From a virus: a DNA stretch of 49,753 nt. Both the position numbers and the translations under genes were made by a program. The notes below the pieces were generated by a model. That model saw only the letters and a program-made list of their open reading frames with translations, was not told where the DNA came from and did not search any database. The stretch is from IMG/VR virus record IMGVR_UViG_3300049736_000721, positions 1 through 49,753 of that record, one strand, 5' to 3'. Of this stretch, positions 1 to 49,753 are shown one piece after another; position 1 is the first letter of the stretch, and each line of letters opens with the position of its first letter.

Positions 1-219
1 CTTCTTAAGAAATTAAAATTTGAAGAGCAAAGCGAAGATGTGATGGAGTTTGGTATGATTCCTATTCCAGCACATGTTTATGATAAAGCTTCACCAAGCA
101 AAAAAGCTAAAATCAAAGCATTGCTTAGCTCAAGAAGAGCAAAAATTGTTGGTGCGGTTGCAGGAGCAGGAGCAGCAATGGGCGGATCGTATGCCGCTGG
201 TAGAAAAAGTAAAAAATGA
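1..219 (+). CDS. Basic glycine-zipper protein, C-terminal part (gene cut by window edge)
   Basis: Open from base 1 to a TGA at 217-219, giving the last 72 residues; the start lies outside the window. Two things are visible: a VMEFG motif at about residues 14-18, and a C-terminal Gly/Ala-rich hydrophobic stretch (VGAVAGAGAAMGG) followed by a Lys/Arg tail. Both recur in many proteins of this window (6961-8013 and 41788-48606), so I place it in the same group of basic, probably capsid-associated proteins. The next gene starts inside its stop codon (ATGA). The function is unknown; a role as an internal or ejected virion protein is inference. Confidence 0.7.
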   Translation, partial: LLKKLKFEEQSEDVMEFGMIPIPAHVYDKASPSKKAKIKALLSSRRAKIVGAVAGAGAAMGGSYAAGRKSKK

Positions 220-431
220 ATGGTGTAAATTTGAGTGGAAATAAGTTCACCGTTGATATTGCGGAGGTAAACTCAGCAGTAGAAGCGCATAACTTAGACA
301 GAAATATGAATATCCCAACTTTCGATACAGAAAATGGGTCGTTTCAAGATTTTATTAATTTTTTAAATTTATACTATAGAGAAGTTGTTCAGGCTAAAAA
401 GTCCTTAAAGGACAGCATCCAGAACTCCTGA
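216..431 (+). CDS. Small protein directly upstream of terminase
   Basis: A 71-residue protein starting at ATG 216, which overlaps the preceding TGA. I do not recognise the family. It is hydrophilic, with a probable C-terminal helix (FLNLYYREVVQAKKSL). Its position just before the terminase large subunit is where small terminase subunits are often found, but it is shorter than most and has no visible helix-turn-helix, so that role is only a possibility. The terminase frame is open behind it from base 398, and its TGA overlaps a CTG codon (CTGA, 428-431) in the terminase frame. It could be translationally coupled to terminase, or joined to it by a -1 frameshift. Confidence 0.65.
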   Translation: MNGVNLSGNKFTVDIAEVNSAVEAHNLDRNMNIPTFDTENGSFQDFINFLNLYYREVVQAKKSLKDSIQNS

Positions 432-2152
432 ATATAGTAGAACAGACCGCGAGCGAGGCGTGGCGACCCGCTGATCGCAGACCTCCCTGGCAATGGGCTG
501 AAGATAATTTCCAAGTAGCTGTTTCTCCATTCCCGGGTAAGTGGCGTTCATCAAACTCGCCTTGGGTGAGAGAGTTTATGGAAACCTTTGCTGATAATAG
601 AGTAAGGACTCTTTCTATTATGTGCTCAGCTCAAAGTGCAAAGACCGAAACGATGATCGCGTCTCTTTGCTGGCTCATAGCCGAAGACCCAGGGCCGTGC
701 ATGTGGGTAACTTCCAACGAAGATGAGGCATTGAAGTTTGCAAAAGAAAGGCTTATGCCTTCGCTAAAAGCTTGCGAAAAGGTCAATAGACATATGCCTG
801 TAAGTAGAGAACTCGCTAAATCAAAAGAAATTTATTTCCCGCATATGACACTTGAGGTGGTGGGCTCTAATGCTCCTTCTAAACTACAGTCCAAGCCAAG
901 AAGGTGGTTGTTGCTTGATGAGGTTCGTAACTGGCCTCCTGGTGCTCTCCCGATGGTTTTAAAAAGAACTAGAACCTTCTGGAATGCGCGACAAGTCATT
1001 ATATCAACACCTGATACTGAACATGATTCAGTTCACCAAGAGTACTTACGTGGAGATCAAAGAACCTGGCATGTTGAATGTCCAAGTTGCAAAGAAAGCC
1101 ACGGGTTAGATTGGGAGAACATGAGGTGGGATACTAATACAAAAACAAAACCTGACCTGTACGATTTTGATGCTTTAGCGGACACAATAAGAATGGAATG
1201 TCCGCACTGTGAACATAAGACATATGATACGCCATTAGAAAGGCGTAGGCTGACTGAAGGTAAGTGGATTCCTCAAAATACAAATGCCCCTAGTTCAAGA
1301 AGGAGCTACACATGGAGTGCGATATTACCCCCTTGGGTTCGCTGGAGAGAGCTAGTGGAAGAGTTTATAAATGCAAAGAAAGCTCTTAGCTGGGGAGACC
1401 CTCAACCGCTTAAAGCATTTATAACAGAAAGTTTAGGTCAACCTTGGGAAGATAGACTTAAGTATGGGAATACTATGTCCTGGTCAGAAGAAAGACAGGG
1501 CGAGTATAAGCTTAAAGAAACCTGGAATGATGGAGAGCGTAAGTTTTTGGCAGTAGATGTTCAAAAAGATTGCCTATATTACGTCTGCAGGCAATTCGGA
1601 AAGCATGGGACATCTCGTCTTTTTGATTATGGAAAAATAGCAGACTTCTCATCTCTTCGTGAATTGATAACCGAATTAGGTGTGGATAATGATGATGTCG
1701 TTATTGACTCTGGATATATGGCAACATCCGTATATAACGAAGTTACTAAATCAGGATATATGTGGAAACCCATGAAGGGCGATGATTATCAATATTTTGT
1801 TGTTGAGGGAGTGAGGCAACCATACAAGGATACCTTAGTTGACCCAGCAATAGGAACATCAGCGCAGGGTCAAATCAGACCAATTAGACTTTTTGTTTAC
1901 TCAAATCCATCCATAAAAGACCTACTTGCTGAATATAAAAAGGGACTCGGCCCTAGCTGGCAGCTACCGAAAAATGTGACACGTGATTATGTAAATCAAA
2001 TGTCAGCAGAGCATAGAGAAGAGATGGTCGATAACTATGGCAAGGTAACTTATAAGTGGGTAAATAAGCCAAGAAAAGACAATCACTTTTGGGACTGTGA
2101 GTGTATGATATTGGTGGGTGGCTTAGTCACAGGAATGATTGGCTTAACGTAA
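428..2152 (+). CDS. terL: Terminase large subunit, GpA-like
   Basis: DNA-packaging ATPase/nuclease. The ATPase half has a Walker A variant SAQSAKTE and a Walker B strand RWLLLDEV. A zinc-type pair of CxxC motifs follows (CPSC, CPHC). The nuclease half has VDVQKD, VIDSGYM and a terminal KDNHFWDCE, as in the lambda gpA family. The first ordinary start is GTG 566, but the frame is open from 398, and residues encoded at 455-565 (including RRPPWQWAEDNF and SPWVREFM) look like the conserved N-terminus of this family. No ATG, GTG or TTG lies in that stretch. I therefore place the start at CTG 428, which overlaps the upstream TGA (574 residues). A frameshift fusion with 216-431 or a sequence error are alternatives. 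The family call is secure; the start is not. Confidence 0.9.
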   Translation: MNIVEQTASEAWRPADRRPPWQWAEDNFQVAVSPFPGKWRSSNSPWVREFMETFADNRVRTLSIMCSAQSAKTETMIASLCWLIAEDPGPCMWVTSNEDEALKFAKERLMPSLKACEKVNRHMPVSRELAKSKEIYFPHMTLEVVGSNAPSKLQSKPRRWLLLDEVRNWPPGALPMVLKRTRTFWNARQVIISTPDTEHDSVHQEYLRGDQRTWHVECPSCKESHGLDWENMRWDTNTKTKPDLYDFDALADTIRMECPHCEHKTYDTPLERRRLTEGKWIPQNTNAPSSRRSYTWSAILPPWVRWRELVEEFINAKKALSWGDPQPLKAFITESLGQPWEDRLKYGNTMSWSEERQGEYKLKETWNDGERKFLAVDVQKDCLYYVCRQFGKHGTSRLFDYGKIADFSSLRELITELGVDNDDVVIDSGYMATSVYNEVTKSGYMWKPMKGDDYQYFVVEGVRQPYKDTLVDPAIGTSAQGQIRPIRLFVYSNPSIKDLLAEYKKGLGPSWQLPKNVTRDYVNQMSAEHREEMVDNYGKVTYKWVNKPRKDNHFWDCECMILVGGLVTGMIGLT

Positions 2153-2169
2153 GCCAAAACTCCTATAAT

Positions 2170-2200
2170 AGTAGTGGCTAAAGCCCCACTACTCTTTTAT
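2170..2200 (+). terminator. Probable terminator after terminase
   Basis: An 8-bp perfect stem, AGTAGTGG (2170-2177) with CCACTACT (2186-2193), is followed by CTTTTAT. It lies between the terminase stop and the convergent minus-strand genes, where a + strand terminator makes sense. Confidence 0.65.
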
Positions 2201-2273
2201 AGTATATATAAAAGAACCCCTACTAAAAGACTAAGGGCTATAAATAGAGTTATTAAATCTGATACTTCTATTT

Positions 2274-2780
2274 TCATTTTAGAAGGTCAAGATATATATC
2301 ATCAATAGGTTGAAGCGCATTTGCGAGAACTCGCTTCTCATCCTCGCTCCATGTCTCCAACGGTTTCGCTCGCGCAGCTGTTTTGAAATTCTGTTCAATT
2401 TTAGCACAAAGCCCTGGTATGCTTTCAAATCTTGGGTCGGTTTTTCTGTCCTCTTGATAAGTACTCTTTTCGCCATCATGATCGATTCCGAGGCACTGCC
2501 TTATAGAAGTAAACTCCCCAGAATCCAGATTCACAAGACCCGCGGAAACCTTATCATGTAGTTGTATATACTGATATGCGGTCTTTCTTGAAAATGGTAT
2601 ATTATCCTTAAGCCATGCTGTGAAGTTCTCAACAGTATTTTGAGCCTTCTTTAGGTGGAGTCCAGCCTCAGAGAAATGCTTAAGTGAGCCGACCATAGAC
2701 TCCAAGCCACGTCGGTGAGCTTCATTTACTTGCAGTGCGCAATCTTCAGGGGCTAAGGTTATAGTTGCTTCAATGGACAT
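2274..2780 (-). CDS. DUF3102-like phage protein
   Basis: A 168-residue protein on the minus strand. The middle region reads HFSEAGLHLKKAQ, then FTAWLKDNIPFSRKTAYQYI. This is the pattern I associate with the phage family DUF3102: a helix, a W-L pair, then S-x-x-T-A-x-x-Y. Such proteins are thought to be DNA-associated, but their role is not established. Its ATG lies inside the 3' end of the upstream minus-strand HTH gene (11-bp overlap), so the two are a small operon. The pair reads against all neighbours and sits between terminase and the gpW-like gene, like a moron insertion. The C-terminal third is unremarkable. Confidence 0.65.
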   Translation of the reverse strand: MSIEATITLAPEDCALQVNEAHRRGLESMVGSLKHFSEAGLHLKKAQNTVENFTAWLKDNIPFSRKTAYQYIQLHDKVSAGLVNLDSGEFTSIRQCLGIDHDGEKSTYQEDRKTDPRFESIPGLCAKIEQNFKTAARAKPLETWSEDEKRVLANALQPIDDIYLDLLK

Positions 2781-3192
2781 TCTTGTATCTTTCTATTTGG
2801 GCTTGTTTATATTTCTCGCAGGCTGCGAGTGATTTCTGCCCTCTTGTCGGGGGCAAGTTAAAGTTTTTCTGGAATTGCTTAACTGACTTAGACAAAGCCT
2901 GTCTAGTAACTCCGTGCATTTTTGCTATCTCGCTCATGGATTTTCCAAGAAAAAGAGGGAGACCAAACGAACATACAATAGTAGCAAGCTTTAGTTTATA
3001 ATTATTAGAATCATATATAATAGCAATGACTTGCGTTAGGGCATCTTGGATTTCTTTTCTGATCTTCTCCTTAAAGTACTCCTGAAGCACAGGGGGCATA
3101 TTTTCTATAATTTCTTCAGCGTCAAGACGATCATAGTCAAAATCAATTGACTCATAGTCAAAGTCCACAGACCCCTCTACTAATGTTGACAT
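2770..3192 (-). CDS. Helix-turn-helix protein
   Basis: A 140-residue protein. The N-terminus is acidic with two FDY repeats. Residues of about 85-115 form a clear helix-turn-helix (GKSMSEIAKMHGVTRQALSK) of the sigma-region-4/transposase type, and a Lys/Arg-rich tail follows. A DNA-binding regulator is likely, but small-terminase-like proteins can carry a similar HTH, so packaging cannot be excluded. It is first in a two-gene minus-strand operon. Its second and third codons (TCA ACA) overlap, on the other strand, a TTGACA box that serves the gpW-like gene starting at 3206. Binding or transcription on one strand could therefore affect the other. Confidence 0.75.
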   Translation of the reverse strand: MSTLVEGSVDFDYESIDFDYDRLDAEEIIENMPPVLQEYFKEKIRKEIQDALTQVIAIIYDSNNYKLKLATIVCSFGLPLFLGKSMSEIAKMHGVTRQALSKSVKQFQKNFNLPPTRGQKSLAACEKYKQAQIERYKNVH

Positions 3193-3205
3193 GATATTAT
3201 TTTAT
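3186..3205 (+). promoter_or_regulatory. TTGACA start-proximal box (copy 1)
   Basis: TTGACA at 3186-3191, then N8, then TTTTAT directly before ATG 3206. The distance from the first T to the start codon is 20 nt. No Shine-Dalgarno sequence is present between box and start. Confidence 0.55.
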
Positions 3206-3487
3206 ATGAGCGTTGCCAATTGGAAAGTTATTTATCGTGACTACACAAGTCAAGAGCTAATAGACGAAAGGAAATCACTTATGCTTGAGACTAAAAATTT
3301 ATATCTAGCTCAATCAGTTGGTGGTAAAAGCTATCAGAGAAGCATAACGAGCGTGGAGGAAAGACTCAGAGCATTATCTGAAATTAAAAGAGAAAGTTCC
3401 GGCAGGGATTACCTAGAAAGCACATACACTGACTTCCGTGAAAATGGGCTTGATGGCGAACTATATAATACTAATATGTCTGGATGA
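3206..3487 (+). CDS. gpW-like head-tail joining protein
   Basis: A 93-residue protein. ATG 3206 is chosen because it lies 20 nt after a TTGACA box. It lies between terminase and portal, the place of gene W in lambda. The layout matches: an early helix (SQELIDERKSLMLET), a basic turn (GGKSYQRSITSVEERLRAL) and a short tail. gpW-type proteins close the head after packaging and form part of the tail attachment site. Similarity is by pattern and position, not strong identity. The minus-strand cassette separates it from terminase. Confidence 0.55.
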   Translation: MSVANWKVIYRDYTSQELIDERKSLMLETKNLYLAQSVGGKSYQRSITSVEERLRALSEIKRESSGRDYLESTYTDFRENGLDGELYNTNMSG

Positions 3488-3544
3488 CCTTACTAATGTT
3501 ATTTAACATTATTATTATTTCCACAATTATAATTGCCTGGCTAT

Positions 3545-5062
3545 ATGATGAACAATAAACAAACAATCCTAGATCGAGTAATTTCTTTTGTAAGCCCTGA
3601 AGTGGGTCTACAAAGAAAATACTACAAAGATAAACTAGAGTTCGCTTATGATGCGGCAAAGAACTTGCCAAACCAAAGCACGATGGCTTCGTCTTTCACA
3701 ACCGCGGCTTCTGAATCCTTAATGAATCAGAGAGATCGGATTAAGATGATGTGGGAAGCTAGGCATTTATCACAAAATTTTTCTTTTTTTAAAAGCGTAC
3801 TCCTAAAAGAAGCGATGTATGTGTGCGGATCAATTAGGTATCAATCCCAAACAGGCGATCCTGCTGTAGATCAAGCCTACGAAGAATACTGGAAAAACTG
3901 GACTAAAAATTGTGATATTACCGGAAGGTATCCTTTTAGGCATTTAGTCCAGATGATGCATATTGGAATGAGGCGAGATGGAGATGCTGGATTCGCCCTT
4001 GTAACGAAAGGCGAGGAAGTAAAGTTGCAAGCTATAGAGGCTGATAGATTAGGCAATCCATCTGAATATGGAAAAAAGACCAACGATGAAAACTACATCG
4101 GCGGAATTACTATAAATGATTTTGGACAGCCAGTAAGCTATAGAGTATTTAAAAGAACCTTACATGGTATGTACAAAGACCCAACAGAAGTACCTGCCCA
4201 AAATTTCATCCACTACATAGACCCCTTGCGAGTAGATCAGTATAGAGGAATTACTTGCTTTGAGACATCTATTCCTCACGCTAAAGATATACATGAGTTA
4301 TACAAAATGGAGAAGCTTGCTGTAAAGTGGGGAGCTAGTCATGCAGGGGTTATAACGAAAAATGATCAAGGCCCAGATAAGTGGACTACAACTAAGCCTG
4401 GGGCCTTAACGAAAGATGGGAAGAAATTAGAAAAAATTGAGCCTGGGAAAATTGTCAGACTTCAGCCAGGGGATGGTATTTCTATGTTCCCCAATCAGTC
4501 TCGCCCAAGTCCCACATTCAATGGTTTTGTAAATACCCTAGTAAGGGAAATGGCTAATGGACTAAACTTACCTTATGCATTTGTTTGGGACATGAGTTCG
4601 TTTGGTGGAGCCACAGCTAGGCTTGAGGTTCAACAAGCACAGCGATCATTTAAAAGGCATCAAGACCTATTGACTGAGCAAGTCCTTGATCCGATTAAGA
4701 ACAAAGTGATAAGCATGGCTATTGCTCGCGGGCAACTACCCGTAAGTATGAATTATCAGAAAGCAAGATGGCAGTTTAACTCACAAATTACTGCTGATCT
4801 TGGTCATGAAGTACAAGCCAATATAAGCATGATGGATGCAGGGCTAAAAACTCACGAGACGGTTTTTGGTGAAATGGGGCTTGATTTTGAAGAAGAGGCA
4901 GAGAAGATCGCAAAGGAAGTGAAGTATCTTGAAGAGGTGGCAAATAAATTTGGCATACCTATGAGCCTTTTATCAAAAAGGTTAGAAAATGCCCATCAAA
5001 TGATTCAAGCTTTCCAGCAACAAGGATCAGAACCACAAGAAAATGCTCAAGGGCCTCAGTAA
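3545..5062 (+). CDS. Portal protein, lambda gpB-like
   Basis: A 505-residue protein forming the dodecameric vertex through which DNA passes. The C-terminal third carries the family's signature: FVWDMSSFGGATARLEVQ, then QRSFKRHQDLLTEQVLDP, and a nearby Gln-rich end. The central region (ADRLGNPSE, HYIDPLRVDQYRG) also fits the lambda-type portal family. The start is ATG 3545 or 3548; the TTG at 3533 is less likely. No strong ribosome-binding site is visible. The next gene starts inside its 3' end (20-bp overlap). Confidence 0.9.
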   Translation: MMNNKQTILDRVISFVSPEVGLQRKYYKDKLEFAYDAAKNLPNQSTMASSFTTAASESLMNQRDRIKMMWEARHLSQNFSFFKSVLLKEAMYVCGSIRYQSQTGDPAVDQAYEEYWKNWTKNCDITGRYPFRHLVQMMHIGMRRDGDAGFALVTKGEEVKLQAIEADRLGNPSEYGKKTNDENYIGGITINDFGQPVSYRVFKRTLHGMYKDPTEVPAQNFIHYIDPLRVDQYRGITCFETSIPHAKDIHELYKMEKLAVKWGASHAGVITKNDQGPDKWTTTKPGALTKDGKKLEKIEPGKIVRLQPGDGISMFPNQSRPSPTFNGFVNTLVREMANGLNLPYAFVWDMSSFGGATARLEVQQAQRSFKRHQDLLTEQVLDPIKNKVISMAIARGQLPVSMNYQKARWQFNSQITADLGHEVQANISMMDAGLKTHETVFGEMGLDFEEEAEKIAKEVKYLEEVANKFGIPMSLLSKRLENAHQMIQAFQQQGSEPQENAQGPQ

Positions 5063-7004
5063 GTTTTTAAAAAAACAGGCTGTAAAAAGTCGCATAAAGG
5101 GTAGGGAGAAATTTCTACCTGGGTCTCGTGGTAAAAAACCTGGGAGTAAAAATCCAGTTGGAGCTTTTGATACTGATAAGTTTTATGACCCCAAGGGTGC
5201 TAAGAAATATAAAAAAGCTAAAAGAAAAGGCAAAGATATAGCAGCACTCGCGGGTACGGGAGGGGCAGGAATCTATGCAGTTGGTGGACGAAAAGACCCA
5301 GCTGTTATAGAAGAAAGAAAAAATTTACAACCAGTATCTAAGCGAACAAAAGCAAAAGCAGAAAGAGTTGCCGGAATGAGGCAGGACGCAGAGGGGAGAA
5401 AACTAGTTGAAGAAGCTAATGCTAAGACTACTATCAATTGGGATAAAAAGACAGGAAAGGTTACAGGCAAATTCAGACCAACAAATAGAAAGGTCAACAA
5501 GTTATTGGATCAAAAAATTGCTAAAGAAAAGGATTTTATTAAAGACCAAAAAGAGAGAGATGCATCATATTCCAAAACTGAAATTGAGAAAGACCCAGAG
5601 CTTCGCTTAAAACAAGTTCGGAAGGAGCAAAAGAAGACCGCGAGGACTGATACCAGTGTGGAACAACTTAAAGACTGGCAGGAAGGTAAAGCACCAAAAG
5701 GAGTTAGAGGTAGAAACATTGGAGCTTTGACTGGGTCTGAGACAAGGCAGATACAAAGCGCATCAAAAGATCAGCTCCTTAAAATGACTGATAAGGAAAT
5801 CAAAGCTAAACATCCAGGGGTAAACCCAGCTGCATTAAGAAAAAAGCTACAAAAGGGAAATCCTCTATCGCCAAGAGAAAGCCAAGCTCTTTATAAGAAT
5901 AATTCAGAAACATTAAAAAATCGTCAGGCTGGAGAAACGGCTAGAGTAAAAGGCGCTAAGCAAGCTAAGAAAGCAAAAGACATAGAGGAAGAAGTTAAAA
6001 AGCTGAAAGCTGAAGGAGCAGAAGGTTCAGATATGGGGATAAAATCCACAGCTAGAAAAAATGTGGAGGAGGCGGTGAAAGCTAAAAGAAAAGCTAAGAT
6101 TTCAAAAGCTCCAGGTAAAAAGAAGTCAATAGACGGCAATCAGGAAAAAATTAAAGCTATAAATGTAAAGCAAGGTGTGCCTGAAGAAGGAAAAGTTCGC
6201 GCAGCTATGGCTGGAGAACGTCCAGGTGCTAACCCAATGGCCCCACAAGAAAAATCTAGAAATTATAAAAAACGAAAAAACAAAGAGACTGGTAAAGTTG
6301 AAAGCGAAAGATCAAGAGTGGCGGGAACCCCTAAAGAGGAAAAAGGGATCAGCGGAACTGCGGCAGTTAATAAAGCACGTAAGAAAGCACGAAGAATAGT
6401 AAACTCCAAATCCAAGAAACCTGATTATACTCCAGAGGAACAAGAGCAAATGGATAAACTTATGGCACGAATAAATCCGAAGGTTAAGGAAGAAAAAGAA
6501 CGGATAGCCAAACAAGAGAAACCCTTGAGCCCAGAGGAATTGAAAAAAATAAGCAGAAATATTGGTAGCAAGATTAGAAAAAAGGATGACCCGATTAGGT
6601 TATCTGAGAAAAAGAAAAATATTAATTATGGTGCTGTTGGCGCAGCTGTAGGTGCAACAACGGGTGGCGAACTCACCAGAAGATACTTACGAGATGTTCG
6701 CATAAGGCATAAACAATTTAAAAAAGGCGCAAGCCAGGGTACATTGCCAGATTCAAATAAAGACTGGAAGGTTGGATATCGCGATAAAGAAATAAAAAAG
6801 AAAGACCCAACCACAGGAAAGAAAACATCAACTGGAACTACTAAAAGAGTAAAGGTTGGTCTTTTATCAAAGCACGCACCCAAGGGTTTTAGGCGACACG
6901 TAGCAACAAGATCACTAGCGAGAATATTGACACCAATAGCAATAGGTACAGGCATAGGATATGGAATCGAAAAAAGAAAAGGAAGAAGAGAAAACAATTC
7001 GTAA
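5043..7004 (+). CDS. Large Lys-rich basic protein with glycine-zipper segments
   Basis: A 653-residue protein, extremely Lys/Arg-rich and mostly low-complexity helix. Hydrophobic Gly-rich stretches occur near the N-terminus (IAALAGTGGAGIYAVGG), near residue 530 (YGAVGAAVGATTGG) and at the C-terminus (PIAIGTGIGYGIEK). I recognise no enzymatic domain. It lies between portal and protease, where other phages place minor head or internal proteins. The strong positive charge suggests binding to packaged DNA or to the acidic scaffold; the zipper segments suggest membrane insertion on ejection. Both are inference. A clear xEF motif, as in its relatives, was not found. It overlaps portal at the start and the next basic gene at the end. 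Confidence 0.8.
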   Translation: MLKGLSKFLKKQAVKSRIKGREKFLPGSRGKKPGSKNPVGAFDTDKFYDPKGAKKYKKAKRKGKDIAALAGTGGAGIYAVGGRKDPAVIEERKNLQPVSKRTKAKAERVAGMRQDAEGRKLVEEANAKTTINWDKKTGKVTGKFRPTNRKVNKLLDQKIAKEKDFIKDQKERDASYSKTEIEKDPELRLKQVRKEQKKTARTDTSVEQLKDWQEGKAPKGVRGRNIGALTGSETRQIQSASKDQLLKMTDKEIKAKHPGVNPAALRKKLQKGNPLSPRESQALYKNNSETLKNRQAGETARVKGAKQAKKAKDIEEEVKKLKAEGAEGSDMGIKSTARKNVEEAVKAKRKAKISKAPGKKKSIDGNQEKIKAINVKQGVPEEGKVRAAMAGERPGANPMAPQEKSRNYKKRKNKETGKVESERSRVAGTPKEEKGISGTAAVNKARKKARRIVNSKSKKPDYTPEEQEQMDKLMARINPKVKEEKERIAKQEKPLSPEELKKISRNIGSKIRKKDDPIRLSEKKKNINYGAVGAAVGATTGGELTRRYLRDVRIRHKQFKKGASQGTLPDSNKDWKVGYRDKEIKKKDPTTGKKTSTGTTKRVKVGLLSKHAPKGFRRHVATRSLARILTPIAIGTGIGYGIEKRKGRRENNS

Positions 7005-8013
7005 GGCTGGATTGGGCTTAAGCGCACTTGGGGGACTAGGTGCCGCAGGAGCTATTGCGGGCGGCTATCAATTACGCAAGCAGGTCAAGCCTATTGCTGA
7101 ATTGGCTAAAAAGACAACTCCTTTGGTAAAAAAGATTGATGAGAGTTTTCAATATTCTCCTTTAGATAGATCACCAAAAGCAAAAGCAAAACGAAGGGTT
7201 GCTAGACAAAGAAGTAAAAGAGCGGCATCTAAAATTTTAGTGAGGGAAAAAAGATCATATCCAAAATGGAGAAAAGCTTTAAATAAATTACCTGGAGGAA
7301 AAATTCGCTTATTTGAAAATCCAATCACTCAGCGAGTGCATGAAAAAAAGAATGCAAAAAATATCGCCAAGGGTTTGGTAGAGTTTGAAAGAGACCCACT
7401 TGAGCTTCTTGATGATGCTAGAAGAGTAAATAGAAAAGTGCGATCTAATGTTAAAACTGGACGCAAGGGCGTTGAGGCGGTTAGAGACTTAAGGGATTTA
7501 GCTAAGGGAGAGAGAAGAAACAAGAGACGCAAAAGATTTTACGAGAAGCAACATTTTAAAGATGCAGCTGCAGCTACCGCAATTACAGCGGCTTTGGGAG
7601 GAGCAGCTTATTTATCAAAAACAAAAAAAGGTAAAAAGCTATTAAAGAAATTTGCTGAAATCAATACAAGCACTATGGAGTTTGCCATTGAAGACGAGAT
7701 GAAAAAGAAAGGCTGGCGCATGTCCCGCCCAACGGGTTCATCAGTAAGGGTTCATACTTCAGGCAAGAAAAGAGATCGAAGGGGTAAGTACTGGCACGAA
7801 AGGAAAAGCTCAAGAGACAAGATGTTGGCTGGAGGAGCTACAGCAACAGCAGGACTTGGACTCATCGCCACTGTGCTCGGAAAAAAATATAAGAGCCAGA
7901 AGGCATTAACTGAAGCTTATAAAAGTGCCGCGCGAAGAAGATTAAAGCCAAAAAAGCCAGCAGTAGATAAGATATTACCAAAACCACCTAAAAATAGAAT
8001 ACTAGATAATTAA
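6961..8013 (+). CDS. Basic glycine-zipper protein with MEFA motif
   Basis: A 350-residue protein. There are three Gly/Ala-rich hydrophobic segments: residues about 18-35 (SALGGLGAAGAIAGG), 202-218 (AAAATAITAALGGAA) and 290-310 (AGGATATAGLGLIATVLG). Long Arg/Lys-rich helices separate them. A TMEFA motif is at about 238-242, with LVEFE near 139-143 and SFQYS near 62. The MEFA site matches the motif shared by the right-hand basic proteins, and its proximity to the protease gene supports a processed head protein (inference). It starts inside the preceding gene, and its TAA overlaps the next ATG (TAATG). The family is unknown. Confidence 0.8.
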   Translation: MESKKEKEEEKTIRKAGLGLSALGGLGAAGAIAGGYQLRKQVKPIAELAKKTTPLVKKIDESFQYSPLDRSPKAKAKRRVARQRSKRAASKILVREKRSYPKWRKALNKLPGGKIRLFENPITQRVHEKKNAKNIAKGLVEFERDPLELLDDARRVNRKVRSNVKTGRKGVEAVRDLRDLAKGERRNKRRKRFYEKQHFKDAAAATAITAALGGAAYLSKTKKGKKLLKKFAEINTSTMEFAIEDEMKKKGWRMSRPTGSSVRVHTSGKKRDRRGKYWHERKSSRDKMLAGGATATAGLGLIATVLGKKYKSQKALTEAYKSAARRRLKPKKPAVDKILPKPPKNRILDN

Positions 8014-8192
8014 TGAGCGAAGACAATAATAAACAAACTGAACAAGCTAAACGCCAAGCTGAACGCCAAGCTGAACGCCAAGCTAAACGCCAAGCTGAAC
8101 GCCAAGCTGAACAAAAACCTCAAGGTAATCCAGGCAATTCAAAGCCTAATGATGTAGTTTTTGCTTCAAGAACTCCTGCTAGGTTTAGATAA
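8013..8192 (+). CDS. Short AERQ-repeat protein
   Basis: A 59-residue protein whose ATG overlaps the previous TAA, and whose TAA abuts the next ATG. Residues about 10-34 are a tandem repeat of Gln-Ala-(Glu/Lys)-Arg, encoded by a 12-bp DNA repeat. The tail is PRF/R-rich (SRTPARFR). I recognise no family. Tight packing between two plausible genes and a clean frame argue that it is translated. The repeat would form a highly charged helix, perhaps interacting with the basic neighbours. Copy number could vary by slippage. Confidence 0.6.
   Translation: MSEDNNKQTEQAKRQAERQAERQAKRQAERQAEQKPQGNPGNSKPNDVVFASRTPARFR
8043..8114 (+). repeat. 12-bp tandem repeat, six units
   Basis: Six head-to-tail units of CAAGCTGAACGC; two units have A in place of G at position 7, and the last is truncated after ten bases. 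The repeat stays in frame in the 59-residue gene 8013-8192. Confidence 0.9.
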
Positions 8193-8423
8193 ATGGAAGT
8201 TCGCACCTGGCCTTCTAGGAGGATGCCTCCGCCGGGTTGGGTGGTTAGTCCAGACCTATCTGAGATATATGGCAGAAATGTTATAGTCAGAAGAAACTCC
8301 CTATCTCGTATAAGGAGAAAAGTGGGTGGACGAAAAAAAGACCGTTTAGAAAAAGAAGGTAAACTTCAAATGATACTTGGGGGATTACTTATGGGAGCAG
8401 GGCTACTAGGAAGAAGACGATGA
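8193..8423 (+). CDS. Small basic protein with C-terminal membrane segment
   Basis: A 76-residue protein. The first half is Arg/Pro-rich (SRRMPPPGW), the middle is very basic (RRKVGGRKKDRLEK), and the end is a Gly/Leu hydrophobic stretch (MILGGLLMGAGLLG) closed by RRR. The same layout of basic stretch, glycine-zipper segment and basic end is seen in its neighbours. It starts right after the preceding TAA, and its TGA overlaps the next ATG (ATGA). The function is unknown; it is probably a minor virion component (inference). Confidence 0.7.
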   Translation: MEVRTWPSRRMPPPGWVVSPDLSEIYGRNVIVRRNSLSRIRRKVGGRKKDRLEKEGKLQMILGGLLMGAGLLGRRR

Positions 8424-8917
8424 GTGAAAAGAAAAACGACAGGTTAGCGAAAGCTGGTGCTATAGCTGGAGGAACTGCTTTATCAGGAGCTTACTATAAA
8501 GCGGCTAGAGATCATCAAATACTTGCGGGGTACGATAAGGCACGTGTTAAATATAATAAAAGCGTGAAAGAAAAGTATCCAACACAGAATCCCCAGGAGA
8601 AAATATTAGATCCGCAAGATGTGAGCGGAAAGAGGCGTAAAGCTCGATTGGACTGGGAAAGAAAACAGGCAAAGAAGCACGGAGTAGTGCGATCAGAATA
8701 CGACAGTACGAGTAAAAGGTTTCCAACTGAGCGTGGAAAATTAGTACTAGATAAAAAAGGAAACCCAATAACCATAAAAGATGGAAGGGGTGGTGAGCGA
8801 TTAAAGACTAAAAGGTCAGGTGTATCAAAAGTTTTGCAAAAAGTATTCAAAGGATCGAAAGCAGCAATGCCAAAGTGGGCTATCATTAACAACCCTTATG
8901 CGAAGTACCTTCGTTGA
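8420..8917 (+). CDS. Basic protein with N-terminal glycine-zipper segment
   Basis: A 165-residue protein. Residues about 10-28 (LAKAGAIAGGTALSGAYY) are hydrophobic and Gly/Ala-rich. The rest is Lys/Arg-rich and ends with the aromatic sequence WAIINNPYAKYL. No domain is recognised. Its TGA is part of the TTGACA box of the protease gene that follows, so the box lies at the border of the two genes. It belongs to the head-region group of basic proteins, but I see no xEF motif in it. Confidence 0.7.
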   Translation: MSEKKNDRLAKAGAIAGGTALSGAYYKAARDHQILAGYDKARVKYNKSVKEKYPTQNPQEKILDPQDVSGKRRKARLDWERKQAKKHGVVRSEYDSTSKRFPTERGKLVLDKKGNPITIKDGRGGERLKTKRSGVSKVLQKVFKGSKAAMPKWAIINNPYAKYLR

Positions 8918-8934
8918 CATAATAAAATATATAA
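8914..8934 (+). promoter_or_regulatory. TTGACA start-proximal box (copy 2)
   Basis: TTGACA at 8914-8919, then N8, TATATA and one base before ATG 8935 (21 nt from first T to start). No Shine-Dalgarno sequence. The upstream gene's stop codon lies inside the hexamer. Confidence 0.6.
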
Positions 8935-10050
8935 ATGGAAGATGTATTACAGTTTAATGCTATAGATGGAAGAATAGATTCAGATGAAGGAGTGATTAAA
9001 GATGTCTCACTAATCACAATGGGTGATGCTCGTGGTCATGGCCTTGAAGTGGATGATGTTACTCTCGCACAATTAAAGACATCTATGGAAGCCGCTTCTT
9101 CTCCTGGGATTAAAGCAAAGCTTAATCATCGCAGTGGGGTGGAGGCTGTATTTGGATATATAAACAATTTTAGCATTCAGGGAAACAAACTGAAGGGCGA
9201 TTTAAATTTATTAAAACACCACAAAGATTATGCTCAAACAATGGAGCAGATAGCTACGATGCCAGGACAGATAGGACTTTCTGTTGCGTTCCAAGGCGAT
9301 AAAGAAGCAAAAGGTGGAAAAACTCTAGCAAGATGCAAACGAATAATTTCGGTGGACTTAGTTGCTGATCCAGCAGCCAATCCAGATGGAATGTTTGAAA
9401 CCAAAGTTGACAACAATAATTATAATATGAACGAACCCGATACTGACCAACAGGATGTAGCCGAGCTCCTTGGCGCGATTAATGATAGGCTTTCTGGTCT
9501 TGAGAATTTTCAAGGTGATCTCGAGGAAGCAATTTCTGATAACTTATCTGATGATAGTTATGAAGAAGATTCTTATGAGGATGATTCCTATGAAGAAGCT
9601 GAATATGAAGATGAAGGTGAGTATGAAGATGCTGATCTTGAACCAGCGTATGAAGGCGAGCCTGAACAGTATGAGTCAATCAATGATGCGTTGACTTACC
9701 TTGAATCCAAAGCAGAAGGCGCATTAGCCGCTGAGCAAGAAATTTCTGAGCAAGCTATTATGGACGAGGTTGAAATGAAATTTGAAGAGCTCATGGCTGA
9801 AAACCAAGAGCTTAAGTTTGAAAATGAAAACCTTCAAGATGCGATTGAAATGGGTGGAGTTGAAGCTTTACCATCATCTGCAGTTGAACATCTTTTTGGA
9901 ACACCATCTGAAGAAGGTTCTTTTCAATTTAGCATTCAACAAGCTTCCTTGGATTCAAATGATCCAAACGAAGCAATTCGCAGTGCTGTTAATGATAACC
10001 CTCGTGCACATACAGAATGGTTACATTCTTCAGGTGTTTACGGAAACTAA
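8935..10050 (+). CDS. Prohead protease fused to acidic scaffold
   Basis: A 371-residue protein. Residues 1-155 look like a phage prohead serine protease: KLNHRSG (candidate catalytic His65), FGYI, GLSVAF (candidate Ser116) and the family-typical SVDLVADPAANPDGMFE. Residues about 165-300 are strongly acidic (D/E/Y-rich, DSYEEDSYEDD) and lead to a coiled coil (EEL-MAENQELKFENENLQ), as in an internal scaffold. A SFQFS motif at 329-333, 39 residues from the end, resembles the xEF motif of the basic proteins and may be a self-cleavage site. A second start at Met165 would give scaffold alone, the same arrangement as lambda C/Nu3. It is located directly before decoration and capsid genes. Confidence 0.8.
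   Translation: MEDVLQFNAIDGRIDSDEGVIKDVSLITMGDARGHGLEVDDVTLAQLKTSMEAASSPGIKAKLNHRSGVEAVFGYINNFSIQGNKLKGDLNLLKHHKDYAQTMEQIATMPGQIGLSVAFQGDKEAKGGKTLARCKRIISVDLVADPAANPDGMFETKVDNNNYNMNEPDTDQQDVAELLGAINDRLSGLENFQGDLEEAISDNLSDDSYEEDSYEDDSYEEAEYEDEGEYEDADLEPAYEGEPEQYESINDALTYLESKAEGALAAEQEISEQAIMDEVEMKFEELMAENQELKFENENLQDAIEMGGVEALPSSAVEHLFGTPSEEGSFQFSIQQASLDSNDPNEAIRSAVNDNPRAHTEWLHSSGVYGN
9407..9426 (+). promoter_or_regulatory. TTGACA box inside protease gene, with TATAAT (copy 3)
   Basis: TTGACA at 9407-9412, eight bases, then a perfect TATAAT at 9421-9426, directly followed by an in-frame ATG at 9427. This is the best match of all ten copies and lies at the protease/scaffold junction. Confidence 0.6.
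9427..10050 (+). CDS. Internal in-frame scaffold protein (Nu3-like)
   Basis: A predicted 207-residue product from Met165 of the protease-scaffold gene. Evidence: the ATG is in frame, it sits exactly where the protease domain ends (after DGMFETKVDNNNYN), and it is preceded at 20 nt by the TTGACA box used before nine other genes. The product would hold the acidic region, the coiled coil and the C-terminal SFQFS site. In lambda, scaffold Nu3 is made from an in-frame start inside protease gene C (established). Expression here is inference. It would supply scaffold in excess over protease and could bind the basic proteins by charge. Confidence 0.55.
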   Translation: MNEPDTDQQDVAELLGAINDRLSGLENFQGDLEEAISDNLSDDSYEEDSYEDDSYEEAEYEDEGEYEDADLEPAYEGEPEQYESINDALTYLESKAEGALAAEQEISEQAIMDEVEMKFEELMAENQELKFENENLQDAIEMGGVEALPSSAVEHLFGTPSEEGSFQFSIQQASLDSNDPNEAIRSAVNDNPRAHTEWLHSSGVYGN

Positions 10051-10062
10051 AGGAATTATAAT

Positions 10063-10431
10063 ATGAATCATAATGGAGTAATTTCTTTACCAGTAAAGGG
10101 CAGCGAAGTCATTGAGATGGGACAACTCGTTGAAATACATACTGATGGAACCGCAAAGAAACTCGTCACTGTTGCGAATGTAATTGGTGTCGCTTTACAA
10201 GATGTTAGTCAGGCTGAAAGTGATCGTCCCGTTGATATTCAACTCTTAAGTGCTGGTGGTATTGTTTTGGTGAAAACAGGCGGTAACACAACACACTCAA
10301 TATCAGTTGGTGGAAACGTAAAGGCAATCGCTGGAGGAGTCGCAGCAGGTAATGGAGCTACGGGAACCGTATTTGGAACCGCGCTCGAAGCCTCTGCTGC
10401 TGTAGACGAGTTCGTAAGAGTAGTACTTTAA
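10063..10431 (+). CDS. Head decoration / capsid cement protein (DUF2190-like)
   Basis: A 122-residue protein, Gly/Val/Ala-rich and beta-type, with VIEMGQLVEI, NVIGVALQDV and GGIVLVKTGG. This is the pattern of small capsid-stabilising proteins found between protease and major capsid genes (lambda gpD position, DUF2190-like sequence). It would bind the outside of the expanded capsid. The start is supported by AAAGGA before ATG 10063. TATAAT also directly precedes the ATG, but no TTGACA lies upstream. Confidence 0.7.
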   Translation: MNHNGVISLPVKGSEVIEMGQLVEIHTDGTAKKLVTVANVIGVALQDVSQAESDRPVDIQLLSAGGIVLVKTGGNTTHSISVGGNVKAIAGGVAAGNGATGTVFGTALEASAAVDEFVRVVL

Positions 10432-10451
10432 TCAATTAAATAATTTAAGCT

Positions 10452-11495
10452 ATGTACAGAAATACACACGCAGTAATCAGGCACGATCTAAATGCCTTTG
10501 TAGAAGAAGCAGCGCGCACTGATAAATTACTCTTTGCTGAGAAAATTTTTCCAGTCCTTCCCGTGGATGCCAGAGCTGGTATCTTCCCGAAGATTAAAAT
10601 TGGAGATGGAGGAGAGCTATTAAAAGCAGACTCTACTCTCAGAGGCCCAACTGGTACTTATAACGAAACTACTCGTAAGTTTGATACTGATACCTACGAA
10701 GCACTTGATCGTGGTATGGAAGAGCGAATTGACGATGTCATTGTTCGTGACTATGCAAAGTTCTTTGATGTAGAAGTTCTTACTTCTAAGCTCATCATGC
10801 GTACAATGAAACTTGATTATGAAAAAAGAGTTTTTGATGCAATGGGATGCGGAGTTGATACAGGTGTTCAAACCAACATTTGGACTAACAATATTGATGC
10901 AACAGGAACTACTTCTCCTTATCATACTACCAATGCCGTTGGAACAACTGCAGCTTTAGATACTTCTGACTATGCTATTTTATTCATGGATATGATGAAG
11001 GAATGCACCAAGAGAGGTGAAATTCCAAATACTATGGTTATTGGTCAGAATACCTGGAACCATATTCGTCGTACAGGCAAGCTAAACACTTTCCTTTTTG
11101 GTTCACTTGGTAGCGGAGTTGGATACAAGCTTGTTAACGAACAAGACATCGCAAAGCACTTTAGACTTCAAAATGTTTATATCGCTACTCAGCATCATGA
11201 CACTTCCAAGCGAAATGCATCTGGTGCTGTTCTTAAACCAATTTGGAATAATGATACTATCTGGGTTGGCGATGTTACTGGAGGAGAAGTTTCTGGTGGT
11301 GGTGCAGGTCGTACTTTTGTTTGGCAAAAGGATGGTACTGGATTATTCACAACTGAAACTTACCGCTCTGAACCACGTCGTGGAGACATGGTTCGCGTTC
11401 GCCATCATACTGCAGAAAAAGTTATCAATCAAAATGCTGGTTGTTTAGCTAACTTTGCTGCTGCAGGTTCGAAGAACTCCATATCTTGGAAGTAA
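10452..11495 (+). CDS. Major capsid protein, gpE-like
   Basis: A 347-residue protein. The N-terminal part (TDKLLFAEKIFPVLPVDARAG, then DTDTYEALDRGMEERIDD) and the middle (LDYEKRVFDAM) follow the pattern of lambda-type/HK97-fold major capsid proteins. Size and position, after protease and decoration genes, fit. The C-terminus contains FVWQKDGTGLFTTETY and RGDMVRVRHH. No xEF-type site or separate N-terminal delta domain is seen, so processing is not evident. A strong terminator follows, consistent with high expression. No Shine-Dalgarno sequence is obvious before ATG 10452. Confidence 0.85.
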   Translation: MYRNTHAVIRHDLNAFVEEAARTDKLLFAEKIFPVLPVDARAGIFPKIKIGDGGELLKADSTLRGPTGTYNETTRKFDTDTYEALDRGMEERIDDVIVRDYAKFFDVEVLTSKLIMRTMKLDYEKRVFDAMGCGVDTGVQTNIWTNNIDATGTTSPYHTTNAVGTTAALDTSDYAILFMDMMKECTKRGEIPNTMVIGQNTWNHIRRTGKLNTFLFGSLGSGVGYKLVNEQDIAKHFRLQNVYIATQHHDTSKRNASGAVLKPIWNNDTIWVGDVTGGEVSGGGAGRTFVWQKDGTGLFTTETYRSEPRRGDMVRVRHHTAEKVINQNAGCLANFAAAGSKNSISWK

Positions 11496-11530
11496 CCCGC
11501 GGGTAACAAACTTTCCACACCACTCAAATG

Positions 11531-11555
11531 GGGTCGTCTTATGACGGCCCTTTTT
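11531..11555 (+). terminator. Rho-independent terminator after capsid gene
   Basis: Stem GGGTCGTC (11531-11538), loop TTAT, GACGGCCC (11543-11550), one T-G wobble, then five T. It lies directly upstream of a TTGACA box, which implies that a new transcript begins there. Confidence 0.85.
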
Positions 11556-11556
11556 G

Positions 11557-11576
11557 TTGACACATATCTCTATTAT
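11557..11576 (+). promoter_or_regulatory. TTGACA start-proximal box (copy 4)
   Basis: TTGACA at 11557-11562, N8, TATTAT, then ATG 11577. It begins two bases after the T-run of the capsid terminator. No Shine-Dalgarno sequence. Confidence 0.65.
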
Positions 11577-11915
11577 ATGAGTATCTTTAATCAGGCTATG
11601 GATTTATCATCTAATCCAGCTATGGATCAAATGGGGGAAATTGCGTACTTCGGCTCAACACCAATAAAAGTAATAGCAGACCCAGTCAGTAAGTTTGATA
11701 GACGAATAGTTGGGGGAAAAGCAGAGGATAATGATACTACAATATTTATCAAGAGAGATGATTTTGTTGAGAATAATATTAGTAAAGGGTCTAAGCTGAC
11801 TATGACTCAAAATGGAGAAACTATAAGAATGAGAGTTGGTAGAGTTGATGATGATGGAACTGATTTAATCACACTTAATTGCGGTGGTCTACTCACAGCT
11901 ACTGTGCCATTATGA
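11577..11915 (+). CDS. Head-tail connector, FII-like
   Basis: A 112-residue protein. ATG 11577 is chosen because it stands 20 nt after the TTGACA box; an ATG further upstream at 11541 lies inside the terminator. The sequence has an N-terminal helix, a beta region (AYFGSTPIKVI), and FIKRDDFVENNISKGSKLTM with VGRVDDDGTDLITL. This is the layout of lambda gpFII: R-D-D, then a sentence of the form G-x-x-L-x-x-x-x-G-x-x-x-x-V. FII-type proteins join the head to the tail tube. Position right after the capsid gene agrees. The next gene starts at the stop (ATGA). Confidence 0.65.
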   Translation: MSIFNQAMDLSSNPAMDQMGEIAYFGSTPIKVIADPVSKFDRRIVGGKAEDNDTTIFIKRDDFVENNISKGSKLTMTQNGETIRMRVGRVDDDGTDLITLNCGGLLTATVPL

Positions 11916-12652
11916 TTGAGGTTTACCATGAACCAAAGCGCGAACTAGAATTTGCTCTTTGTGATATACTCACAAATAAAGTAGGACTTAGGTTTTATCC
12001 CAACTATGGAAATGAAGCCAGGGAGACTCCCTTTGGCGCAGTCATCTGCGAAGAAGCTAAGCCCTTAACTGGTGGAATGAGACCCAGAGCCTACTTATGC
12101 AATGTAAAAGTTGTGTTTGTTTCTCATATAGATGAGGCTGATAGTCAGGAACATGGGGGATATATATCCAAGATGGAAGATGCCCTAATGTTGATACCGA
12201 ACAAAGTAGAGGATGAGTTTAATCGTTACTTACGTAGGGATGAATTGTATGGATATAGCATTACTCCTGACGTAATTAATAAGCATTACGATAAACTTAA
12301 AAGCTTACTGGTTTCAAAAACAATAAAAATATATAATGAAGACCCCGTCCTTTTGGCGAAAGAAATGAGGGAGGGTATCTATGCCTCAGCGGAAATTAAT
12401 GGCCCATTATTAAATTCACCGGATCATAAGGATTTTGTAGTCTTAGGTTCTCACTATACTTTTGAGCCAAAAACTAAAGATGGATATCTATTATGTAATT
12501 TCAATAGAACACCATTGAGGGATCGATATATTTTAGCAAGAAGGCAAATACAAATATCAGGTTTATATATAAATCAACTATCAGCCAAAGCAGAGGATCA
12601 GAGCTTTGGAGATGTATTTGATTGTACGATTGGAATAACGGAAATTTGTTAG
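11912..12652 (+). CDS. Unidentified head-tail/tail protein
   Basis: A 246-residue protein starting at ATG 11912, which overlaps the preceding TGA. I do not recognise a family. Between the connector and the tail-tube candidates, lambda has Z and U (tail completion and tail terminator), so a role in tail completion is possible. Visible features: an N-terminal MIEVYHEPKRELEFALCDIL, a beta-like centre (AYLCNVKVVFVSHIDEAD) and a C-terminal SGLYINQLSAKAEDQ. No membrane segment or Cys cluster. Confidence 0.65.
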   Translation: MIEVYHEPKRELEFALCDILTNKVGLRFYPNYGNEARETPFGAVICEEAKPLTGGMRPRAYLCNVKVVFVSHIDEADSQEHGGYISKMEDALMLIPNKVEDEFNRYLRRDELYGYSITPDVINKHYDKLKSLLVSKTIKIYNEDPVLLAKEMREGIYASAEINGPLLNSPDHKDFVVLGSHYTFEPKTKDGYLLCNFNRTPLRDRYILARRQIQISGLYINQLSAKAEDQSFGDVFDCTIGITEIC

Positions 12653-12653
12653 G

Positions 12654-12673
12654 TTGACAATAACCCGATTAGT
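12654..12673 (+). promoter_or_regulatory. TTGACA start-proximal box (copy 5)
   Basis: TTGACA at 12654-12659, N8, ATTAGT, then ATG 12674 (20 nt). It starts one base after the upstream TAG. The hexamer before the ATG is weak, but T and A at the last two positions are kept. No Shine-Dalgarno sequence. Confidence 0.5.
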
Positions 12674-13081
12674 ATGGGAAAAACAATTGGAGACTGTGCC
12701 TACCTTTGGGCTTTCGATGACGGCAACGGAAGGGAAGAACTTCCTAATGTTACCGCTCTTACAATAGAAACTTTTACTGAAGAGCTTGTGCCTGAATTTG
12801 AGGCTGAAGCAACTGATGATGAGGGCAATGTAGCTGCGGTTCGTAGAGGCCCACTTAAGCTAACATTTAATCTTTCAGGATACGGTAAAAGCTCTGCAAG
12901 TTTATCAACATATACAGAGGGTCAAAATTGTAAGCTTAGAGTTAAATCAATTGAGTTAAATCAATTCTTTGATTGCTATGTTGAGAAGTGGGCTATAACT
13001 GCTTCCAATAATGACTTCCTTAAGTGTGAACTTACTGCCGTCACTTATCCAGCCGCTAAATTCTGTTGCCCCCCTGCCTAA
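12674..13081 (+). CDS. Candidate tail tube protein 1
   Basis: A 135-residue beta-rich protein with LPNVTALTIETF, PLKLTFNLSGYG and a C-terminal FDCYVEKWAITASNNDFLKC. Its position, shortly before the tail chaperone and tape measure, is where the tail tube gene lies in long-tailed phages. The protein encoded next (13084) shares the pattern FF-x-(D/C)-x-V followed by N-x-DF-x-K-x-E-x-T, so the two may be a duplicated pair. Assignment as tube is by position and size only. It has a Cys pair at the end (FCCPPA). Confidence 0.5.
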   Translation: MGKTIGDCAYLWAFDDGNGREELPNVTALTIETFTEELVPEFEAEATDDEGNVAAVRRGPLKLTFNLSGYGKSSASLSTYTEGQNCKLRVKSIELNQFFDCYVEKWAITASNNDFLKCELTAVTYPAAKFCCPPA

Positions 13082-13083
13082 TT

Positions 13084-13428
13084 ATGAAAGTTTGTAATAA
13101 TTATACTTTTGGAACGACCAAAGTCTTCGGAATGGTCGTTGAGTCTCAAAATGCTGATACTGGCCCTCAATACACTGCAATCGCGAAGAATAACCAGGGA
13201 GAGGCTGCAGCAGTTGTGTTGGGTCGCCCAACTGGTCAATCAACGGTTAGTGGATACAAAATCAAGGGAGCAGCATCACCTGCAGTTAATTCATCGTATA
13301 CATTGCTTGGCAGGAAATTCTTTGTTGATAAAGTATTAGTGACCAAAAATTCTGGTGACTTTCAAAAGCTTGAAATCACAGGAAAGTTCTGGGATGGTGT
13401 TGAGAACGAAAACTGTTCAGGCGTTTAA
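13084..13428 (+). CDS. Candidate tail tube protein 2
   Basis: A 114-residue beta-rich protein; ATG 13084 lies two bases after the preceding TAA. It contains YTFGTTKVFGMV, AAAVVLGRPTGQSTVSGYKI and KNSGDFQKLEITGKFWDG. Weak resemblance to the upstream gene's C-terminal half suggests common origin. Two neighbouring tube-like proteins may form different parts of the tail, or one may be a tail-terminator or baseplate-hub element. No recognised family. Confidence 0.5.
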   Translation: MKVCNNYTFGTTKVFGMVVESQNADTGPQYTAIAKNNQGEAAAVVLGRPTGQSTVSGYKIKGAASPAVNSSYTLLGRKFFVDKVLVTKNSGDFQKLEITGKFWDGVENENCSGV

Positions 13429-13431
13429 AAT

Positions 13432-14076
13432 GTGGCCGTTGACGATAAATTCGCGGAAGCATGGTTAAATGCTGATCACCGCATATTTGGATTAAAGCTT
13501 AAACCTTTTTCGGGATGGCATAGATTTGTGCTGAGCTCGATCAATTCACCTTTAATACAAGAAGAGTCAGAAGTAAACGCCGCGGCTGTGTATGCCGCTT
13601 GTTTAATTTGTAGCCAAGATTACCCTAATGCTGATGTAAAGTTAGGGATAACTGATTACTTGCGTATGGTTTTATATAGAAAAAAACCAGAGAAAGTAAT
13701 GCATAAATTTGTAACTTATATCAACGATTATGCTTCCTACCCTGAATTTTGGGATAAAGAAGAAAAAAAGAGCTCCAAGACAAATGGAACTCCACCAGAG
13801 CCATTAGCAACAATTACCTCTTTGATGGGATTAGGGTTTACTGAAAAAGAATCCTGGGACATGCCTTGCGGTAAAGCTAGTTGGTACTCAGCGGCTTATG
13901 CACAAAATCAAGGAGCTGATATTGATTTCATAACTCAAGACGAAAAGGAAATGCAAGAGGAGTGGAAAGATATCGAGAAAAACCTTGGCGAAAAAGAAGA
14001 GGAATTTCTTAAAGACTTTAACCCCGACTTGGGGACAGGTGCATCATTTACCCACGTAACAGATGGCAGGCCCTGA
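13432..14076 (+). CDS. Probable tail assembly chaperone
   Basis: A 214-residue protein starting at GTG 13432 (MAVDDKFAEAW). It directly precedes the tape measure gene, the place of the lambda G/GT chaperones that coat the tape measure during tail assembly. The C-terminal third is acidic and helical (DEKEMQEEWKDIEKNLGEKEEEF), as in chaperones of this type. I found no classical slippery site and no separate T-like frame, so a programmed frameshift is not supported. It overlaps the tape measure start by 14 bp. Confidence 0.55.
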   Translation: MAVDDKFAEAWLNADHRIFGLKLKPFSGWHRFVLSSINSPLIQEESEVNAAAVYAACLICSQDYPNADVKLGITDYLRMVLYRKKPEKVMHKFVTYINDYASYPEFWDKEEKKSSKTNGTPPEPLATITSLMGLGFTEKESWDMPCGKASWYSAAYAQNQGADIDFITQDEKEMQEEWKDIEKNLGEKEEEFLKDFNPDLGTGASFTHVTDGRP

Positions 14077-17000
14077 TCCACAGACCGGTTTAGATAAGTT
14101 AAAAGGTTCGCTTGGGGCTTTAGCTGAGCCTGCTCTTATTTTCGCGGCAACTGGTAGTAAAGCCGCCGCGATATGGGGAGGCCTGAAAGCAGTTATAATC
14201 GGTAATGTACTAGGCCCACTCTCCTTGGTCACAGGTGCATTAATCGGAATAACTGGTGCAATGAAGTTATTTCTCGGAAGGATTGAATTGGTCGGGAAGG
14301 GCATAGACAAGCTTAGGTCTCTTGAGCAAATTAAAACACAATTTGATCCCTTACTTGGAGGAGCGGCTTTAGCGCAAAAAAGACTAGAAGAACTATACAG
14401 CTTTGCGAGTTCTACTCCTTTTCAGCTTGAGGGCATAGCGGAAGCTAATAGAACCCTGCAGGTGCTTACTAAGGGGGCTTTGGCTACCGTGGAGGGAATG
14501 AAACTCATTGGAGATGCCGCAGCCGTCACGGGGCAATCAATGCAAACCATAGCATTTTGGACAGGTAGGCTTTATGATGGTTTAAAAAGTGGAGCACCAA
14601 TAGGTGAGGCATCTGCAAGATTGCAAGAAATGGGTTTAATATCTGGAGATGTTAGACGAAAGCTAGAAGCTAGTAGAGATGCTGGAGATAGTTTTATTGA
14701 TACTTTTGAAATACTTGAAAAAGAGCTGAAGAAATCTGAAGGTGGGATGGAAAAGATGAGTCAAACCCTTGGTGGTCTTGAAAGTACTCTAGCTGACGTG
14801 CGGGGCAAATTTTCAGCAGAGTTTGCCGCTAATTTCTTTGAAGCGGAAAAGGAAAGCACGGCTGCGATGATTAATATGTTTCAGCTACTAGAACCCGCAA
14901 TAGTTCGTTTAGGCCAAGTATTCTCAACAGGCGCGACTGCTATTGCTAAGTTTTTTAAGTTTATCACCGGGGGAGAAGACGGATTCAAGACATTAGCTAA
15001 CAATATAAGTGTGGCCTTGGATGCATTTCTAGCATTCACTGTAGCTGTTGCAGCAAATCAGATCGCTACTATGGTTGGTTCACTCGCACGAGGATCAAGC
15101 GCGGCATTGGCTTTTACTACGAGTATTAATAAAACCACCATTGCAACAATATACGCAGGTCATGCGAGTAAAGGTTTAGGTACAGCTCTCTTGCTTACTG
15201 GTAAGAGTTTTGTAGGCTTGGGTGCTAAAGGAATGGTAGCCGCAAGTGGTCAACTGATATTTGCGGGTGCTACAAAAGTGGCTGGCTTTGCATTAGGTAT
15301 GTTTACAAGTGCCGTAAAAGCAGCCTTTGGAGCTTTAGTTGCTAACCCTCTGGCTTTGATAATAACAGGCATTGTTGCTGTCGGAGCAATGCTGTTGCGT
15401 ATGAGCAGTAATTCTGAGGAAGCCGCAAAAAAAGTTGAGACGATCGGCAAAGAGTTCAGCGAGCTGTCTGATAAAATTGATGAAGTTATAAAAAGCATAA
15501 AGACCTTTGAGGATAGTTTAGGTGCTATGGTTAAGGTTGAGGGTGAGATTAAGAGTATAACGAAAAAAATGGAGGAGCTGGGCGACAAAGCAAAAGGCAT
15601 AGGGAGAGTTGGATTATCAACCGGAGACGGTAAAGTCTTGGAAGCTCAAATGGATTCCCAAATAAAGGGATATAGTATGCTCATTGATAAAATTAATGAA
15701 ATCGCAAATATTTCATCAAATGAGCTTCAAATAGGAAAACAAAAAAAAGCGCAACTAGAAGCAGAGCTTGAAACAAGAAGAGAACTTAAAAAAATTGCAT
15801 TTGATACAGCTATGGCTAATGCCTCAGAAGCTGAGCAAATATCTTTAATGGCAAAAAGAATGCAAGAAGTAGGTATGGAAAGAAGAGTCGCGGAGGAAGC
15901 GAGTAATTCGCTAGTCGCTAAAGAGGATTTTGAAAGAGAGGATGGCAGACGGCAAGGCGCAGGACGATTAGCAGAACTTGAAGCTCAACTTGAAAGAAGT
16001 AAAGCAGTTCAAGTTAAAGCAGAGGCTATGAGAACATTCGCGGAGACCGTGGGAAGTTTGGACGCAAGGGTCGCGGGATTTGATGAAAAGGGAAATGCAA
16101 AAGAAATACAAAGTGAAAAAGAACTCCAAGAAAATCTAAAAGAAAGTATAAGTATACTTAAGGAGCGAAGAAAAGCGCAGACAGACGCAGCAACAGGCGT
16201 AGGTAATATAACTACCCAAATGATTAATCAAATCGACACAGGGGATATGAAAGATTTACTCTTTAATGAAGACATGTTCCCCTTGGGTGCTTTAACTGCG
16301 TTTCAAGCAAAACTTAAAGACACAAGCTTAAATCCAGCAACTAGAGAACAATTAGAAAAAATAGTTTCTACCCTAAAAAAAGCAGCAGAAGAAAGTGGAC
16401 AACTAGAAGCTGAGCAAGCAAAAGTCAATGCTCGCTTGGCAGAGATGAATCGCATTCAACAAAGAGGTATAGAATTGTTCCAAATCCAAAATAAATTACA
16501 TGGAGACCTTATTGATATAGATGACCAAGGGTTCCAAGTAAGTAAAAAGAAACAGGAAGCTCAATTAACTGCATTAAAAGCTGAGCTCGAATTACTAAAA
16601 AGACTAGGCGATGAACAAAAATCAATCGAGGATCAAGAAAAAGCAATATCAGATATAGATAAAGAAATAGCAGAAGGAGGGGATGATAAAACAATTGAAA
16701 ATTTGCAAAAAGCTAAAGCTGAAATGCAAAAACAGCTAAAACTTGCGAAAGAAAATAACAAAGAAGTTGAGAAAGCCCAACAGCAAGTTGAAAAACTTGA
16801 AAAGCAAATTGAAAAAATGGCAGCTGAATTGGCTGAATCCGTCCGTAAAATATTCGCTGATATTGCAGCTGAATTGAGAGGCTTGGAGATAGATGAAGCT
16901 TTTCTTAACATGGATTTCGGAGAGGCCTTCAAGAGAATACAAGCCGATAATGAAGCCAATGAAAAAGAAACACAACGACGAAGAGTTGATGAATTAAGAA

Positions 17001-17491
17001 AAGCTGGAAAAACTGAAGAAGATGCCAGAAGAATAGCATCTGAAGAAGCTGCAAATAGAGAAAAGGCAAAAGAAAATGCCAGGCAGGGAACAAGGAATTT
17101 TTCAGATAGAGATAATATTAAGGCTAGGCTAGAAATGGAATCAAAAGTTTTTGGAGATGCAGAGTCACGCAAGAAATTGCAGGCAATGAATGATCAAGAC
17201 TTTTTTCGTGGTAAGCTTGAGGAGAACTTAAGAGCCGGGTTTGGCGACCTTGAAGCAGAGCAGCTTGCAACTCAGGATTTAGATTCAAAGCTTATGAGAG
17301 AAACTCCAGAGATGAAAGTGGTCGCAGACTCTTTTAGACGAATTGGAGCTGGAGGCCAAGGAGTCGCGACTGATCCTATGAAAATACTCGCAGAGAGAAG
17401 ATTAAGAGTGCAAGAATTGATTCAGAAGGATATAAATAAAATGGCAAATGCGATTTTACAAGAACAAGATAAAGAAGCTGTTTTAAGGTAA
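14063..17491 (+). CDS. Tape measure protein
   Basis: A 1142-residue protein, the longest in the tail module before the fibre. The N-terminal region has the family-typical pattern LEQIKTQFDPLLGG, LYSFASSTPFQLEGI, TGQSMQTIAFWTGRLYDGLK and KMSQTLGGLESTLADVRGKF. Hydrophobic segments lie at about residues 315-335 and 425-445 (ALIITGIVAVGAMLLRM). The C-terminal half is long charged coiled coil. Tape measures set tail length and help DNA entry; at about 0.15 nm per residue this would give a tail near 170 nm (inference). The stop overlaps the next ATG (TAATG). Confidence 0.9.
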   Translation: MAGPDPQTGLDKLKGSLGALAEPALIFAATGSKAAAIWGGLKAVIIGNVLGPLSLVTGALIGITGAMKLFLGRIELVGKGIDKLRSLEQIKTQFDPLLGGAALAQKRLEELYSFASSTPFQLEGIAEANRTLQVLTKGALATVEGMKLIGDAAAVTGQSMQTIAFWTGRLYDGLKSGAPIGEASARLQEMGLISGDVRRKLEASRDAGDSFIDTFEILEKELKKSEGGMEKMSQTLGGLESTLADVRGKFSAEFAANFFEAEKESTAAMINMFQLLEPAIVRLGQVFSTGATAIAKFFKFITGGEDGFKTLANNISVALDAFLAFTVAVAANQIATMVGSLARGSSAALAFTTSINKTTIATIYAGHASKGLGTALLLTGKSFVGLGAKGMVAASGQLIFAGATKVAGFALGMFTSAVKAAFGALVANPLALIITGIVAVGAMLLRMSSNSEEAAKKVETIGKEFSELSDKIDEVIKSIKTFEDSLGAMVKVEGEIKSITKKMEELGDKAKGIGRVGLSTGDGKVLEAQMDSQIKGYSMLIDKINEIANISSNELQIGKQKKAQLEAELETRRELKKIAFDTAMANASEAEQISLMAKRMQEVGMERRVAEEASNSLVAKEDFEREDGRRQGAGRLAELEAQLERSKAVQVKAEAMRTFAETVGSLDARVAGFDEKGNAKEIQSEKELQENLKESISILKERRKAQTDAATGVGNITTQMINQIDTGDMKDLLFNEDMFPLGALTAFQAKLKDTSLNPATREQLEKIVSTLKKAAEESGQLEAEQAKVNARLAEMNRIQQRGIELFQIQNKLHGDLIDIDDQGFQVSKKKQEAQLTALKAELELLKRLGDEQKSIEDQEKAISDIDKEIAEGGDDKTIENLQKAKAEMQKQLKLAKENNKEVEKAQQQVEKLEKQIEKMAAELAESVRKIFADIAAELRGLEIDEAFLNMDFGEAFKRIQADNEANEKETQRRRVDELRKAGKTEEDARRIASEEAANREKAKENARQGTRNFSDRDNIKARLEMESKVFGDAESRKKLQAMNDQDFFRGKLEENLRAGFGDLEAEQLATQDLDSKLMRETPEMKVVADSFRRIGAGGQGVATDPMKILAERRLRVQELIQKDINKMANAILQEQDKEAVLR

Positions 17492-18378
17492 TGGCTAGAA
17501 TTGAGTGCAGATGGACTAACTCGTGTAGCTTAATTGGCCTAATTGAGTCGCCTGGCTCTACATTCAAGCTTGGGTCACATGGTCTTGATAGCGCAACTGT
17601 TGTATATACTTGCCCTAAAAAAAGCTATAAAAGGCTCACACCAAGCATTGGAGATAAACATCCTGGGGGTGCAGAGTTTAGAAGAATGTTTTGCACGGGA
17701 TCAAATGTATCGTTCGGCCCAGGCTGGGCAAAGATTACATCATCGTATCAAGGGTTTATAGGAAAAAGCACAGCTAAGATGCCATCTGGTGGGGCGACTC
17801 TTAATACAATGGAGACTCCGATTCAACTTCACCCGAATTATCAAAAGAAACCTGAATCGTGGTGTGCAGATAAACATATATTTGGAGATGGCCCCAGTCC
17901 AAATCGTTATGGAAGAGTTACAGATGATGCAGATGGAGGGTTTAAATTTTTTGGCCCATTACCCGACGGAAAGAATGGTAGACCAGAACCTGCTGTTGTA
18001 TGCCCAGGGGGAGACAAGCCACACGATAGAGGTGCTTGTAGGCTTCAGGGAATCGAAGCTTATTTGAGAGAGGGAGCGATACAGTATAGATATGACGTCT
18101 TAACACAAAAAGATTGGGCGAGCGGTTTGGTTAAAGATAACTTAGGTAAGGTAGTTAGCTTTAATTCCAAATACGTCCCAGTACCTAAACTTGCTAAAGG
18201 TGCTGACTGGCTATTTACTAATTGTTCTGTGAATGCAACCCCTTTGACCAATCGAGACTCTTACTACCAAACAAGCCTTGAATTTCTTGGCTCAGGCGAA
18301 GGTGGGTGGAATAAATATATTTATCAAGAAGGCACTTCAATTGATCTTGATAGTAAAGCAGGGAGATTTCCAGCATGA
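17491..18378 (+). CDS. Distal tail protein, paralogue A
   Basis: A 295-residue protein directly after the tape measure. It is clearly related to the next protein: both have GSTFK/GSSIS, SIGDKH/DLGDRH, QLHPNYQKKPESW/QFHPNYTKKKESW, FFGPLPDG/TFGPLPNG, CRLQGIEAYL/CRLMGTESFL, and a GSGEGGWNKYIYQ/SSGAGGWNALIYQ end. Cys residues are frequent. Position between tape measure and fibre suggests a distal-tail or baseplate part that connects to the fibre (inference). I know no family name. The next gene starts in its stop (ATGA). Confidence 0.7.
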   Translation: MARIECRWTNSCSLIGLIESPGSTFKLGSHGLDSATVVYTCPKKSYKRLTPSIGDKHPGGAEFRRMFCTGSNVSFGPGWAKITSSYQGFIGKSTAKMPSGGATLNTMETPIQLHPNYQKKPESWCADKHIFGDGPSPNRYGRVTDDADGGFKFFGPLPDGKNGRPEPAVVCPGGDKPHDRGACRLQGIEAYLREGAIQYRYDVLTQKDWASGLVKDNLGKVVSFNSKYVPVPKLAKGADWLFTNCSVNATPLTNRDSYYQTSLEFLGSGEGGWNKYIYQEGTSIDLDSKAGRFPA

Positions 18379-19253
18379 GAAAAGTTTTTTCTAATAGAGA
18401 TGCTACTAGAGGAGGATGCCCAGGTTTGATACAGCAACCAGGCTCATCTATTTCGTTTAGTAATTCTGATATTGATAAGGCTGTAGTTAGCTGGAAATGC
18501 CAAATAGGAAAAAGTTATAACCTCGCACCTGATTTGGGAGACAGGCATACTTGTTTTGATTTATACTGTACTGATATATCAGTCAATAGCGGTGATGACT
18601 TTGATACCTTAACCGCGACATATGAGGGTTTCATTTCATCACCCAAAATACCAGTAGGTGGAGCTGGTTCATCTACCACAGAGTCATCCATACAGTTTCA
18701 CCCCAATTATACGAAAAAAAAGGAGAGCTGGGGGGTTATAATAGGAGATGGGAATGCCTCTCCTAATGCATTTGGAAGATTACTTGATGAAGATGGGTTA
18801 TTCAAAACTTTTGGCCCCTTGCCGAATGGGGAGGATTCTCCTGAGCCCCATGAGAGAAATGTAGATTGTATTAATAAAGTTACTGACCTCTGTAGGTTAA
18901 TGGGAACAGAAAGTTTTTTAGATCAAGGCGGAGTATCCTATAAGTATAGAATAGTTACAGAAAACAATTGGGCAGAAGAACTTACTGAAGATATAACAAA
19001 GAAAATGACCCCAAAATCTGATCTTGTTCCCGTTCCAAGTTTGCCGGGAGGTGATAAGGAAAAAAGGGATTGGTTACTTATGGCAGTTAATATAGAGCCG
19101 AAACCCTTGAAAAGCGGCAAGTTCGCATATTATACAGAAATAGAGTTTAAAAGCAGTGGAGCAGGAGGATGGAATGCTTTAATTTACCAAGACGCTGGTT
19201 CAGTATCTCTTGACCAAAAGTCAGGAGCTAAACAAGCATTTTCTGGGCTATGA
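18375..19253 (+). CDS. Distal tail protein, paralogue B
   Basis: A 292-residue protein and tandem duplicate of the preceding gene, with the same order of motifs over its full length but considerable divergence (shared blocks listed there). Conserved HPNY-x-KK-x-ESW, FGPLP(D/N)G and GGWN-x-(L/Y)IYQ suggest a common fold. Two related subunits may form a mixed ring at the tail tip. Its C-terminal VSLDQKSGAKQAFSGL differs from the paralogue. It overlaps both neighbours by 4 bp, so the three distal-tail genes are probably co-translated. Confidence 0.7.
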   Translation: MRKVFSNRDATRGGCPGLIQQPGSSISFSNSDIDKAVVSWKCQIGKSYNLAPDLGDRHTCFDLYCTDISVNSGDDFDTLTATYEGFISSPKIPVGGAGSSTTESSIQFHPNYTKKKESWGVIIGDGNASPNAFGRLLDEDGLFKTFGPLPNGEDSPEPHERNVDCINKVTDLCRLMGTESFLDQGGVSYKYRIVTENNWAEELTEDITKKMTPKSDLVPVPSLPGGDKEKRDWLLMAVNIEPKPLKSGKFAYYTEIEFKSSGAGGWNALIYQDAGSVSLDQKSGAKQAFSGL

Positions 19254-22200
19254 AGGATATACTTTCTAAACTAACACGCCTAAATAAGGGGGATAAGCTC
19301 ACCGATGCGGTTACGGCTGATCGTTTAAATGCAATACAAGATGCAATAAAAAGCTTGGCGAGTGGTTCAAATATAAATCAGGGTACTGGCACAAAGATTA
19401 CAAAAAATTCTTCAGGAGTTACTATAAACTCCAAAACGACTGATATGAGAAATCATATCCAAGATGTTCAGCAATTTGCTTACTTCGCAGACGGGATAGA
19501 TGAAGTCATAGATAGCATTGGTCAAGACCCAGGAAAAAAAACAATAAGTTATGATAGGCAAAGGCTAGACGGGGTAAAAACATGGAAAGATGGAGGACTT
19601 CATAAATTACAAGGTGTAGTTCAAGAAAAATATGTTGGCTATCAGTCTCCCGTAATACCATTTGCGAATGATAATGATGGTAATTTAGGTGGCCCTAAGA
19701 AAGAGCAAAGATATAAAAGTAAAAACGATCCACTTGATATTACAAAATTTCTTACTGATTTAAATATTAGTGGTAATCATATAGCTAGAGTCGTCATATG
19801 TGATAAATTTGAAGACACAGGAAATGGAGATGGTGACAAAAGGGATGATAGTCAAACAAATCAGCACAATGCCTATAATGCTAGGAAGAAAAATAAGGAT
19901 GTAGGCTACATTGAATTTCTTGATGAAGGGACTTATGAAATTGATATAAGCACTACAAGTATGCTCGTGATGAACGAGTATGAAGCTAGTTATAATCATC
20001 ATAATAGAACTATAACAAAATGGATGGAGGTGGGCGGAAAACGCAAGAACGACAGAGACACTCCACAAACTCCTAATCGTGCAAGTATCACGCATGAAAC
20101 AATATATGGATCAAAGCGATTTCCTAGTGATTTTCAGGCTAATCTAAATTTTGCATTTAGGTATGGAAACATGGACTTGGGCGAAACCCAGCACATTAAT
20201 CATGATGTTGTTATTTCTCCCAGCTACCAAAGCCCATTTAAGCAGGACGCCAATCCACGAGGCCCTTGTAGTGAACATGGGAAGGCAAATGTATTTCAAG
20301 AGCCATGCTCGGCAAATGAAGATTTTGAAATAAATGAAATGAGAGATACTCCAATGACTTGGGGTAAATCATATTATAACGAAGAGGAGCCAAGAAACCA
20401 TCTAAGATTCCCAGAATGGACAGAACCTGGAAGTTTTTCTGGTGGTCGCTATCTTGCAAAACCTCGTAGTGGAGTTCTTGAGCATATAACTCATAATTAC
20501 TTTTGCTGGGACTATATAAGAGGTAAGGAGGAGTGGATTTGGATGCCCGTTTATCATGAGGGAACGGAAGAAATGGACTTCGTTATTCCATCATGCAATA
20601 TAGATTTACCAACTCAATGGGGGCTAGGTAGAACAGTTTCTTTTCCAGAAAATAGTGCTGGATGTTATGAAGCTGAAAGGAATGTAAGAGATTGCAAAAA
20701 CAATATCTGTGAGCCATGTAGTCCTGATCCATGCTGGGGGTTAAATAAAGTATGGCATATGGACAATTTGCGCTGTCCAGATAGCTCTACATATGATTGC
20801 AGATATATAGGTCAGAAAAAAGTTGATACTGTACTTACTACAAAAAAATGCTCAAAAGAAGATGAAGCGATTTATCTAGCACAGCTGTCAAAAGAATATT
20901 GCGATGAACCTGACCCCGAGAAAGTAAAAGTTTGCGAAATAGTATCCTACAAATACGTTCGAGTTTTAAGTGATAGTTTGCCATCCATTACGGAAATGTG
21001 CGACCCAGAGGGTGAAAGTCATGGTGATTGTGTTGTAGATGATGATCCATATATATTACAGAGCTACAAAAATCCATTTGATGCCAAGGTAGTAAAAGAA
21101 ACCAAAATAAGAGGAACTATTGAGGATGAAAAGGAGGGTAAGTTTCTCCAAATTGCATACTCTGAAGATTTATACGGAGTTGAATACATAAATTATAGTG
21201 TAAAATTATTTGAAGTTGATAATTACAAGAACTTTTATGCGATAGGTGGTTTTAAGCCTGAGTACTTTCTTGAACCTAAAGATTATAAAAGTTTTGAGGT
21301 AATTACAGAAACAGAAGAGCAAGATGTAGCAAAATGTGAAACAGGTGAATATACTATTTACCCTGTAGCAAAAACTCACGTAGAGGTTCCGAAACACAAG
21401 CAAGTGCTTGATTTTATATATTATAATCAGCCTATCACGATTTATGATATTAAAGATAGCAATCAACCTGTCACAATAGATGTACCTTCATTTGTCGCTG
21501 ATAAACTTTATCTACCACAATTTGGATCAACGACCATTGATACCTGGAGTGAAATTGAGCAAGAAATCCCAACTTATGTATCGCAGAATGCAAAAGCTTA
21601 TAGTTCTTTATACATTTGCGGATGCTATCCACCCAAAATAGTTAGCGTAGATGGAAAGGATGGCGACCCTGGCGACCCTGGCGACGACGGAACCGACGGA
21701 ACCGACGGAACCGACGGAGTTGGTGGAAACCCTGGAAGCGATGGAAGCACGGGCAGTCCAGGTAATCCAGGAACTAGTGGTACTCCAGGAACGGCAGGAC
21801 AACCAGGCACGGCAGGTACTCCTGGCACTGCGACTCCAGGCACTCCAGGTACTCCTGGTACTCCAGGAACATCTACCCCGGGTGCTGCAGGAGCACAAGG
21901 TTGCGGTGGTGGAGGTGGAGGCGGTGGTGCACCTGGTAGTGATGGAGAACCTGGCGGTGCTGGTGGTGCTGGAGCAGCTGGTGGTGCTGGAGCAGCTGGT
22001 GGTGATGGATCAAGTGGAGGTGACGGATCAAGTGGTGGTGGTGGATCAAGTGGTAGTGGTGGTGGGTCTGGTGGTGGTGGATCAAGCGGTGGTGATGGAG
22101 GTGATTCTTATCGTCCACCTGACTGCCCACCCGATCCATGTGCTCCAACCGGCGGCGGTGGCGGAGAAGGCGGAGAAGGAGGCGACGGTGGAGAAGGCGG

Positions 22201-24400
22201 CGACGGCGGCGGCGGTGGAGATGGTGGAACTGGAGGCGGCGGTGGAACTGGTGGAACTGGTGGAACTGGAGGAACTGGAGGCACAGGAGGCGACGGTGGA
22301 ACTGGAGGTGCTGGTGGCGCCGGAGGCGCAGGTGGAGGTGGAGGTGCTGGTGGTTGCGGAGGAACTGGAGGTGCTGGTGGAACGGCAACTGGGGGTACAG
22401 CAGGAACGGCAGGCACGGCAGGTACAGCGACGGCAGGAACAGCAGGAACAGCAGGCACGGCAGGCACGGCAGGAACGGCAGGAACCGGCGGTGGCGGTGG
22501 TGGTGCAGGAACTGGTGGCGGTGGCGGTGGCGGCGGCGGTGCAGGCACAGGAGGCACAGCAGGAACTGGTGGCGGTGGCGGTCAAGGTGGTAAAGGAGGC
22601 GGTGGAGCAAAAGTAACAGTCCTCGATGGCAGCTGTGGAGACATATGTGGTGATGTCTATTATGATAAGATGGTTTTTGATCATAATATACTAGCCTCAA
22701 AAATGTATAAGGATGATCCCATACGCATTCCTACTTATGGTACAAACACATTATCATATGATTATGCAAGACCAGTTAAGGATAAAAAAGTAACATTTTA
22801 TATCAATACGGTGAAAAGGGGTACACCTAAAACTGCTAGTTATATAGAAACAACGCCGCATCAGGTCGCGACCGCGTTCATGAAGCAGGAGGTGGCGAAA
22901 ATAACTGGCCCAGCGGTAAAAATACCAAAATTTAGTTGCACCAAGCTGAAGATGCCTAAGAAATATGAAACCGTAACTATTGACATGTATGAGAAAAATA
23001 GACGGATAGATTTACCCACAAATTTTTCAGCAGAAAAACTACCTATAGGAAAAGATGTTTTTTATGATTTGCCTTATTCATATAAAAGATTCACGAACCA
23101 TGTAGGTGATAAAATAAAAGGGTTTCTGCCTACAAAATTAGAATATGATCATATACCTACAGAATATGCAGATCAAGTGTTCTACGAGGAGCAAAAAGAA
23201 ATAGAAGTTTACCCAGTTCAAGGAATATTACCTTGTGAAGTAAAGTTGAAGGAAATTGAGATTCCCAAGATTGAAGATTGTGTGGAGATGTATGAAAAGG
23301 ATAGATATACAGGTTGTATTAAACTTCCACGAATAATTGAATGTGAATTCAATCCTTGGAAAAAAGTAACATTGCTAACAAACCTTCGTTGGGTTCATAA
23401 AAAAATTGTTGTACCACACACTTGCATGAAAGATGGAGAGTGGATGCATAAGCAATTTACTAAGGGTGATTGCAAGTTGCTTGACGAGGGGGTAATAAGC
23501 AAACAATGCGAAAAGAGCAGCGGTCAGGTTGCCTTTCCAAGGGCTGGTCAGGAAACCATGAGTATGTGCGACACGCCGTATCTATACCCTGACCTAAATT
23601 CAAATACGAGAGATCATCAAACTGAATGCTGTGAGTGCGTATCAGGATTAAAAGATTATGCAACTGGTCAAGCGGTTATCGGTGGACGACTAGGAGATTG
23701 CGATGAAAGAGCAACTGTTGGAACCTGTACTGAAGATTGGCAATATAAATGGTGGTCAAAACAACAACAGACTTCTTGTGCTGAAGGCAAAGAAGACCCT
23801 TGTGGTAAACCAGGTTTTGTAAATACCGGCGAGCCAGTAGACAGTTCATGCAAAGGTATATGGGAACATATAAACGAAACTCCATGTGAAGCTCAAATTC
23901 CAGGCGTATGGACTTCTAATGCTCATAGGAAAATAATACTAGAGGTATCATTAAGGGCTATATCTAAAACAAACTATGATAAAGACCCATATTCAAGTAA
24001 GGTAAATGAAACAAAACGGACTTCTAGGCGCGGAATAACTGAGGGTGGTAAAGGCAGTGATGATCGCAGACCGCATCACGACCTGGTTATTCGGTATATA
24101 GAGCCTGATTTTCAATATCAAAACAAAAAAAGAATACCAAAATTTAGCCCATCGCGATATCATGCCAATCAATTACGATTTAAAAGTATAATTAGTCATA
24201 CTGAAATTGAGTCAAACGAACACCCCGCAAAAGATTGTCGCTGGCAAACAACTGATGCGCAACTTGCAGATTTTGTTGTAACTATAACAAGATTAGGCCC
24301 CGTGTCTGATCCAAATTGGTCAGAACGACCAGCAGGCATGGACTCTGATGCATCAGAGAAACGAGAAAAGCTTAAGTCTGCAGGGGATAGATACAGATAA
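19250..24400 (+). CDS. Large tail fibre with collagen-like and polyglycine regions
   Basis: A 1716-residue protein. Residues 1-70 (LNKGDKLTDAVTADRLNAIQDAI) probably attach to the tail tip. Residues 70-800 are mixed, partly Cys-rich (CKNNICEPCSPDPC). From about 801 comes a Gly-X-Y region (GDPGDPGDDGTDGTDG, then GTPGTPGTPG); nearly all its prolines are in the Y position. This passes into Gly-Gly-X sequences (GGTGGTGGTGG), interrupted by SYRPPDCPPDPCAPT, up to about 1121. Then follow 595 residues with more Cys and aromatic residues, a likely receptor-binding end. Collagen-like triplets form triple helices; GGX repeats can form polyglycine-II bundles (known from phage S16 gp38). Function as receptor-binding fibre is inferred. 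Confidence 0.85.
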   Translation: MKDILSKLTRLNKGDKLTDAVTADRLNAIQDAIKSLASGSNINQGTGTKITKNSSGVTINSKTTDMRNHIQDVQQFAYFADGIDEVIDSIGQDPGKKTISYDRQRLDGVKTWKDGGLHKLQGVVQEKYVGYQSPVIPFANDNDGNLGGPKKEQRYKSKNDPLDITKFLTDLNISGNHIARVVICDKFEDTGNGDGDKRDDSQTNQHNAYNARKKNKDVGYIEFLDEGTYEIDISTTSMLVMNEYEASYNHHNRTITKWMEVGGKRKNDRDTPQTPNRASITHETIYGSKRFPSDFQANLNFAFRYGNMDLGETQHINHDVVISPSYQSPFKQDANPRGPCSEHGKANVFQEPCSANEDFEINEMRDTPMTWGKSYYNEEEPRNHLRFPEWTEPGSFSGGRYLAKPRSGVLEHITHNYFCWDYIRGKEEWIWMPVYHEGTEEMDFVIPSCNIDLPTQWGLGRTVSFPENSAGCYEAERNVRDCKNNICEPCSPDPCWGLNKVWHMDNLRCPDSSTYDCRYIGQKKVDTVLTTKKCSKEDEAIYLAQLSKEYCDEPDPEKVKVCEIVSYKYVRVLSDSLPSITEMCDPEGESHGDCVVDDDPYILQSYKNPFDAKVVKETKIRGTIEDEKEGKFLQIAYSEDLYGVEYINYSVKLFEVDNYKNFYAIGGFKPEYFLEPKDYKSFEVITETEEQDVAKCETGEYTIYPVAKTHVEVPKHKQVLDFIYYNQPITIYDIKDSNQPVTIDVPSFVADKLYLPQFGSTTIDTWSEIEQEIPTYVSQNAKAYSSLYICGCYPPKIVSVDGKDGDPGDPGDDGTDGTDGTDGVGGNPGSDGSTGSPGNPGTSGTPGTAGQPGTAGTPGTATPGTPGTPGTPGTSTPGAAGAQGCGGGGGGGGAPGSDGEPGGAGGAGAAGGAGAAGGDGSSGGDGSSGGGGSSGSGGGSGGGGSSGGDGGDSYRPPDCPPDPCAPTGGGGGEGGEGGDGGEGGDGGGGGDGGTGGGGGTGGTGGTGGTGGTGGDGGTGGAGGAGGAGGGGGAGGCGGTGGAGGTATGGTAGTAGTAGTATAGTAGTAGTAGTAGTAGTGGGGGGAGTGGGGGGGGGAGTGGTAGTGGGGGQGGKGGGGAKVTVLDGSCGDICGDVYYDKMVFDHNILASKMYKDDPIRIPTYGTNTLSYDYARPVKDKKVTFYINTVKRGTPKTASYIETTPHQVATAFMKQEVAKITGPAVKIPKFSCTKLKMPKKYETVTIDMYEKNRRIDLPTNFSAEKLPIGKDVFYDLPYSYKRFTNHVGDKIKGFLPTKLEYDHIPTEYADQVFYEEQKEIEVYPVQGILPCEVKLKEIEIPKIEDCVEMYEKDRYTGCIKLPRIIECEFNPWKKVTLLTNLRWVHKKIVVPHTCMKDGEWMHKQFTKGDCKLLDEGVISKQCEKSSGQVAFPRAGQETMSMCDTPYLYPDLNSNTRDHQTECCECVSGLKDYATGQAVIGGRLGDCDERATVGTCTEDWQYKWWSKQQQTSCAEGKEDPCGKPGFVNTGEPVDSSCKGIWEHINETPCEAQIPGVWTSNAHRKIILEVSLRAISKTNYDKDPYSSKVNETKRTSRRGITEGGKGSDDRRPHHDLVIRYIEPDFQYQNKKRIPKFSPSRYHANQLRFKSIISHTEIESNEHPAKDCRWQTTDAQLADFVVTITRLGPVSDPNWSERPAGMDSDASEKREKLKSAGDRYR
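21651..22610 (+). repeat. Collagen-like / GGX-coding repeat DNA
   Basis: A run of Gly codons with imperfect short repeats, such as CCAGGCACT, GGAACTGGT and GCAGGAACG. It is far richer in G+C than the surrounding DNA and is the coding basis for the triplet regions of the fibre. Long open frames on both strands here are a by-product of the repeat. Copy number is likely to vary. Confidence 0.9.
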
Positions 24401-24412
24401 GCAAGGTGAATG

Positions 24413-24432
24413 TTGACAAGGAAAAGTAGGGT
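24413..24432 (+). promoter_or_regulatory. TTGACA start-proximal box (copy 6)
   Basis: TTGACA at 24413-24418, N8, TAGGGT, then ATG 24433 (20 nt). It follows the fibre gene by 12 bp. An AGG lies next to the box but too far from the ATG for a good Shine-Dalgarno. Confidence 0.55.
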
Positions 24433-24753
24433 ATGGCAACTGAAGTTGGAGAAAATATGCAAGTTAAAGCAAATCTTGCTTTTATGGCTAAAACTATAGC
24501 TTTAGTGGGAACTTGTGTTTGGGGATACTCGGTTATCTGGAATAAGATTAGCACAATAGAGAATGACCTCATTAGGCAGAACCACGAGATGGAACTTAAT
24601 TCGGAGTTCAGAATTAAGTGGCCTCGAGGTGAAATAGGGGCGTTACCCGCAGATGCTACACAGGATATGAACATAGAGCATCTCAAGAACAGGGTAGATA
24701 AACTTGATGCCCATGTAGACAGCCTAAGATATAAAGGAACAGATAGACCATAA
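24433..24753 (+). CDS. Single-pass membrane protein with coiled coil
   Basis: A 106-residue protein. A hydrophobic segment at about residues 15-36 (LAFMAKTIALVGTCVWGYSVIW) is followed by polar helices (MNIEHLKNRVDKLDAHVDSL). No signal peptidase or lipoprotein site is seen. It lies directly upstream of a holin-like gene with a shared stop/start (TAATG). A role in lysis (antiholin or inner-membrane spanin-like) or as a membrane anchor is possible but not shown. I know no family name. Confidence 0.6.
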   Translation: MATEVGENMQVKANLAFMAKTIALVGTCVWGYSVIWNKISTIENDLIRQNHEMELNSEFRIKWPRGEIGALPADATQDMNIEHLKNRVDKLDAHVDSLRYKGTDRP

Positions 24754-25217
24754 TGTTCGAGTTGCTCACATTATTTCTCACAGGAGGAGGTTCTGCGGCA
24801 ATGGGCAGTGTTTTAAAAGGTGTATTTGGGGCATTGACTGACTCAAGAACTCATAAATATGAACTCGAAATGGCTAGGGAGGCCAGAAATAATGAATCTG
24901 CAATCAAATTTCAAGAAGCTCTTAACTCTGGGGACGGGGGGGCTTTTTTGCGTGCTACTCGTCGTATGCTGGCTCTTATCGGGATGTCCACGCTCTCGTT
25001 CACAACCTGCCTTACCGCGATCTATCCAAGCGTTCCAATCCTCAGCACAACAAATCTCACAGGAGAAGGCAGGAAAGAATTTCTTTTCGGGCTCATCAGT
25101 TTTCCAGCAGAGCAAGCCAGTATGGTTATTACAACAGGACATATCTGCCTCTTCCAATGCTCCGTCGTGTTGCCGATGATAGTTGGGTTTTACTTTACTC
25201 CAGGAGGTAGAAGATAA
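24753..25217 (+). CDS. Holin-like membrane protein
   Basis: A 154-residue protein. An N-terminal amphipathic Gly-rich helix (GGGSAAMGSVLKGVFGALTD) is followed by a charged helix and two hydrophobic segments at about 73-92 (MLALIGMSTLSFTTCLTAIY) and 122-146 (SMVITTGHICLFQCSVVLPMIVGFY). This layout resembles large holins described as three-segment holins in other aquatic phages (from memory). It would make lesions in the host inner membrane at lysis. No endolysin is recognisable in the window, so its partner is elsewhere or of an unfamiliar type. Its neighbours are small membrane proteins on both sides. Confidence 0.55.
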   Translation: MFELLTLFLTGGGSAAMGSVLKGVFGALTDSRTHKYELEMAREARNNESAIKFQEALNSGDGGAFLRATRRMLALIGMSTLSFTTCLTAIYPSVPILSTTNLTGEGRKEFLFGLISFPAEQASMVITTGHICLFQCSVVLPMIVGFYFTPGGRR

Positions 25218-25220
25218 TTT

Positions 25221-25391
25221 ATGAATAATGAAATAGGAAATTTTGGAGTTTTAGCGACGAGCTTAGGTGCTACAGGTACAGGAGTTACATATTGGTTGAC
25301 CCAAGTAAATCCATACCTAGCTTTTTTGTCAGGAATTGTAACTATAGTTTTTATGTCCATTGGAATTTACCAAAGACTTAAAAACAAATAA
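25221..25391 (+). CDS. Small two-segment membrane protein
   Basis: A 56-residue protein from ATG 25221 to TAA 25391. Two hydrophobic stretches (FGVLATSLGATGTGVTYWL and YLAFLSGIVTIVFMSIGIY) are separated by a short TQVNP turn and end in RLKNK. This is a holin-type hairpin topology. Upstream GGAGG (25202-25206) lies 14 nt from the ATG. Holin, antiholin or lysis-timing factor are candidates; it is too short to decide. It is followed within 2 bp by the phosphoesterase gene. Confidence 0.6.
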   Translation: MNNEIGNFGVLATSLGATGTGVTYWLTQVNPYLAFLSGIVTIVFMSIGIYQRLKNK

Positions 25392-25392
25392 T

Positions 25393-26301
25393 ATGCCAGT
25401 AAAAAAAATACCTCCGGGAACAACAGAGGTAATAGAAAAAAGTCGCAATGTGCATTTTATAAAGCACGCGCTAAAGTCTACACAGGAAAAAGATTCTTTT
25501 TGGGTTTTACTCAGTTTTGATAGACATCATGACAATCCAAAGTCTAACAATGTGATGGAGAAAAGACATTTAGATCAAGCACGAGAAAAAAATGCTATAA
25601 TTATAGACGGAGGCGACTTATTTTGTGCTATGCAGGGAAAGTACGATCCACGATCCTACAAGGGTGACTTAAAACCAGAGCATAAAAAGGGAGATTATCT
25701 GGACGCTTTAGTGACAACTGCTGCAGATTTTTATGCTCCATATGCAGATTTATTTGCGATAATGGCCCCAGGAAACCATGAAACTAATATTTCAAAAAGG
25801 CACGAAACGAACTTAACCGAAAGATTAGTGACGATGCTCAACGATAAGACCAAATCCAATATAAAAGTTGGTGGTTTTAGTGGTTGGGTGAAGTTTCAAA
25901 TTTTGGTATTTGGTCAAGTCATGACTATTAACCTTTGGTATCACCACGGATACGGAGGAGATGCACCTGTTACCAAAGGCGTAATACAAACAAATAGACA
26001 AGCAGTTTACCTACCAGATGCGCATATTGTTGCAACTGGTCATACGCATAACGAATGGCAGTTTCCCATACCAAGATTAAGATTAACTCCTCATGGAAAA
26101 GTTTACCATGATGAACAGCTACATCTTAAGGTTCCCACATACAAAGAAGAGTACAGAGATGGATATGGAGGATGGCATATTGAAAGGGGTGGCCCGCCAA
26201 AACCAACAGGTGCAATTTGGTTGAGGATAAGTGCTAATAAAACCACTAGAAACGGCATAGACATTTGCGAACCTATAATTGACCCAATTCGCGCGAAATA
26301 A
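25393..26301 (+). CDS. Calcineurin-like metallophosphoesterase
   Basis: A 302-residue protein starting at ATG 25393. The metal-binding blocks are in family order: D-x-H in FDRHHDN, GGDLF, GNHE, YHHGYGG and GHTH near the C-terminus. These coordinate two metal ions in calcineurin-like phosphoesterases, which cleave phosphomonoesters, phosphodiesters or nucleic acids. No signal peptide is visible, so a cytoplasmic enzyme is likely. The substrate cannot be read from the sequence. The place between holin-like genes and the modification cassette gives no firm clue. Confidence 0.85.
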   Translation: MPVKKIPPGTTEVIEKSRNVHFIKHALKSTQEKDSFWVLLSFDRHHDNPKSNNVMEKRHLDQAREKNAIIIDGGDLFCAMQGKYDPRSYKGDLKPEHKKGDYLDALVTTAADFYAPYADLFAIMAPGNHETNISKRHETNLTERLVTMLNDKTKSNIKVGGFSGWVKFQILVFGQVMTINLWYHHGYGGDAPVTKGVIQTNRQAVYLPDAHIVATGHTHNEWQFPIPRLRLTPHGKVYHDEQLHLKVPTYKEEYRDGYGGWHIERGGPPKPTGAIWLRISANKTTRNGIDICEPIIDPIRAK

Positions 26302-26337
26302 CTTGCAAGAGATGTAGCGATTTATACAATTCGGATC

Positions 26338-26952
26338 ATGGCTAACTTAATTACTTGGTTTGATACGAATTTACCCACCGAAATGGCAGACAACGCATTA
26401 AGGGAGTTGTTGCCCTCCGAAACTGGCCTTGCGTTAGGCACGGTAGGATCAGGGTCAGTTAATAAGGTAATCAGGGATAGTTCAGTTCATTTTTTTGGAA
26501 GTAGCAATTGGGTAGCTGGTTTAATTTGGTATTATTTGCAAAAAACCAATAAAAACAATTTTGGTTATGATATTACTGACTTTGATAATGGAAGATTGCA
26601 ATATACCGTATATGGATCAGACCAACATTATGAATGGCATAAAGATCAAGACCTTGAAAGTTTTTATCAACCTAAATTAGTAGACTCATCTGCTCTTAGG
26701 AATACTGATAAGGTTGAGCTTGATTCTGAAAATGTACGCAAGCTTTCCTTCTCACTTTTAATATCAGACCCATCTGAATTTGAGGGAGGAGAGTTACAGT
26801 TTAAAGATAATTCTGGTAGCACACATATAATGACTAGGGAAAAAGGAAAGTTAGTTGTTTTTGATAGCAGAACCCTCCATAGGGTATCACCAGTTGAGAA
26901 GGGAGTTAGAAGATCAATTGTAGGTTGGGCTGTAGGCCCACGTTGGAAGTGA
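26338..26952 (+). CDS. 2-oxoglutarate/Fe(II) oxygenase, prolyl-hydroxylase-like
   Basis: A 204-residue protein. The iron ligands are visible: H101-x-D103 in YEWHKDQD and H181 in TLHRVSP. The 2-oxoglutarate-binding Arg is in VRRSIVGW, and FEGGELQF is typical of the PKHD/P4H type. Such enzymes hydroxylate proline or lysine in proteins, or small molecules. It lies 1.9 kb downstream of a fibre rich in Gly-X-Pro triplets, so hydroxylation of fibre prolines is an attractive but untested idea. It is the first gene of the nine-gene modification cassette; the next start (GTG) overlaps its stop. Confidence 0.85.
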   Translation: MANLITWFDTNLPTEMADNALRELLPSETGLALGTVGSGSVNKVIRDSSVHFFGSSNWVAGLIWYYLQKTNKNNFGYDITDFDNGRLQYTVYGSDQHYEWHKDQDLESFYQPKLVDSSALRNTDKVELDSENVRKLSFSLLISDPSEFEGGELQFKDNSGSTHIMTREKGKLVVFDSRTLHRVSPVEKGVRRSIVGWAVGPRWK

Positions 26953-28805
26953 ATCTAAAATCATTTTCATTAGTATCTACTTTTAATTTACTAGCAGAAT
27001 TACATTTATGTATATCTGCAATAAGGAGGCTTTATAGTGAGATTCCAGTATATGTAGCGACAGATTCAGAATCCATAAGTTATATAAAATCATGGGGGTT
27101 TAAATATGTAATATGCCTACCTTGGTGCGATGAAGGTGAGCTATATAAAGTTGATGTTTCTGCAGTGCAAGGTGACTCATATCACTCAGCTGCCATCATA
27201 TCCAAAAAGTTTGATATAATGGCATTAGCTATAAGAGATAGTGGTAGTACACTTTTAATAGATTCTGATGTAATTTTAGTTCAGCCGATTGATCAAGCAA
27301 TATGGTCTGGTGCTGATGCTATGCTTTCGCCACATTACTATGCCATGAGCCGTGAAAGTAACTCAAGAAAGTATGGGGTATATAATGCGGGATACACTTA
27401 TGCGAATACTCCAGAAGTGCCTACTACCTGGAAAAAGCTCTTTTTTGAAGATAGTTTCTTTTATGAGCAGGAGTGCATGAATCGTTTACCAAACTACTTT
27501 GACTGTTTTAATTTCAGTAGAGCCCATAATATTGGATTTTGGAGATTTGAATACAAAAACGCCTATGCGAAAAAACCTGCACATTTATATAGAGAGTCTA
27601 AATATCTAATAGCAGAGTGCGATATGGACTTACAGGGTAATGGTTACTCTTTTCATGTTAGGCTTGGTGAATTTGACTATAAAAGTAAAGCCACACAAGA
27701 ACGAATGGAGGTTTTTAAAAAAGAAGTTATAGGATATATACCATCATCATTAATTGACAATAAAATTATAGTACCAACGCAAGTTATTAGTGTAAGAGAA
27801 AATGAAGAAATGAAAAAGCCTAAAGCAAAAGATGAATGGGGTAATTGTAATATACTGTTTGAGACAAGCAACCCAGATGGTAAGTTTAATCTTGGAAGCC
27901 AACCAGCATTAACAACACATAGGGGTGGTTGGCTAAAGGTTTTAGAGGCAATGGCTGACCTCAACAATGTCCGTGGTGTTTATTGTGAAACTTTTATTGA
28001 AAGTATCTTTGACTGGTTTCGCAGGAAAAACGAAAAAGGTAATACTATCCCAATAAAAATTCCCTGGGTTGGATTTATCCATAATCCTCATAATATACCC
28101 GAATGGTATGGTGGGTGGGATGGGTCTGATGACCCATTGTTTCATCAAAGCCTGGATACTAATTTGGGGATTTACACGATGTCAGAATATCACGCCAAGG
28201 GTTTAAGGAAATTGTTTCCGAATGTTCAATTTGAGTCTATACTGCACCCATACCCTGATGAGGATGTGCCTCTTTGGCAGGGGGAATCAAATCAATTAAT
28301 TAGCGTCGGCTGGTGGCTTAGGAGGCAAACATCTATTTATACAGTAAATGTACCACAAGGATGGGAAAAAATTAAAATTTGGCCTTACGCAAGATATAGC
28401 AAGCCAATTGATAATGTTAAATCTCGTTTATCAAGTGAAGCAGAATATCTTGATATTGAACTACCGCCGATAAAGCACCTATATAAGCTCTCTAATAATA
28501 AATATGACGCACTTTTGACCGAATCCGTGGTATTGCTTGATTTGTGGGATACAAGTGCTAATAACACAGTTCTTGAGTGCATTCAAAGGGGAGTACCTAT
28601 GGTGGTAAGAGACCATCCAGCGGTTAGGGAATATCTTGGTGATGAGTATCCATTATATTTTAATGATTTAAGTGAAGTAAAAGAGCTTTTAGGGAGAATA
28701 GATGAGGCATCTGAATATTTATTAAATTTAAAAAACTCCAATAAGTTTACATTACAGAGTTTTGTATCTAACTTAAAGGATAGTGATATATATAAAAAAA
28801 TATGA
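26949..28805 (+). CDS. Two-domain glycosyltransferase
   Basis: A 618-residue protein starting at GTG 26949, which overlaps the upstream TGA (GTGA). The N-terminal about 290 residues resemble a GT-A fold: VYVATDSESISYI and a D-x-D in LLIDSDVILVQP. The C-terminal about 320 residues look like a GT-B transferase: a probable acceptor part (GFIHNPHNIPEWYG) and a nucleotide-sugar part with SANNTVLECIQRGVPMVV and a conserved E-Y-L-G end. This suggests a fusion adding two sugars. Donor and acceptor are unknown; fibre protein, host surface glycan or DNA are possible. Confidence 0.75.
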   Translation: MNLKSFSLVSTFNLLAELHLCISAIRRLYSEIPVYVATDSESISYIKSWGFKYVICLPWCDEGELYKVDVSAVQGDSYHSAAIISKKFDIMALAIRDSGSTLLIDSDVILVQPIDQAIWSGADAMLSPHYYAMSRESNSRKYGVYNAGYTYANTPEVPTTWKKLFFEDSFFYEQECMNRLPNYFDCFNFSRAHNIGFWRFEYKNAYAKKPAHLYRESKYLIAECDMDLQGNGYSFHVRLGEFDYKSKATQERMEVFKKEVIGYIPSSLIDNKIIVPTQVISVRENEEMKKPKAKDEWGNCNILFETSNPDGKFNLGSQPALTTHRGGWLKVLEAMADLNNVRGVYCETFIESIFDWFRRKNEKGNTIPIKIPWVGFIHNPHNIPEWYGGWDGSDDPLFHQSLDTNLGIYTMSEYHAKGLRKLFPNVQFESILHPYPDEDVPLWQGESNQLISVGWWLRRQTSIYTVNVPQGWEKIKIWPYARYSKPIDNVKSRLSSEAEYLDIELPPIKHLYKLSNNKYDALLTESVVLLDLWDTSANNTVLECIQRGVPMVVRDHPAVREYLGDEYPLYFNDLSEVKELLGRIDEASEYLLNLKNSNKFTLQSFVSNLKDSDIYKKI

Positions 28806-29373
28806 TTTAATCTTTATACACCTGACCAAAACTGGAGGTGAGAGCGCGCTAAGTGCTTTAGGTAGTAATCAAAAAAGACACAATCCTGTGTCAGCTATAA
28901 TTGATGTAAATTTTAGAGAAAAATACGCGAAGCAATTAAAGTTTTATGAGGTTTTATCTAATTATAATTGGGAAAGATACCTTGCAAGAATTTTAAATAA
29001 TTGGCATAAGCCTAAAATCACATTTGTGCGTAATCCTTGGGATAGGCTAGTATCAGAATTTTCATATAATAAAAATAAAAATATAGAACCTCGTGAATTT
29101 GACGAAGTTATTTACTCATTATTGGAATGTACTGAAGATATATGGAAATGGTCTCAATGTAAGTGGCTCGTTCATGAGGGTAAAAATTATGCAGATAGGG
29201 TTTATAAACTAGAAACCGATATTATGGAATTTGAAGAGGATTTCAATGTGGAGTATCCTCATTTAAATCAATCTAGTCGTGAACCATATCAAAATTATTA
29301 TAATGAAAGAACAAAAAAAGTTGTAGAGCTAATATTCGCTGACGATATAAAGGAGTTTGGTTATGAGTTCTAA
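28783..29373 (+). CDS. Sulfotransferase-like protein 1
   Basis: A 196-residue protein; GTG 28783 follows AAAGGA closely. The PAPS-binding loop is visible in FIHLTKTGGESAL, and the 3'-phosphate loop in FVRNPWDRLVSEF. Both match the sulfotransferase-2 (carbohydrate) family. It transfers sulfate from PAPS to sugar hydroxyls. It overlaps the preceding glycosyltransferase by 23 bp and the next by 11 bp. The acceptor is unknown; a glycan made by the neighbouring glycosyltransferases is the natural guess. Confidence 0.8.
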   Translation: MIYIKKYDLIFIHLTKTGGESALSALGSNQKRHNPVSAIIDVNFREKYAKQLKFYEVLSNYNWERYLARILNNWHKPKITFVRNPWDRLVSEFSYNKNKNIEPREFDEVIYSLLECTEDIWKWSQCKWLVHEGKNYADRVYKLETDIMEFEEDFNVEYPHLNQSSREPYQNYYNERTKKVVELIFADDIKEFGYEF

Positions 29374-30121
29374 GGCAATTTTTGTTGTAAATACCTATAC
29401 TAAAGCAGAAGATACAAAGGGTTTCTGTCCTGACAAAAAGTACCCAGGCTTGTATAACGCGATCAATAATTTGGTTATACCAAGTCAAAAAAAATATGCC
29501 GCAGATTGTGGTGCTGATTATATTGAAATTAAAGATACCGAAAAGATTACAGGACGCCCTTGGCTCGATGCGTGTTGGAGAAATTTAACGATATTGCAAG
29601 ATATGGTAGGCTCACCATATAGTGAAATACTTTTTTTGGATTGTGATATTGTCATCGAAGACTGTGCTCCCGATATTTTTAATAATACTTACTCTGGGCA
29701 TCCGGTTAATGAAAAAAATGCAACAGTAGCGCAGGATAGACTAAAAAGCTTGGGTTATGGAGAGGTTGAAAAAAAATATATGCATAACACTTGTTGTGTT
29801 TTATATACCAGAGAGATATTCGAGCTATATTCTTGTTTTTTAAAACTTCCGATTATGGAAAAAATAAAATCAGATTTCATTTCTGGAAGCTTTCCTAATG
29901 CTGATATGGATGTTATGCCGATTATTTGCAAAGCATATGACTCAGTTTTACAAACAAAACTGAATATAAGATATAATGCTCTACGACCAGAAGGTCGGCT
30001 TGGAGCTTTACGTCCTGGTAATTTTTGGGAAAAGTTCTATGAAGAAGGGAATGAGGCCTACTTTACACATTATGTGGGGCAAAACAAAAAGGAATTAGTA
30101 GAAAGATACTTGGATCAATAG
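29363..30121 (+). CDS. GT-A type glycosyltransferase
   Basis: A 252-residue protein. ATG 29363 has AAGGAG seven bases upstream. It has a D-x-D motif in ILFLDCDIVIED, an N-terminal FVVNTYTKAED and the substrate-pocket-like GRPWLDACWRN. This is a nucleotide-diphospho-sugar transferase fold resembling GT8-like or phage/virus transferases, but I cannot name the family with certainty. A Cys pair (NTCCVLY) and HYVG near the end fit a metal-dependent enzyme. It is part of the overlapping cassette. Confidence 0.7.
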   Translation: MSSKAIFVVNTYTKAEDTKGFCPDKKYPGLYNAINNLVIPSQKKYAADCGADYIEIKDTEKITGRPWLDACWRNLTILQDMVGSPYSEILFLDCDIVIEDCAPDIFNNTYSGHPVNEKNATVAQDRLKSLGYGEVEKKYMHNTCCVLYTREIFELYSCFLKLPIMEKIKSDFISGSFPNADMDVMPIICKAYDSVLQTKLNIRYNALRPEGRLGALRPGNFWEKFYEEGNEAYFTHYVGQNKKELVERYLDQ

Positions 30122-30145
30122 TGAAAAAAATATTCGGATCGCTTA

Positions 30146-30838
30146 ATGAGGAAAAAAATTGTCAAGATATATGGAGAAAAAAGAACTGGTACTAATTATT
30201 TGACTACACTTATCTTAACAAATTTTATCGATACCACGGTTTTTATGAATGTAGGAGGGTGGAAACATGGAAAGTTTATTGAAACTCCAAATAAAACAAA
30301 TCTTCTTAACACTGTAGACAGAATTACAAAAGACAAAATCAACGTTGATGAAACTATAAGTCTATTTACTACCAAACAAGTAAAATTCATTATAATTATT
30401 AAAAACCCATACATGTGGATAAAATCAATGTCAGAAGCGGATAGAAAGCCAATAACACCAGCTTTTGTAAAAGATCATATAAATTTGTGGAATGATCATT
30501 ACTCTGATTACATGAAGTATATACAAAATGAAACTGCTCTTTTAGTAAAATATGAATCATTGTTAATAGACCCTATTGGTACAATGAACTCAATAAAAAC
30601 GAAATTCAATTTAACAACAAACAAAGACTATGTTTTCGAGAAAAGAAAACTACTTGCATGTTCTGACAGTGCATTGGGATCAACTATGAACAAAATATGT
30701 GATACATCTCGCTACACAAACTTAGATGTATCCAAACATTTGAAAAAGAATATAATTGAACTCATTAATAATACAATTGACACTAATTTGATGCAATTTT
30801 ATGATTATAATGAAAATATTTCAAATAGGGCATCATAG
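30146..30838 (+). CDS. Sulfotransferase-like protein 2
   Basis: A 230-residue protein. The N-terminal P-loop-like sequence KIYGEKRTGTNYLTTLI matches the PAPS 5'-phosphate loop of sulfotransferases, and IIIIKNPYMWIKSM matches the 3'-phosphate loop. The remainder is helical and poor in clear motifs. It is divergent from the other two members in this cassette (28783 and 30810), so the three are not recent copies. The acceptor is unknown. It starts 25 bp after the glycosyltransferase; a 9-base sequence ATTCGGATC lies just upstream. Confidence 0.65.
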   Translation: MRKKIVKIYGEKRTGTNYLTTLILTNFIDTTVFMNVGGWKHGKFIETPNKTNLLNTVDRITKDKINVDETISLFTTKQVKFIIIIKNPYMWIKSMSEADRKPITPAFVKDHINLWNDHYSDYMKYIQNETALLVKYESLLIDPIGTMNSIKTKFNLTTNKDYVFEKRKLLACSDSALGSTMNKICDTSRYTNLDVSKHLKKNIIELINNTIDTNLMQFYDYNENISNRAS

Positions 30839-31406
30839 GTGCGGAACTACTTCTTTTCATAGGTTTTTTAACCTTTTCAAGATTCCATCTTGCCATATGA
30901 ATGCAGGAACTAAAGACAGTCCTTTGTTCTTAGGTAAAATTCTTGTTGATAATCTAGCAAACAATAAACCCTTACTAAGTACAGTTGAACATTTCGTTGC
31001 ATATACGGATATGGAGTATGGTAATAATATTAAACATAGAAAAGTTGGATATAAGTTATATCAACAACTAGACCAGCAGTATCCAGATTCACTATTTATT
31101 CTAAATCATAGACCAATTGATAACTGGATAAATAGTCGCCTCAAACTTAATGGCGGTAATTGGGCGAAAAATATGGCCAAAGGCTACAATAGTCATGATG
31201 AAATGCTAGAGGCATGGAAAAGTGATTACCACGACCATCACAAAGAGGTACGCGATTACTTTTTCGGTAGAGACTGCCTGCTTGATTATGATATTGAAAA
31301 TGATAACCCATCAAAATTATGCGATTTTTTTAATCCGAAGTTCGTTGCCTATGGCAGAGTGCTGTTAGATTGTAATAAATTTCCTTGGTCGCATAAAACT
31401 ATATGA
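30810..31406 (+). CDS. Sulfotransferase-like protein 3
   Basis: A 198-residue protein. ATG 30810 gives the family-typical beginning MKIFQIGHHRCGTTSFHRFF (PAPS 5' loop); ATG 30801 is the alternative. The second loop is less clear: FILNHRPIDNWINS takes the place of the R-x-P-x-x-x-x-x-S 3'-phosphate loop. His-rich (SDYHDHHKEV). It resembles the short sulfotransferases found in aquatic phages and bacteria. It overlaps the previous gene by 29 bp and the next by 4 bp. Confidence 0.75.
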   Translation: MKIFQIGHHRCGTTSFHRFFNLFKIPSCHMNAGTKDSPLFLGKILVDNLANNKPLLSTVEHFVAYTDMEYGNNIKHRKVGYKLYQQLDQQYPDSLFILNHRPIDNWINSRLKLNGGNWAKNMAKGYNSHDEMLEAWKSDYHDHHKEVRDYFFGRDCLLDYDIENDNPSKLCDFFNPKFVAYGRVLLDCNKFPWSHKTI

Positions 31407-32074
31407 ACATACAAGGAATAGTAATAACCCACCCTTCAAGAAGAAAAAAAGCGAAGCTTTGGATAAATGATCCTAACTTTATTGAGCAAGAAGCAATTTT
31501 ATTTCCTTTTTTTGCAAGAAATGCCTACTCCTTTGTTCGTTCATCTGCTGAAATGGGATGCAAAATAGCTCACCATATGGCAAATATAAAAGCACTTAAT
31601 TCAAATGCTGATTATTTTTTAATTTTAGAGGATGACGTGATATATAGAGATGGATGGCTAGATGACTTGCGAAAATTATACGATTTGGCTGAATCCCCTT
31701 CTATTATCAATCTTTGCGAGCATAGAGGCCCCAAGTCTGTAAAAACATTAAAAACAAGACAAATAAGCTTAAATCCATATATTTATGAGATAACTGAACT
31801 TAATCATGGAGGAACAGGCGGAACCGTTGCTACTTTTTTTTCGCGCAAAGGGTTGGAATTTATAGTAAATGCATATAATACAGAGCAAGAAACTGTGGTT
31901 CATAATCCTGAAATTATATATCCTTCTGATGGTATGCTGAGTCGCAAAAATCTGCCTGAATTTCATAAACAAGGTTTAACATGGATGAGCACCGGCAATG
32001 TTTATAAGCAGCATAAGACATTTTTTAGCCCAATGAATATAGATTCAATCATACGAAACGATGCATTACGATAA
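31403..32074 (+). CDS. GT25-like glycosyltransferase
   Basis: A 223-residue protein with the family pattern: an N-terminal GIVITHPSRRKK, then EMGCKIAHHMANIKAL, then the catalytic acidic stretch YFLILEDDVIY, and a late SDGMLSR. GT25 includes LPS galactosyltransferases and the animal collagen galactosyltransferases (established). In a cluster with a collagen-like fibre and a prolyl-hydroxylase-like enzyme this is suggestive, though phage and bacterial members usually act on surface glycans. The start overlaps the previous stop (ATGA); the next gene begins 14 bp before its end. Confidence 0.75.
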   Translation: MNIQGIVITHPSRRKKAKLWINDPNFIEQEAILFPFFARNAYSFVRSSAEMGCKIAHHMANIKALNSNADYFLILEDDVIYRDGWLDDLRKLYDLAESPSIINLCEHRGPKSVKTLKTRQISLNPYIYEITELNHGGTGGTVATFFSRKGLEFIVNAYNTEQETVVHNPEIIYPSDGMLSRKNLPEFHKQGLTWMSTGNVYKQHKTFFSPMNIDSIIRNDALR

Positions 32075-32642
32075 TATTGAAATAGGAACCTCCAATTGGA
32101 ATACCCTGATACAAGATACTAGAATAAAAGGTAACGGCATTTGCGTTGAACCAAATAAAGAGCAAATAGATATGCTACCAGATAGGGAGGGGTGGAAAAA
32201 AATAAATGTAGCCCTTGGATATGATGGCGTAGCTATACTACATAAAGTTGAGCAAGAGCATATTCCTTTTGGTAAAAAGTATCTAGGAGGAACCTCAACC
32301 ATAGACCAGCCAATTATAAATAGACAAGCAAGGGAGTTACCTACTATTAAATGTGAAGTTGAGTGTCAATCAGGTCAAACATTTGTAAAAAACAACAATA
32401 TAACTTCAATTGGTCTATTAAAGTTAGACTGTGAAAATTATGACTCTACCATTTTAGTGCAAATTTTAGAAGTGATTACCGAAATAGGTCAAATTCAAAT
32501 TGAATCTGGTCATTACAATTATTGGGGCAGGGTTAATAATAAGCATTTAATAGATTACGTAGATGCATTAAGGTTGCTGGAAGCGCGTTCATATAGTCAT
32601 GAAGTAATTGAAGGTGATACCCTTTGGACACATGGAAAATAA
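32061..32642 (+). CDS. FkbM-like methyltransferase
   Basis: A 193-residue protein. It has IEIGTSNWNTL (SAM-binding start), GICVEPNKEQIDML and LLKLDCENYDSTIL, which is the typical FkbM order. The N-terminus is short, beginning almost at the SAM-binding strand. FkbM enzymes O-methylate sugars and natural products, so methylation of the glycan made by the cassette is likely. It overlaps both neighbouring genes (14 and 11 bp). Confidence 0.8.
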   Translation: MHYDNIEIGTSNWNTLIQDTRIKGNGICVEPNKEQIDMLPDREGWKKINVALGYDGVAILHKVEQEHIPFGKKYLGGTSTIDQPIINRQARELPTIKCEVECQSGQTFVKNNNITSIGLLKLDCENYDSTILVQILEVITEIGQIQIESGHYNYWGRVNNKHLIDYVDALRLLEARSYSHEVIEGDTLWTHGK

Positions 32643-33261
32643 TATATTTTGTTTTTGGACTGGCGAAAATAATATGAGCCAAAATAGGAAAAAATCCCTA
32701 AAGCTTTTGCCTATCCAAACCGAATGTAAAATTACTTTTGTGACTCCTGATAATTTACATACTTATATTAAAAAGGATAACCCTTTGCATCCAGCTTATG
32801 ATTATTTATCTGAAGTGCATAAGTCAGATTACTTAAGGATATATTTCATGAAATTCTACGGAGGGGGATACCATGATATAAAGCAAGCAACAGGAAGCTG
32901 GGTAGATAGTTTTTCTTCACTAAAAAAAAGTGACAAGCAAATCATGGGATTCGCTGAAGGCAAGTATGGCCCAAATAAATTTTTTAGAAGACATTGGAAA
33001 AAACTAATAGGTACGAGTGCATTTATTTGCAAAAAGGATTCTATGATTACTAATGATTGGTATAGTAAAGTTGTTTCTCTCTTGGATAAGAAGCATGAAA
33101 AATTAAAAAAACATCCATCCATGAATCCACGTGATAAAACCAAAGAATATCCTCTTTTTTGGTCTGAGCTACTAGGTAATATATTTCATGAGGTCTTACT
33201 AAGTTACCCCGACCAAATATTAAACTCATTACCTAGACCCGTCTGCAAGGACTACTTGTAA
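32632..33261 (+). CDS. GT32-like glycosyltransferase
   Basis: A 209-residue protein starting at ATG 32632 (MENNIFCFWTGENN). The sequence SEVHKSDYLRIYFMKFYGGGYHDI is typical of the DXD-sugar-binding family (GT32, capsular polysaccharide type), here with HDI where many members have a D-x-D. The loss of one Asp could change metal binding. It is the last gene of the modification cassette; a strong hairpin follows 46 bp downstream. Confidence 0.75.
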   Translation: MENNIFCFWTGENNMSQNRKKSLKLLPIQTECKITFVTPDNLHTYIKKDNPLHPAYDYLSEVHKSDYLRIYFMKFYGGGYHDIKQATGSWVDSFSSLKKSDKQIMGFAEGKYGPNKFFRRHWKKLIGTSAFICKKDSMITNDWYSKVVSLLDKKHEKLKKHPSMNPRDKTKEYPLFWSELLGNIFHEVLLSYPDQILNSLPRPVCKDYL

Positions 33262-33307
33262 AGGTAACTCAAAACCCTATATAATGATATGAATTAGGTG
33301 GTGCTAA

Positions 33308-33341
33308 GTAGAAGGGGGCAATTAAAATTAGCCCCTTCTAC
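33308..33341 (+). other. Strong hairpin after the modification cassette
   Basis: GTAGAAGGGG (33308-33317) pairs with CCCCTTCTAC (33332-33341), extended by a C-G pair past one bulged G, with an AT-rich loop. No T-run follows, so it is either a weak terminator, a processing site or an mRNA-end stabiliser. The spacer 33262-33355 contains no other gene. Confidence 0.6.
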
Positions 33342-33355
33342 GTGTGCAGAACTAA

Positions 33356-33523
33356 ATGAAAGCAAGGAAGTACAAGAAAACTTACAAAGTATTTATATGT
33401 GGGTCATGCATACCCAAGTATGGATGGAAAAGGCAAGACCTCTTAGAGATAAAATTTGGTCAATGCAATAAATGCGGCAAGGTAACTAAAAGCCTTTACG
33501 AGACCCCAACTTTGTACAAATAA
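33356..33523 (+). CDS. Small zinc-ribbon protein
   Basis: A 55-residue protein with two CxxC pairs, CGSC and CNKC, separated by 21 residues, and a very basic N-terminus (MKARKYKKTYK). This is a zinc-ribbon layout seen in small phage proteins that bind nucleic acid or RNA polymerase. No Shine-Dalgarno sequence is obvious. It lies alone between two hairpins at the junction of late and replication modules. Its function is unknown; transcription modulation is a reasonable guess because of location. Confidence 0.65.
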   Translation: MKARKYKKTYKVFICGSCIPKYGWKRQDLLEIKFGQCNKCGKVTKSLYETPTLYK

Positions 33524-33526
33524 AAA

Positions 33527-33572
33527 AGGCGAGGAGAAAAAGGGAAACCATTACCCTAAAAACTCCCCGCCT
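33527..33572. other. Two-part hairpin, terminator-like on the minus strand
   Basis: The outer stem pairs AGGCGAGGAG (33527-33536) with CTCCCCGCCT (33563-33572) with one mismatch; the inner stem is AGGG/CCCT around AAACCATTA. Read on the minus strand it is followed by a run of T (33522-33527 is A-rich), like a rho-independent terminator for a minus-strand transcript. Confidence 0.55.
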
Positions 33573-33663
33573 ATACAACAAAAGAAAAGAAATGAATCTT
33601 TATATAATATAAGGTCTGAAACTTAGCTGAAATGCAACCTTATTTATTAAAATAATAAAAAAG

Positions 33664-33730
33664 TTCAAAAAGTTTTTGAAAAGTATTGACTTGGGTTAGC
33701 TCTGCGCTTCTTATTACGTCCTTAACCCAA
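33664..33730 (+). promoter_or_regulatory. Promoter/operator region of the replication operon
   Basis: A perfect palindrome TTCAAAAA-G-TTTTTGAA (33664-33680) lies 5 bp before TTGACT (33686-33691), a -35-like hexamer; a -10 candidate lies 17-19 bp downstream (TCTTAT or TTATTA, 33709-33716). An inverted repeat TTGGGTTA (33691-33698) and TAACCCAA (33723-33730) spans the start site. The region 33573-33663 is AT-rich and contains no gene. The layout suggests a regulated early promoter. Confidence 0.5.
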
Positions 33731-33745
33731 AACAAAAGGAAAAAT

Positions 33746-34522
33746 ATGAATGAAGTTCAAGAGTATGTGGAGAAAAGAGCAGTTGGAAATTCTGCTCCTG
33801 TGTTTCAAAACCTAGATAAGCAAATGTCATCTATTACGCAATTAGGTGATGCTTTATATAAAAGTGGATTTGCTGGATGTCAAAAAGTAGAGCAAGGCGT
33901 AATCATAGCATTCACTTGCCTTGCGGAAAAAATTACCCCTATTGAGTTTGCACGATCATATGATATCATCCAGGGGCAACCTACAAAAAAAGCAGCAGTA
34001 ATGCTCGCTGAACTGAGAAGCAAACACCAAGGCGACTTTGAGTGGACTGCGGATGGTGAGGATGGAAAAAAGGCAACCATTGTAATTACATATAAAGGTA
34101 AAAAGAAATCGCCAGTCAGTTTTACAATCGAGGAAGCAAAATCTAAGGGTTTGGCAAGTAAGCCTAATTGGAAAATGCATTTACCAGAAATGCTTCGTGC
34201 TAGGGCTAGTACAAAAGCATTACGTATGCATGTCCCTGAAATCGCGGCTGGTATTTATGACCCAAATGAAATAGAAGATTCGATTGATATTTCAGTTTCA
34301 CCTGAGATGCCTATTGTGCAAGATGATTTTACTCCACAAGATTTAAAAACAGCATTGGATTCTATCTCGCCTGAACTTTCAGATAAGGCTACTGAACTAA
34401 TTTTGACTCGATTCAAGGTCAAGTCACTAAACAAACTGACATCTGCCCAATCAACGCGAGTGATGGCTAAGTTTGATTCATTCATCGAGGGTATTTCTTC
34501 AGATGGATCATCACAAACATAG
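33746..34522 (+). CDS. RecT-like recombinase candidate
   Basis: A 258-residue protein; ATG 33746 follows AAAGGA. It has FARSYDIIQGQPTKKAAVMLAE near residue 70 and LPEMLRARASTKALRMHVPE near residue 155, followed by AAGIYDPNEI. I recall this pattern from phage RecT/annealing-type proteins: a W before M-L-x-A-R-A, then P-E and G-x-Y. A single-strand annealing protein would fit the neighbouring nuclease (exonuclease partner) and SSB-like gene. The C-terminal 70 residues are acidic and probably a separate interaction domain. The family assignment is by pattern. Confidence 0.55.
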   Translation: MNEVQEYVEKRAVGNSAPVFQNLDKQMSSITQLGDALYKSGFAGCQKVEQGVIIAFTCLAEKITPIEFARSYDIIQGQPTKKAAVMLAELRSKHQGDFEWTADGEDGKKATIVITYKGKKKSPVSFTIEEAKSKGLASKPNWKMHLPEMLRARASTKALRMHVPEIAAGIYDPNEIEDSIDISVSPEMPIVQDDFTPQDLKTALDSISPELSDKATELILTRFKVKSLNKLTSAQSTRVMAKFDSFIEGISSDGSSQT

Positions 34523-35528
34523 CCCCTCCTCGTTTCCCATGAAAAACCGTTGCCCGCAATATGAGGCGGGCGCGGTTGGGGCGGCGGCACATAGAGGCAC
34601 GGCAATGCATGATGCATTAGCAAAAATGATGGGAGCTGAACCCACACTCGATCTTTTTGAATTAGAAGAGGGAGATAGTAAAGAGGTAGAGTGGGCTTAT
34701 GATAAAATTAGATCAATGACGACTGAAACTTGGCCAACTGAAGTTGAGCTGAAGCTGTCATATCATGACTCTAAATATAAAGAAATTTACTTTGGTCATG
34801 GTGATGTGGTGAATGGCCCAAATTTATTTGATCTCAAGACTGGAGAGCAACACTCATATTGGCATCAGATGGCGGCATATGCATTAGCTTTGATGGACGA
34901 AAAGGGTTATGGAGTAGTAAATGTACATTTGGTATTTTCAAGGTATCAAAAGGTGCAATCTTTTGCGATCACTAGGGAGCAAGCAGAGCCAGCGATTTTA
35001 GATATAATTACTAGATGTTCTGACCCTAATGCACCCACGAATCCTAATGAATTTTGTGGTTGGTGTAAGAAAAACATCGTTTGCCCTGCAGTTAAGGAGC
35101 GAGTTAATGCGATAGTAAGCTATAATGACTGGAAATTAGATAGTTATAACCCAGCAGAAATACTTAAAGACCCAAAAGAATTATCAAAGGCTATTTTTTT
35201 AAGTCGCATGATGAAGAAGTGGGTTGATGCGATCGAGAAAGCCTCGAAAAAACATGATCAAATTCCTGGATTTCAATGGAAAGAGGTAAAAGGGCGAAAA
35301 TCAATCAAAGACTTACCTGATTTATTTTTAGACTTAGGCAACAAATTAAGCCATATACAATTGGATGATTTCTTGAGCAAATGTTCTTTATCAATTGGAG
35401 CTCTTGAGGCGTATATATCAAATGCTATGGGCGTGTCTAAAAAAGATGCAAAAAAATATATAGAAACACATTTCAATAAACATATAAAAACAGCAGAATC
35501 ATATAAAAAACTAGAGGAAAAAAAATGA
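34503..35528 (+). CDS. PD-(D/E)XK nuclease, Cas4/RecB-like
   Basis: A 341-residue protein from ATG 34503. The N-terminus has HSPSSFP-x-x-x-x-CPQYE and GAAAHRGTAMHDAL. The nuclease core is FGHGDVVNG, then LFDLKTGEQ (D...D-x-K), then QMAAYALAL. CGWCKKNIVCP near 195 supplies Cys residues as in Cas4-type iron-sulfur nucleases. It is the likely exonuclease partner of the RecT-like protein, which it overlaps by 20 bp. The C-terminal part (about residues 230-341) contains helices of unknown function. Confidence 0.8.
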   Translation: MDHHKHSPSSFPMKNRCPQYEAGAVGAAAHRGTAMHDALAKMMGAEPTLDLFELEEGDSKEVEWAYDKIRSMTTETWPTEVELKLSYHDSKYKEIYFGHGDVVNGPNLFDLKTGEQHSYWHQMAAYALALMDEKGYGVVNVHLVFSRYQKVQSFAITREQAEPAILDIITRCSDPNAPTNPNEFCGWCKKNIVCPAVKERVNAIVSYNDWKLDSYNPAEILKDPKELSKAIFLSRMMKKWVDAIEKASKKHDQIPGFQWKEVKGRKSIKDLPDLFLDLGNKLSHIQLDDFLSKCSLSIGALEAYISNAMGVSKKDAKKYIETHFNKHIKTAESYKKLEEKK

Positions 35529-35998
35529 GTATAGAATACGAATATCAAGATATGGATAATAACACACCAAAAGCAATCCCTGCGGGTGAATATAATGTAA
35601 AAGTCGTGGGGCATGAATTTGGAATGTCTAGCACGGGAAAAGACAAGCTCACACTTGATCTGCATTTTTCTGAATTAGATGCTAATTTAAAAGCAGATTT
35701 ATATTTTACGCCAGCCGCAGCTTGGAAGTTTGATACGGTGTTAAAGTGCTTTGCTCCTGGAAAGGGCAAGAGGTTGCCTGCAAAGGGCGATCGCATAACA
35801 ATCAACTCTGGGTTCATTCAGGAGTATGTAATGGACTCAGAGGGCAAAGTTGTCGTTGTGGAAGAAGTCTATATGGAAAAAAAGAGATCAAAGGTGGACA
35901 AGTACCTGGCGGGTGCTCATCTTGAGATTCCCGGCGCGGGCAGTGGTCAGGCTAATTTATTAGAAGATGAAGAGGAGGATGAAAATGTTCCATTTTAA
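35525..35998 (+). CDS. Single-stranded DNA-binding protein, DUF669-like
   Basis: A 157-residue protein; ATG 35525 overlaps the preceding TGA and has AGAGGA upstream. A beta-rich N-terminal domain (YNVKVVGHEFGMSSTGKDKL) and KADLYFTPAAAWKFDTVLK fit DUF669 proteins, placed in phages as SSB-like. The end EDEEEDENVPF is an acidic SSB-type tail with a P-F tip, the element that recruits partner proteins in bacterial SSB. The gene lies between nuclease and resolvase genes. Confidence 0.75.
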   Translation: MSIEYEYQDMDNNTPKAIPAGEYNVKVVGHEFGMSSTGKDKLTLDLHFSELDANLKADLYFTPAAAWKFDTVLKCFAPGKGKRLPAKGDRITINSGFIQEYVMDSEGKVVVVEEVYMEKKRSKVDKYLAGAHLEIPGAGSGQANLLEDEEEDENVPF

Positions 35999-36266
35999 CG
36001 GTACTTTCATGGACTTATTCTATACTTGCTTCTTTCTATTGGGGGTACTTTGGACTGGGCTATTACTATTAATCGCAGTCGTTGCGATTATTTCAAACTG
36101 GCGAACAAAAAGTTTAGCAAAAGATGAAAGGCAGCGAGTTATGAATATGCTTGATCCCGAGAAAAGAAAACAGAAAGTTGAAGAACTTCTAAAAGATACT
36201 AACGAAAAATTAAAAGATATAAAAAAGGAGGAAGAAAAAGATGGCAAATCCAAAAAAGGTAAATGA
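35985..36266 (+). CDS. Single-pass membrane protein with charged tail
   Basis: A 93-residue protein. ATG 35985 follows GAGGAGG. A hydrophobic segment at about 9-38 (LFYTCFFLLGVLWTGLLLLI) is followed by a long Lys/Glu-rich helix (ERQRVMNMLDPEKRKQKVEE). Nothing in it is specific to replication, although it lies in that operon; it could anchor replication proteins to the membrane. No family recognised. It overlaps the preceding gene by 14 bp and the next by 26 bp. Confidence 0.65.
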   Translation: MFHFNGTFMDLFYTCFFLLGVLWTGLLLLIAVVAIISNWRTKSLAKDERQRVMNMLDPEKRKQKVEELLKDTNEKLKDIKKEEEKDGKSKKGK

Positions 36267-36597
36267 AGAAGATGATGCTGAAGCTGAAGCAAGAGCATCA
36301 GAAGAGCGTGCAGAGCGTGAGGTTGATGAAAAAAGTGGTGATGAAAAAAGTGGTGATGAAAAGTATGGTTTTACGCCTGAGCAAGTAAGAGATTTTCGTA
36401 TTGCTTATGACTCGAAATGCAGGGAAGGTATTCCACCAAAGAGCATGAAGGATACCATGACTGATCCACATGAAAACACAATCCCAATGGCGTGGGCTTA
36501 TTATGTTTTAGAGTTTTGGGAAACTTGCGTGATATGGCCACCCCAATCTCGTGTTTATGCCAAGCACCCTGATTTAGGTGAATCTGATAAGTCTTGA
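36241..36597 (+). CDS. Acidic protein of unknown function
   Basis: A 118-residue protein; AAGGAGG stands before ATG 36241. Residues 1-45 are Glu/Asp/Lys-rich with a short repeat DEKSG-DEKSG-DEKYG. The rest (FTPEQVRDFRIAYDSKCREG, NTIPMAWAYYVLEFWETC) is a compact helical domain. I do not recognise it. It lies in the replication operon and overlaps the resolvase start by 20 bp. Confidence 0.65.
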   Translation: MANPKKVNEEDDAEAEARASEERAEREVDEKSGDEKSGDEKYGFTPEQVRDFRIAYDSKCREGIPPKSMKDTMTDPHENTIPMAWAYYVLEFWETCVIWPPQSRVYAKHPDLGESDKS

Positions 36598-37039
36598 TCT
36601 TGGCGCAAAGTGTGGATGGGCAAGCATATCAGATGGCGTAGTAAATTCAGGAACTAAAAACCTCTCCCTCACAAGATTTGAGGGTAGAGGTATGCAGTTT
36701 TTAAAATTTAAGAAGTTTCTAAACCACCTAGCAGAGGCGGTGAATCCTGAATTAGTCACACTTGAGGAAGTGCGACGTCATTTAGGGGTTGATGCGGCTC
36801 ATGCTTATGGTGGATATCTTGCACATGTTACAGCATTTTGCTCAGGAAATATACCTGAGATTCCGTTTTGTGGAGTACCCGTTGGAACTATAAAAAAACA
36901 CGCAACAGGTAAAGGAAATGCTAGTAAGTCTGATATGATTGCAGCCGCGGAGAAGTTATTCCCCGACCAAACCATAGAGGACGATAATCAAGCTGATGCA
37001 CTTTGCCTATTAAATTATACAATAAAGGAGATTATATGA
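36578..37039 (+). CDS. RuvC-like Holliday junction resolvase
   Basis: A 153-residue protein starting at GTG 36578. The acidic active site of the RuvC fold is visible: LISLDLGAKCGWA (first Asp), VTLEEVRRH (Glu) and DDNQADALCLL (C-terminal Asp cluster). GKGNASKSDMIAAAEKLFP between them is typical of phage RuvC-like enzymes. These cut branched DNA before packaging or during recombination. It lies between the SSB-like and primase-helicase genes and overlaps the latter by 4 bp. Confidence 0.85.
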   Translation: MNLISLDLGAKCGWASISDGVVNSGTKNLSLTRFEGRGMQFLKFKKFLNHLAEAVNPELVTLEEVRRHLGVDAAHAYGGYLAHVTAFCSGNIPEIPFCGVPVGTIKKHATGKGNASKSDMIAAAEKLFPDQTIEDDNQADALCLLNYTIKEII

Positions 37040-39012
37040 AACCAGGGAGAATACCTGATAAAACAGAGGAGTACTTAAAAAACGGAGCTACGCAGGGTCT
37101 TAGGAATGCCGCCCTAATGGATGCGGCGTGCCAAATGAGGGATGCTAGATGGCCTATACATTTGATAGAGGACTTATTGCAAAAAAGAGGCTCAGCGGAT
37201 GGCTTAAAAGATGCCGAAATAAATGCGACTATAAAAAGTGTTATGTCTAAAGCACCGCGAGAGCAGATTGGAGAGTCCAAACCAAGGCAAATGCCAACAG
37301 GATCGTCATATAAGGTAAATTATGAGCCTGAGCCTGAGCCTGAGCCCGTTGTCTATGCACTAGACGAGGCTGATGAGTTGCCAGAGGCTATGGAGGATGG
37401 AGCAATAAAGCTCTTAGATCACTTATATAATAAGAATGATAAGATTCAAATAGTATGCGGGAAAAAGAATGAAGATGGCGGGGAGTCACCAACTGGTGGT
37501 AATGCAATATTGCCTATTTCTGTGTTTCTGGAAAAAATTAAACAAAAAGGTGGAGCTGGAGAACTATTTTCAGCATCAGATGAAAATGGTAAAGTGAACC
37601 AAGGTTTATATTTTTCAATTAACCCACTATTTGATAGCAAACTTGGTCGCAAAAAGAAGAATGTTGCAAAACTTGATTATGCATTACTTGAGTTTGATAC
37701 AATTTCAATAAAGCAACAATGGCAACTGATCAAAAAATCAAAAATACCATGTGCCTCTGTCTCTTACTCTGGAAATAAATCTTTGCACGCTTTGGTGCGA
37801 GTCAATGCGAAAACTGAAAGTGAATATACTGAAAAGGTAAACTTTTTGTTTAATCATTTTAGTGAATATGATGTTGATACTCAAAATAAAGACCCCTCTC
37901 GCTTGAGTCGTTTACCTGGAGCACTTAGGGGAGATACCGATAAGGAGCAAACTTTATTATCTTTAGATATTGGTTACAAGTCTTGGGAAGATTGGAAGTC
38001 TTCATTGGAGGATAACTTCCCAGAGATAATGACTCAGGAGGATTTCTATAACGAGGAGCTATCTGAGCCTCCATGCATTATAGAGGGTTTACTGCACAGA
38101 CAATTGTCCTTAGTTATAGGCGGGAGTTCAAAGACTTACAAAAGCTGGACTCTATTGGATATGGCCATGTCGGTATCAAATGGTACTGATTTTTGGGGAA
38201 TGAAGACAGTTAAGGGTAAGGTATTGTATATAAACTTTGAGATACCTGAATATTACATGAGGGAAAGACTCAAAGCAATATCAGATGCGAAGGGTATAGA
38301 CTTACCCTCAAGGAATTTGCATGTCTGGAACCTCAGAGGTAGGGCTTGTGCTTTAGAAAACATTAGACCTAAGTTTACAAAGGTGATGGCAAATGCTAAT
38401 TTCTCGATGGTTATACTTGATCCCATATACAAAACCTTGGGCAATAGAGATGAAAATGCAGCTGGTGATATAAACTCACTTATGAACGAAATGGAGCACC
38501 TTGCACTTGAAACAGGGGCGGCAGTAGTTTTTGCCACTCATTTCTCAAAGGGGAATCAAGCATCAAAGTCACCAATAGATCGCATATCAGGAAGCGGTGT
38601 CTTTGCGAGATCACCTGACACTATATTAGTCATGACGGAGCACGAGGAAGAGGATTCATATACTGTTGATTCTACTGTGAGAAACTTTGATACACCAAAA
38701 CCTTTTGTGGTTAGGATGCATTTTCCATTATTTCAGAGAGTTTCATCTGATCCTGCTAAGCTAAAAAGACCAGGTGGAAGACCACCCGCCGATGATTGTA
38801 TTCCAGAAGTATTGCAAATATGCAGGGGGGAGGATTTTCTTAAGCAAACTGATGTTATAAAAATGATGGAAGAAAATGGTCATAGTCAATCAACCGTTAA
38901 GAGGCAAATAGCAAAGGCGGTAAAGGAAGGACAACTTGAAAGAAAGTCGTCTCCCGGAAAGCCATCAGTTATACGTAAATCACAGGAGATTATATATGTG
39001 CCGGGCGAATAA
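37036..39012 (+). CDS. Primase-helicase replication protein
   Basis: A 658-residue protein; ATG 37036 with AAAGGAGA upstream. Residues about 1-85 are a small helical domain; an EPEPEPEP linker follows. Residues about 115-330 look like an archaeo-eukaryotic primase-type domain: LLEFDTIS, SVSYSGNKSLHALVRV and DPSRLSRLPGALRG. Residues about 355-550 are a RecA/RepA-type ATPase: GGSSKTYKSW (Walker A), YINFEIPEYYMRERL, MVILDPIYK (Walker B) and VFATHFSKGN. A C-terminal winged helix is likely (TVKRQIAKAVKEGQLER). The protein would unwind and prime phage DNA. Confidence 0.8.
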   Translation: MKPGRIPDKTEEYLKNGATQGLRNAALMDAACQMRDARWPIHLIEDLLQKRGSADGLKDAEINATIKSVMSKAPREQIGESKPRQMPTGSSYKVNYEPEPEPEPVVYALDEADELPEAMEDGAIKLLDHLYNKNDKIQIVCGKKNEDGGESPTGGNAILPISVFLEKIKQKGGAGELFSASDENGKVNQGLYFSINPLFDSKLGRKKKNVAKLDYALLEFDTISIKQQWQLIKKSKIPCASVSYSGNKSLHALVRVNAKTESEYTEKVNFLFNHFSEYDVDTQNKDPSRLSRLPGALRGDTDKEQTLLSLDIGYKSWEDWKSSLEDNFPEIMTQEDFYNEELSEPPCIIEGLLHRQLSLVIGGSSKTYKSWTLLDMAMSVSNGTDFWGMKTVKGKVLYINFEIPEYYMRERLKAISDAKGIDLPSRNLHVWNLRGRACALENIRPKFTKVMANANFSMVILDPIYKTLGNRDENAAGDINSLMNEMEHLALETGAAVVFATHFSKGNQASKSPIDRISGSGVFARSPDTILVMTEHEEEDSYTVDSTVRNFDTPKPFVVRMHFPLFQRVSSDPAKLKRPGGRPPADDCIPEVLQICRGEDFLKQTDVIKMMEENGHSQSTVKRQIAKAVKEGQLERKSSPGKPSVIRKSQEIIYVPGE

Positions 39013-39039
39013 AGGTGAACCAAAACCATTATATATATT

Positions 39040-39066
39040 ATGGTGGGGCTTTGCCACCCACACCAT
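39040..39066 (+). terminator. Possible terminator after the replication operon
   Basis: ATGGTG (39040-39045) pairs with CACCAT (39061-39066) around an inner GG-rich/CC-rich part (GGTGG with CCACC). No clear T-run follows, only TTAATT. It lies directly upstream of a TTGACA box, as at 11531. Confidence 0.35.
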
Positions 39067-39069
39067 TAA

Positions 39070-39090
39070 TTGACATAAGGATATAGTCTA
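39070..39090 (+). promoter_or_regulatory. TTGACA start-proximal box (copy 7)
   Basis: TTGACA at 39070-39075, N8, TAGTCT and one base before GTG 39091 (21 nt). The start codon is GTG here, showing that the spacing holds also for a non-ATG start. Confidence 0.55.
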
Positions 39091-39384
39091 GTGATACCTC
39101 AATTTGATGGAAACAACCTTTTTGCCGCTAGTGGCGATTTCATAGGTTGTATAAAAGATAGAAGACTAATGCGCATCATGGATGGTGACGAATTTCCAGA
39201 ATCCTTTCCATTGTGCGAGTTTGCTATAAATGAGTATGGTAAACTATTTGAAGTACTAATAATAAATGACCAAAGCACAGGGATGCTATTAAAGATAGAT
39301 AGATGCAAAATAAAGCTTGTCCCTTCCGTGGATGGTTACTACAATATAAAATATGATGATATGGAGCCAATAAATGATTTGTGA
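39091..39384 (+). CDS. Unknown 97-residue protein
   Basis: GTG start supported by the TTGACA box at 21 nt. It has compact mixed alpha/beta composition with FIGCIKDRRLMRIMDGDEFP and LLKIDRCKIKLVP. I recognise no family. It is the first of three genes leading to the methyltransferase and overlaps the next by 11 bp. It may be an accessory or early gene; nothing in it suggests a virion protein. Confidence 0.6.
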   Translation: MIPQFDGNNLFAASGDFIGCIKDRRLMRIMDGDEFPESFPLCEFAINEYGKLFEVLIINDQSTGMLLKIDRCKIKLVPSVDGYYNIKYDDMEPINDL

Positions 39385-39688
39385 TTTACTAAATAATAGT
39401 GCGCCCACAGTGTTGGGCCTTGAAAGAACTGAGTACAAGTTGCTCATTCCGATAATAATAGCTTTTAAGGGTGTTGAGGGGGCTGATAGAGGTTTGGCAT
39501 ATAAGTGTCATACATGGCTATATGGGTGCATCATGAAGATTAGCCAAATGAGAGGGTGGATGGTTGATGATATTTATAGGGGCAATGAATCCGTGAAGGT
39601 TTCTGCTGAATGCACAAATGATGGGATGGCATTTACCATCTTTTTAGAAGAGTTTCAATTTTCAAAACTAACTGTGGAGGTTGCTTAA
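39374..39688 (+). CDS. Unknown 104-residue protein
   Basis: A 104-residue protein, ATG 39374. It contains IPIIIAFKGVEGADRGLAY and WLYGCIMKISQMRGWMVDDI, a helical centre, and a beta end. I recognise no family. It overlaps the preceding gene by 11 bp, and its TAA sits within the start region of the methyltransferase, so the three are probably co-translated. Confidence 0.6.
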   Translation: MICDLLNNSAPTVLGLERTEYKLLIPIIIAFKGVEGADRGLAYKCHTWLYGCIMKISQMRGWMVDDIYRGNESVKVSAECTNDGMAFTIFLEEFQFSKLTVEVA

Positions 39689-41186
39689 TGTGGATACTAC
39701 CGACAAAGAAATTACAGCGATTAGCTTATTTAGCGGATACGGAGGTCTCGACCTTGGAGTGCGAAAAATTATACCAAACCTGCGAGTCGTCGCTTATGTG
39801 GAGATCGAAGCCTATGCGGATGCACTCTTGGCGTCGAAAATTTCAAAACATAAAATGGATGAAGCGCCTATTTTTACTGATGTTACCCAATTCCCTAGCG
39901 AAGAATTTCGTGACAAAGTACACCTCGTCATTGCCGGATATCCGTGCCAAGACTTTAGTTTTGCCGGAAACAGAGCGGGACTGGAGGGAAATCGTGGAAA
40001 AATGTGGGGATACACCAGGTCAATTATTAATGGGGTCAATGCTAGAGCCTTCTTCGGAGAAAATGTCGACGGGCATCTCTCGCTTGGATTCGACACAGTC
40101 GTCAGCGATCTGGCAGAAGATGGTTATATGGTTAAGGGAGGACTATACTCTGCGTTCGAAGTTGGTGCGCCTCACCTTAGAAAACGAATTTTCTCGCTCT
40201 CATTCAAATCAGACCCAAGAGAAGAACCCTGGGCGTCAAGAAATAGAGGAAATCAAGGATGGGTCGACATCAATGAAGCCAAGTTCCAAGCTCTCACAAC
40301 AGGAAGAGTTGAGTTGGGCAACCCCATCGACAATGGACATACTACCACCAAGGAGTCCAGAGAAACTGAAGGAAGCGAAAAAGAAGGGTGGTTGCAAGAA
40401 TCTGAGGGAGGATGTAGCGAGGGAGGAGATACCACCAAACCTTTGGCCAACGACGAGAGCGAGCGACGGGGGAGCAGGGACAATGAAGGCGGAAGTGACC
40501 CCAGGGGGGTTCAGGATGAAGAGGGAGAGATCAGGCGAAGTATTCGGAGCGAGGCTGGGGGAAGCAGTGGAAGCGATGGAGAATTGGCCAACACCGATAG
40601 TGACGGATTCCACGGAGATGGAGACGGTGAGCAGTTGGGAGAAGAGAAAGGAAAAGAAGGCTCAGCAGGGCATCAACCTACACAAGCCATTGAGAATAGC
40701 CGTACAACTGAAGAAGAACACTGCCTCATGCTCGCAAAACTCTACGATGAAGGATTCCCAGGAACAGAGCAATGTGATGGAGAATTTAGAATCAAGTTTG
40801 AAACAGAACACCCACATTTGCCAATCAGATGGCCATCAAGACCAGGGCGAGAGCAGCAAGGATGGGAAGAACCTAGAACCATCCTCTTGGGCAACCCCAA
40901 GGACTCTGGATGCGAGCAACCTGATGATGAACACAAAGAAAAGGGGCAAGGAGAAGGAGAACACACTTTGCGGTCAAGCAGCAAAACAAGTAAAAGCAAG
41001 AAAACTGAACCCATCATGGGTAGAGAGCCTAATGCTGTTACCCGCGGGTTACACGAAAATAGAATCGAACGACTCCGAATGTTAGGAAATGGTGTTTTAT
41101 GGCTCACGGCATCTAAAGCTTTTTCAGAATTATTAGATCAGCATGAAGAACATTTTAAAGAATTGGATAAGCTTGGAAAACTATGA
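39681..41186 (+). CDS. DNA cytosine-5 methyltransferase
   Basis: A 501-residue protein from TTG 39681; GTG 39690 is an equally good start (498 residues). C5-methylase motifs are in order: LFSGYGGLDLG (I), GYPCQDFSFAG (IV, catalytic Cys), FFGENVDG (VI), APHLRKRIFSLS (VIII), and RIERLRMLGNGV near the end (IX). Between VIII and IX lie about 270 residues rich in Gly, Ser, Glu and Arg, with family-like blocks (ELANTDSDGFHGDGDGEQ; RWPSRPGREQQGWEEPRT). This middle region, probably target recognition, is overlapped by a second open frame (39688-41085). It probably protects phage DNA from restriction; no matching nuclease gene is seen. Confidence 0.85.
   Translation: MLNVDTTDKEITAISLFSGYGGLDLGVRKIIPNLRVVAYVEIEAYADALLASKISKHKMDEAPIFTDVTQFPSEEFRDKVHLVIAGYPCQDFSFAGNRAGLEGNRGKMWGYTRSIINGVNARAFFGENVDGHLSLGFDTVVSDLAEDGYMVKGGLYSAFEVGAPHLRKRIFSLSFKSDPREEPWASRNRGNQGWVDINEAKFQALTTGRVELGNPIDNGHTTTKESRETEGSEKEGWLQESEGGCSEGGDTTKPLANDESERRGSRDNEGGSDPRGVQDEEGEIRRSIRSEAGGSSGSDGELANTDSDGFHGDGDGEQLGEEKGKEGSAGHQPTQAIENSRTTEEEHCLMLAKLYDEGFPGTEQCDGEFRIKFETEHPHLPIRWPSRPGREQQGWEEPRTILLGNPKDSGCEQPDDEHKEKGQGEGEHTLRSSSKTSKSKKTEPIMGREPNAVTRGLHENRIERLRMLGNGVLWLTASKAFSELLDQHEEHFKELDKLGKL
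39688..41085 (+). CDS. Second protein overlapping the methyltransferase (+1 frame)
   Basis: A 465-residue frame, open from ATG 39688 to TAG 41085, entirely within the methyltransferase gene. Its first about 200 residues look like a random shadow. From about residue 208 it contains WATPSTMDILPPRSPEKLKE, NLWPTTRASDGGAG, ENWPTPIVTDST, SSWATPRTLDASN and LNPSWVESLMLLPAGYT. I recall this exact type of sequence (W-P-T-P-T-A-R-D repeats ending L-N-P-x-W-V-E-x-L-M-G-x-P) from annotated phage and bacterial proteins, often near methylases. Either two proteins share this DNA, or the frame is an evolutionary shadow of a family whose two frames are both annotated. It could be expressed from ATG 39688 or by +1 frameshifting. 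Confidence 0.45.
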   Translation: MWILPTKKLQRLAYLADTEVSTLECEKLYQTCESSLMWRSKPMRMHSWRRKFQNIKWMKRLFLLMLPNSLAKNFVTKYTSSLPDIRAKTLVLPETERDWREIVEKCGDTPGQLLMGSMLEPSSEKMSTGISRLDSTQSSAIWQKMVIWLREDYTLRSKLVRLTLENEFSRSHSNQTQEKNPGRQEIEEIKDGSTSMKPSSKLSQQEELSWATPSTMDILPPRSPEKLKEAKKKGGCKNLREDVAREEIPPNLWPTTRASDGGAGTMKAEVTPGGFRMKRERSGEVFGARLGEAVEAMENWPTPIVTDSTEMETVSSWEKRKEKKAQQGINLHKPLRIAVQLKKNTASCSQNSTMKDSQEQSNVMENLESSLKQNTHICQSDGHQDQGESSKDGKNLEPSSWATPRTLDASNLMMNTKKRGKEKENTLCGQAAKQVKARKLNPSWVESLMLLPAGYTKIESNDSEC

Positions 41187-41400
41187 AAGATTGGAAAAAT
41201 TTGCTAAAAAATTTAGCACCAGCGAAATAAATTACTGTTTGGTAGTTGACGATGAAGACCGTATTAACATTAATAAGCGAGCACTAGAAAACTATCTTTC
41301 TCACCAAGTAGAAGATATTTCATTTACCATTATTGATATTTCTTCCTTGCCAAAAGATACAAGTACTTGTTTAGTTATGAGAAAGCATGAACCCAAATGA
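41143..41400 (+). CDS. Unknown 85-residue protein
   Basis: An 85-residue protein starting at ATG 41143 inside the end of the methyltransferase gene. Helical N-terminus (NWISLENYERLEKFAKKF), then beta-type (YCLVVDDEDRININKRAL, FTIIDISSLP). No family recognised. It overlaps the next gene by 14 bp. Confidence 0.55.
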   Translation: MKNILKNWISLENYERLEKFAKKFSTSEINYCLVVDDEDRININKRALENYLSHQVEDISFTIIDISSLPKDTSTCLVMRKHEPK

Positions 41401-41764
41401 ACATGTTGGTGATACATCTCCTATGGAGGGAGCACCTTTGTCTCTGACTAAGAAATACAAAAAAGATCATAATTATTACTTTTATTACTTAATCAATTAC
41501 CTACCCGACCCAATGGCTAGACAAGATATTGTAAAATACGAAAAGGTTGTCATGACTCAATCCACACCTTCTAGTGAAATAGGAAAGTATAAGATCACAT
41601 TTGCGGATGGTTCTGACATAACACACCAATCTATAGAAAAGCATTGCCCTGAATTTACTTGGCCATCATTCCCCCTTGTTTGCGATAATGAAAATGACGC
41701 AAAAGTTTTTAAAAGGTCTTGGGAGTTATTTATCATAGGTCAAAGTAAAGTCCTAAACAAGTAG
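41387..41764 (+). CDS. Unknown 125-residue protein
   Basis: A 125-residue protein, ATG 41387. Tyr-rich near residue 25-40 (KKDHNYYFYYLINYLPDP) and a beta-type centre (SSEIGKYKITFADGSDI). I recognise no domain. It is the last gene of the methyltransferase group; a TTGACA box begins two bases after its stop. Confidence 0.6.
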   Translation: MNPNEHVGDTSPMEGAPLSLTKKYKKDHNYYFYYLINYLPDPMARQDIVKYEKVVMTQSTPSSEIGKYKITFADGSDITHQSIEKHCPEFTWPSFPLVCDNENDAKVFKRSWELFIIGQSKVLNK

Positions 41765-41766
41765 CG

Positions 41767-41787
41767 TTGACATAAGTCTATATGGTA
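41767..41787 (+). promoter_or_regulatory. TTGACA start-proximal box (copy 8)
   Basis: TTGACA at 41767-41772, N8, TATGGT and one base before ATG 41788 (21 nt). An ATG at 41782 lies within the second hexamer; the spacing favours 41788 as the true start. Confidence 0.55.
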
Positions 41788-42489
41788 ATGCCATATAGAG
41801 AAGGACATTTAGGAGAAAGACTTAACCGATACCCAGAGGGGCATCGAGGTTACGCAACGCCTGATGTAAAATACCCAAAAGGTAAGTTTAAGGCAGGGAA
41901 AGAATATAGACCCACAGTTGTATCTGGCAGGGAAATAGATAAGAGAATGGGTCTTAAAATGGGTCAAGTTGATACTAAAGACCCTTTTCATAATAAAGAT
42001 ATTCCAGAGGGTCTTGTTGAGAAAAAAGATAAGATGAAAGAGCGATTAACCGCATTAAGGAATAAATTGGATGAGAGTGCTTCTCAAAGAATAGCCAAAC
42101 AAGAAAACGAAGAAAATATGTCATCAATAAATAGTTTACTAATAGAGTTCAGCAGGATTAAAAAATATATAAGAACTGTCAGCGGCAAAAATGTAAAAGA
42201 GGCGAGGCAAGCTCTATCTAAAACAGATAAATCAAAGACTCTTGGTGAGCGTATGAGAACCTTAGATCCGGGAGGCTATGAGAATAGTGAGGCATATAAT
42301 TTAGCTAACAATAAATTAAGAAAAGCCAGCAGTGAAAGACGTAAAGCCTTAAGAAAAACTGGAGCAGCAGTTGGAGCAACAGCAGCAGCTGGGGCAGTAG
42401 GAGCAAGGCTTTATAATAGGAAAAAAGCACCAAAGGGTTATCATTATATGCCAAATGGAAAGCTAATGAAAGGCTCTACCCATAGATGA
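41788..42489 (+). CDS. Basic glycine-zipper protein with IEFS motif
   Basis: A 233-residue protein, chosen from ATG 41788. The N-terminal half is polar and basic (MPYREGHLGERLNRYPEG). SLLIEFSRIKK lies at about residues 116-126, and a Gly/Ala-rich hydrophobic segment (AAVGATAAAGAVGARLY) is near residue 195. The end is a short basic/aromatic tail (KGYHYMPNGKLMKG). This is the first gene of the second basic-protein run and has the same three elements as the others: motif, zipper and charge. Unknown family; virion-internal protein by inference. Confidence 0.7.
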   Translation: MPYREGHLGERLNRYPEGHRGYATPDVKYPKGKFKAGKEYRPTVVSGREIDKRMGLKMGQVDTKDPFHNKDIPEGLVEKKDKMKERLTALRNKLDESASQRIAKQENEENMSSINSLLIEFSRIKKYIRTVSGKNVKEARQALSKTDKSKTLGERMRTLDPGGYENSEAYNLANNKLRKASSERRKALRKTGAAVGATAAAGAVGARLYNRKKAPKGYHYMPNGKLMKGSTHR

Positions 42490-42665
42490 CGACTCCCAAA
42501 AACATGGTAATTGGCGAGGTAAAAGCCTTACTTCATAGATGGGGTGAAGAAAGTGACCTGAATGATGAAGAATTACTTGAGTGTATAGATATTGCTGTAG
42601 CAGAATACTACGACGAAGAAGTTGTGGATTTTGAAAGTGATATAACTATAGACGAAGATGAATAA
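42486..42665 (+). CDS. Small acidic protein
   Basis: A 59-residue protein from ATG 42486, which overlaps the previous TGA. It is strongly acidic (EEVVDFESDITIDEDE at the end), in contrast to its very basic neighbours. An acidic partner or charge shield for the basic proteins is conceivable. No family recognised. It overlaps the next gene by 8 bp. Confidence 0.6.
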   Translation: MTTPKNMVIGEVKALLHRWGEESDLNDEELLECIDIAVAEYYDEEVVDFESDITIDEDE

Positions 42666-43437
42666 GCCAGGCACATATCATGGCGAACGTAGAATTAAGG
42701 GGTTTTCTAAATTACCTGTTAATCACGAGTATGTTGTGGTTGTGCCAAAGAGCAAAAGGGGTTTATCCAAAGAAGCTAGAAAGAGTTTAGTAAAAGTAGG
42801 AGATCGAGATGTATTAGTCGCAGGGGCTTACAGGCGTAAAACCAAAGCTGGCGATAAGTTAAAATCTAAATTGGGCGATCGCAGTGATGTTAGTGTAGTT
42901 CAAAAAAAGCAGGGCAAAATTAGAAAAGTTAAAGATAACAATCCAAATGCTACTGCTAATCGCATAGCTAAAGAATCCAACAGTTTTAAAAGCAGAGATT
43001 ACCCGGGGGTGTTGAGAAACATCGCGGGGGCTGGAGATAATTCTAATACCTATGTTAGGTCATTATTATCTAAAGTTGGAAAAAGCCCTGCATTGCCAAA
43101 AAGTCGTTTAAACCCAGGATCAAAAAGAAAAATGGATTTATCATCACTTGAAAATATATTTGAATTAGGAGCATGGACTCGCAAGGAAGGTAAACGAGAA
43201 TCAGGCGGGCTCAATCAAAAGGGTGTTGAAAGTTATCGTAGAGAAAACCCAGGCAGTAAACTCAAAACTGCAGTTACACGCGATCCATCTAAGCTCAAAA
43301 AAGGCGGCAAGTCTGCCAAGAGAAGAGCATCATTTTGCGCCAGAATGTCTGGCATGAAGAAACGGAGAACTAGCGCGAAGACTGCTAATGATCCAAACTC
43401 AAGAATAAATAAAAGCCTACGGGCATGGAATTGTTAA
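42658..43437 (+). CDS. Basic protein with FELG motif and cysteine-bounded C-terminal domain
   Basis: A 259-residue protein. Residues 20-35 (VNHEYVVVVPKSKRG) begin a small beta-type part. Basic region; SSLENIFELGAW at about 162-173. The last about 40 residues, with SFCARMSGMKKRRTSAKT, then SRINKSLRAWNC, match a short domain I recall in many aquatic phage and giant-virus proteins (probably DUF6321). If cleaved at the FELG motif, the Cys-bounded domain would be released with a basic extension. Part of the basic right-hand run. Confidence 0.7.
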   Translation: MNKPGTYHGERRIKGFSKLPVNHEYVVVVPKSKRGLSKEARKSLVKVGDRDVLVAGAYRRKTKAGDKLKSKLGDRSDVSVVQKKQGKIRKVKDNNPNATANRIAKESNSFKSRDYPGVLRNIAGAGDNSNTYVRSLLSKVGKSPALPKSRLNPGSKRKMDLSSLENIFELGAWTRKEGKRESGGLNQKGVESYRRENPGSKLKTAVTRDPSKLKKGGKSAKRRASFCARMSGMKKRRTSAKTANDPNSRINKSLRAWNC

Positions 43438-43455
43438 ATAATTAAATATCATATC

Positions 43456-43791
43456 ATGAATGACTTAATAGAACTAGGAAGAATAACTATAGGGCAAAGC
43501 TACGAGTTTGCTCAACAACTCAAGCAAGACCAGAAGCGATATCCAATATCTGCTGCCATTTCAAGCCCGCTCACGCAAGCAGGGATCGGCGGTACATCAG
43601 GAGCATTAACAGGAGCAGCATTTGGCAAAAGAGGAGCCGCAATGGGAGCACTTGCTGGTGGAGCATTAGGATATGGAGTTGGCAGGCTAAAAAACAAAAT
43701 CGCCAGAAGAGGTGAGATTGATAGAGCAAATCGCCGTAAAGCCAAAGGCTTAAAACAAAAATCTGAACTAAGGGGCGCGAGATACAAATAG
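43456..43791 (+). CDS. Basic glycine-zipper protein, LIELGR leader A
   Basis: A 111-residue protein. It starts MNDLIELGRITIGQSYEFAQ; the E-F pair is at residues 17-18. Two hydrophobic Gly/Ala-rich stretches (AGIGGTSGALTGAAFG, AAMGALAGGALGYGVG) follow at about 40-75, then a basic tail. Its first nine residues are almost identical to those of the protein at 47394, also at DNA level. The N-terminal leader and YEFA site fit a capsid-targeting peptide removed by a protease (inference). Confidence 0.75.
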   Translation: MNDLIELGRITIGQSYEFAQQLKQDQKRYPISAAISSPLTQAGIGGTSGALTGAAFGKRGAAMGALAGGALGYGVGRLKNKIARRGEIDRANRRKAKGLKQKSELRGARYK

Positions 43792-43801
43792 CGACCAAAA
43801 C

Positions 43802-44194
43802 ATGAAAAGTGCTACCCTCTCTCGATTACGGAAACGGTCTGGTTTAAATACTCAGACCGTTGCCACTTACAACGAAGAGAAGAAAAAGCGCAAAAAGCCT
43901 TTACAGCACAAGGGGCCAATGGGACAACTCAAACCCGGAGTTCATAGCCTGCAGTCCTTATTAGAAATCTTCGAGTTCGGTAAGCAACTCAAGTTACCTT
44001 TGTTTAAAGATTCAAGATCAGTATTTGAGAAACAGGGCGAGCGAGTAATAAAGTTTAGAAAGATCGCACAGAAAAGGGGAATGAAAAACCCTGAAGCTGC
44101 AGGCGAGAGGATGTATCACAAGTGGCGTAAGAAGCACGGCATCAAGCATGATGAAGGCGGATTTAAGTCAATATTAGGAAATGTAAAAAAATGA
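43802..44194 (+). CDS. Basic protein with IFEFG motif
   Basis: A 130-residue protein. Residues 1-45 are basic (SRLRKRSGLNTQTV, EEKKKRKKPLQHKG). SLLEIFEFGKQLKL lies at about 53-66 with the Glu at 58. The C-terminal half is helical and basic (ERMYHKWRKKHGIKHDEGG). There is no hydrophobic zipper segment, unlike most relatives. It overlaps the next gene by 4 bp. Family unknown; grouped by motif and position. Confidence 0.7.
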   Translation: MKSATLSRLRKRSGLNTQTVATYNEEKKKRKKPLQHKGPMGQLKPGVHSLQSLLEIFEFGKQLKLPLFKDSRSVFEKQGERVIKFRKIAQKRGMKNPEAAGERMYHKWRKKHGIKHDEGGFKSILGNVKK

Positions 44195-44559
44195 AAGTAA
44201 AAGGCAGAGTGCAAGCAATAAGATCAATCAGGCAACAGTTCTCTGATGTCGCTGATCCTCATAAGAGAGAGAAGCTTATTAATGCAGCCATGAAAAAGGG
44301 TAAGATCAAACTTAGTGCGCTAGAGAAAATATTCGAGTTCGAGGGGTTTAACCCTAATGGTCAATTTATCCCGCCTCCAAGCAAAGGGGAGTTATATGCA
44401 GAGAAAAGAAGGATTAAAGAGATGAGAGAATCTGTTGCTCGTAGTGAAGCTCGCAAAAGAAAAAGAAAAATAATACGCAGGGGTGGAGCCGCAGTAATAT
44501 TAGGTGGCTTAGGCACAGGCTTAGCGATAAATGCTAAACGAAAAAAACAAAATGCCTAA
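44191..44559 (+). CDS. Basic glycine-zipper protein with IFEFE motif
   Basis: A 122-residue protein. N-terminal basic helix (RVQAIRSIRQQF), then LSALEKIFEFEGF with the Glu at residue 49. A C-terminal hydrophobic segment (GGAAVILGGLGTGLAIN) ends in RKKQNA. The LSALE-x-(I/V)FE(F/L) block is nearly the same as in the next gene, which supports a common functional site rather than chance. The next start lies 8 bp before its stop. Confidence 0.75.
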   Translation: MKVKGRVQAIRSIRQQFSDVADPHKREKLINAAMKKGKIKLSALEKIFEFEGFNPNGQFIPPPSKGELYAEKRRIKEMRESVARSEARKRKRKIIRRGGAAVILGGLGTGLAINAKRKKQNA

Positions 44560-45640
44560 AGACTCTTGCTATCATTCTGTTAAAGCCCGTTACGATGTAT
44601 TCCCATCAGCGCGGGCTTCTCAGGCTATTGCTAAATGCCGTAAAGGTAAGGGCAGTGTACGCAAATCAGATAAGGGTACGAATTTAAAGAGATGGCAGTC
44701 AGAGAAATGGACTGACACGAAATCAGGAAAAGCTTGTGGTGCTGGTGGATCAAATGAGTATTGCAGACCTAAGAAAAAGGTAAGTACTAAGACACCAAAA
44801 ACAATAGGAGAAATGAGTAAGTCAGAACTAAAGCGCAAGAAGGCGGAAAAGAGTAAAGTAGGCATGGGTCGTAGGGTGACTAGCCTTAGCGCACTAGAGG
44901 AAGTATTTGAGTTGGCAAAAAAAGAGAACTACAATATTAAAGACCAAGCTCTTGGATATGGAGGAGGAGTTGGGGCATTATATGCAGGTAATACAGTTGC
45001 AAAGAGATTAACCAAACGACCACAGTCTTCTGCATTTACTCGTGCACGCAAAATAAAAATGCTAGGAAAAAAGTCTAATGCTTACATGGGCGGAACAGGA
45101 GCATTAATGGGAGGCGGTGGAATTTATGTGCAAAAGCATGGAAATAAAATGAATGCAGGACTGGCTAAATATGGCCTAAAACCTGATGCAGCTTATGTGG
45201 GTGATAATATTGGAAGCAAGGGTCGGCTATGGGGGGCGACAACTAGAGATACTTTAGGGCATGAACTTGGCCATAGGAAAAACTTTAGAGCATTAAAAAG
45301 GAAAATTGGAGTTAAGAATGCAAGACGTCTGGGTCTAGCAACTGGACTTGGCTTTACTGGAGCACGGGCGGCTGGAATAGCCGCAACTGCACTGCAAAAG
45401 GATGATAAGAAGTCAGCAGTCGCAGCTGGTTTAACTACCGCAGCTATGGCTCCAAGGCTTGCAGATGAGGCGGTAGCAACAGGCAGAATAGTAAAGAGAA
45501 ATAGAGCTAAAGGAATAAAGACTAGCAAAAGGTTTTTAGCTGCCAATATAGGAAGCTATGGTGCTTTAGCTGCAGCACCTTGGGTAGTTAGATCAGTTAT
45601 GAAGCGCTCAAGAGATGCAAGAAAGAACAAAACAAAATGA
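44552..45640 (+). CDS. Basic membrane-type protein with HELGH motif
   Basis: A 362-residue protein; ATG 44552 is preferred because MPKDSCYHSVKARYDVFPSA begins a Cys/His-containing domain I recall in aquatic phages. Next, KWTDTKSGKACGAGGSNEYC resembles DUF5872-type sequences. LSALEEVFELAK follows (Glu at about 120). Several Gly/Ala-rich hydrophobic stretches follow. DTLGHELGHRKNF at about 234-246 holds an HExxH zinc-protease motif; the Glu in RLADEAVATG is a candidate third ligand. A zinc peptidase activity would be new in this set, but is not proven. Confidence 0.7.
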   Translation: MPKDSCYHSVKARYDVFPSARASQAIAKCRKGKGSVRKSDKGTNLKRWQSEKWTDTKSGKACGAGGSNEYCRPKKKVSTKTPKTIGEMSKSELKRKKAEKSKVGMGRRVTSLSALEEVFELAKKENYNIKDQALGYGGGVGALYAGNTVAKRLTKRPQSSAFTRARKIKMLGKKSNAYMGGTGALMGGGGIYVQKHGNKMNAGLAKYGLKPDAAYVGDNIGSKGRLWGATTRDTLGHELGHRKNFRALKRKIGVKNARRLGLATGLGFTGARAAGIAATALQKDDKKSAVAAGLTTAAMAPRLADEAVATGRIVKRNRAKGIKTSKRFLAANIGSYGALAAAPWVVRSVMKRSRDARKNKTK

Positions 45641-45855
45641 CCGAGTACTCCCCATATATATTCCTAGGACTAGGCGCGGCGCTATCCGTCCTTGGTTTCT
45701 TTCTCAAGCGACTAAAGGAAGAGGTGGACATAGTAAAGGCACGCAATCAAAGGATAGAGATAAACCAAGCGCGCAATCATGAAAGACTTGCCAATGTTGA
45801 GAAGCTACTAGAAGATCGAAGGCATGACATTAAGAAGCTATTCGAGCGTAAGTAA
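45637..45855 (+). CDS. Small membrane-anchored coiled-coil protein
   Basis: A 72-residue protein. N-terminal hydrophobic segment (YIFLGLGAALSVLGFFL) followed by a charged helix (LKEEVDIVKARNQRIEIN) rich in heptad-like positions. It resembles small phage membrane proteins annotated as spanin-like or lysis-related, but no diagnostic motif is present. The start overlaps the preceding stop (ATGA). A spacer of 94 bp with a hairpin follows. Confidence 0.65.
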   Translation: MTEYSPYIFLGLGAALSVLGFFLKRLKEEVDIVKARNQRIEINQARNHERLANVEKLLEDRRHDIKKLFERK

Positions 45856-45877
45856 ACAACAACGCAAAGACAAGGAA

Positions 45878-45947
45878 TCTCTTGTTGGGGTGGGAAGAGT
45901 CGCAGGTCTGAAACTAGCGACCCAAGAGACAATTTCTAATTTTTTTT
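45878..45947 (+). other. Two-stem structure with T-run before sigma-like gene
   Basis: Outer stem TCTCTTG (45878-45884) with CAAGAGA (45923-45929), inner stem GTCGC (45899-45903) with GCGAC (45917-45921); both are perfect. A run of eight T follows at 45940-45947, immediately before ATG 45950. Terminator or attenuator of the sigma-like gene, or a structured leader. Confidence 0.5.
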
Positions 45948-45949
45948 AA

Positions 45950-46204
45950 ATGTCCCACCGAAATCTATCACAAAAGCGGTTATTGTCAGATAAAAAACTA
46001 GCAATATACGCTGAGACCGCTCCAGCCCGAGTTCATACATTAGAAGAGATAGCTATGATAATGGGAATCACTCGAGAGCGAGTCCGGCAAATTGAAAGTG
46101 AGGCTTTAAAAAAGTTATTTTTTCATTTCACGAAACTTTACAAATCAGACAATATTAGCAAAGAGGATTTTCTTTCAATATTAGCGAGCGTTGACAATGG
46201 GTAA
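45950..46204 (+). CDS. Stand-alone sigma-factor region 4 protein
   Basis: An 84-residue protein. HTLEEIAMIMGITRERVRQI followed by ESEALKKL is a nearly classical sigma-70 region 4.2, the helix-turn-helix that contacts the -35 element TTGACA in host sigma factors. Regions 1-3 are absent, so it is not a full sigma factor; a comparable split exists in T4, where gp33 is a region-4-like coactivator. It may direct RNA polymerase to the TTGACA boxes. The last codons (GTT GAC AAT) themselves contain the box of the next gene. No Shine-Dalgarno sequence is visible; a hairpin and T-run lie upstream. Confidence 0.8.
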   Translation: MSHRNLSQKRLLSDKKLAIYAETAPARVHTLEEIAMIMGITRERVRQIESEALKKLFFHFTKLYKSDNISKEDFLSILASVDNG

Positions 46205-46210
46205 TATTAT
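46191..46210 (+). promoter_or_regulatory. TTGACA start-proximal box (copy 9)
   Basis: TTGACA at 46191-46196 inside the 3' end of the sigma-like gene, N8, TATTAT, then ATG 46211 (20 nt). No Shine-Dalgarno sequence. Confidence 0.6.
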
Positions 46211-46702
46211 ATGCCAGCTAAATCATTAATGCGAAAAGGTGCTAACCGCTTTGCCAGGGGAATGAACAAAACCCTAAAGGGAGCCAGTAAAAAATTCGGC
46301 GTTTTAAAAAAACCTGGAATGATGAGAGACTTCGGTTATGAAAATGCCGTAGTAGGCGGAGGACTTGCGAGTGCTGGAATGGCTGCATCAAAAAAAGCTA
46401 AACAGGAAAAGCTTCTGAGGAGAATGCCAAACGTTGCTTTTTCTGGAAAGCTATACGAAGATTTAGTCGAGTTCTCAATGCAACCTGGGATTGATCCAAA
46501 TGTAGTTCAAAGTTTAATCGCAGAGGCTGCGAGAATTGAACAGGAAGGTCAGACTAAAATAGTTATTAGTCGACAATTATTCGAGCAACTCCAAGCGGCT
46601 TTACAAAACTTTCAAATGCAAAAACAACAAGTTGACGGACAAGCAGTTGAACGAATACAACAACAAGGATTCTCTGCGGGTTTCAATTTAATAAATTTAT
46701 AA
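46211..46702 (+). CDS. Basic glycine-zipper protein with VEFS motif
   Basis: A 163-residue protein. The N-terminal 40 residues are Lys/Arg-rich (MRKGANRFARGMNKTLKG). AVVGGGLASAGMAAS at about 46-60 is the Gly-rich hydrophobic stretch. LYEDLVEFSMQPG lies at about 81-93 with the Glu at 87. The C-terminal part is Gln-rich and helical (FQMQKQQVDGQAVERI). Start supported by the TTGACA box. Grouped with the other motif-bearing proteins; function unknown. Confidence 0.75.
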   Translation: MPAKSLMRKGANRFARGMNKTLKGASKKFGVLKKPGMMRDFGYENAVVGGGLASAGMAASKKAKQEKLLRRMPNVAFSGKLYEDLVEFSMQPGIDPNVVQSLIAEAARIEQEGQTKIVISRQLFEQLQAALQNFQMQKQQVDGQAVERIQQQGFSAGFNLINL

Positions 46703-46704
46703 TT

Positions 46705-47397
46705 ATGCAATCACAAGATATACTATCACTACGTGCTGGTTCTCCAGCTTCAGCTCTCGATCCAATAATCATAGCTCCTGACGGATCAGGATTAGGATTA
46801 GGATACAGTTTTGATGTCCAGATCGCCAATCAAGATGCCACTGCTAATACTTTAGATATTGGATTTGACCTCCCAACGGGAACAAAGATTGAACCAACTT
46901 CAGCTACACCAACTGGAGGGCTAACAATAAATACTTCCGTATATGTTATCTCTTTAGGAAAAGGAATCATCCAACTTGCAGCTAGTCTTCAAAATGCATT
47001 TGGTTTCAATGCGACAACAGGTCTTGCTGTATCTGTAACTCCGATTTCTATATCATCTCCAGCAGTTACAACTTTTAAAATAAATGGAACTGCTGATCAA
47101 ATAGTTGGGCTTAATATTCATGATGTTGACCCCAAGGAATGCGGACAACCCATTGCGATTAATACATTCACATCTAGGTATAATGTTATATTGCAAATTC
47201 CAGTAGCCCCGGCTAATGCTGTGGGAAAAGATACATTATATATCGCTAGAGCCGGATCGCCTGTTTATTCAGATGACGATGTTTCTTATTTTGACCTTGT
47301 TTCCACGACCCGACTTATGGGCTACTTAGCTCATGATGTACAGAATGACGACAAGTCCGCAGTTTCTTATCAAACAGTAGCAGTAATAAAAGTATGA
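46705..47397 (+). CDS. Beta-rich structural protein
   Basis: A 230-residue protein, unlike its basic neighbours: acidic to neutral, Thr/Ala/Val-rich, with strands such as LGYSFDVQIANQDATANTLDIG kept short and regular (IIQLAASLQNAFGF, RYNVILQIPVAP). This composition is typical of capsid-surface or tail ornamentation proteins. No motif identified. It lies between two basic proteins of the run and overlaps the next gene by 4 bp, so it is probably made together with virion proteins. Confidence 0.65.
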   Translation: MQSQDILSLRAGSPASALDPIIIAPDGSGLGLGYSFDVQIANQDATANTLDIGFDLPTGTKIEPTSATPTGGLTINTSVYVISLGKGIIQLAASLQNAFGFNATTGLAVSVTPISISSPAVTTFKINGTADQIVGLNIHDVDPKECGQPIAINTFTSRYNVILQIPVAPANAVGKDTLYIARAGSPVYSDDDVSYFDLVSTTRLMGYLAHDVQNDDKSAVSYQTVAVIKV

Positions 47398-47915
47398 ATA
47401 ATTTAATAGAACTAGGACGCGAAACTTTTGAGTTCGCTCATTCCTCCATTCATGACCGTGCAAGAACAAATACTTTCACGAGAGAAGAGCGTAAAAAACT
47501 CGGGCAGGCGGCAAAGAAGGGGGAGCAATATGGATCAACCGCGGCAGGAGCTGGAGCTGGAGCTTTAGCTGGAGCAGGCGCAGCAGTCGGGGGATCTTCA
47601 CTTATTGCAAAACGTCGTCGGGCTGAGAAAGACAGAATCAAAAAAGGCATCCAGGGAAAAATATCTAAATATAAAAGACCTCAATCTAGATCAAATCAAG
47701 CAAGAAAGTCCACCGCAAGAACTCCGTCACGGAAAGTCGCTGACAAAGCCAGCGCAAATACTTTAGCTCGAGCACAAATGCGAATGAAGTATGGAAAGAA
47801 TTGGTATCGACCAGGCGGCTCAAAGAAGAAACTTTTAGGATATGGTGCTTTAGCAGGAGCGGCACTTGGAGGGGCAGCTGGGTACTATGCGAGAAAGAAA
47901 AAGGGAGATTCTTAA
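47394..47915 (+). CDS. Basic glycine-zipper protein, LIELGR leader B
   Basis: A 173-residue protein starting MNNLIELGRETFEFAHSS; Glu-Phe at 13-14. Gly/Ala-rich stretches at about 45-65 (AAGAGAGALAGAGAAVGG) and 150-165 (GALAGAALGGAAGYY) flank a basic middle with RTPSRKVADKASAN. The leader is shared with the protein at 43456, the body is not. A short common leader on different bodies is what one expects from a targeting peptide. The next gene starts 29 bp before its end. Confidence 0.75.
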   Translation: MNNLIELGRETFEFAHSSIHDRARTNTFTREERKKLGQAAKKGEQYGSTAAGAGAGALAGAGAAVGGSSLIAKRRRAEKDRIKKGIQGKISKYKRPQSRSNQARKSTARTPSRKVADKASANTLARAQMRMKYGKNWYRPGGSKKKLLGYGALAGAALGGAAGYYARKKKGDS

Positions 47916-48606
47916 GAGAGTCGCCAAAAAAAGAAGTTCAAAAGCAATAGCTTCTTTGATAGGAGCTTCTTTGATAGCTGGCACTCTTTCGCGTAATCGC
48001 CGAAAGAAAGAAGAGAGAAAAAGATATCTCGAAGCGATTGGTGCAACCTTTTCTTTCAGCGGTTTTCCATATGGGAGGCCAGTTAAAAAACCACCAGGAG
48101 GATTCGGTGGGAACCAATCTCCAGGATTACCAGGAACGCCAGTAGACGTACCCAAAGGTGGAGGAGGTTTTCCGTCCCCAGGATTACCGGGCGATCCCAT
48201 TGGAACAAACAAACTTCCTAAAGCCGATCCTTTTGCACCCGATCCACCAGCACCACCGCGACCACCAGAAAAACCACCAGAAGAACCAAGAGAACCTTCC
48301 GAACAGGAGAAAAAACGACAAGCAGACCTAGCCGGGGAGAGTCGTGATTATACAGATTTAAAAAAACAAAAAAGAGACCTTGCTGGAAAATTAGCACTGC
48401 TGGAAAGACTCGATACTCCTAATGACTTATCTAAAGAAAATGAAGAGAAGTATAAGAAAACCCTTGAAGAAGCAGAAGACTTATATGAGCAATTGAAAGG
48501 TGCGGGTGAAATTGATAGCGAAGCTGAAGATGTCCTTGAATATATTGGAGGAGGAGCTTTAGAAATCCCTGAACCTGAATTACCACCCATCGAGTACGTA
48601 GAGTAA
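47887..48606 (+). CDS. Basic/proline-rich protein with FSFS motif
   Basis: A 239-residue protein from ATG 47887. N-terminal basic region with hydrophobic segment (IASLIGASLIAGTLS), then GATFSFSGFPYG at about 52-63 (Ser in place of Glu in the motif). A Gly/Pro-rich linker (PGGFGGNQSPGLPGTPVD) and a Pro-rich stretch (PPAPPRPPEKPPEEP) follow, then an acidic coiled coil (EEKYKKTLEEAEDLYEQL). Unlike the relatives, its C-terminal half is acidic. It may bridge basic proteins and capsid. Unknown family. Confidence 0.7.
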   Translation: MRERKREILKRVAKKRSSKAIASLIGASLIAGTLSRNRRKKEERKRYLEAIGATFSFSGFPYGRPVKKPPGGFGGNQSPGLPGTPVDVPKGGGGFPSPGLPGDPIGTNKLPKADPFAPDPPAPPRPPEKPPEEPREPSEQEKKRQADLAGESRDYTDLKKQKRDLAGKLALLERLDTPNDLSKENEEKYKKTLEEAEDLYEQLKGAGEIDSEAEDVLEYIGGGALEIPEPELPPIEYVE

Positions 48607-48615
48607 ATCAACAAG

Positions 48616-48635
48616 TTGACAACCCAAATAAAAGT
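48616..48635 (+). promoter_or_regulatory. TTGACA start-proximal box (copy 10)
   Basis: TTGACA at 48616-48621, N8, AAAAGT, then ATG 48636 (20 nt). The second hexamer is weak, but its last T is kept. No Shine-Dalgarno sequence. Confidence 0.5.
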
Positions 48636-49753
48636 ATGGCATTAAATATAGACCCAAATTCAGTTTTTCCAACGTATGAATTGCTTGAGCCTAAGCAAAT
48701 TGACTCAAGCGATTTAGCGCAGGATAATTCTTCTTCTTTATTCGTTACGCAACCAGAGACTGGAACAGTTGTTGTTGAAGATGGTGTTTTAACATCAGTA
48801 TCAACACACGCAACAAATAATGGAAAGTTTTACACTTCTCCTCCTTCTGTTTCTGCCACACTTTCTAATCAAGCTGAAGCAGCACAAGTAAACTCAAGTG
48901 GAGATATTACTATTGTTGGTGCTCCTGCTGGAATCGATAAATCAGTTTCTCTTGGGAATATTGGAATATCAATCGCTACAAAATCAGCTCTCGCGAATAA
49001 CTCGATGTCTGATTCTGATGTTGATATCGTTTGGGACGCTGATTCAAAGTCTGCAATTAATGGAGTTGCAGCAACCGCAACTGCGCTTTCTGGTACTTAT
49101 GATGCCACTCGTGGAGTAAAAACTGGAGACATTATTACAATAGCTAGTACTACTCTTACACACGGATCAGACTTTTCTGATATCGGTGGTTTGCAAAGTG
49201 CGATTCAGAATATTCCTGGAATTGATTCATCCTCAACTTTTGCGGCTGGTTCTTTTGATATTAAGTATGATGTTGCCGCTTCTGGCCCTCAACCAACTGG
49301 CACATTGGCGCAGAGCCAAACTACACCAAAGGGAGCAGTTTTAACCGCTTCTGGTTCTACCGATCTCGCCAATGCAAATAAAACTTATACCGGTGCCGCC
49401 GTAAGTGGTGGTTCTGGATCAAATTTAGAAGTAGATATATCGTGTGACAATGGTGGGGCTCCTACGATTGTAATCGCTACAGCTGGAGCAGATTATGTAG
49501 CTGCAGAAACAATGACAATCCCTTTTTCTGGGTCTGGTGGCCAACTTGCCGCTGATATTACCCTTACAATTGGTACTGTAGAAAATCAATTAATTGATGC
49601 CGCAGCCGCAGCCCCAATCCACTTCATTCAGGGAAATGAATTTGTACAAGCCGTTTTAGGTGGAGATATAAAGGACAATGTTGCCGCACAGGTCGCAAAT
49701 GTTATTAATACAAGGGCTGATCTTTCAGATTATAGCGCAACAAGTAATGATGC
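48636..49753 (+). CDS. Large structural protein, N-terminal part (cut by window edge)
   Basis: Open from ATG 48636 to the window end (372 complete codons). The start is supported by a TTGACA box. The sequence is rich in Ser, Thr, Ala, Gly and Asp with short beta strands (TVVVEDGVLTSVSTH, KTGDIITIASTTLTHG, LEVDISCDNGGAPTIVIA), as in repetitive tail-fibre or capsid-surface proteins. No enzyme motif is seen. No collagen-like or basic segments occur in this part. Function cannot be named; a virion surface protein is likely. Confidence 0.65.
   Translation, partial: MALNIDPNSVFPTYELLEPKQIDSSDLAQDNSSSLFVTQPETGTVVVEDGVLTSVSTHATNNGKFYTSPPSVSATLSNQAEAAQVNSSGDITIVGAPAGIDKSVSLGNIGISIATKSALANNSMSDSDVDIVWDADSKSAINGVAATATALSGTYDATRGVKTGDIITIASTTLTHGSDFSDIGGLQSAIQNIPGIDSSSTFAAGSFDIKYDVAASGPQPTGTLAQSQTTPKGAVLTASGSTDLANANKTYTGAAVSGGSGSNLEVDISCDNGGAPTIVIATAGADYVAAETMTIPFSGSGGQLAADITLTIGTVENQLIDAAAAAPIHFIQGNEFVQAVLGGDIKDNVAAQVANVINTRADLSDYSATSND

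Follow-up and report, generated by a model that had tools for sequence, protein, structure and literature searches.

Two long open reading frames (ORFs) overlap on the plus strand of the window, by which we mean the whole stretch of 49,753 nucleotides of IMG/VR virus record IMGVR_UViG_3300049736_000721 that was analysed. According to the ORF list of the window, the methyltransferase (MTase) ORF extends from GTG 39690 to 41186 (498 aa), or from an alternative TTG start at 39681 (501 aa), whereas the second ORF lies in the +1 frame, starts with ATG at 39688 and encodes 465 aa up to position 41085. Both ORFs had been named in a preliminary description of this DNA, and their coordinates hold. A Shine-Dalgarno-like GGAGGT (39676..39681), found in the sequence and by a Shine-Dalgarno scan of relatives, is located 6 nt before ATG 39688 and 8 nt before GTG 39690 and serves both starts; the TTG codon overlaps it. 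Within the sequence TAATG (39686..39690), the stop codon of an upstream 104-aa gene (39374-39688) overlaps the +1 ATG. The nearly coincident starts pointed out previously are thus real, and the same ATGTGG dual start, with ATG and GTG 2 nt apart, recurs in relatives. In the Pseudomonas/E. coli type, the ATG and GTG starts are 4 nt apart. Downstream, the next gene (window positions 41143-41400; 85 aa, no Pfam match) begins within the 3′ end of the MTase gene, resulting in a short overlap.

The MTase frame (39690..41186) encodes a C5-cytosine methyltransferase. It matched PF00145 in Pfam (E=1e-30) with residues 12-191, which cover motifs I-VIII, and the HMM match places this catalytic region at 39708..40289, with PCQ from ~39942 and ENV from ~40059. 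Motifs IX-X (RLRMLGNGVLWLTASKAF...) occupy 41070..41186. When aligned with relatives, the C-terminal sequence RIERLRMLGNGV falls on invariant columns and represents motif IX, in agreement with the earlier claim of a full motif set that ends in motif IX. No recognition domain was found between motifs VIII and IX of the window MTase chain. The corresponding region (40290..41030) is a "shadow" of low complexity, as had been suspected, with a hydrophobic fraction of 0.15 versus 0.34 in the catalytic part; the MTase frame remains open here, and the constraint acts mainly via the +1 frame.

The +1 gene (39688..41085) consists of an N-terminal part, a series of cassettes and a C-terminal motif, LNPxWVExLMxLPAGYT. 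Cassette 1 (WATPSTMDILPPRSPEKLKEAKKKGGCKNLREDV..., 40315..40443), which is backed by cassette clusters, is followed by cassette 2 (WPTTRASDGGAG...GARLGEAVEAMEN, 40444..40584) and by cassette 3 with its spacer (WPTPIVTDSTEMETVSSWEKRK...PLRIAV..., 40585..40887). Cassette 4 (WATPRTLDASNLMMNTKKRGKEKENTLCGQAAKQVKARK, 40888..41004) belongs to cassette cluster 15 and is followed by the C-terminal motif LNPSWVESLMLLPAGYT (41005..41055). The +1 protein of the window gave no match in Pfam or NCBIfam, and a PDB sequence search returned nothing meaningful. It did match PHROG 1008 over the cassette region (E=7e-7), so that the separate annotated family suggested for this frame does exist, and the protein search of both frames that had been advised yielded PF00145 for one and PHROG 1008 for the other. 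PHROG 1008 also matched all 10 of the 10 diverse +1 relatives scanned, as well as the cassette-to-motif-IX half of the single-chain proteins from loci L328 and L017. The description of this family ("DNA methyltransferase") is silent on an overlap with an MTase gene, and its members are a mixture of +1 and in-frame versions. Ten very diverse +1 proteins, when aligned, lacked a searchable conserved stretch. The AlphaFold model of the window +1 protein was poor (pLDDT 54.7), and a fold search was ruled out. As the cassettes were modelled with low confidence both here and in a single-chain protein, a recognition-domain fold has not been demonstrated.

Relatives were collected in two sets selected by the +1 motif, comprising 80 viral contigs and 80 bacterial/archaeal contigs (one genome per GTDB species), and in a set of 80 viral contigs found by MTase motifs alone. 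The first relatives, L002, L004 and phage C75C1, carry the same ORF pair in the same phase, with +1 proteins 69%, 52% and 32% identical, respectively, to that of the window. Upon permutation of the synonymous MTase codons of the window, 9.5 stops were expected in the +1 frame, but only 2 were observed, both at or beyond the +1 ORF's own end; none of 200 permutations was as low. The third frame behaved as expected (44 versus 42.7 stops). Within-gene synonymous permutation of the MTase-selected set gave 179 observed versus 673 expected +1 stops, terminal stops included, and 1624 versus 1591 in the third frame. From the catalytic start to the LNP motif of 21 dereplicated loci of this set, not a single +1 stop was observed where 126 were expected (third frame, 410 observed and 393 expected). 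For the MTase frame, stops from motif VIII to the LNP motif were counted in the two sets that had been selected by the +1 motif: the GTDB genomes had 0 stops versus 101 expected, and the viral loci had 4 versus 118, all four in one locus. A further count for the catalytic region, 0 versus 128.5 +1 stops, presupposes the +1 ORF and does not serve as main evidence. Stops accumulating in one frame among relatives had been named as the result that would refute dual coding; instead, both frames stay open.

Divergence at four-fold sites of the MTase gene was compared at matched protein identity. It amounted to 0.30 for loci with a +1 gene that spans the entire catalytic region. In phages with an internal +1 start, it was 0.71 upstream and 0.38 downstream of that start. 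The reduction in synonymous divergence is confined to the overlap, as dual coding demands. Codon positions of the window and L002 diverge by 0.14/0.11/0.25 in the catalytic part, compared with 0.65 at third positions of a neighbouring gene. In the middle region (40290..41030), the values are 0.42/0.20/0.20 in the MTase phase, which corresponds to third-position variation in the +1 frame and therefore to +1 coding. The codon-position analysis in relatives proposed earlier thus came out in favour of the second frame. Among 879 cassette pairs, the same DNA specifies +1 proteins that are 70% identical and MTase readings that are 37% identical, and the +1 codon positions diverge by 0.26/0.20/0.55. 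Of 36 loci, 33 have the C-terminal +1 motif, whereas it appeared in a mere 30 of 10,800 synonymous permutations. By these computations, both frames code for protein and are subject to selection. We regard dual coding of the MTase and the +1 gene as nearly certain, although translation of both frames is not backed by expression data.

An untranslated +1 frame that is merely a conserved shadow of the MTase codons would account for some of its features. The +1 patterns SLPDxRAKT and WPTP mirror the MTase motifs PCQ..S and LADT, and the family-HMM signal in the catalytic region is mostly shadow. Such a shadow cannot, however, produce the results for synonymous permutation, four-fold sites, codon positions and cassettes that cross frames, and we attach hardly any weight to it. 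Both a chance ORF and a shadow were ruled out by the permutation and divergence tests. Homology of the +1 N-terminal part across distant types was discarded as evidence, because the permuted-codon control scored nearly as high (mean of 45.7 versus 50.1 for the real window sequence). An N-terminal domain common to all +1 types is not established, since conserved MTase motifs, through their shadow in the +1 frame, explain most of this similarity.

The overlap, which the preliminary description had noted for a single gene, is widespread and recurs in more than 100 other phages and prophages of many bacterial phyla. The hosts include Firmicutes, Bacteroidetes, Pseudomonas, Burkholderia, actinobacteria, Chloroflexi, spirochaetes and a Poseidoniales archaeon. 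In the sets selected by the +1 motif, the strict LNPxWVExLMG motif resides in the +1 frame of an MTase ORF at 144 of 145 callable loci, and the sole frame-0 case, L155, appears frameshifted. These sets contained no locus with an intact +1 protein but without an MTase; loci lacking an MTase match were contig ends or a fragment. The whole +1 ORF is open in 75 of the 80 viral loci selected by MTase motifs, and the remaining 5 are mostly contig ends or motif variants. This distribution also bears on the possibility that assembly or sequencing frameshifts created the second frame. The window does stem from a virus record of a metagenome collection, and a few loci (L155, L035) show a frame change. 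The open pair is, however, found again in the phage records C75C1, Alfacinha3 and Yong-M2-251, in E. coli PT62 and in more than 100 independent contigs, so that an artefact of this kind can be practically dismissed.

Several loci deserve separate mention. The E. coli PT62 prophage (L342:2500-3256) contains a complete dual-coding pair with GTG 2500 and ATG 2504, of which the RefSeq annotation lists only the MTase frame. Its cassette RGDCPSERxRRTPDL is also present in Lihuaxuella (L109, +1 frame) and in a Gordonia-type phage (L266, frame 0). In Mycobacterium phage Jinglebell (L021:2341-3257) and relatives such as Llama and Ochi17, both frames shift at ~2870, and reverse-strand hypothetical genes are annotated around this position in the Jinglebell record. 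The catalytic domain harbours an insertion at L264:2633-3275, a LAGLIDADG-like homing-endonuclease sequence whose reading frame is +1; the MTase frame is open through the insert, and the +1 protein restarts after GGAGG...TGAATG.

In its middle, the +1 protein carries an array that comprises 1-6 swappable modules of the form "WxTPxxxD...L..xV", opening with [W/L]xTP, and is followed by the C-terminal block LNPxWVExLMGxPxGWT. Clustering sorted the cassettes into recurrent types. Among pairs of loci with 85-95% catalytic identity, only 14 of 312 have the cassette order in common, and cassettes that are 70-87% identical occur on catalytic domains with only 34-44% identity. The arrays of actinophages usually start in the +1 frame and then continue in the MTase frame. 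Of their frame-0 cassettes, 169 of 209 match +1 cassettes (E<=1e-3), with up to 73% identity over 41-43 aa. Examples are L273 (frame 0) versus L332 (frame +1), with 72% over 43 aa, and L017 (frame 0, actinophage) versus L025 (frame +1, unrelated phage), with 71% over 34 aa. The cassettes are modular, are exchanged between phages and occur in either frame. Because their amino acid sequence is kept in whichever frame carries them, the shadow explanation is excluded. The proposal of true dual coding in the preliminary description is strongly supported: both frames are open in independent relatives, synonymous constraint on the MTase is seen only where the +1 gene overlaps, and the cassettes are conserved across frames.

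The recognition domain of C5 MTases sits between motifs VIII and IX. Exactly here, the single-chain relatives L328, L296 and L303 have all their cassettes and the EWMMG block, all in frame 0. The structural model of L328 matches M.HaeIII and M.HhaI (E~1e-14); its helix-EWMMG-motif IX part is confident, but its cassettes are not. Another arrangement is found in L326, L341, L340, L322 and L035, where the MTase ORF breaks off behind motif VIII and the cassettes, EWMMG and motif IX all lie in the +1 ORF. With the catalytic chain stopping at that point, an enzyme of the split type would need both chains. At L035:2467-3301, the +1 protein forms an in-frame fusion with MTase motifs IX-X, a natural split like that of M.AquI. 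The +1 ORF of many actinophages stops short of the EWMMG block, which is then encoded in frame 0; the second chain is therefore not uniform.

Based on these comparisons, we propose that the +1 gene product is a target-recognition subunit. We consider it likely that the locus encodes a two-chain C5-cytosine MTase on one stretch of DNA. Frame 0 would give the catalytic chain, with motifs I-VIII, a low-complexity linker and motifs IX-X. From the same ribosome-binding site, the +1 frame would give the second chain, made up of a basic N-terminal part, a swappable array of cassettes of ~30-45 aa each and the LNPxWVExLMGxPxGWT block. This chain is predicted to dock on the catalytic chain and to supply in trans what other C5 MTases hold between motifs VIII and IX, namely recognition modules, so that the cassettes would set which sequences become methylated. 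Binding of the chains to each other, reading of DNA by the cassettes, one specificity per cassette and the use of both starts are inferred, without expression, proteomic or methylation data; the methylation activity itself and the need for both chains belong to the same inferred picture. Provided that both starts are used, we likewise infer that one mRNA yields the MTase and, via dual or internal starts, the second chain. Internal +1 ATGs are preceded by a Shine-Dalgarno sequence in 71% of cases, versus 36% in permutations.

The preliminary description had also considered a +1 frameshift that would equip the methylase with a different recognition part. In such a scheme, ribosomes would follow frame 0 through motifs I-VIII, move to the +1 frame for the cassettes and return before motif IX, yielding one chimeric enzyme. 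The window would then acquire the single-chain order of L328 and L296, and the actinophage arrays, first in +1 and then in frame 0, are also compatible with it. Programmed frameshifting would nevertheless require two opposite shifts per protein. It does not explain why the +1 frame is open over motifs I-VIII (0 stops versus 126 expected from the catalytic start to the LNP motif) and constrained over the catalytic region (0.30 versus 0.71), why internal +1 starts carry Shine-Dalgarno sequences or why the MTase middle is open (0 stops versus 101). The upstream +1 region ought to be dispensable as an ORF, but it is both open and constrained. We consider frameshifting improbable. The idea of a different recognition part thus looks right in the form of a separately started subunit, and its origin as a frameshift product is disfavoured but not excluded.

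Alternatively, the +1 protein might have nothing to do with recognition, for instance as an anti-restriction or regulatory factor overprinted on the MTase by chance. Overprinted viral genes frequently have such unrelated functions (review PMC8227390), and the +1 protein of the window has no known domain. Against this stand other phages, whose MTase chain itself holds the cassettes where recognition domains sit, and the split forms, in which motif IX belongs to the +1 chain. We judge an unrelated function to be unlikely as well; both frameshifting and an unrelated overprinted function remain possible.

Among known systems, the two-polypeptide enzymes M.AquI and M.EcoHK31I come closest to the proposed two-chain enzyme. 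Lee, Kam and Shaw are said to have reported in 1995 that the small (beta) polypeptide of M.EcoHK31I is encoded inside the large (alpha) one in another frame. Two polypeptides form one C5 MTase in M.EcoHK31I (YGGCCR), the large chain comprising motifs I-VIII and X together with the recognition domain and the small chain motif IX only (PMC3404938). The likeness to the window thus lies in two polypeptides and, if the reported nesting is correct, in a second chain encoded within the first. Unlike the small chain of M.EcoHK31I, the second chain here has a cassette array and, in the window, lacks motif IX. In M.AquI (CYCGRG), motifs I-VIII are on one chain, and the distal recognition region with motifs IX-X is on the other (PMC3404938). 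A split of this type also occurs in L340, L341, L326 and L035, but much of the second chain here is encoded, in the +1 frame, by DNA that also encodes the first. The window keeps motif IX in frame 0, and L035, L322, L326, L340 and L341 have it on the +1 chain; the recognition role of the cassettes is inferred. In the multispecific C5 MTases known from the Bacillus phages phi3T, SPbeta and rho11, motifs VIII and IX are separated by several recognition modules of ~40 aa that can be interchanged. Their modules lie in one frame and one chain, while those described here are mostly in the +1 frame. The window has exchangeable modules but, with these in the +1 frame, does not qualify as a multispecific single-chain enzyme; only the single-chain relatives do.

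A specificity subunit beside a modification subunit is also known from type I HsdS, where the genes are adjacent and translationally coupled; hsdM and hsdS overlap by 1 nt and encode N6-adenine enzymes (PMC3510504). The separation of specificity from modification is alike, whereas the window encodes a C5-cytosine enzyme with whole-gene overlap. Rz/Rz1, embedded phage lysis genes, share the full overlap on the same strand but have neither modular cassettes nor frame exchange. We found no earlier description of this overlap arrangement in the openly licensed literature, to which the search was limited. As far as found, there are precedents for two-chain MTases and for module arrays, but none for a dual-coded specificity subunit with frame-changing cassettes.

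At L056:2127-2156, a (CA)15 tract is located where the MTase start (motif I) runs into the frame of the +1 protein, and in this assembly the remainder of the MTase is in another frame than motif I. Changes in repeat number would switch the fusion, which makes a phase-variable switch between two products possible. The broader picture, which we hold with no more than even confidence, is that phage MTases of this kind form a widespread class in which one stretch of DNA encodes both the catalytic and the specificity subunit and that cassettes cross phages and frames, so that methylation could be rewritten by recombination or small indels and, as in L056, might sometimes be phase-variable.

Long dual coding on one strand, in cellular as in dsDNA phage genomes, is usually written off as an annotation error. 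The present locus is a long dual-coding case that recurs across many phyla and offers constraint, modularity and natural single-frame controls. Annotation pipelines pick just one of the two frames, so that half of what is encoded goes missing. Should the cassettes indeed serve recognition, an overlooked protein would hold the specificity for a very common group of phage MTases, and the cassette catalogue would be a direct route to decoding which cassette corresponds to which DNA site.
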